Shown piece after piece: positions 1 through 32,805 of a DNA stretch of 32,805 bases. Under the pieces are notes generated by a model, which ran no database searches, was not told the DNA's origin, and was given only the letters and a program-made list of their open reading frames with translations. Source of the stretch: Planctomycetia bacterium (lineage in GTDB: Bacteria; Planctomycetota; Planctomycetia; Gemmatales; Gemmataceae); assembly GCA_005808665.1 (NCBI GenBank), contig SYLG01000119.1, forward strand, positions 1-32,805, written 5' to 3'. The position numbers were made by a program, and so were the translations under genes. Numbering within the stretch: position 1 is the stretch's first letter; each line of letters starts with the position of its first letter.

Positions 1-140
1 CGAATACATCAGATCATGCATCGAATCCTTCAGGAAAAAGCTTCCCTCACCTCGACTCATCCCACTACAGGGTTGAGAAAATCGGGACCCTGGCTACTAT
101 TCCTATACCCGTTTAGCACTAAAACCCGTGAACGCATACT
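1..140. repeat. Dispersed repeat, copy 1 (may extend left of window)
   Basis: This stretch is about 85% identical by eye to 6375-6512, in the same orientation. It shares an opening block beginning CGAATACATCAGATCATGCA, a central GGGTTGAGAAAATCGGGA and a closing ACCCGTTTAGCA...AAACCCGTGAACG. In both copies the sequence becomes strongly AT-rich just after the right end. The left boundary cannot be set because the window begins inside the match. I do not recognise the repeat family. It holds no convincing gene of its own, but its right part encodes the last residues and stop codon of the minus-strand gene next to it. Confidence 0.85.
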
Positions 141-858
141 CTTGATTATTAATTTCAATATTAATTCCTATTTCAACAGATCCATTTGCTGGAATCAAAA
201 GAGGTAAATTATTAACAACCATACAATTACAAACCACATTTCCACCAATCACTTTTACCGGCTGTGGCGACCGATTGAGGACTTGAAAGCGAAGCATTTT
301 TTTTTCACCGGGATTGGCAACCCCTAAATTGACAAAACTCGGGGCAAGATAAACAAGGTCATTTTGCAAGTAGGCCATAATGTGATCGCCATTAGCTCCG
401 CTGGCTAAAAAAGAAAAACCTAACCCAGCCATTGAAAGGCCGAAAACAATAAATGTTTTTGGCAAAAGGCCCCCCGGTGAAAAAATTGGGCGTGCGAGGA
501 GCAAAAGAAAAATAGCCATGGTGTTGAAACAGGTTGTCACCCATGGGTTAATATTTAATGGACCGAAACATCCACAATCGCTAATACCACTAATCGCAGT
601 ATTTGCGCTAATCAAATCTAACGAAATAAAGAGTGAAATTCCAAGAATCCAGCTAAAATTCTTCGCTATATTTGTCAGCAACAATGCACCGACAAAAAAC
701 TCAACTAGGGTCGCAAAAAAAATCACTAAAGGAGAAAACAATTTTATTTCTTGACCGGGACCAAAAACTTTAAGTGAGGCTGCACCAATTAAATATAATG
801 CAACGATGCACTTTCCTACGTGCTTTAAGGGGACCAATTTGAGGCTTGTGGCCTGCAC
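103..858 (-). CDS. MauE/DoxX-like membrane protein with C-terminal DUF1573-like segment
   Basis: The first ~135 residues form about four hydrophobic segments and carry the DCGCFG motif typical of the MauE branch of the DoxX-like membrane proteins, which support disulfide and redox maturation of exported proteins. After another membrane segment (about residues 133-153) comes a periplasmic DUF1573-like part with the pattern 'N.G...K...F.V.N....PV.V..G.VVCNC'. The start is a GTG at 858, preceded by AAAGGGAG at good spacing. The last ~11 residues (after NNQE) and the TAG stop are encoded by the dispersed repeat at 1-140, so the DUF1573 domain appears cut short by roughly 25 residues. The gene is far more AT-rich than the genes to its right, which suggests transfer. 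The electron donor or partner is unknown. Confidence 0.75.
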   Translation of the reverse strand: MQATSLKLVPLKHVGKCIVALYLIGAASLKVFGPGQEIKLFSPLVIFFATLVEFFVGALLLTNIAKNFSWILGISLFISLDLISANTAISGISDCGCFGPLNINPWVTTCFNTMAIFLLLLARPIFSPGGLLPKTFIVFGLSMAGLGFSFLASGANGDHIMAYLQNDLVYLAPSFVNLGVANPGEKKMLRFQVLNRSPQPVKVIGGNVVCNCMVVNNLPLLIPANGSVEIGINIEINNQEYAFTGFSAKRV

Positions 859-1185
859 AAGAATCTCCCTTTGTAAATCCTAATTCAACAACAAGTCAAA
901 CAAAAAAAATGAAAACTGCAATCCCATTTCAAGAATATTATGGAAAGCTTTCGTCAGGGATACATCGTAATCTTTTAGGCTTTCCACCCCTATGCTACCC
1001 GTCAAAAGGTATCTGTCAAGGAAAAAATTGAACCCTAATTGACTCGAGTGGTTCGATGATTGCTAAATATTACTTGTTATAGAAAATTATAAAAAATTCC
1101 CGTCAATCACAACACCATTTCCCCCTAACTCTCCCTCGGAATGTTTCGATCCAAACCCGAATTTCAGAATCCTCAAACTCGGGTT
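859..1185. other. Gene-free AT-rich intergenic stretch
   Basis: No open frame with a plausible ribosome binding site or family resemblance is present. It continues the low-GC composition of the MauE-like gene to about position 1130 and probably holds that gene's promoter, but I cannot pick a clear -35/-10 pair. Confidence 0.5.
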
Positions 1186-1404
1186 TCACAGGGAGAAAAT
1201 CGCATTGAATCGGCCATGGGAGCGGATGCCATTTGCCAGGTCAAGAGCCTTCGCAAACCAACCTTTTCGGGCATTATGGAATTCGGCAATGAAAACAAAA
1301 TCTTTGGCACTCCAAAGGGCCGCTAACCGGCTGATAAAAAGTATGTTGAAGTGGTGTTTAAATTTACGCCTGCAGCCGTCCGGAATGACGAAATGGTTAT
1401 TCAT
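1186..1404 (-). pseudogene. Remnant of ISAs1-type transposase, N-terminal part
   Basis: The 72-residue reading contains 'DILFI..LAAL..AKDFV.IAEF.NARKGWFAKALDL.NGI.SH.RFNAIFSL'-like spacing. This matches the N-terminal associated domain of ISAs1/H-repeat family transposases, which normally read 'ILFIALCAVICGADDFVAI..FG.AK..WL...LDLPNGIPSHDTF.RVFSL'. The frame stops right after IFSL, where an intact enzyme would go on for about 300 residues with its DDE catalytic core, and no continuation is visible in the neighbouring frames. The beginning is also eroded. No terminal inverted repeats could be found, so this is a decayed fragment, not a functional IS. Confidence 0.6.
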
Positions 1405-1989
1405 TACCTTATTTAGGTCATTGTTTGATAACCAATACTGGATTCACCTAAACGGCTTCCCTGCAACACCGAATTGACCCCCGGTCTACCGGCCGGTTTG
1501 TAACTGCCTTACTATCCTATAATTCCTAACATTATGTAATCGCCCTAAAGCCAATGAGCCATTCCTGGTTGAGCAGGATAAGGGGTGCTTTATCCTTTGA
1601 CCAAATCAGCCCTTACTGGCTCAAAACCGGATTTCCCTAAAGGCATCAGGGGTGCGATTCCTTCCTGCCGGGAATCCGGAAGGAATCGGATTCCTCATTT
1701 CCAATATTCGAAAGGCCACCGCCCGCCTTTCTTATTTTGGCTCATTCTGCCCCAATCGCCCAGTTTCTACAAGCGGAAAGGCATTGGGAAATTTGCCCCA
1801 CCAACCCGCACAACCCACCCAACCCATTGATGGATTGGGCCTTGAGCAGGGCTGAATCCATCTTCCATCTACCTTGCCTTGGCCTTTGGTCGAATCGAGA
1901 AGTGGATGTCCCCGCCAGGAGGCGATTCATCCCCCATTTGGAATTTTTTCCCTTTGGGCTGCAAGGAAGCAAGGGAGGCCGGCAAGGCC
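1405..1989. other. Intergenic region upstream of the Mla-type operon
   Basis: No supported gene is visible. Several overlapping open frames exist on both strands because the sequence lacks stops, but none has a ribosome binding site or recognisable protein. The plus frame of the permease is open back to 1879 (TTG), but the codons before 1990 read as ordinary non-coding sequence. Confidence 0.5.
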
Positions 1990-2823
1990 ATGGCTAACGA
2001 GGCTACCGCTTCGATCGGTCCCGACACAACATCCCCTCCACGGGAGCCAGTCGCTGAGGCTCCCCAAGGCTTCATTGAACAAATCGGTGACTTTACCCTT
2101 TTTTGTATTTCGGTTTGTTCGCAATGTTTTTCCCGCCCCATGCGTGGAAGCCTGGTCCCCATTTTTTATGAAGTAGGGGTTCGTAGCCTCCCGGTGGTAG
2201 CCCTTACCGGCCTGTTTATTGGTATGGTCCTTGCCGTCCAGGCCTATGCGGAGTTCGCCCGTCTGGGGATGGCAACCAGCCTGGGCATGATGGTAAACAA
2301 GTCGGTGGTGGTGGAGCTTGGCCCGGTGTTGGCAGCTTCCATGCTTGCGGGGCGAGTAGGGGGAGCCATGGCCGCCGAGCTTGCCACCATGAAGATTTCA
2401 GAACAGCTGGATGCCCTGATTTGCCTGGGTGCCTCGCCGGTAAAATATCTTGCCGTTCCCCGGTTTCTGGCCTGCCTGTTCATGATTCCCGTGCTTACCA
2501 CTTTGGCGAACTTTTGTGGGATAGTGGGCGGTGCCTTGGTTACCACCCAGCTTTATGGGGTGGAACCCTACCACTATTGGGAGAATACCAAAAACCACAT
2601 TCACTTTTGGGACTTGGGGGTTGGCCTGGTAAAGCCCATGGTCTTTGGCGGGACCATTGCCCTGATTGCCTGTCATCAGGGATTTAACTCGGGCAAGGGG
2701 GCAACCGGGGTGGGTGCAGCATCCACCGTTTCCTTTGTCTGTTCCTTCATCGCCATTTTGGTTTTCGACTTTTTCCTTTCGTTTTTTGCCAACCGCCTCC
2801 ACGGAGTCCTCTGGCCCGGATAA
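1990..2823 (+). CDS. mlaE: MlaE-type ABC transporter permease
   Basis: This 277-residue protein matches the MlaE/DUF140 permease family, the membrane subunit of inner-membrane lipid transporters paired with MCE proteins. Landmarks are 'ALTGLFIGMVLAVQAYAEFARLG', 'VVELGPVLAASMLAGRVGGAMAAELATM' and 'SEQLDAL..LGASPVKYLAVPRFLA', which are near-signature blocks of the family. About five membrane segments follow the cytoplasmic N-terminal helix. I chose the ATG at 1990 because GGGAGG lies 11 nt upstream and the length then fits the family (about 260); the frame is open further up to a TTG at 1879. It is the first gene of a tight operon: 15 nt separate its stop from the ATPase gene. Substrate is inferred to be phospholipid or another lipid. 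Confidence 0.9.
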   Translation: MANEATASIGPDTTSPPREPVAEAPQGFIEQIGDFTLFCISVCSQCFSRPMRGSLVPIFYEVGVRSLPVVALTGLFIGMVLAVQAYAEFARLGMATSLGMMVNKSVVVELGPVLAASMLAGRVGGAMAAELATMKISEQLDALICLGASPVKYLAVPRFLACLFMIPVLTTLANFCGIVGGALVTTQLYGVEPYHYWENTKNHIHFWDLGVGLVKPMVFGGTIALIACHQGFNSGKGATGVGAASTVSFVCSFIAILVFDFFLSFFANRLHGVLWPG

Positions 2824-2838
2824 CCCGGGCCCCTTGCC

Positions 2839-4569
2839 ATGAACACCCTTTATCCACCCCTGTCATCCCTGATCGGAGCATCCACCCAACCCGCGGAGGA
2901 TGTCCGCTTTGAGGCCGTGGATATGCGACTGGGCGGACACCAGATACTCCGCAATATAAACCTTTCCCTCAGGCGTCGGGAAACCGTGGCCATCGTTGGG
3001 GAATCGGGTTGTGGCAAGACCACCCTGCTCAAATTGATGATTGGACTGCTGGAACCATCGCAAGGACGAGTCATTGTCCTTGGCAAGGATATTGCCAGGA
3101 TGGACAACCGGGAGCAGTGCTCCCTGCGCCGCCATTTCGGTTTCCTGTTTCAGGCAGCCGCACTCTTTGACAGCATGAGCGTTGCCGACAACATTGCCTT
3201 TGGCCTCCGGGCTCAGGGGATTCTTCCCGACCGGGATATACGACCAATCATCCAACAAAAACTATCCGAAGTGGGGCTTTCCCAAAGCGTGGCGTTAATG
3301 TTCCCCGCAGAACTGTCCGGGGGGATGCGCAAACGCGTTGGCCTGGCCCGGGCCCTTGCACTCAACCCCGAATTCATGCTGTTTGATGAGCCTACCACCG
3401 GCCTTGATCCCATCATGAGCGATGTGATCAATGACCTTATTATCAAAGTCAAAAGCGAGCTGGGCATTACCGCCATCCTCGTTACCCACGAGATGCAAAC
3501 CGTCCGGAAAGTCGCCGACAGGGTGATCATGTTGGCTGCAGTCCATCAACTCGGCACCGATCAATCCCAAATCCTGTTTGATGGTCCCGTGGCGCAATTC
3601 CTCAACAGCAACGATCCCCGAATCAGGAGGTTTATCGAGGGCAATGCCCGTGGATGGGAAGCGAATGGAACCGGGGTCCCGTTGGCTTCAGCCAGTAACC
3701 AGGGTCCCAGGCCAATTACTCCTGGCCCAGTCCATGGAAAAGAGGGGGATACCCCTCTTCGATGGATCGTCCCTCAAATCCTGGTTCCCACTTTGGAACC
3801 ATCGCCAACCTCCGCAAAAGCCAAGGCTATCCCTTCCGTACCATCCCCCCATAAAACCACCCCGGTCCCTGAAAAACCAGGTATCACCAGCGAGGTCGAA
3901 ATACCAGCCGTTACCGTGGCCCCAGCATCCGTGGATCAAATTCCCGGTCAATTAACCTTGGCAGTGGCATCGAGCCAGATTGTCCAGGACTTTGAGTTGG
4001 GCAAGGAGTTTTTGCCTGAGTCAAAGGCGATAGCAGAATCCGCACCGTTGGCTCATACCGTAGTACCCCCTAAAGGGGTCGAGGTTATTCCAGAACGGGT
4101 CAACGCCTGGCCTTTACCCGTGGATAATGGACCAGAAAACCAGTCGGTTGACCAAACACAGCCCTCCTCCCCATGGGAACATTCAAGCCTTGGTGAAGAG
4201 TATTTGCCAATAGGGGTGGTGCAATCGAAAGCTGTTCCCCTGACCCAAAACCTTCCGCATCCAAAACCCGTGGAAGCCCTCAGGGAACCAGGAGAAGGAT
4301 TGGATCCATCCGGTTTCGAAGACGATTCCCTGGCGGGGCCACCGCATTTTTTAGACCAAGGGGATTCCATTGGGGAACCGGTTCCGCCCATCAGCAATCA
4401 GGTTCCTTCATTGACCGAACCGAGATCCGATTCCATGGTGCTTGAAGAACCCCAGGGAATTTTCCAACACAGGGAAGCCAACCCCGTCGATGTCCTGGAA
4501 ACCTCGGGTGTGGACGAAGATGGGTCAATATCCGGCAAACCTAACACCTCTTTGGAGCAGTCGCCATGA
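2839..4569 (+). CDS. mlaF: MlaF-type ABC ATPase with ~300-residue Pro/Glu-rich C-terminal extension
   Basis: Residues ~20-270 are a complete ABC ATPase: Walker A GESGCGKTT at 54-62, signature LSGGMRKRVGLARAL near 158, Walker B LFDEPTTGLDP near 180, then the switch His in VTHEMQT. The 'MRKRVGLARA' form of the signature is typical of the Mla/Ttg2 lipid-transport group. The usual family length is about 260; here another ~300 residues follow, rich in Pro, Glu, Ser and Val and without recognisable fold. This tail contains two related ~35-residue blocks beginning ELGKEFLPES and SLGEEYLPIG. The stop overlaps the next start as ATGA, so translation is probably coupled. No strong Shine-Dalgarno precedes the ATG at 2839, so the exact start is less sure. 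Confidence 0.9.
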   Translation: MNTLYPPLSSLIGASTQPAEDVRFEAVDMRLGGHQILRNINLSLRRRETVAIVGESGCGKTTLLKLMIGLLEPSQGRVIVLGKDIARMDNREQCSLRRHFGFLFQAAALFDSMSVADNIAFGLRAQGILPDRDIRPIIQQKLSEVGLSQSVALMFPAELSGGMRKRVGLARALALNPEFMLFDEPTTGLDPIMSDVINDLIIKVKSELGITAILVTHEMQTVRKVADRVIMLAAVHQLGTDQSQILFDGPVAQFLNSNDPRIRRFIEGNARGWEANGTGVPLASASNQGPRPITPGPVHGKEGDTPLRWIVPQILVPTLEPSPTSAKAKAIPSVPSPHKTTPVPEKPGITSEVEIPAVTVAPASVDQIPGQLTLAVASSQIVQDFELGKEFLPESKAIAESAPLAHTVVPPKGVEVIPERVNAWPLPVDNGPENQSVDQTQPSSPWEHSSLGEEYLPIGVVQSKAVPLTQNLPHPKPVEALREPGEGLDPSGFEDDSLAGPPHFLDQGDSIGEPVPPISNQVPSLTEPRSDSMVLEEPQGIFQHREANPVDVLETSGVDEDGSISGKPNTSLEQSP

Positions 4570-6251
4570 GTATGAAATCGATGCGGTTGCAATTGGGTTT
4601 AGTGGTTATGGGTGGGGCAGTCCTGCTCGGCTGCATGATCATCCTCTTTGGCTCCATGCCCCGGTTTTGGGAAAAAACAGATACCTATTATGCACAATTC
4701 GAGGATGCTCCTGGCGTTGGTCAGGGAACTCCCGTCCGCAGATCAGGTGTCCGCGTGGGCCATGTCTCCGATATTGTCCTTGATGAGGAAACCGGAATGG
4801 TTTTGGTCCATTTTTCCCTGGCCCATCCTTTCAAACTTCGCAAATACGAAATACCAACACTTACGACTGGCTTATTGGCCAATGATGCCACGGTGGACCT
4901 TGTGCCCGATGCGGAAATCAAGGACAAATCGATCATTCCCGCAGAATCCGTTGTAATGGGAAAGCGTGCCGCTACGGTGAATTCGTTGCTGCAAAATGCT
5001 TCGGGGGTGGTGCCCAAAACCCAGGACGCCCTCGACGAAATGCGAAAGTCCCTGCAAAAATTGGAGGCTCTCTCCCCCCTTTTGCAGGAATCTCTCAAGG
5101 AGGTCAGAGACCTTGCCAAGGAGGTCCGCACGGCAGTTCCCGAATTGAAAGAAGGCGTGCTTGTTACTTTCAAACAATATGAGGTCCTTGGCAAGCAGGC
5201 CAACGAATACCTTCCCAAAATGCAGGCAAGCCTCGACAAAGGGATTGCCGATATCCGCGATACAGCCAAGGCGGCCACCGCAACTTTCAAAGACATCGAA
5301 AAAATCGGTTCAGACATTGGTGCTGCCGCCAGGCAGATCGGCGGTACGGCCGAAAGAGCGGATCGTTTCATCCAGCAAAACTCTGACAAATTGAGCAAAA
5401 CCATCGACTCCACCAATGAAACCATCAATCGCATTGGCAGTCTTCTGAACGATGATAACCAGAAACAATTTGGGGCGATTTTGAAAAACACAAAGAAAGC
5501 AAGCGATCGCTTTGATGGCATGGCGCAAAACTTTCTGGATGTCTCAAAGGAGATCCAGGAGTCTGTGAAATGGTTCATCCAATTCACCCGCCAATTGGAT
5601 GAATCCGCCGATCCCAATCGCCGAACACCACGATCAGGTTCAGGCAGGCCAATCGGGGCCCTACCGCATTTCCCCGGTGGAACCTACCCTTTGGGGGGTA
5701 GTGGCCAAGGGGTGGTCGCCTCCAACATCCGGCCCATCACCCAAACCGTCCCGGCAGGAGGTGGCATTCCTGCCCTGACGACTTCGCAGGGTTCAACCAT
5801 TACCCAAACCTTGCCACCACCCCTATCGGGGCTTCCCAGACCCATCCCAGGGACCCTGCCAACTCCCCTGGGGGCGAATGCAAATGCCAGCCCGGTTGGC
5901 ATATCCGGGGCAAGGTTGGGTATGCTCCTCCGGGACCTTGACGAGACCGTGGTTGGAGTAAACGATTTTGTCTCTGAAGTAAAAGGCCTTTTCAAAGGAT
6001 TGATGGAGGGTGAGGGTGCCCTGAAAAAATTCCTGAACGATCCCACGGTCTATTACCGCATCGACCAAATTCTTGTGGGGGTAGTTCAACAAATCCCAAC
6101 CATCTCACGGATATTGAACAATGCCGAGATTTTTATGGACAAGCTGGCAAGACATCCGGAGGCACTGGGACTAGGCGGTGTGGTTCGGCCGGGCAGTGGG
6201 ATCAAGGATGCTCCGCCAAGTGGCGGTGGGTTACGCATTCCCCCCAGGTAA
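4566..6251 (+). CDS. mlaD: MCE-domain (MlaD-type) substrate-binding protein
   Basis: A single N-terminal membrane anchor (about residues 9-29) is followed by an MCE domain (about 37-115) with 'Y.AQFEDAPGVGQGTPVRRSGVRVGHVSDI', the family hallmark. Residues ~140-350 are a long helical, probably coiled-coil region (repeated 'L.....A....K' heptads), as in MCE proteins that build a periplasmic tube or bridge. Residues ~355-470 are Pro/Gly-rich and low complexity, then another helical segment and a short Pro-rich tail. At 561 residues it is much longer than E. coli MlaD (about 180) and resembles the long-tailed MCE proteins. It overlaps the ATPase gene by 4 nt. No MlaC-like shuttle or outer-membrane partner lies in the window, so the long MCE protein may itself span part of the periplasm. 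Confidence 0.88.
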   Translation: MSMKSMRLQLGLVVMGGAVLLGCMIILFGSMPRFWEKTDTYYAQFEDAPGVGQGTPVRRSGVRVGHVSDIVLDEETGMVLVHFSLAHPFKLRKYEIPTLTTGLLANDATVDLVPDAEIKDKSIIPAESVVMGKRAATVNSLLQNASGVVPKTQDALDEMRKSLQKLEALSPLLQESLKEVRDLAKEVRTAVPELKEGVLVTFKQYEVLGKQANEYLPKMQASLDKGIADIRDTAKAATATFKDIEKIGSDIGAAARQIGGTAERADRFIQQNSDKLSKTIDSTNETINRIGSLLNDDNQKQFGAILKNTKKASDRFDGMAQNFLDVSKEIQESVKWFIQFTRQLDESADPNRRTPRSGSGRPIGALPHFPGGTYPLGGSGQGVVASNIRPITQTVPAGGGIPALTTSQGSTITQTLPPPLSGLPRPIPGTLPTPLGANANASPVGISGARLGMLLRDLDETVVGVNDFVSEVKGLFKGLMEGEGALKKFLNDPTVYYRIDQILVGVVQQIPTISRILNNAEIFMDKLARHPEALGLGGVVRPGSGIKDAPPSGGGLRIPPR

Positions 6252-6257
6252 TGGGGG
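6241..6257 (+). other. Small C5/G5 hairpin over the mlaD stop codon
   Basis: CCCCC and GGGGG are separated by the 7-nt loop AGGTAAT, which contains the TAA stop of the MCE gene. There is no U-tract, so it is not a classical terminator. A second hairpin (CCCATGG...CCGTGGG, 6279-6300) follows and might help end transcription. A near-identical C6/G6 hairpin with loop GGTTAT occurs at 25511-25528. Confidence 0.4.
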
Positions 6258-6374
6258 AGGCTGTCCGGTATATCTTAACCCATGGTCTCCTTTCCGTGGG
6301 CCAAACCAAAAACGGTTTGTGGAATCGATTTTTTCGGTGAGTGCTACTTGCAGAAAAATTGAGGTAAAAGCCTT

Positions 6375-6512
6375 CGAATACATCAGATCATGCATCGAAT
6401 CCTTCAGGAACAAACTCCCATCCTCGACTCATCCAGCTTCAGGGTTGAGAAAATCGGGATCTTGCCTACCATTCCTTTACCCGTTTAGCAATGAAACCCG
6501 TGAACGGATACT
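6375..6512. repeat. Dispersed repeat, copy 2
   Basis: This is the second copy of the repeat at 1-140, in the same orientation, with single-base changes and small indels. It starts CGAATACATCAGATCATGCA and ends near GTGAACGGATACT. On its left it borders the host-like Mla operon and on its right a sharply AT-rich segment, as copy 1 does. No open frame of its own is supported. Confidence 0.85.
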
Positions 6513-6610
6513 ACATATGCCTAAGTGAAACAACTTACATCTGCCATGGCAAGCAAATTCCGATAAATCACGGCAAACAGGTACAATTTTTATAATCCTC
6601 CGGTCAATAA

Positions 6611-6925
6611 ATGATAGGTAATATGATTATGAAATTTATTATGCGCTTTTTAAAAATAAATATTATTCCCATCGAACAAAAATATTTAGGAACAATATCA
6701 TTTATAACTCTTTTTTTGTTTTTTACATTGCCATTATTATTTGACTTGTTAAACATCAGAGGCATTTTGTATTTGCTTATTATTTTGGCACTACTTGTTT
6801 TCTCAGCAGCATGTTCATTGCATGGAATTTTAAATGCAAAGAAAAAAAGCCTATTTCTTTCATGGATTTCATTTTTATTATTTCTATTTTTTATTGGTTG
6901 CAATTTAAGAATAGCCTACCATTGA
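6611..6925 (+). CDS. Small AT-rich predicted membrane protein, unknown function
   Basis: The 104-residue reading is almost wholly hydrophobic, with three segments long enough to cross the membrane (about 26-45, 50-70 and 80-100), separated by short basic stretches such as NAKKKS. This pattern of alternating hydrophobic segments and positive loops argues for a real membrane protein even though no family is recognised. The start is unsure: ATGs at 6611, 6623 and 6629 are in frame, and a weak AGGT lies 9 nt before the one at 6629. The base composition is far more AT-rich than the neighbouring operon, as for the MauE-like gene beside the other repeat copy, which suggests the segment was acquired. 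AT-rich non-coding DNA can also read as hydrophobic residues, so confidence is limited. Confidence 0.42.
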   Translation: MIGNMIMKFIMRFLKINIIPIEQKYLGTISFITLFLFFTLPLLFDLLNIRGILYLLIILALLVFSAACSLHGILNAKKKSLFLSWISFLLFLFFIGCNLRIAYH

Positions 6926-7955
6926 TCAGTTTTTTGAAGTTTAATATGGCTATAAATTATTTAGACTATCTAAATATAATACAACTATTTTTCTATTCTT
7001 TATCCTCGGCAAAGGCACCAACGGCAATAAAGGAATGTAACGGAACGGATACACGCATATGGTAAATGTCCAGAGTATTATTTAAATTGACTTTGGTGGC
7101 GAAAGTGGAGCGTGTCGATGAGGAATTGGGTTAAGACCTGTGTTTGAGTATTACCTCTGGGGGGGAAGGCATCCGGAGTGGGCCTAACCACTTTGAACTA
7201 TTGGTTCAAAGCCTCCATGAGTGGGCTGAGGTAAAGGAACCATGTTGAATGGGAGAGGAAGGGAAGCCGCCACCAACCGGAAAGGACAAGAATTAGCAAG
7301 GCTGGCCGATTGATAATTGATCGAAGTCCTGAGTAACCCAAGGTACCTTACACCTTTTGACCCGGAGTTTCAGGTCGGAACCTGATTAGGGCTTACGCGT
7401 CATAAGTCCTTACCCAGTTAGGACAATTTCAAAACTCGGTTTTTGACATTAATTTGCAGCCCTTGAGGCTTTAGAGGCTTTGGGGGAATTAGGAAAGTGA
7501 ATTTTTAAAACCTAGCTATTTTTCAAGGACATAGAACATGGTTATAGTCCTCAAAAAACACCTTAAATTCACCAGATTAGCAATACTTGCAATTTGCAAA
7601 TCTCCCCTTTCTCCTGTTTTTCCTATTATGGTGCAATCGCCCTGGGGAACTGATTCTTCGGAATACCAAATTGAACCTTTATGTTTGGACTGTAGGTTTG
7701 CATCTGAAATAGTGGGGACTCACACCGCAAAATCCATTAAAGACGACCTATGAAAGGGAACTCCAGTCCGTTATGATATTCCCCGAAAACACATTTCCCA
7801 AATTTCAAAAAGGGGCCAATACATTGGTACCAAAAAAATTTAATTGACTGGAACAGGTTTCAAAGTTAGGAACAAATGGGGGTACGGTTTTTTCTAGGTG
7901 AATCTCACACCTTGCCACCTTTCCATTTGACCCGGTTGAGGAGGCAGAAAAGAAT
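6926..7955. other. About 1 kb without a supportable gene
   Basis: The first ~130 bases continue the AT-rich segment; composition then returns to the host level near 7090. A 71-codon plus frame at 7538-7753 has no ribosome binding site and no family resemblance, and I do not support it. I see no tRNA, no transposase signature and no clear inverted repeat. The stretch could be decayed genes or hold an unrecognised RNA. Confidence 0.5.
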
Positions 7956-8642
7956 ATGCAACGAGTTTTCTGTTTGCTGGGCCCCCTCCTTGTTATCAGT
8001 TACCTGTATGCGCAGTGGTCGGATTGGTTTTCACGAATCGAACTGCAAACGGTTTGGAAGCGACCAATCATTAGCGATCCCATCGACCTGGTAAATAAAA
8101 CCCCCATCGAATGGGTGGTGCCCAGAGAAGACTGGATTATGAAGGAAGGCGAAGCGGACTTGGCTTTGTCACTGAATTTGTACACAATTCCAGTAATTCC
8201 TTCCAAGCCCTATCAATTCGATTTGCGAATCAAGGTTCGGGCACAGGGCCGTGTTCCCGGAAGCGAATGGCAGGATCGCCTCATCCGAGACGGGTACTTC
8301 ACAACGGACGAACCGTTCTCAAAAGAGGGAACATCATACTGGAGTTCCTACGGACAAGGCCGCCTGGAATATGGCCTGGGAAGAATACGCGTTGTTGCCG
8401 AGGAAGAACTAAGGGTAATCATCGATGTTTTGGTTCAGGATGATTATTTTAGATGGGCCATGCCCCGGCTTAAGCTGGTTGGCAAGTATGATATTGCAAA
8501 ACCCGGTCCCACCATGATCTTTCGAGGGATATTGCGCGAGGGCGGCTATTTGATCTCCATTTGTCTGGTTATAATACTGGCTTGGTTTTCCTGGCCTTTA
8601 AAGCCGAACCTTTCCGACAAAAAAGGGGCCTTATTGGATTAG
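7956..8642 (+). CDS. Unknown membrane-anchored protein (228 aa)
   Basis: The start is well supported: GAGGAGG lies 11 nt before the ATG. The protein opens with a hydrophobic segment (about residues 4-20), then has a ~170-residue hydrophilic middle and a second hydrophobic segment (about 197-215) followed by a short basic tail (KPNLSDKKG). The middle probably sits outside the cytoplasm between two membrane passages. It is rich in aromatic and charged residues ('WVVPREDWIMKEGEADLALSLNLY', in part) and looks mostly beta, but I recognise no family. No neighbour shares an operon with it; the region on both sides is non-coding. The good start and consistent codon use make it a likely real gene. Confidence 0.7.
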   Translation: MQRVFCLLGPLLVISYLYAQWSDWFSRIELQTVWKRPIISDPIDLVNKTPIEWVVPREDWIMKEGEADLALSLNLYTIPVIPSKPYQFDLRIKVRAQGRVPGSEWQDRLIRDGYFTTDEPFSKEGTSYWSSYGQGRLEYGLGRIRVVAEEELRVIIDVLVQDDYFRWAMPRLKLVGKYDIAKPGPTMIFRGILREGGYLISICLVIILAWFSWPLKPNLSDKKGALLD

Positions 8643-8880
8643 GATTTTCGCAGTTGACGCCCTTGGGATCCAATATGAAAGATTTGCTCCCATGGCTCTC
8701 ACAGCTTCCCGGCTGATTCTTTACTTGGATGCAACCCGATTGTATCCCATATAAAGGCATTTTTTTCGAACACCAGAAACTCCCTAAAAGCCAAACCAAT
8801 GGGGCCCAGTGGGTTTCCCCTTTCGGCATTGGCATTCTTTATAGTGGTGACCAAAAACAGGACAGGGAGCTAACCTTTCC
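8643..8880. other. Intergenic, nothing recognised
   Basis: No gene, hairpin terminator or repeat is visible between the stop of the unknown membrane protein and the left end of the MITE-like element. Confidence 0.5.
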
Positions 8881-9244
8881 TAACCAAGGTTACGCAGTTG
8901 GGACCAAGAAAACCCGGGTTTTCGCGAGAAAAAGTTAACTCCGACTTTATAAATCGGGACTACAATAGCCCTTTTAGGTGTCTGGTTCAAACATTGGCTT
9001 CCAGCCCCCCAAGGCGTTCAAATTTGCAATCCGAAGTAAATGGTTTGGAAAAAGCCATAGTACCGTTGAACAGTTGCAAAATCCTTTGAAAGGATCGCCC
9101 AATAACCCGCCGAAATCAAGTACCTTGGTCGGGACTACTAGCCGTTTGGAACTCGAAATACTCCCAAATCACGGGTTAAACCGCAACCCGGGTTCCAAAA
9201 TAGGCAAAATCGTAAAAATCACTCCAAAAGCGTAACCTGGGTTA
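8881..9244. mobile_element. MITE-like element, copy A (364 bp)
   Basis: The ends are 15-bp terminal inverted repeats: TAACCAAGGTTACGC on the left and, read inward from the right, TAACCCAGGTTACGC. The interior shares blocks with copy C at 12892-13175: AAAACCC(A/G)GGTTTT-like sequence near the left end and a long match around CTTGGTCGGGACTAC...GCCGTTT near the right end. It has no open frame of note, which fits a non-autonomous element. If the outer TA on each side is a target duplication, the repeat proper is ACC(C/A)AGGTTACGC and the mechanism would resemble Tc1/mariner-IS630, but that is inference. The right end supplies the stop codon of the OPT transporter gene. Confidence 0.75.
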
Positions 9245-11902
9245 ACTTTGGTTTTTACCACCGGGAATCAGGAAACCCCAGCCTACCAAACACAAAAGGA
9301 GAGCCAACCCGCCAAAGGCCACCAAGGCGGGCCAATCGGGTTGGGGCATCAAGAGAGTTGTTCCTGCCGGTATGGTGTCCACCTTAGGTAGTACGATTCC
9401 TTTGTCACTGTTCACCTTGTATAGGTTTCCAGCCAGGTATTCCCGCCCGGCAAGGGCACGGGCCAGTTGGCCCAAAGTGGTGGCTTCCTTGACCTCATTT
9501 TCCTTGCCGGCAAGGTCAAGAATCCTGGTTCCCACCGGAACCGATATCAGCCTGGCGGGGATCCCTTCCTCCTCATTGAGATCCACAATGCGTTTGATTT
9601 CCACCTTGAGTTGTTCAGGCGTTGCCTTGGGATCGAGTCGTTCTTTGGCGGCTTCTTCGGCCAATTTGGTTAATGTTGCGGAATGGGGAGCTGTCCAGGT
9701 TGGATATTGCCATTGGGCCAAATCCTTGGGCAGGGTGTTGCTAAACGCAAAGAACGCAAGGACCACCCCGGCGATGGATCCGCCGGCAATATATCCGGAA
9801 GCCAAAAGCACTCCTGGGCTGGTTTCTGTCTGCTTGAGGATTTCCAATTCCGCGGCGGCCTTTTCCTCCTCGGTTTGTGCACCTGCCAAAATGCCCCTGG
9901 CCCGACGGGTAACAAAATAATCGACAGCCGCCCGGACCAGGCCACCCGCAAAGATAGGGGCACTTACCCCGATGGGCACATAGATTCCCACAGCAAAGGC
10001 CAAGGCCGAAACTCCACACATATCGAGGACAAGGGCGATGATTGCCCCCATGGCAACCATGCTCCAGTTGAGGTCCCGCTTGAGTACACCGTTGATGATG
10101 ATTCCCATTACCTGTGTTTTGGGAGCAGCAAATTCCCGGTTGACCCGACTGCCATCATCACGCAATTCCAGTTGACCCATGATGCCCGGATCCTTGAGGA
10201 TTTCCACCGTTTTTGTATCCAACCCCACCAGGTAGGCCCCAGGCTTGTCTTTGGCAATCGCATCCAGCTGGGCCTTGCGTGTTGGCGTGGCCGTTCTGGT
10301 CAAAAGGTCATTTCGCGTGTCAAATATGCGATATTCCTTGTCTTTGTAGATCTCCTTGTCTACCAATAGGTCCATCTCCTGGGGACTTAAAGTAAGCACC
10401 GGAAGATGTTCCTTCTTTTCTGTGTAGACTGTCCCGGCATTGTTGAATTGAAGAAGCGTACCCCCGATAACCAAACCGGAAATCAAGGCGCCAATCAGGA
10501 TCGCATACTGCATGGATCGCGGAGTGCCCCCCACCAGAAACCCTGTCTTCAGGGATTGCGCCGTGGTTCCTCCGTTGCTTGCCGCCACACAAACCACTGC
10601 CGCAATGGAAAGCGCCAACACCCGCTCTTTCGAGGATGTCCAGCCCAGGCCCAAAAAGATAAGGCAGGTGATCATCAGGGTTGCCACCGTCATGCCCGAA
10701 ATGGGATTGCTGGAGCTGCCAATTTCCCCCGTGAGACGACTGGAAACGGTTACGAACAAAAAGCCAAAGACGATCACCATGGCCCCACCGGCCAATGCAC
10801 TACCCCAGCCCACTTCTCCTGCCAAAAAAAGCGTCAATAGGCCCAACAGCAAAAGGGATCCACCCAAAACCGCAATCATGGGCAGGTCGTTTTCGGTTCG
10901 GACCGGTGTGGTGGTTTCCTCGTCGTTTTCCCCTTTGCGTCGACTGAGGCCTCCTCCCAGGGAACGAAGGATTAGCGGCAGCGTCCGGATCATGCTGATG
11001 ATCCCCGCCGTGGCTACACACCCTGCACCAATATAAAGCAAATAGTTGTTGCGCAGTTCGGTAATGGACATGTCATGGATGGGCTTTCGCCCCGGGGGAA
11101 CGATGGCACCCCCCGAATCGCCCGCAAAGGCGATCAAAGGCAGGATGACCAAGTAACCGAGGAATGCCCCGGCCATCATGATGGCACTTGTCCTAAGCCC
11201 GATGATGTAACCCACTCCCAAAAGTTCACTGGCCATATCCGATGAGAAAACCGCTGCCCGGTTGATGAAAACCAACGGAAACTTGAAGGTACCCATCAGG
11301 ACCATCAGTCCCTCGGTAAAGAATTTGTGGATTAAAGCGATGCCAAATCCCATAAAAACAGTGAAGCCGGTCGAACCGCCTTTTTCACCGGAGATAAGAA
11401 CCTGAGCACACGCCGTTCCCTCGGGATACAAAAGCGTTCCCGGTTTGCCCGGTGTTCCGTGCATGCGCACAATGAAGGCCCGTCTCAGGGGGATCATGGC
11501 AAGGATACCCAACAGGCCACCTAAAAGCGAAACCGTCATTACCCGGGCCAAGTCCATCTGGAAACCCAAAAGCAAAAGGGCAGGCATGGTAACGCCTACT
11601 CCAAAGGCAATGGATTCTCCCGCAGATCCGGCGGTTTGGACGATGTTGTTTTCAAGGATGGTCGACGACCCACCAATGAAACGGGAAAAGATCCTGAAAA
11701 AAGTGATGGCCAAAACCGCAACGGGAATCGAGGCGGAAACAGTCATCCCCACCTTTAGCACCAAATAGAGGGATGATGCAGAAAAAACCAACCCCAATAC
11801 CGTACCCAATATGAGGGCTCGGGCGGTGAATTCCGCCCGTTGGTCGTCCGCTGGAACATAGGGTTTGAACTTGGCTTGGCCGGAAAATGAATCGGTGGAC
11901 AT
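9242..11902 (-). CDS. OPT-family (oligopeptide transporter superfamily) transporter
   Basis: The 886-residue protein has roughly 14-16 hydrophobic segments and OPT-family features: N-terminal 'LTARALILGTVLGLVFSASSLYLVLKVG'-like block (here EFTARALILGT), 'SNGGTTAQSLKTGFLVGGTP' in the middle and 'GVSALAFAVGIYVPIGVSAPIFAGG' later. OPT proteins import peptides or metal-siderophore complexes across the inner membrane; the substrate here is not predictable. A soluble insertion (about residues 500-580) and a soluble stretch before the last membrane segment are present, as in many bacterial members. I chose ATG 11902 because AGGGAG stands 11 nt upstream of it; an ATG nine codons earlier lacks a ribosome site. 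The TAA stop is the outermost part of the MITE-like element. It is divergent from the gene at 12007. Confidence 0.9.
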   Translation of the reverse strand: MSTDSFSGQAKFKPYVPADDQRAEFTARALILGTVLGLVFSASSLYLVLKVGMTVSASIPVAVLAITFFRIFSRFIGGSSTILENNIVQTAGSAGESIAFGVGVTMPALLLLGFQMDLARVMTVSLLGGLLGILAMIPLRRAFIVRMHGTPGKPGTLLYPEGTACAQVLISGEKGGSTGFTVFMGFGIALIHKFFTEGLMVLMGTFKFPLVFINRAAVFSSDMASELLGVGYIIGLRTSAIMMAGAFLGYLVILPLIAFAGDSGGAIVPPGRKPIHDMSITELRNNYLLYIGAGCVATAGIISMIRTLPLILRSLGGGLSRRKGENDEETTTPVRTENDLPMIAVLGGSLLLLGLLTLFLAGEVGWGSALAGGAMVIVFGFLFVTVSSRLTGEIGSSSNPISGMTVATLMITCLIFLGLGWTSSKERVLALSIAAVVCVAASNGGTTAQSLKTGFLVGGTPRSMQYAILIGALISGLVIGGTLLQFNNAGTVYTEKKEHLPVLTLSPQEMDLLVDKEIYKDKEYRIFDTRNDLLTRTATPTRKAQLDAIAKDKPGAYLVGLDTKTVEILKDPGIMGQLELRDDGSRVNREFAAPKTQVMGIIINGVLKRDLNWSMVAMGAIIALVLDMCGVSALAFAVGIYVPIGVSAPIFAGGLVRAAVDYFVTRRARGILAGAQTEEEKAAAELEILKQTETSPGVLLASGYIAGGSIAGVVLAFFAFSNTLPKDLAQWQYPTWTAPHSATLTKLAEEAAKERLDPKATPEQLKVEIKRIVDLNEEEGIPARLISVPVGTRILDLAGKENEVKEATTLGQLARALAGREYLAGNLYKVNSDKGIVLPKVDTIPAGTTLLMPQPDWPALVAFGGLALLLCLVGWGFLIPGGKNQS

Positions 11903-12006
11903 CGTTTGGTCACTCCCTGAAATGGTCAATCAAATGCCTATTGGGCACCGCTCCCCTAAACTGATTACTAAGAATCTATGAACAATCGGGGTTTTGGGCG
12001 GAATGG

Positions 12007-12657
12007 ATGCCCAATCTCCTCTTGGGAACCAAAACGCCAATGACTCAGCCGGTGGCCGATACCCTTCCCTCCCATTCCCAACCTTTCCGTGCCAATAGGG
12101 GGAGCGAAGTCATCGCCCTTTTGATCATGGGAATTGGGCTAATGGTCACGGGGTTTTTCTCAGGCTGGATGTATTTTCAAATTCGCCAGGGAATTGGGCC
12201 AGGGCGGGGCAAGGAGACTTTGGTTCCTGCTGCCATGATTCCCATTGCCCACGAGAACGATCCCCTGATCCTTGTCGGGCCAGACAGCCTTTCCTGGAAA
12301 ATGAACAAAGGATCCGTGTTGTTTCAATTGAACCGAAGTGACCAACCCTTGCAAACTTTGCGATTTGAGCTTGGTCCCAAAGAGGAAGGGGCCAGCCTCA
12401 TTTGGTTACGGCAAAAAATAAGCGGAAACGATGAACTTTGGACCATCGCTCTTGGTTTGCCCCAATCGGACCATCCCCCAAGGCGGGAATCTTTCAGGGT
12501 GTTGGTCGATCCAAACCAAATGGGACTTCTGGCCCGAAGTGGCCAAGTCCCCCTCCAAGCCAATACCCCGGTCGTTCTAAGCCAATGGGAAAACAAAAGG
12601 GATGTCAAAATCCTAACCGGTTACTTGCGATCGCTGCAAATAACCTGGCATCCTTAA
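12007..12657 (+). CDS. Unknown single-pass membrane protein (216 aa)
   Basis: An N-terminal cytoplasmic stretch of ~35 residues precedes one membrane segment (about 35-56, ALLIMGIGLMVTGFFSGWMY), then a ~160-residue exported domain with no family I recognise. The exported part has evenly spaced beta-like stretches (SVLFQLNR, LQTLRFELG, ASLIWLRQK, LWTIALGL, FRVLVDP), reminiscent of a beta-sandwich. The ATG at 12007 and the ATG at 12040 (MTQPVAD) are both possible starts; neither has a strong Shine-Dalgarno. The TAA stop coincides exactly with the first three bases of MITE-like copy B, so the native 3' end may have been altered. Confidence 0.6.
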   Translation: MPNLLLGTKTPMTQPVADTLPSHSQPFRANRGSEVIALLIMGIGLMVTGFFSGWMYFQIRQGIGPGRGKETLVPAAMIPIAHENDPLILVGPDSLSWKMNKGSVLFQLNRSDQPLQTLRFELGPKEEGASLIWLRQKISGNDELWTIALGLPQSDHPPRRESFRVLVDPNQMGLLARSGQVPLQANTPVVLSQWENKRDVKILTGYLRSLQITWHP

Positions 12658-12761
12658 CCCAAGTTACGCAGATCGGGACATGAAAACCCAGGTTTTCCGG
12701 GAGAATATTCAAATCCGCCTGCAAAAGTCGGGAATCCAAATCCTCTCCAGGGACTAGCCCT
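12655..12761. mobile_element. MITE-like element, copy B (left part only)
   Basis: It begins TAACCCAAGTTACGCAGAT and matches the first ~107 bp of copy C block by block (AAAACCCAGG, TTTTCCGG, TCAAATCCGCCTGCAAA, CTCCAGGG). It then breaks off where a palindromic repeat begins. No right terminal repeat belonging to this copy is visible before copy C, so it is truncated. Confidence 0.65.
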
Positions 12762-12888
12762 AATTCCCCTCCTTGGAGGAGTGCCCGTCAGGGCGGGGTG
12801 GTTCGTAAAGTGGACCGCCTTCCAAATGTTGTGTTCTTTAAGGCACCACCCCGTCAGGCTTCGCCTGCCACCCCTCCATAGGGGAATT
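12762..12888. repeat. Palindromic REP/MITE-like element
   Basis: The two ends are imperfect inverted copies of about 40 bp: the left arm reads AATTCCCCTCCTTGGAGG..GGGGTGGT and the right arm, reverse-complemented, reads AATTCCCCTATGGAGGGG..GGGGTGGT. The right arm contains a small inner hairpin, CAGGC-GAA-GCCTG. The spacer of ~45 bp has no open frame. Repeats of this CCCCTCC/GGAGGGG...GGGGTGGT style are scattered in intergenic DNA of many bacteria. Here it sits exactly at the broken end of MITE-like copy B. Confidence 0.75.
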
Positions 12889-12891
12889 CAA

Positions 12892-13175
12892 TAACCCAGG
12901 TTACGCAAATTGACCCATAAAACCCAGGGTTTTGCCGGTAAAAATCAAATCAGCCTGCAAAGATCAGGAGTACAAATGTCCTCCAGGGTACCTGCGAATA
13001 TTTCCAACCTCCTTTGTTACATTCGCAGAAGTACCAGTCATTATCAAGTAACTTGGTCGGGACTACGGGCCGTTTTGAACTCGACATATTCCAAAATTCA
13101 GGGAAAAACCACAATCAGGGACCCAAAATTGGACAAAAAAGCGTAAAAGCCAGTCCAACTGCATAACTTGGGTTA
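12892..13175. mobile_element. MITE-like element, copy C (284 bp)
   Basis: Both terminal inverted repeats are present: TAACCCAGGTTACGC on the left and, read inward from the right, TAACCCAAGTTATGC. The right third is clearly homologous to the right third of copy A (shared TCAAGTA(C/A)CTTGGTCGGGA block, 13042 onward). The middle differs in length and sequence from copy A, so the family tolerates internal change. No protein is encoded. Confidence 0.75.
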
Positions 13176-13197
13176 GCTTCCGCATCCTGAAGACAAA

Positions 13198-13234
13198 CAA
13201 GGGTCGGAAGGAATTGCAACCCAACCGACCCTTG
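13198..13234 (-). terminator. Rho-independent terminator of the peroxiredoxin operon
   Basis: A perfect 10-bp stem (CAAGGGTCGG / CCGACCCTTG) with a 17-nt loop lies 8 nt past the peroxiredoxin stop. Read on the minus strand it is followed by TTTGTCTTC, a modest U-rich tract. Confidence 0.7.
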
Positions 13235-13241
13235 GGCCAAT

Positions 13242-13784
13242 TTATTTCAGGTCTTTTTCAATAAAGCCAAGCACTTCTTCGGCATGGGTTGCCGGGCTGA
13301 CCTTCGTGTAAACCTTGGCGATTTTTCCCTGTTTGTCGATGACATAGGTGTGTCGTTTGGCATATCCCACAGGGCCAATCGCTCCCAATTGGGTTGCCAC
13401 CTTTTTATCAGGGTCGGCAAGAAGCGGGATCTCGAGGTTTTCTTTTACGATGAATTTGTTTTGGGTCTCTGCGTTGTCGGTGCTAATGCCGAACACGACC
13501 GTGTTCAACTTGGCGAATTTTTCATTCACCTTGCTTAGCGAGTTGCATTCAACCGTTCAGCCAGGGGTCATGGCTTTGGGATAAAAAGCGAGGACAACAT
13601 TTTTTTTGTCCCTGTAATCGGCGAGGCGAATGGTCTCTTTTTTGCCCCCCTTGGAGACAGCTACCAATTCAAAATCCGGGGCGGGTGAACCCGGGGCAGG
13701 CAAATCCGCAGACATCGTGAACCCTCCCAAGAGTGCCAGGCCAAATCCGGCCAGCAACCGATCCATTCGAAAAAAGCGAAGCAT
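13242..13784 (-). CDS. Exported peroxiredoxin (Bcp/AhpC-TSA type), probable selenoprotein (TGA = Sec76)
   Basis: One continuous frame of 180 codons is broken only by a TGA at 13557-13559. Upstream it reads a signal peptide (about 1-25, hydrophobic LLAGFGLALLGGF) and the peroxiredoxin start 'PAPGSPAPDFELVAV' ending FYPKAMTPG; downstream it reads TVECNSL and the rest of the fold, including IPLLADPD and RHTYVID. The family motif PxxxTxxC is thus P69-T73-U76: the TGA stands exactly at the peroxidatic cysteine. A possible resolving Cys80 and the conserved Arg144 are present. The rest is undamaged, so decay is unlikely, and a hairpin fitting bacterial SECIS rules follows. The enzyme would reduce peroxides in the periplasm. 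AAAAGGAG precedes the ATG by 7 nt. It is last in the operon with nnrE. No sel genes are in the window; a Cys-to-stop mutation is the alternative. Confidence 0.85.
13512..13530 (-). promoter_or_regulatory. Candidate bacterial SECIS hairpin
   Basis: In the mRNA, 26 nt after the UGA, a 7-bp stem GGUGAAU/AUUCGCC (one G-U pair) closes a 5-nt loop GAAAA. The loop begins with G, and its first base is 33 nt past the UGA. Both facts fit the usual description of bacterial SECIS elements (apical G, loop about 16-37 nt from the UGA). It lies inside the coding sequence, as bacterial SECIS elements must. Confidence 0.65.
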
Positions 13785-13846
13785 TGAAAACTCCTTTTGG
13801 TGGAAGAAGGGCTGTTCCTTCTTTTGCTATTGTCCCGAATTATTCC

Positions 13847-14539
13847 TCATTTACAAAGTGCGGGACCCGTTGGTCCCCAGTGCCAAGCGGGCAGGCCGAT
13901 CCCGGTCACAAGGACCTTGCCTGTATACTTTCCCGATTCGGGATGGGAAAATCCTGGCCTCCTGGCCACCATGCTGACTGTATGGGACGCTCGAATCGTC
14001 GGGCCTTGGGGCAATCCCGTGTCTCCATCCAGGCCGCTGGGCAAGTCCACCGCCAGAACCGGTCGCCCGGATTGATTGATCTTGGTAACCAGTAAAGCCA
14101 GGTCACCCTCCATTTTCCGGGTCAGACCTGTACCAAACAGGGCATCCACAATCCATGAGCTCTCGGCAATCTCCCGGTCAAGCCGTGTACCGTCCAGGTG
14201 TAGGACGGCAATCGCACAATGGCGGACTATTTCCAGGTGAAAACCCGCATCGCCCCCACAAGGCTTGTCTCCTTTCCCCAAAAGGACCCGGACCGGCCAC
14301 CCATGGCCAGAAAGGTGTCGGGCAAGGACAAACCCATCTCCCCCGTTATTTCCCGGGCCGCAAACTACCAAAACAGGTTTGACCGGGGGCTTGGGCTCCA
14401 AACCCAACAGGACTTCAGCCACTCCCCGGCCGGCATTTTCCATCAACAAGATCCCGGGGATTCCCAAGGTCTTTGTTGCCCAACCATCCACCGCCCGCAC
14501 CTGGCTACAACCAAGAACCATGGGCACCACTTCACCCAT
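13847..14539 (-). CDS. nnrE: NAD(P)H-hydrate epimerase
   Basis: The 230-residue protein matches the YjeF N-terminal family, which interconverts the R and S forms of hydrated NAD(P)H so that the dehydratase can repair them. Visible motifs are 'MENAGRGVAEV', the nucleotide-binding 'CGPGNNGGDGFVLARHL', 'IVDALFGTGL' and 'VDLPSGLDGDTG'. The length fits a stand-alone epimerase; the kinase-like dehydratase domain (NnrD) that is often fused is absent. The start ATG at 14539 overlaps the end of the upstream gene by 8 nt, so translation is likely coupled; an in-frame ATG at 14521 (MVLGCSQVR) is an alternative. The pairing with a secreted repeat protein and a peroxiredoxin is unexpected for a cofactor repair enzyme. 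Confidence 0.92.
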   Translation of the reverse strand: MGEVVPMVLGCSQVRAVDGWATKTLGIPGILLMENAGRGVAEVLLGLEPKPPVKPVLVVCGPGNNGGDGFVLARHLSGHGWPVRVLLGKGDKPCGGDAGFHLEIVRHCAIAVLHLDGTRLDREIAESSWIVDALFGTGLTRKMEGDLALLVTKINQSGRPVLAVDLPSGLDGDTGLPQGPTIRASHTVSMVARRPGFSHPESGKYTGKVLVTGIGLPAWHWGPTGPALCK

Positions 14540-15968
14540 TCCGAGACTTCTTTGGTTCGGAATCCCTCCCTTCGGCAGGTGGCTCCTTTTTTGCAGGCTT
14601 GGGGGGGACCGGCTTTACAACCGGCCTAACCACCATCGGGGGTTTGGGTGCCACCGGTGTTGCCTCAGGGACAACCGGCTTTGCCACCGGTTTCGGGGCC
14701 ACCGGTTTGGGAATAGGCGATACGGGTTTTGTCTCAGGTTTCACCAAAGGTGCCACCGGTTTGGTTTCCGGGCCCTTGGGTTTGTCCTGGGGGAAATTGG
14801 GACGCATTGGTTTATCAAGGATGATGGGAGTATTGGATGGTTTCAAGGGGGTTGGTTTTGGTCCCTCCGGTCTGGGGGGTGCCTTGTAAGTACTCACCAA
14901 ACTGGGAGGTTTTTGGGGCATTTGGGCCACCCATTTGTCTACTTTCCCCACAGCCACTGGGTTAATCACGGGTGCTCCCGGTTTGGGAGGGACCCGAACG
15001 ACCGGCGCCACAGCAACAAAAGTGGGAGCAATGACAGGTTTCCCTACCATCCGATCCCGGCCATATTGGCGAACCGATTGTGCCCAGGGGTCATGGCGCT
15101 CCATCCGGTAGTAGGCGAAAATGGGGTCAGGCCCATAGGAACGGCCGGATGAAATCCAGAATTGAAAGCCTTGATTCGCATAGGCTGGGCGGAAGTAGTC
15201 TCCATAAAAATAGTTCCCATAACCTGTCCGGACAAACAACCCTCCCGGAAGCTGGTTGCTTTGGATCACCCACCTGGGGCGATGACAAAACCCGGGGACC
15301 AAATAGGTTGGTCGGGAATAATACACTGTACCAAACAGAAAGCCACGATATTCCAAGGCGTAGTCCCAATACCCGGGAACGAGGACAAATCCCCTTGGTG
15401 TGCAGGTCCAGCAGGTGGGACTCCAAACCCAGCCGGGTCGATGCATCATCCAAAAACCGGGACGCCATCCATACCCACCTCCACGCCAAACCCAATACCC
15501 TTGGGACCAAATCATATTGGGTTGTGGGGCAGGGATAGAGGGACCAAATTCAGGGATCGGGGGTGGGGCCTCGTCGATCGGTTCCTCGGGTTCGACAGGT
15601 TCGACGGCCACCTGTTTCCAAAAGCCGGGATACCATTGCCATCCCTGGTTCCCCTTTTTGAAACTACCCGGGACCCAATCCATGCCCGGGGGAATCTGCC
15701 TCCAAAACCCGCTGACCCACACAAAATCGTTGCGCTCTTCATCCATTCTCCAATAGCCGCCAATCCAGCGGACATTTTCTCCCTCAGGTTTCTCATCAGG
15801 CGGGACTTCCCGGATGGCTTCGGGTGGTTTGTTGTCAAGAATTGGCCCCGGCGTAGGCCGAGCCAAAACGGGCTGGGCAAAGGCTTCGTGGATGGCTCCA
15901 CGCTCCAAAACTTCGCCTCCCTCTTGGGAAATTGCCATCCCGAACAAAAGTAGCACCGAATACAACAT
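14532..15968 (-). CDS. Secreted WXXGXW/YXWGXW-repeat protein with Pro-rich tail
   Basis: The start at 15968 follows a very strong AAAGGAGG and begins a signal peptide (MLYSVLLLFGMAISQ). The mature part has many Trp/Tyr/Gly-rich units: WIGGYWRMD, WVSGFWRQI, WVPGSFKKG, WYPGFWKQV, WSQGYWVWR, WRPGFWMM, WSPTCWTC, LVPGYWDY. These belong to the WXXGXW/YXWGXW repeat family common in planctomycetes and believed to be envelope or outer-surface proteins. From about residue 310 to the end (478) the protein is Pro/Lys/Val-rich low complexity with repeated 'KPVAPKP'. The frame is open further upstream but without a ribosome site. It heads the operon with nnrE and the peroxiredoxin. The function of the repeats is not known. 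Confidence 0.85.
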   Translation of the reverse strand: MLYSVLLLFGMAISQEGGEVLERGAIHEAFAQPVLARPTPGPILDNKPPEAIREVPPDEKPEGENVRWIGGYWRMDEERNDFVWVSGFWRQIPPGMDWVPGSFKKGNQGWQWYPGFWKQVAVEPVEPEEPIDEAPPPIPEFGPSIPAPQPNMIWSQGYWVWRGGGYGWRPGFWMMHRPGWVWSPTCWTCTPRGFVLVPGYWDYALEYRGFLFGTVYYSRPTYLVPGFCHRPRWVIQSNQLPGGLFVRTGYGNYFYGDYFRPAYANQGFQFWISSGRSYGPDPIFAYYRMERHDPWAQSVRQYGRDRMVGKPVIAPTFVAVAPVVRVPPKPGAPVINPVAVGKVDKWVAQMPQKPPSLVSTYKAPPRPEGPKPTPLKPSNTPIILDKPMRPNFPQDKPKGPETKPVAPLVKPETKPVSPIPKPVAPKPVAKPVVPEATPVAPKPPMVVRPVVKPVPPKPAKKEPPAEGRDSEPKKSRNG

Positions 15969-16278
15969 GGCAAGGCCTCCTTTCAAACTGCTTTCAGTAT
16001 ATCCCCGATAGGTTCCCTCAAGGGGGGAATTGTTTGGAAAAAAGTGGGTTGGCCAGGAAAGCAGGGATGGCCAATTGCAATGGGTATTTCCTTTACCTTT
16101 GGAGGCCGGAACTCTTGGGAAAGGCCCGGACACTTTGGAAAAAGCGATTTGGGGACCCATTTTTGCAGCTGGAAAAAGGGAAAACGAGGGAATCTGCGGT
16201 GGTTTTCCTTGATTCCATACCCATTTTCCTTGATTTGGACGCCTATTTACCGTTTTTTCACCAAAAATTCTTTTCACC

Positions 16279-16307
16279 TTAACGAACGATGAGTTTTGTG
16301 TTAGAAT
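16279..16307 (+). promoter_or_regulatory. Candidate sigma70-type promoter for the DUF1559 gene
   Basis: TTAACG (-35) and TAGAAT (-10) are separated by 17 bp, and TG precedes the -10 with one base between, giving an extended -10. The predicted leader before the GTG start is about 60 nt and contains a short ACCCC/GGGGT hairpin. Confidence 0.5.
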
Positions 16308-16373
16308 GAAGGGCGTGCCTCTCTAGTTTTTTCGTAATACCACCCCTTTACCGGGGTTTTCAGGAGGTGTTTC

Positions 16374-17417
16374 GTGTTCAATAATCGCAATCGCAAGGGG
16401 TTTACCCTTATCGAACTTTTGGTGGTCATTGCCATCATCGCTGTCCTTATCGGTTTGTTGCTTCCCGCCGTTCAAAAGGTTCGTGAAGCGGCCAACAGGA
16501 TGACCTGTTCCAACAATCTCAAACAACTCGGCTTGGCCGCCCACAACTACGAAAGTAGCACGGGTTTCCTTCCCCCAGGTCAATTGGGCGCCTCCCCTGC
16601 CTTGGGATCGACCGGGTTTTTTGATGCCCAACATTTTGGGCTGATTGTTTTCCTTCTTCCCTACATCGAAGAAGAAAACCTTTACAAGGGCCTTTCCCTT
16701 CCCAAGGGTGTGGATGTCCGTGGTGCAGGGTGGTGGACCGTCAACCCGGACTGGTCGCTTGCCTACACCAAGATCAAAAAATTGATTTGCCCCACCGATG
16801 AAGTCACCCAAGCTTCCCAGACCGTAAACGGTCCCTCTTTGGGTGCCATGCCCGACCCCATGGTTCCTGGCACCAATGCCGTTACCTTGGGTTATTTCGG
16901 AGCCCGCCCCGACCTTGACCTTGGCAAAACCAGTTATGTTGGGGTTGCGGGAGCCTTGGGCGACAAAGTACATACCGCTTCCCCTTCTGATGGACCCGGG
17001 GTAAGCCTGCAAAAGTATGTTGGTATTTACACCAACCGCTCCAAAAACAAGACCTCCACCATCGTGGATGGGTCCTCCAACACCATGGCTTTTGGTGAAC
17101 TGTTGGGTGGAACGGCCGTTTTGGGAAACCAAAGGGAATTCATGCCCACCTGGATTGGGGTTGGTTCCTTGGGTACCAAATTCGGGTTGGCCCCGAACGG
17201 TGGTGCGGGTGCAAAAAATGGGGGTTGGAACTATTTCTCCAGTCGCCATACCGGCTTGGTCCAATTTGGCTTTGGCGATGGATCGGTTCGGACCCTTCGT
17301 CAGGGTAACTCGGGCGTGCGAAATCCTACCACTGCCGGAAGCGATTGGTTTGTCCTTCAGGCCATGTCTGGTATGATGGACGGAGATGCCTATCCTTCAG
17401 GCACTTTGGGCAACTAG
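16374..17417 (+). CDS. DUF1559 prepilin-like protein (type II secretion-like, H-X9-DG)
   Basis: The N-terminus RKGFTLIELLVVIAIIAVLI is a classic prepilin cleavage/methylation motif (cleavage after the Gly before FTLIE). It is followed by 'LLLPAVQKVREAANRMTCSNNLKQLGLAAHNYES', the DUF1559 signature. Near the end the H-X9-DG motif reads RHTGLVQFGFGDGSV. Such proteins occur in dozens of copies in planctomycete genomes and are assumed to be pseudopilin-like exported proteins; the precise role is unknown. The start is a GTG with AGGAGG 6 nt upstream, a strong site. At 347 residues the length is normal. A small lipoprotein gene follows 40 nt downstream, a frequent arrangement. Confidence 0.93.
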   Translation: MFNNRNRKGFTLIELLVVIAIIAVLIGLLLPAVQKVREAANRMTCSNNLKQLGLAAHNYESSTGFLPPGQLGASPALGSTGFFDAQHFGLIVFLLPYIEEENLYKGLSLPKGVDVRGAGWWTVNPDWSLAYTKIKKLICPTDEVTQASQTVNGPSLGAMPDPMVPGTNAVTLGYFGARPDLDLGKTSYVGVAGALGDKVHTASPSDGPGVSLQKYVGIYTNRSKNKTSTIVDGSSNTMAFGELLGGTAVLGNQREFMPTWIGVGSLGTKFGLAPNGGAGAKNGGWNYFSSRHTGLVQFGFGDGSVRTLRQGNSGVRNPTTAGSDWFVLQAMSGMMDGDAYPSGTLGN

Positions 17418-17457
17418 GCATTTTTGGGTGATTGGATCCGAAAAAGGAGTAGTTTCA

Positions 17458-17628
17458 ATGGTTTTGATTCGTCGAATTGCTTTCTTGGGTGTGCTTTGTG
17501 CAATGGGTTGTGGTGGAGACACCAAGTCCAAACCCGTCACCGACCTGAAGAAACCCCTTCCCCCCGCACCCATGGGTGCCGGATCCGGGAAAACGGCTGG
17601 AAGCTCTCCCTCTGCCGTGGAAAAATAG
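17458..17628 (+). CDS. Small lipoprotein (56 aa)
   Basis: The ATG at 17458 is preceded by AAAAAGGAG at good spacing. The protein has a basic start (MVLIRR), a hydrophobic core and the lipobox AMGC, so Cys19 would be the lipidated residue. The mature ~38 residues are Lys/Pro/Gly/Ser-rich and unstructured (GGDTKSKPV...PSAVEK). It is probably co-transcribed with the DUF1559 gene and ends before a strong terminator. Tiny lipoproteins beside DUF1559 genes are common in planctomycetes; no function is established. Confidence 0.8.
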   Translation: MVLIRRIAFLGVLCAMGCGGDTKSKPVTDLKKPLPPAPMGAGSGKTAGSSPSAVEK

Positions 17629-17649
17629 GTTTCAATGGAAACCGAACAC

Positions 17650-17687
17650 AAAAAGGAGATCCCGGCGTTCGTCGGGATCTCCTTTTT
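17650..17687. terminator. Strong bidirectional rho-independent terminator
   Basis: A perfect 15-bp stem (AAAAAGGAGATCCCG / CGGGATCTCCTTTTT) with an 8-nt loop has A-runs and T-runs at its base on both strands. It lies between the lipoprotein gene and the convergent ispD, and can serve both. Confidence 0.95.
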
Positions 17688-17720
17688 CGTTTTCCTAAAC
17701 CCATTTCCTCGGGAAAGCCC

Positions 17721-18464
17721 TTACCATTGCCCTTCCTCATCCGCAAAGGGATGGTATTGTTTTTTCACTTTTTCGCCGAGTTTTGCCCCCAGGATAGCGG
17801 TGGCAATGATCATGTCCTCTTTGGTGGTAATCTTGAGGTTGGTTGGCGATCCCTCCACCATTACGACCGGATAGCCTGCGGCTTCCAATAGTTGGGAATC
17901 ATCGGTGATTGCCCCGGTCAGTTTGACCCGATTGGCGTAGGCATTCATCATCCAATCCCGCCTTGCCACCTGAGGGGTTTGCGCCTGCCAAAGGCCCCGG
18001 CGGGGAACCGTTTCACTTACTTTGCTATCCGGGTCCAACCTTTTGAGGGTATCCTGAACCGGAACCCCCAATAGGGCCGCCCCACATTTTTCAGCAGTGG
18101 CAAAGACCCGGTCGATGTCGCCCGATTTGACACAAGGCCTGACCGCATCATGGACCGCCACGAAAGCGACATCATCGTCCACAAGCTTCAACGCATTGGC
18201 AACCGACTCGAATCGTTCCGAACCGCCATCCACCAGTTTTATCCCTAAAAACGAGAGGTTGGCTTGGTGGCGATCTTCCACCATTTCCCGATCCTCGGGG
18301 GAAATCACCAGAAACACCTGGGAGACATCCTCCCTGTTGGCAAAACGCTCGGCGGTTCGCTGCCAAACCGGCCTCCCATCGAGGGCAATAAATGGTTTTT
18401 TTACCCCTTGGCCAAACCGGCTCGATTGACCTGCGGCAGGAAGAATGACGGCAAACTTGGACAT
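17721..18464 (-). CDS. ispD: 2-C-methyl-D-erythritol 4-phosphate cytidylyltransferase
   Basis: IspD transfers CMP from CTP to methylerythritol phosphate in the non-mevalonate isoprenoid pathway, in the cytoplasm. Key motifs are visible: the nucleotide loop LPAAGQSSRFG followed by KKPF near residue 22, 'VAVHDAVRPCV' (substrate-binding, about 104-112), VPVQDTLKR, RGLWQAQTPQ and TDDS near 190. The length (247) is slightly over the usual 230. The next pathway enzyme, IspF, is neither fused nor adjacent. The gene stands alone between the bidirectional terminator and a gene-poor stretch. Its start is the ATG before SKFAVILPAAG. Confidence 0.94.
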   Translation of the reverse strand: MSKFAVILPAAGQSSRFGQGVKKPFIALDGRPVWQRTAERFANREDVSQVFLVISPEDREMVEDRHQANLSFLGIKLVDGGSERFESVANALKLVDDDVAFVAVHDAVRPCVKSGDIDRVFATAEKCGAALLGVPVQDTLKRLDPDSKVSETVPRRGLWQAQTPQVARRDWMMNAYANRVKLTGAITDDSQLLEAAGYPVVMVEGSPTNLKITTKEDMIIATAILGAKLGEKVKKQYHPFADEEGQW

Positions 18465-19107
18465 GGTTTTTGACCTCTAACATCCATTGGTTTTATCTTA
18501 ATGAATTGAGCCTGATTGAGGTTTTTCTGGACCGGGCCTCCGACATTGCCCTCCAGCATGATAACTGCCTGATTGGTTTGTTTTTTGCTTATTTCTGGAA
18601 CTGATTTCCTTTTTGGGACCTGAATCGACCCGTTACCCGGCCAGATGGTAAGCTAAGAACCCATGCCCTCGCCTGGTGCGCCAAGGGCGGCTTGGAATAG
18701 TCCCTCAGAAAGTGTGGCAAGTCCAAAAAATGATGGGCCGTTTCAGCCAGTCGTTTCAACATTTGAAATGTTAATAAGCAAAGCAGGGGAGCGGGTGGAT
18801 TTGGGTGGATAGATTCCTAGCCCTGACCCTTCAACGGAACATAGGTGCCACAATTTACATGTGCATTGGAGACTATGGCTTCTCTCACTTGTCCAATTGG
18901 GAAAATCAGCAAGATTTTTTCGCATTGTGTTTCCAATACGAGTTTGACAGTGGGTATCGTTTGACCTCCCCTAATTTGTTAGCGAAAAGGGATGAATTTC
19001 TGTGAAGTTCCGGTAATTTCTGGCAGAAATGAAAAGTCCCGCATGGATGTTCCAAAAATGCGATTTGAAAGTGATTTTACCTGGGGGGGAGTGTGGAAAA
19101 AGGAAAC
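18465..19107. other. Intergenic, ~640 bp, no supportable gene
   Basis: Short open frames on both strands (for example 18805-19005 plus) have neither ribosome sites nor family resemblance. No tRNA or strong hairpin was recognised. The ispD promoter should lie near its left end. Confidence 0.5.
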
Positions 19108-19956
19108 CTAATCGTTAATGATTTCACTTCCCCATGGAGTCACAAGGGCCCAGAAAGAGCCGGGAGTCATGTTCGGACCAAGAACCCGAACAGAACCATC
19201 CATCATGCCTACCTTTAATCCGGTACTTTGCAGAGCCTGAAGTTTTTTGCCATCACTGCTGATTTGGGTGGCATTGATCTGGAAGGGTTGGCCCCTATCA
19301 TCAAACGCTTTGGTACCGGGGATTTCTGTTCCCCAATCTTCCCAACCTGGGTCGGCAAAACTGCCACTCCTTAGGGTTGGCAAGGGAGGTTTCAAATGGT
19401 CAGGAACAAAAATTGTGTTGATTCCACGCTCATTACTCCGATCATTGGTCAGGCAAAAATGCTCTGCAAATCCAATGGTTTGACTGGTTCCATCCGGAAA
19501 GCTATCGGGAATTTTGGCGCGGTTGGAAAAGGCCTGGGCTGAATAGGAAAAGGAGACCTTCCCGTGAAGCGTCCCAATCAATTCAAATGGCCTTTTTAAA
19601 CTCAAATCATTGTTGGATAGGAACGCTGGTACAAGGTCCCACTTAACCGCGAAATTCTCAACCTTGAAATAGGGATGTGTTCCGGAAGACAGATAAGGCA
19701 ACAGGGCATAATGCGGATTATCCTTTTCATCTCCCTGAAAGGTAACTCCATTCGCTGCTGCAATCTTTCCATTACGCTGGGTGGCGTATTGCAGGGTTGC
19801 AAGCATGATCTGTTTCAATTTGTTTTTGTCCTCCAGTCCGCTTGTCACGAAACGAATTTTTTGAATCGCCCCCATCAATAGGCCAAGCAAAACCCCAACA
19901 ATTGCGATTATGATGAGTACCTCAATGAGAGTAAAACCGTTCCTGAGAGCTTTCAT
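19108..19956 (-). CDS. Divergent DUF1559/pseudopilin-like protein
   Basis: The N-terminus KALRNGFTLIEVLIIIAIVG is a prepilin cleavage/methylation motif, followed by the long hydrophobic helix. The order of features then follows DUF1559: KNKLKQIMLATLQYA corresponds to the usual 'NNLKQLGLA.HNY', 'DGTSQTIGFAEHF' to the 'DGTSNTIAFGE' block, and 'GLKVGMMDGSVRVLG' to the H-X9-DG end. The His of that last motif and the Cys of the first are missing, so it is a diverged member. It lies 28 nt after a small exported-protein gene that carries a stop codon, and probably shares its transcript. Only a weak GGGT precedes the start. Confidence 0.85.
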   Translation of the reverse strand: MKALRNGFTLIEVLIIIAIVGVLLGLLMGAIQKIRFVTSGLEDKNKLKQIMLATLQYATQRNGKIAAANGVTFQGDEKDNPHYALLPYLSSGTHPYFKVENFAVKWDLVPAFLSNNDLSLKRPFELIGTLHGKVSFSYSAQAFSNRAKIPDSFPDGTSQTIGFAEHFCLTNDRSNERGINTIFVPDHLKPPLPTLRSGSFADPGWEDWGTEIPGTKAFDDRGQPFQINATQISSDGKKLQALQSTGLKVGMMDGSVRVLGPNMTPGSFWALVTPWGSEIIND

Positions 19957-19984
19957 GGCATACCCTTATCCAAAACAAATCGGT

Positions 19985-20389
19985 TTAAGGCAAGGTTTTG
20001 TAAGCACGATCGGCAAAAGTCAACATAAACGGTTGATTCAATGTATGCAAGGTATACAATTCCGCATTGACAACGACTGTGGGCAGGTTGGCCGGTTTCT
20101 GAAAACTTGGAAATGCCCTATTGTAATACCCTTGGGCACCAAAAGATACCGTTGCCAAACCGGAAGGTAATACAGGATCCTTTACAAAATTCCCATTGAT
20201 TCCGAAATTGCCATTTGAAATGCGAACCTCCTTTGCGAAAGGGGGGATGGGTATGTGAAAGGTGCCTTGGGGCTGCACCTAAATGTAAGGCATTCCAATA
20301 AACAGAGTTGAATTATTGGAAATGGTTCCATTGGGCGCTTGACCTGTCACAAAGCTTGCAATGAAAAGAGCTGCAACTGTTGAACACAT
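19985..20389 (-). pseudogene. Small exported protein interrupted by an in-frame TAG
   Basis: From an ATG at 20389, with AAGGAA upstream, the frame reads a signal peptide (MCSTVAALFIASFVTGQA) and ~18 more residues to GMPYI. It then meets TAG at 20279-20281 and continues in the same frame, directly with GTG CAG, for 97 more codons to a TAA. The part after the stop has no separate ribosome site and reads as the natural continuation of an exported protein (FGINGNF, LATVSFGAQGYYNRAF, LPTVVVNAELYTLHTL). The simplest reading is one 134-residue protein with a CAG-to-TAG change. I do not recognise the family. It is likely co-transcribed with the pseudopilin-like gene. Confidence 0.6.
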
Positions 20390-20731
20390 AGGTCGGTTTC
20401 CTTAAAAAGATAGTACCGTCGGTTAAAACACTCCTGTTTAAATATCCCATAACACTGGCTCTATTGTGGAGCGCAACTTTTATGAAATCAATGTCCCTAA
20501 TCAAAAAAAATAATGAAAAAAGGATGAGAATGCTCTGATCCTATTGTACCTTAACTCCCCCCTAAGGGTCGGAATTGGGATTGATTTGGGTCGAGGTTCG
20601 GATTGGCAGGCCTTGATTCCCCAAGTGGGGATCGGCGTAGGCATCGGCAGAAAAGAGTGGTATAATTCCTTCACAAAGATATCTTTGCCTGCCTCAGATC
20701 CAAACGACCCAATGTTCGGGTGATTTCCTTC
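20390..20731. other. Divergent intergenic region
   Basis: This region separates the minus-strand exported-protein gene from the plus-strand DUF1549 gene. Apart from the promoter at 20638-20666 and a small palindrome AAAGATATCTTT just after it, I see nothing firm. Confidence 0.5.
20638..20666 (+). promoter_or_regulatory. Candidate sigma70-type promoter for the DUF1549/DUF1501 operon
   Basis: A perfect TATAAT (-10) lies 17 bp after TAGGCA, a weak -35. The predicted leader is about 60 nt. Confidence 0.5.
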
Positions 20732-23700
20732 ATGATGCATCGCCACAATCTCCTGGCTACCCTCTGTCTCCTTGGAATCAGTCCCTGGGTTGTTGCCGAT
20801 GATTTTTTTAACAGCAAAATCGAACCCCTTTTGAAATCCCGCTGCTTTGAATGCCATTCGCACGGGAAAAAGATCAAAGGCGGCTTGGCCCTTGATTCCC
20901 AATCGGGGTGGGTCAAGGGAGGAGAAAGCGGTCCTGCCCTGATACCCAACAAGCCCCAATCGAGCCTCCTGATCAAGGCCATTAGCCACGCGGATAATGA
21001 CCTGAAAATGCCCCCCGGGAAAATGCTTTCCCCCGCGGAAATTGGCCTGTTGACGGAATGGGTCCAAAAGGGGGCCCCCGATCCCAGGCTGCCGATTACC
21101 AAACCAATGGGAGCCGACCTGGTTTCAAAAGAAGCATGGAAGGTTGAGTTCAGGAAACGGCTGGATTGGTGGAGCCTGTTACCCATGGGCCGTGATGGCC
21201 CCCCTGTCGTCAGGGAGGGACCTTGGTCCAAAGAGCCCATCGACCGGTTTATTTTGAGTGCCTTGGAAAAGGCCGAACTTCAGCCCGCTCCGCCCGCTGA
21301 TCCGGAAGTAATGCTCAGGCGGCTAGCGTTTGTGTTAACCGGCCTTCCTCCCGCTCCCGAAACGATGATGGAATGGGCGGGAAAGGGAATGGCCTATGAA
21401 CAGTTGGTGGATCGCTATTTGGCAAGTCCGCATTTTGGAGAACGGTTTGCCCGCCATTGGATGGATGTCGTTCGATACACGGATACCTATGGCTACGAGT
21501 GGGATAATCCGGCAAAGGGATCCCATGAATACCGGGACTATCTGATCCGGGCGTTTAATGAGGATCTGGGGTACGATCAATTGGTCAGGGAGCAGATTGC
21601 TGGTGACCTTTTACCGAACCAAAGAATCCATCCCGTGGCACGGACCCATGAAAACCTCATTGGCCCGATGTTCTATCACCTGGGGGAACATCGCCATGGC
21701 AGCAGCATGGCGTTCAATGGCGTGCATCAGGAGATGGTGAACAACAAGATCGACGCCTTTTCCAAAGCGTTTTTAGCCACCACGGTGGCATGTGCCCGCT
21801 GTCATGATCACAAACTCGAGGCCGTTTCCCAACTCGATTATTATGCCCTGGCGGCGGTTTTCACGACCCCCCGCTGGACCTCAAGGGTCGTGGATGCCCC
21901 CGGTGTCCATGATCTTGCCATTGCCAAACTCAAGGAATTAAGGCAAGGCATTCGTGTTGAAATGGCAAAACTGTGGAAAGGGACCCCGATTTCCCCAAAG
22001 GGGTTGCAAACGGCCGCCGGGGATTTGGATAAAACCAAGGCGGTCATAGAGGATATTACCTATCCGATGATGCGCCTTTTCCCGAAGGATAAACCAAAGG
22101 GGCCAGACTCTGTTGCCTTGGCATGGACCCAAGCCAAGGCCGAGTGGCAGGCAACCCGGACTCAACGCCTCAAAACCAATGCCGCCTTCCAGAAGCTTTC
22201 CGATTTCAGGAAAGAGGGCTTGCCCAAGGGTTGGGTCATGGAAGGGGATGGCATGAAACATGGCCTGGTTGCCGAGGCAACCCCTTTGATTGCCTTGGAG
22301 GGACCCCAGGTTTTTTCACGCCTGTTAGCGGAAGGCTATCACACCCATGCCCTCTCTTCCAAGTTGCCCGGGGCGTTCCGGATGCCTCCCCAACACCTGG
22401 TTCCCGGGGATTTTACCAGTGTAAAAATGGCAGGGGGCCAGTTTGGTGGCTACATGGTTGTGGATGACCACGCTTTTCAGAATGAACCCCTTTCCTTCCT
22501 GAACCATCCGGATCCCCAATGGAAAACCATCGCCGATGCCAAGCGGATCAACGGCGTCCAACAGATTACGATGGAGGGAGCCACCTCTTCCCTTAATCCC
22601 AATTTTCCTCCGAGAACCGGGTTGGCCGGGGGGTTGGACAATGCCGACTTTGGCTATGACAAAAGGAGCTGGATCAGTCTTACTGGTATTGTGACCCATG
22701 GAACAGGTGGGGCCCCGGTTGATGAACTGGACGCATTTGCCCCGTTGTATGAGGGACAGGCACCAAAAACCCCTGAAGAGACCTGGCAACGGCTCAGCGA
22801 TTGGCTTGCCGGTTCGGTAACCCGGTGGGGTGAGGAGCGTACCAGGGCGGGCGATTTGGCCATGCTGGATTGGTTGCTTGCCAAAAAGTTGCTACCCAAC
22901 CAGGCCCTGGCGGGGTCCCCATTAGAGAAGCGCTTAAGTGAGTATCGACGCATTGAGGCGGCTATCCCCTTTCCCCGGACGGCCAACAGCATGGATGAAC
23001 GGGAAACGGCGAAAATGGGCTATCCGCTTAATGTTCGGGGAAATGTCGATGTATTGGGGGAGTTGGTAAAACCGGATTTTTTGAGCATGTTCGCTGGGAA
23101 AAACAGTGTCTCCATTAGCCAGGGTAGCGGTCGGTTGGAACTGGCCGAATCGCTTTTGGATCCCGAACATCCGCTTACCGCACGGGTTTATGTGAATCGT
23201 GTTTGGCAGTGGCTTTTTGGGGCGGGGCTGGTGGCGACACCGGATGATTTTGGCCGCCTGGGGGGAAAGCCTTCCCATCCTCTTCTGCTTGATTATTTGG
23301 CAAGGGATTTTATCCGGGAGGGGTGGTCGACCAAAAAACTGGTGCGCAAAATCCTCCTGAGTCAGGCCTTTCGCCAAGGCGGACTCGTAACCATGACGGG
23401 TCGGGACAGGGACCCGGACAATCGTCTTTTGCACCATTACCCCACCCGACGGCTTGAGGCAGAAGCCATTCGCGATACTTTGCTTTTCGTGGCGGGGAGA
23501 CTGGATGCCAAACTTTATGGCCGACCGATATTGCCTCCCCGATCGGTCGTGGATGGGGCCAAGCGGCTGTTCAACGGTCCGCTTGATGGGGAAGGGCGTC
23601 GGTCCATTTATCAACAAATGTCCATCATGGACCCGCCCAAATTCCTGGTTGGTTTCAATTTGCCCGATCTCAAATTGCCGACGGGCCGCCGTGATGTAAC

Positions 23701-23995
23701 CAATGTTCCTACCCAGGCGTTGATCCTGCTGAATGACCCTTTTGTGGCAGAAATGGCAAAACAGTGGGTTACCGGATTGCTCAAGGATCCTTCCCCGAAT
23801 CCCGGGGAGCGGGTTCGGAAAATGTTTATCAGGGCCCTGGGCCGGGAACCCCTTGCAGTGGAAAAAAATCGGTGGACCGAAGCGGTCAAAGACTTTTCCA
23901 CCAAACCAGGATCGGATTTGATGCTCGATGAGAAAGCGTGGCAGAGCCTTGCTTTTGCTTTCTTCAACACAAAAGAGTTTATTTATTACCGATGA
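20732..23995 (+). CDS. PSCyt1-DUF1549-DUF1553 exported cytochrome-like protein
   Basis: A signal peptide ([16 protein letters not shown]) precedes a PSCyt1 domain with a CFECH heme c site (residues ~38-42) and '[12 protein letters not shown]'. DUF1549 follows, with '[11 protein letters not shown]', '[12 protein letters not shown]' and '[22 protein letters not shown]', ending with a second CxxCH (CARCHDHK, about residue 354). DUF1553 occupies the C-terminal third ('[32 protein letters not shown]', '[13 protein letters not shown]', '[13 protein letters not shown]'). A ~350-residue region between the two domains is unassigned. Proteins of this build are hugely expanded in planctomycetes and are suspected to act on polysaccharides or in electron transfer, but no reaction is proven. 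Start candidates are ATG 20732 or 20735; there is no strong ribosome site. Its stop overlaps the DUF1501 start (ATGA). Confidence 0.9.
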   Translation: [1087 protein letters not shown]

Positions 23996-25434
23996 AACAG
24001 TACAAACCGGAAACAGCCTCACCCAAACCCTGTTCCTGCCCCGGCCGGATCTCCGGAACCCTTAGCCGTAGGGGGTTTTTGCAAAACAGCCAAGCCGGTT
24101 TTGGCTGGCTGGCTTGGCAGGCCCTGGCTCAGGCCTCTCCCACCCCTTTGCATCGTCCGAAGGCAAAAAATGTAATCTTTTGTTTCATGGATGGTGGGCC
24201 CAGCCATGTGGACACCTTTGATCCCAAACCCATGCTTGAAAAGCATCAGGGAAAGGCCATTGGCGAAGCCGCCGTCAGTAAACGCTCCCAATCGGATGCC
24301 AATCGTGTTTGGTTGGGTAGCCCGTGGAAATTTCGTCAACGAGGCCAGAGCGGACTTTGGGTGAGTGATCTTTTCCCGCACTTGGCCCGGGTGGCGGACC
24401 GGTTATGCGTGGTCAGGTCCATGGTTGGCGAATTACCCTTGCATGGCCAACAAAACCTGTTGCTGCATACCGGTCGTATCATTGGCCAGGCACCCAGCTT
24501 TGGTGCCTGGGTATCGTATGGCCTTGGCACCGAAAACCGGAACCTTCCCGGGTATGTTGTGCTCAACAACGATTGGGTGCCCAATGGAGGGCTCGAAAAC
24601 TTTGGAAGTTCGTTCCTTCCCGCCAGTCACCAGGCCACGATGATGCGCGCAAGGGGCGTTCCGGTGGATAACATCCAGCCACTCAATGTCGCGAGAATTC
24701 AAAAACGCCAACTGGCCCTGCTTGCGGAACAGGATGCCGCTTTTGCCCGGCAAAGTTCGGAGGCCAAGTCGATTGAAGGGGCCATAGCCAACTATGAAAC
24801 GGCGTTCCTAATGCAAACGGCGGTGCCCGAGACGGCGGATATTGCCAATGAACCAGAGTCGATCCGCAAACTTTATGGAGTGGATTCCGCCGATGAGCAT
24901 CAGCGCCTTTATGCCACGCAGGCGTTGAGGGCCCGCCGCCTGGTCGAGGCGGGAGTACGATTTGTCGAAATCACCTGTCCCAGCTTTGATGGCAACAATT
25001 CACCATGGGATCAACATGGAATGTTAAAACAAAATCACGAGAAAAATGCCCGAATCACCGAGCAATCGGTGGCGGCGTTGATCATTGACCTGGAGCAACG
25101 GGGCCTGCTTGATGAAACGATAGTCCTTTGGGCGGGCGAAATGGGCCGCACCCCCCACACGCCTGCCATTAACGCAAGTGTGGGTCGGGACCACCATGTC
25201 AACGGCTACTCCCTTTTTATGGCAGGAGGGGGGTTCAAAGGTGGGATGGCGTTTGGCGAAACCGACGAGTTTGGCAATGGCGTCGTCCGGGAGCCTTTGG
25301 ATATTCATGACATTCACGCCACGCTTTTGCACCAACTTGGGTTAAATCACGAACAGCTTACCTTTCGGCATGGTGGGCGGGATCAACGCCTCACCGAGGT
25401 ATACGGGCGGGTGATAAGGCCTCTTTTGGCCTGA
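23992..25434 (+). CDS. DUF1501 Tat-exported protein (copy 1)
   Basis: The 480-residue protein starts at an ATG overlapping the previous stop by 4 nt. It has a twin-arginine export signal (SRRGFLQNSQAGFGWLAWQALA, residues ~25-46). The DUF1501 core includes 'NVIFCFMDGGPSHVDTFDPKP', 'VSDLFPHLARVADRLCVVRSM', 'GAWVSYGLGTENRNLPGYVVL' and 'VLWAGEMGRTPHT'. The fold is related to the alkaline phosphatase superfamily, and a sulfatase-like or phosphoesterase-like role has been suggested for the family, but the catalytic residues of those enzymes are not clearly conserved. It is nearly always encoded next to a DUF1549/DUF1553 protein, as here, so the two probably act together outside the cytoplasm. Confidence 0.92.
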   Translation: MKQYKPETASPKPCSCPGRISGTLSRRGFLQNSQAGFGWLAWQALAQASPTPLHRPKAKNVIFCFMDGGPSHVDTFDPKPMLEKHQGKAIGEAAVSKRSQSDANRVWLGSPWKFRQRGQSGLWVSDLFPHLARVADRLCVVRSMVGELPLHGQQNLLLHTGRIIGQAPSFGAWVSYGLGTENRNLPGYVVLNNDWVPNGGLENFGSSFLPASHQATMMRARGVPVDNIQPLNVARIQKRQLALLAEQDAAFARQSSEAKSIEGAIANYETAFLMQTAVPETADIANEPESIRKLYGVDSADEHQRLYATQALRARRLVEAGVRFVEITCPSFDGNNSPWDQHGMLKQNHEKNARITEQSVAALIIDLEQRGLLDETIVLWAGEMGRTPHTPAINASVGRDHHVNGYSLFMAGGGFKGGMAFGETDEFGNGVVREPLDIHDIHATLLHQLGLNHEQLTFRHGGRDQRLTEVYGRVIRPLLA

Positions 25435-25476
25435 CGGTTATTGTGGTTTGGATCTTGTTTTCTGTGGTCGGGAAAA

Positions 25477-25513
25477 GGGTTTGAAAAGAACCCATGGGCC
25501 CGTTTTCAAACCC
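25477..25513 (-). terminator. Terminator for the minus-strand hydrolase operon
   Basis: An 11-bp perfect stem (GGGTTTGAAAA / TTTTCAAACCC) encloses a 15-nt loop. Read on the minus strand it is followed by TTTTCCC. The three bases at its right end overlap a second hairpin, CCCCCC-GGTTAT-GGGGGG (25511-25528), so the two cannot form at once. It lies between convergent operons. Confidence 0.65.
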
Positions 25514-25552
25514 CCCGGTTATGGGGGGAGGATGCTTGTTATTAGTCCCGGA

Positions 25553-27442
25553 TTACCGAACCCAAAGAGTGACCTGGCTGGGGTGGCCTTCTGATCGATG
25601 AATGGTTTGGGTTTGCTTGCTGAAGTCGGCTTCGGTGGCCGAATAAATATCGCAAAATTTTTGGGGGTTTCGATCCACCAGCGGAAACCAACTCGATTGC
25701 ACCTGCACCATGATGCGGTGTCCCGGACGAAAGCTATGGCAAATGTCCGGCATGGTGAAGGAAACTTTGGTCAACTTGCCTGGTTCAAGCGGCTCTGGTT
25801 TGGAAAAACTGTTTCGAAACTTGGCCCGAAAAGGCTCCCCGCGAATAAGCATCTGGTAATTGCCCATGCGAACCCCGGTGGGATTGGGGTCCAAATCAGG
25901 GTAATCGGCCGGAAATACATCTATCACCTTTACGACAAAATCCGCATCCGTACCTGTGCTTTGCACCCAGAGGTCCACCTTGATCGGGCCAGCGACCAAG
26001 GTGTCTTCCGTCAATACCGGGGTTTGGTAAACCAAAACATCGGGGCGGCGGGAGGCATGGCGTTGGTCGGCAACCATATAGTGGTAGTCCATTGCCGTTG
26101 TCGTTTTTTCCAAATGGGGCACCGGTTTGGCAGGATCCGCAAGGTAGGAATCCGACCCATCTCCCGTTGGTGCCTTGGCCACCAGTCCACCCTTTTCCCG
26201 GAAATAGTAGTTGCGGGGCGTAGCTGTTTTGGGGGGCCAAGTATCAAATTTGTGCCAAAGGTTGGTTCCCGATTCAAAAACGAACGCCTTGGGCAAATCC
26301 GGTTTTACCGTGCCTTTCAGGTTCTTTTCAAAAAAGGGGAATTCGATTTTATCACGATAGAACTCGGCCGATTTCGAACCAAATCGGGCGTTTCCCAAAG
26401 CATCGCCAGGCCCATTGGACCACCCGCCATGATCCCACGGGCCCATAACCAGGATGTTTTCAGAGCTGTACCCCTGTTTTTCAACGGATTTAAAACACTC
26501 CAAAGCTCCGAAAAGGTTTTCCGCATCAAACCAGCCTCCCACCGTCATCACGGCCGGTTTGATCCCGGCAAGGTGGGGACGAAGGTTCATTGCCTGCCAC
26601 ATTTCGTCATAGGTTCCCCGTTTCATCATTTCATTCCAGAAGCCTATGGTGCCCTCAAGGTACAGTTTGTCGGCATTTGCCAGGGGACCCAAATCAAGGA
26701 AGAACTGATAGCCATCGGGTGTGTTATGATCGAACGAAACGCGGCCGAACTTGGAGTTTGGTTTCTTTCGTTCTTTGCCAAAGCCGGACATGAAATTGAA
26801 GGCATGGGGCAAAAAGAGGCAGCCATTGTGGTGAAAATCGTCACCAATGAACCAATCGAGGACGGGTGCCTGGGGGCTACATGCTTTGAGTGCCGGGTGG
26901 GCATCAATCATCCCCGCCGCTGTGTAAAACCCGGGATAGGAGATACCCGATTGCCCTACTTTGCCGTTGTGGTTTGGGACTTTCTTCAACAACCAGTCGA
27001 TGGTGTCAAATGTGTCCGTGCTTTCATCACAATCGACCGGTCCCTTGATGGCCTTGTGCGGGGTAACATTGGTAAAGGTTCCCTCAGACATCCACCGGCC
27101 CCTGACATCCTGGTAGACGAAGATGTACCCGGATTTTTGAAACAACTCCGAGGGGCCAAGCCTTGGCCGATAATTGTCGATCCCATAGGGGGCCACACTA
27201 TAAGGCGTCCGGTTAAGGAGGAAGGGGAATTTTTTGGTATCGTCCTTGGGGGAATAGACGGTGGTGAAAAGTTTTTTCCCATCGCGCATGGGAATCTGGA
27301 ATTCGTACTTGGTATAGTTGGCCCTTACATGATCCCTGAGGGCCTTTGCCTCATCAATCATTGCCTGATTAGGCCCGGTTTGGGCCGCGGACTGGCCAAT
27401 CAGGGCAAAAACAAACCCAAGCACCAAACAATAACGAAGCAT
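25553..27442 (-). CDS. Exported CocE/NonD-family hydrolase (peptidase S15-like)
   Basis: A signal peptide (MLRYCLVLGFVFALIGQSAA) is followed by an alpha/beta-hydrolase domain of the X-Pro dipeptidyl-peptidase/cocaine esterase group. The nucleophile elbow reads GISYPG with Ser168. Typical partner residues are in 'VGGWFDAENLFG' (Asp) and 'MGPWDHGGW' (His). The oxyanion-type block 'RTPYS' and 'QDVRGRWMSEG' also fit. The C-terminal ~200 residues form the family's jelly-roll domain ('VDLWVQSTGTDADFVVKVIDVFP'). Members hydrolyse acyl-peptide, ester or amide bonds; the substrate here cannot be told. The start at 27442 follows GGGGGAT at close spacing. It is the third gene of the minus operon, 117 nt after a DUF1501 gene. 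Confidence 0.92.
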   Translation of the reverse strand: MLRYCLVLGFVFALIGQSAAQTGPNQAMIDEAKALRDHVRANYTKYEFQIPMRDGKKLFTTVYSPKDDTKKFPFLLNRTPYSVAPYGIDNYRPRLGPSELFQKSGYIFVYQDVRGRWMSEGTFTNVTPHKAIKGPVDCDESTDTFDTIDWLLKKVPNHNGKVGQSGISYPGFYTAAGMIDAHPALKACSPQAPVLDWFIGDDFHHNGCLFLPHAFNFMSGFGKERKKPNSKFGRVSFDHNTPDGYQFFLDLGPLANADKLYLEGTIGFWNEMMKRGTYDEMWQAMNLRPHLAGIKPAVMTVGGWFDAENLFGALECFKSVEKQGYSSENILVMGPWDHGGWSNGPGDALGNARFGSKSAEFYRDKIEFPFFEKNLKGTVKPDLPKAFVFESGTNLWHKFDTWPPKTATPRNYYFREKGGLVAKAPTGDGSDSYLADPAKPVPHLEKTTTAMDYHYMVADQRHASRRPDVLVYQTPVLTEDTLVAGPIKVDLWVQSTGTDADFVVKVIDVFPADYPDLDPNPTGVRMGNYQMLIRGEPFRAKFRNSFSKPEPLEPGKLTKVSFTMPDICHSFRPGHRIMVQVQSSWFPLVDRNPQKFCDIYSATEADFSKQTQTIHRSEGHPSQVTLWVR

Positions 27443-27559
27443 TCTATCCCCCATTGCGATGTGAATACCCAAAATCGGTCGCAGGGGGCGAACCGATCAT
27501 GGGATCATTGTAGGTGGATGTTGGAAGAAAGCCGGAGGCGGTGGGAGGAAACCCGATGG

Positions 27560-29020
27560 TTATGCCATTACCTGGTGAATCGGTTCGACAGGTTCGACAC
27601 CGACCAGTTTTTGGTCAAGGCCACCATAAAAATAACTGAGCCGATTGGGGTCAAGGCCCATGCGATTGAGAATGGTTGCATGAAGGTTTTTGACATGAAA
27701 ACGGTCTTTGACTGCAGCGCCTCCCAGTTCGTCGGTTTCGCCTACCGAAATTCCTCCCTTGATGCCGCCGCCTGCCATCCACATGGTAAAGCCATAGGCG
27801 TTGTGGTCGCGGCCTGTGCCTTGGGCATATTCGGCAGTGGGTTGGCGGCCAAACTCACCCCCCCAAACCACAATCGTCGAGTCAAGCATTCCTCGTTGCT
27901 TGAGGTCGCGAAGGAGGGCAGCAATGGGCTGGTCGGTGTTTCCGGCATGTTTGGTATGGTTGGAAACGATATCGGAATGGGCATCCCAGTTGTCATCGTT
28001 ATGGGCTCCGCCTGAGTAAAGTTGGATGAAACGGACACCTCGTTCCACCAGTCGCCTGGCCAGGAGGCACTTGCGGCCGAAATCGGCGGTGCGTTTTTCA
28101 TTCACCCCGTATTCGTCCAGGGTTTTCTTCGATTCTTTGGAAAAATCGACAACTTCCGGGGCGTGCGTCTGCATCTGGAAGGCCAATTCATAGCTGGCAA
28201 TCCTTGCGGCAAGTTCCGAGTTGTCCGCCCGGGTGGCCATGTGGGCCTGATTGCGTTGGTTGAGCGAATCCAGGAGTCGCCTTTGGGCGGATTCGGTCAA
28301 ATCCTTGGGAGGTTGAAGATGTAAAATTGGGTGTTTGTCTGCCTTGATTACGGTTCCCTGATAGGCGGCGGGCATATAACCCGAGGCCCAATTCTTGGGA
28401 CCGGAAATGGGGCCACCGGTGGGATCGAGCATGACTACAAACCCGGGAAGGTTCTGGTTTTCGCTGCCCAAGCCATAGGTCACCCAGGAACCCAAAGCCG
28501 GGTGGCCACTTAGGACCCGGCCCGAGTTCATCATGAGCATCGCCGAACCGTGGATTGGAGATTCCGCATACATCGAGTGGATAAAGGCAATATCATCGGC
28601 GCAGGTCCCCAGATTGGGAAAAAGGTCGGAGATCATTTTGCCGCACTGTCCCTTGGGTTTGAAGGCCCATTTGGGGCCAACCACCCGTCCCTGATTGCGG
28701 TGCCCGCCCCGGCCAAAAGTTTTCACCTGAATGCTTTTGCCATCGAGGGGATAGAGGTTGGGCTTGTAATCAAAGGTGTCGACCTGACTTGGGCCACCAT
28801 ACATGAAAAGGAAAATGACGGCCTTGGCTTTGGAGTCGGAAATGGCCTTTTTGGCAGCCATGGGATTGACCAAGGGCGTGCCATCGACCGCCCTTGCCTG
28901 GTTGGCAAAAAAGTTGTCACCAAGCATTCCGGTCAAGGCGGCTGCACCAAAACCACCCCCCGATTCCCAAAGGAACTCACGACGGGTGCGGCGGCAAAAC
29001 TGGTTGTTTGAAGGGTTCAT
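27560..29020 (-). CDS. DUF1501 Tat-exported protein (copy 2)
   Basis: The 486-residue protein has a twin-arginine signal (RRTRREFLWESGGGFGAAAL, residues ~10-29). DUF1501 blocks follow: 'KAVIFLFMYGGPSQVDTFDYKP', 'MISDLFPNLGTCADDIAFIHSM', 'GSWVTYGLGSENQNLPGFVVM', 'RFIQLYSGGAHNDDNWDAHSD' and 'VVWGGEFGRQPTAEYAQGTGRDHN'. It shares these blocks with copy 1 but is clearly a diverged paralogue, not a recent duplicate. The gap to the DUF1549/DUF1553 gene upstream is 30 nt, so the two form a transcription unit. Function as for copy 1: exported, alkaline-phosphatase-like fold, reaction unknown. Confidence 0.92.
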   Translation of the reverse strand: MNPSNNQFCRRTRREFLWESGGGFGAAALTGMLGDNFFANQARAVDGTPLVNPMAAKKAISDSKAKAVIFLFMYGGPSQVDTFDYKPNLYPLDGKSIQVKTFGRGGHRNQGRVVGPKWAFKPKGQCGKMISDLFPNLGTCADDIAFIHSMYAESPIHGSAMLMMNSGRVLSGHPALGSWVTYGLGSENQNLPGFVVMLDPTGGPISGPKNWASGYMPAAYQGTVIKADKHPILHLQPPKDLTESAQRRLLDSLNQRNQAHMATRADNSELAARIASYELAFQMQTHAPEVVDFSKESKKTLDEYGVNEKRTADFGRKCLLARRLVERGVRFIQLYSGGAHNDDNWDAHSDIVSNHTKHAGNTDQPIAALLRDLKQRGMLDSTIVVWGGEFGRQPTAEYAQGTGRDHNAYGFTMWMAGGGIKGGISVGETDELGGAAVKDRFHVKNLHATILNRMGLDPNRLSYFYGGLDQKLVGVEPVEPIHQVMA

Positions 29021-29050
29021 GATTTCAGTCCTGTGCGGGATCCCATTATT

Positions 29051-31564
29051 TCAATCGAGGAAAAAAAACTCGTTGGTATTTAAAGCCATCAGGCAAAACT
29101 GCCTAAGGGCGTTATCGGAACTCATGCCGTGGTGCGCCCTCAAGTCGTTGATCAAGGCTTTGTCGGCCTTTTGCTGTTCGGCGGTGGGGAACCTTCCCGT
29201 GGTAATCCGGTTGGCAAGGATTAACCGGTCTTCAAGGCTTCCCGGGGCGTCACGCAAAAGCCTTTTGGCAAAAATACCCGCCTGCTCCTGGGTAAAGGCA
29301 CTATTGAGCAGGCCAAGTGCCTGGGTCGGAACAACCGTGGTGTAACGAACCGGGCAGGAACTGTCGGTGTCTGCCTGGTCATGTTGGGAAAGTATAGGGA
29401 GCTGGAGCGAACGCTTGACATGGACATATATGCTTCGGCGGTTGGCTTCTGGCCCTTGGGTGGTAGGCCAACCCTGTCCCGGGACCGATTGCCCGGCAAG
29501 CACTTCGGGCGGGATGGGTGGATAGACGCTTGGCCCACCCAGGGAAGTGTTCAGGTTTCCCGAAGCAAATAACATGCTGTCACGAACTTCCTCGGCGGAA
29601 AGGCGGCGCATGGGAAACTTCCACAAAAAGGAATTCGCCGGGTCCATTTTGCTGGCGAGGAGGGATACCTTTTCGCTTGCTGTTGCCGCACTTTGATAAA
29701 CCGAAGAAAGAAGGATCAATTTGTGCAACCGTTTGACTTTCCATCCGCCTGCCACAAAGTCGTTGGCCAGCCAATCAAGCAGTTCCGGGTGGGTTGGAGC
29801 TTCACCGAATTGGCCAAAGTCGTTGGTGGTGGCGACGATTCCGCGGCCAAAATGGTGCTGCCAAATCCGGTTGACAAAGACCCGGGCAGTAAGTCGGTTT
29901 TCGGGTCCAACAATCCAATCGGCGAGTACGCTTCTCCTGCCTGAGGTTTTGGCCCCGGGTTTGATTTCCGGGATGGTGGGTTCTTTCATGGCGATAACGC
30001 TGGGAAAACCAGGCGTTACCGTGTCACCAGGCGAGTGGGGGTTACCACGAATCAGGAGCTTAACAGGGTCCGGTTTTACCCGGCATTGGTTCACCGAAAG
30101 GGCAAACTCCTGGGACTCGGGTGGTTTTTGTTTTTTCAGCTCCCCATGTTCCTTTTTGAATTTGTTGTATTCCTTGTTTTCCTCAACATTGAGAACGCCT
30201 TTCAGCTTGGCATTGATCACGGCTTCACGGTCGTTTGCCAAGGCGGCATCTTTGTCCTCACCGGACATCCGGCTAATGCCAATGTCCTGAATCCTTCTGA
30301 GTTCGGCTTCAATATCGGCGATTTTCTTTTTGCGGGCCTCAACCTCCCCTTCGAAAAGTTTGCGCTTTTCGAGAGGGGTAATGTCGGTAAGGGAGGTGGC
30401 CGAGAAGGGGTTCCGGTCGTTGGAGAATTTTCCAATATCTGCAAAGAATGCCAGGAAGCGGTAGTAATCCTTTTGGGGGATCGGGTCGATTTTGTGGTCA
30501 TGGCAACGGGCACAGTTCATGGTCATGCCCAGGAAGACCTGACAGGTGGTTGCCACAAGATCATCGTACTCGTCAAAACGGGCCTGCAAAGGGTCGGCGG
30601 GCTCATCGTCCCAAATGCCAAGCCGATGGTATCCCGTGGCAATGATCCTCTCGGCTTCCTCCCGGGAATCGGCGCGGGCGGGAAGCTCATCTCCGGCAAT
30701 TTGTTCCCGGACAAAGCGGTCAAACGGTTTGTCCTGGTTGAACGATCCGATGACATAATCGCGAAAACGCCACGCAAACGGTTTGATGCCATCTCTTTCA
30801 TAACCGTTTGTTTCGGCAAAGCGGACAAGGTCAAGCCAATGGCGACCCCATTTTTCGCCATAGTGGGGGCTGGCCAGCAGGCGATCTATGACCCGTTCCA
30901 CCCCTTGGGGTGAATGGTCGGCGACAAACGCATCAACTTGGGCCGGGGTGGGGGGGAGGCCGGTGAGGTCGTAGCTGATTCTCCGAAGGAAAGAAACCGG
31001 GTCGGCGGGTGGGGCGGGTTGAAGCCCCTTGGCCTCCAGCCTGGAAAGGATGAAGGCATCAACAGGCTGTTTGACCCAGGCGGAATTCCTGACCTCGGGC
31101 GGCGGGACCTTTTTCAGGGGTTGATAGGCCCAATAGTCTTTGGCCTCGATCCGTTTGGGTTTGTCCTCGTGAGCTTGAACTTTGGTGGGGCCGGGTTTAA
31201 TTCCCTTTTTCCACGCCAGGTTATTGTCAAACCATTGCCGAAAAACCACAATCTCGGCGTCGGTTAGCTTGCCCGAGGGGGGCATTTGGATGTCCCCTTT
31301 GTAATCGAGCACCTTGAGGAGGATGGATTCGGAGGCTTTCCCCAAGACCACTGCTGGCCCCAAATCGCCTCCTTTGAGAAACCCCTCACGGTTGTCCATC
31401 CGGAGGCCACCCTTGGGTTTGTTTTCCGAATGGCATTTGAGGCATTTGGACTGCAATAACGGCCAGACTTTATTCTCAAAATGCTCTTCGGCAGCTTGAT
31501 CTGCAAAATTAGGCGCGGAAAAAAGGATCACACTGAACGCTAAAGTGGTGGAACAAATCAACAT
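29051..31564 (-). CDS. PSCyt1-DUF1549-DUF1553 exported cytochrome-like protein (copy 2)
   Basis: After a hydrophobic export signal come PSCyt1 with CLKCH and '[12 protein letters not shown]', then DUF1549 ('[23 protein letters not shown]', '[21 protein letters not shown]', '[23 protein letters not shown]') with a second CxxCH in [10 protein letters not shown]. A ~120-residue charged helical stretch ([22 protein letters not shown]) lies before DUF1553 ('[33 protein letters not shown]', '[17 protein letters not shown]', '[14 protein letters not shown]'). At 837 residues it is ~250 shorter than its plus-strand counterpart. I prefer ATG 31564 (AAGGA upstream) over ATG 31597, because the likely promoter would leave only ~10 nt of leader for the latter. 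Confidence 0.9.
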   Translation of the reverse strand: [837 protein letters not shown]

Positions 31565-31614
31565 TAGGCAGTTGTCCTTGAAGCAGAATATCACCATCCC
31601 GGTGGAACATTTCT

Positions 31615-31643
31615 ATCTTACTCATTGGCTACGATGATATCAA
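31615..31643 (-). promoter_or_regulatory. Candidate sigma70-type promoter for the DUF1549-DUF1501-hydrolase operon
   Basis: On the minus strand TTGATA and TAAGAT are separated by exactly 17 bp. Transcription would begin near 31608, which supports the ATG at 31564 as the start of the first gene. Confidence 0.6.
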
Positions 31644-31661
31644 CCGAAACACCCCCCTTCC

Positions 31662-32057
31662 ATGTCGGATCGGCTTATGAATCGGCACTATGTCGCCTAC
31701 CACAAAAGGTTTCCTCAAGCCCGTCTCATCGACGAGGATCCCTTTTGCATTTGGACCCGGAAAAAAGTTACCCAACTTCCGGATGCCTGGGTATGGGTGA
31801 TGGAAGGGATTGTGGGGCCTCCCCGGCACTATCTTTTAGCCAGTGTCTTTCGGGTGGACCGGGTCCAATGGTCCCCGCCACCCTTGTTCAATCAGGCCTG
31901 GGGCATGGGGAGGGCGTTTTTGCCCCCCATTCCCCTGGATCCCTACCCTTGGTTTTCGCTTCTATTAAGGTCTACCTCCCGGTTTAGCTTTGGGCTATCC
32001 CTTATCAATGATCAGGGAGTGATAGCCGGATTGTTGGAACTTGGTAACCCCGACTGA
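31662..32057 (+). CDS. Unknown protein (131 aa)
   Basis: The protein is Trp/Pro/Arg-rich and reads like a compact globular domain: YVAYHKRFPQ near the start, 'VTQLPDAWVWVMEGIVGPPRHYLLASVFRVDRV' in the middle and 'LPPIPLDPYPWF' then 'RFSFGLSLINDQGVIAGLLEL' at the end. I recall similar uncharacterised proteins of the 'WVWVMEG...YYLASWF.VD' type, but I know no function. It has no signal peptide or membrane segment. No Shine-Dalgarno precedes ATG 31662; ATG 31677 (MNRHYVAYHK), with a weak GGAT upstream, may be the true start. It is divergent from the DUF1549 operon. Confidence 0.6.
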   Translation: MSDRLMNRHYVAYHKRFPQARLIDEDPFCIWTRKKVTQLPDAWVWVMEGIVGPPRHYLLASVFRVDRVQWSPPPLFNQAWGMGRAFLPPIPLDPYPWFSLLLRSTSRFSFGLSLINDQGVIAGLLELGNPD

Positions 32058-32172
32058 AGCTCCTGCAATGTCTCCTTGGGGCCCAACCCAAAATGGTGTT
32101 AAAGTTTGGTTTCCTGAAAAACCCTCCCAACTGGAATGTTTAAGGTGGTCTTTAGCTGGACAAAAAACGGGG

Positions 32173-32520
32173 TCACCTAAGCAATGAAATTCCCCTTGTG
32201 GAATCTTTCAAGGCGTTAACCAGGCATGATTTTTCGGAACCGTCCCCCTCACCAAAAGTGGGTTTTCTGGGTGAAACCTCATGCACTTTTTTTCGTTTCG
32301 GTTTTTCCCCATGCACCTCTGCAGGACCTTTGTACCCAAGTGCCGGATGGGAATGTTTTTTGTTGTAAAACTCGAAATAGAAACCAAGCCCATTTCTAAA
32401 ATCTTCCCCATTGTCATTCCCCAGGAGGTAGATGTCTTGGTATTTCATAGTCCTCCCTAACCGTCCCACAAACAAATTGTTGAAGCACCGGTCCTGACCA
32501 TCCATGCTTACAATGATTTC
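32173..32520 (-). pseudogene. IS3-family transposase OrfB, C-terminal fragment
   Basis: The reading IVSMDGQDRCFNNLFVGRLGRT, then MKYQDIYLLGNDNGEDFRNGLGFYFEFYNKKHSHPALGYKGPAEVHG (given here only as landmarks), is the end of the rve integrase core of IS3-type transposases, usually 'SMDG.GR.LDNIFVERLWRTVKYEDIYL...YFEFYN..RPHQALGY.TPAEV'. The final catalytic Glu normally found in 'VERLW' is replaced by Gly here (FVGRLG), so even this part has decayed. The N-terminal part with the HTH and the two catalytic Asp residues is missing. The frame ends in TGA. Confidence 0.8.
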
Positions 32521-32573
32521 ATTGCCACCCTGGCCTTGACCGGTGCGTTGAATTGTCGTCCCCCCTTGCTCAT
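32505..32573 (-). pseudogene. IS3-family OrfA, N-terminal stub
   Basis: Twenty-two codons read MSKGGRRQFNAPVKARVAMK then SL and stop. This matches the start of IS3 OrfA proteins ('M.KRRR.FSAEFKAKVALEAL'), the beginning of the HTH domain. It runs straight into the OrfB fragment in another frame, which marks the deletion junction near 32510-32520. Confidence 0.6.
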
Positions 32574-32687
32574 GGCCAAACCGTCCCTAGAAAAGGAAAG
32601 AATTGCTAAGAAGTCTGTCCATTTTTTGGAGTCCACTACAATATTCCCATTTCTCCTATTCCATTGTCAAAGGAAACGACGATCACC

Positions 32688-32805
32688 ATGAAGAATCTCA
32701 TCTTCGCCTCTCTGCTGCTGATTCCAACGCCCGGCTATTGTGCCGACCCTGGCACCAAACCGCTGCGAGTTTTCATTCTTGCGGGGCAGTCCAATATGGA
32801 GGGAC
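32688..32805 (+). CDS. Sialate O-acetylesterase-like (SASA/DUF303) protein, 5' part only
   Basis: The window ends 39 codons into this gene. The start ATG has AAAGGA about 14 nt upstream. The protein begins with a signal peptide (MKNLIFASLLLIPTPGYCA) and then reads KPLRVFILAGQSNMEG. The GQSNMEG block contains the nucleophile Ser of the sialate O-acetylesterase/carbohydrate esterase 6-like family, SGNH-type enzymes that remove acetyl groups from sugars outside the cytoplasm. The deleted IS3 element ends about 50 bp upstream, so it may lie in or next to the promoter. Confidence 0.82.
   Translation, partial: MKNLIFASLLLIPTPGYCADPGTKPLRVFILAGQSNMEG

Follow-up and report, generated by a model that had tools for sequence, protein, structure and literature searches.

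The window, i.e., the whole stretch of 32,805 nucleotides that was analyzed, carries on its minus strand a frame of 180 codons, which starts with an ATG at 13784 and ends with a TAA at 13244-13242. The sole interior stop of this frame is a TGA at codon 76 (13559-13557). Plain ORF calling splits the gene into two pieces, 13557-13784 (75 aa) and 13242-13529 (95 aa), which are exactly the fragments that an earlier sequence-only reading had expected from an automatic caller; its description of a 180-codon frame interrupted by one TGA, given without a strand, was likewise borne out. The following features were assigned to the locus:

13242 to 13784, minus strand: predicted selenocysteine (Sec) peroxiredoxin gene, PrxQ/BCP-like, 180 aa, with Sec as residue 76 (ORF, homology, AlphaFold/Foldseek)
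13557 to 13559, minus strand: TGA (Sec) codon 76 at the peroxidatic position, PKAMTPG-U-TVEC (frame reading, codons of relatives)
13512 to 13530, minus strand: candidate bacterial SECIS hairpin, GGUGAAU-GAAAA-AUUCGCC (agrees with the bSECIS model in PMC13188914)
13545 to 13547, minus strand: candidate resolving Cys80, codon TGC, +4 from Sec (sole other Cys of the mature protein)
13707 to 13784, minus strand: probable signal peptide, approximately residues 1-26, with the hydrophobic stretch LLAGFGLALLGGF (hydropathy; common to homologues)
13791 to 13798, minus strand: Shine-Dalgarno-like AAAAGGAG just 5' of the ATG (sequence)

A search around the peroxiredoxin gene yielded no sigma-70-like promoter. 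A few bases past its true stop, at 13199-13233, there is an inverted repeat (AAGGGTCGG / CCGACCCTT), which possibly ends transcription after the full-length frame. Just downstream of the gene lies a non-coding element of 521 bp (12655-13175), which has terminal inverted repeats of 17 nt (TAACCCAAGTTACGCAG / CTGCATAACTTGGGTTA) and an internal 70-nt direct repeat (12683-12752 and 12919-12988, 74% identical). The element has 58 matches in the genome, including four other full-length copies with 79-87% identity and many partial matches at contig ends. It thus resembles an abundant family of MITE-like elements at which the assembly breaks. Elsewhere in the window, MlaE permease, ABC ATPase, and MlaD/MCE proteins are encoded in a row as a lipid-transport cluster (1879-6251). 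Two copies of the planctomycete-type pair PSCyt1/PSCyt2/PSD1 (cytochrome c, DUF1549, DUF1553) together with DUF1501 are located at 20720-25434 and 27560-31597, oppositely oriented on either side of an S15 peptidase gene.

When the frame is read with the TGA as a residue, the product matches Pfam AhpC-TSA (1.3e-34, residues 31-157). An alignment of 20 homologues revealed that P69, T73, the position of residue 76, and R144 are invariant columns; the TGA thus takes the place of the catalytic Cys in PxxxTxxC, as the sequence-only reading had stated. The best NCBIfam family is PRK09437, the thioredoxin-dependent thiol peroxidase (BCP/PrxQ), with 101.4 bits; since this is below the equivalog cut-off of 140, we call the protein PrxQ/BCP-"like". 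With PrxU (NCBIfam NF040737), the score is 47.7 bits, far below the cut-off of 270. By sequence, the nearest solved structure is that of Sulfolobus Bcp1 (PDB 3drn). AlphaFold, run on the window protein and 19 relatives, gave a mean pLDDT of 87.5, with low confidence for residues 1-25. Foldseek matches to the model were peroxiredoxins and BCP, including Bcp1 and Prx2. Thus, the model confidently predicts a thioredoxin-like peroxiredoxin fold, which occurs here together with the PxxxT(S)xxC/U motif and the conserved Arg. In the model, residue 76 sits in a helix that begins at residue 74. The mature protein contains one Cys besides position 76, namely Cys80 at +4, which had already been pointed out as a possible resolving residue. 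In known PrxQ enzymes, the resolving Cys is located at +5, a spacing that the window protein does not share. Among the homologues, a second Cys is found at +4 in 9/27 Sec and 4/41 Cys proteins and at +5 in 18/27 Sec and 36/41 Cys proteins, whereby one Cys protein has neither. The N-terminus is hydrophobic with basic residues and, as judged by hydropathy, resembles a signal peptide; this is conserved in relatives. The signal peptide that had been proposed from the sequence is therefore recovered as a signal-like segment, while the periplasmic location, which had been put forward along with it, is likely rather than shown.

In order to find out which codon related genes use at the catalytic site, as the sequence-only reading had suggested, we collected 74 loci from an order-wide search and from the nearest public relatives (with a few genomes in both sets). 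The site is occupied by TGC in 33, by TGA in 31, and by TGT in 10 of them, and by nothing else; these loci encode 27 different proteins with TGA and 41 with Cys at the site. An in-frame UGA is thus aligned to the catalytic Cys of homologues, forming a Cys/Sec pair. In a set of 80 related loci from public genomes, TGA is present in 7 and Cys in 73. In the order-wide search as well as in a sample of 294 genomes from the phylum, in which stops were recorded irrespective of their position within the gene, the interior stops of relatives are single TGAs and never TAA or TAG. The genus of the window holds both forms: the window protein and a 92% identical relative, which retains the TGA, have Sec, and a 68-69% identical relative has Cys. 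A gammaproteobacterial assembly (L027) carries the TGA form of the peroxiredoxin as well as SelA; the Sec form is therefore not limited to planctomycetes. Two public entries titled Singulisphaera sp. (L021) and Candidatus Kuenenia (L022) have SelA positions and scores equal to those of G086 and G074, respectively, and thus appear to be these genomes. These titles are probably misassigned, since G086 and G074 fall in the window's own genus and family.

The genome was screened for selA, selB, and selC (tRNA-Sec), whose absence had been named beforehand as evidence against a selenoprotein, and for selD, and all of them are present. The selA gene (E 8e-135) and selB (335 bits) are adjacent on contig 22, and selD (354 bits) is located on contig 155 together with a tRNA that ARAGORN assigned to Sec, with the anticodon UCA (TCA). 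The genome thus encodes SelA, SelB, SelD, and tRNA-Sec. The selD gene of the same genome (L164, C155:15072-16007) likewise carries an in-frame TGA where the catalytic Cys would be encoded (ASCAGUAGKL), a position that we take to be Cys17 by reference to Escherichia coli SelD. By its sequence, SelD is therefore a candidate for a second selenoprotein visible in this genome. Within the order, SelA was found in 22/24 TGA-bearing genomes. Two genomes depart from this: G085, whose 79%-complete assembly nevertheless contains a tRNA-Sec, and G056, which has selB, whereas selA was not found and no tRNA-Sec scored above the cut-off in this assembly. Since SelA occurs in 92/102 genomes of the order overall, its presence does not separate Sec from Cys carriers.

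The window hairpin comprises 7 bp and the loop GAAAA, which begins 33 nt after the UGA; it has an energy of -9.9 kcal/mol, agrees with the published bSECIS model (PMC13188914), and emerges as the centroid structure when the 65 nt starting at the codon are folded. Taken alone it is unexceptional, with p 0.13 against synonymous shuffles and a z-score of -1.06 against dinucleotide shuffles. The SECIS signal is strong only as a group property: 25/27 TGA compared to 17/41 Cys homologues fit the model (Fisher p 1.3e-5), and the two groups also differ in hairpin energies (p 1.3e-5) and in ranks against synonymous-codon shuffles (p 5e-5), whereby all of these p values treat sequences as independent that share ancestry. 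TGA and Cys homologues could not be distinguished by the total folding energy of the 46 nt that follow the codon (p 0.22), a stretch that cut off the hairpin; only SECIS-specific criteria applied to a longer stretch distinguished them. In the 92% identical relative, the top stem pair is changed from U-A to C-G by two synonymous substitutions. A Cys-bearing genus-mate of the window retains a shorter form of the hairpin, and in the Sec/Cys sister pair L104/L105 the Cys partner has lost the G of the loop as well as some of the stem.

Taken together, an intact gene whose UGA is read as Sec has to be weighed against a gene that is broken or that is read in another way. The stop might have arisen recently by nonsense mutation, or it might be an error in base calling, since a single substitution turns TGC or TGT into TGA and the assembly is fragmented into 186 contigs. 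However, the TGA recurs at the same codon in 27 distinct homologues from many genera and independent assemblies, including the 92% identical relative, the remaining frame is intact, and TAA or TAG do not occur anywhere. Thus, we regard a pseudogene or sequencing error as very improbable, in line with the sequence-only reading, which had considered random decay unlikely; the 74 related loci show only TGA, TGC, or TGT. Any readthrough would hold the frame open, so it could also be that UGA is read as Trp or Cys by a reassigned code or by suppression, with no selenium involved. We consider this even less credible, because the genome has the complete Sec trait, relatives substitute only Cys codons and never Trp, and SECIS-like hairpins are enriched after the TGA. 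Furthermore, several related genes use TGA as their natural stop, which disallows a global reassignment. Both explanations were rejected on the recurrence of the TGA and the Cys-only alternatives.

A different question is what a Sec-containing product would do. Prx-like Sec oxidoreductases with a UxxC motif are known as a separate family (PMC13188914), and a Cys stands close after the Sec in the window protein, too, so that it might be a thiol:disulphide oxidoreductase and not a true peroxidase. Yet the window protein has PxxxTxxU, with the Cys at +4, and not UxxC; it retains the conserved R144 and matches AhpC-TSA and BCP best. This option is therefore improbable, though less remote than a broken gene or an altered code.

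We conclude that the gene is functional and codes for a probably exported PrxQ/BCP-like thiol peroxidase in which UGA 76 is read as Sec, to which we assign a probability of about 0.95. The selenocysteine peroxiredoxin that had been proposed from the sequence is supported by the Sec machinery and by the Cys/TGA exchange among relatives, whereby Sec insertion as such is inferred and the selenoprotein status is a prediction. What appears to be a gene broken by a stop is almost certainly an intact peroxide-removing enzyme with a catalytic selenocysteine. In such an enzyme, codon 76 would be decoded as Sec by SelB and tRNA-Sec, guided by the hairpin just downstream. The selenol of Sec76 would attack the peroxide and be converted to a selenenic acid, which Cys80 in the same helix might resolve as a selenenyl sulphide. 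This Se-S bond between Sec76 and Cys80 could then be reduced by a thioredoxin-like partner. As judged from its N-terminal hydrophobic segment, the protein is likely exported to the periplasm. Automatic annotation splits or discards genes of this kind. The window gene and its relatives would go unrecognized as selenoproteins, and planctomycete peroxide defence outside the cytoplasm would be under-counted.

A quick tree of 67 homologues with SH-aLRT support only requires 11 Sec/Cys changes, at least 8 of which are forced by well-supported branches, whereby the counts do not distinguish gain from loss. The Cys carriers that were checked in close pairs (G086, G074, G099, G100, and G114) all have selA, selB, and tRNA-Sec; the Cys form in these genomes is therefore not explained by a loss of the machinery. 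On balance, we tend to believe that planctomycetes, above all the Gemmatales, hold a large and little-described family of exported Sec peroxiredoxins, in which Sec and Cys replaced each other at least 8 times without loss of the machinery. If this is true, switching would be driven by the local gain and loss of SECIS elements and not by the loss of selenium use. The close Sec/Cys sister pairs within one genus, whose checked Cys partners have the Sec machinery, constitute natural experiments on why and how bacteria replace selenium by sulphur in one enzyme.

The Sec peroxiredoxins (PF00578, TxxU) form a selenoprotein family with an experimental foundation (PMC13188914); 12 of them were listed by Zhang 2006 (PMC1794560). 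The Sec peroxiredoxin of Eubacterium acidaminophilum (Sohling 2001, as cited in PMC13188914) shares with the window protein the Pfam family, the Sec at the peroxidatic position, and the PxxxTxxU motif, as judged from its description. That enzyme belongs to a strict anaerobe, whereas, by the same description, the window protein differs in being PrxQ/BCP-like, of planctomycete origin, likely equipped with an N-terminal export signal, and provided with a Cys at +4. The complete set of Sec-insertion genes in this genome agrees with what is reported in PMC4807772 for Gemmata obscuriglobus and other planctomycetes; formate dehydrogenase and formylmethanofuran dehydrogenase are mentioned there. For a Sec peroxiredoxin from Gemmata, our literature search yielded only reports on the general Sec machinery, although PMC4807772 may list one. 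With PrxU (NF040737), the window protein has the peroxiredoxin domain in common, but it belongs to a different subfamily. PrxQ/BCP (PRK09437; Bcp1, 3drn) is what the window protein matches best by family and by sequence, and closely by fold; the two share a candidate resolving Cys that follows the catalytic position at a short distance in the same helix. In contrast to PrxQ/BCP, the window protein has Sec in place of Cys, its second Cys at +4 instead of +5, and a probable signal peptide. Since Sec peroxiredoxins have been known since 2001, the window enzyme belongs to an already known kind, within which the Cys at +4, the export signal, and the frequent switching between Sec and Cys are the less ordinary variations.
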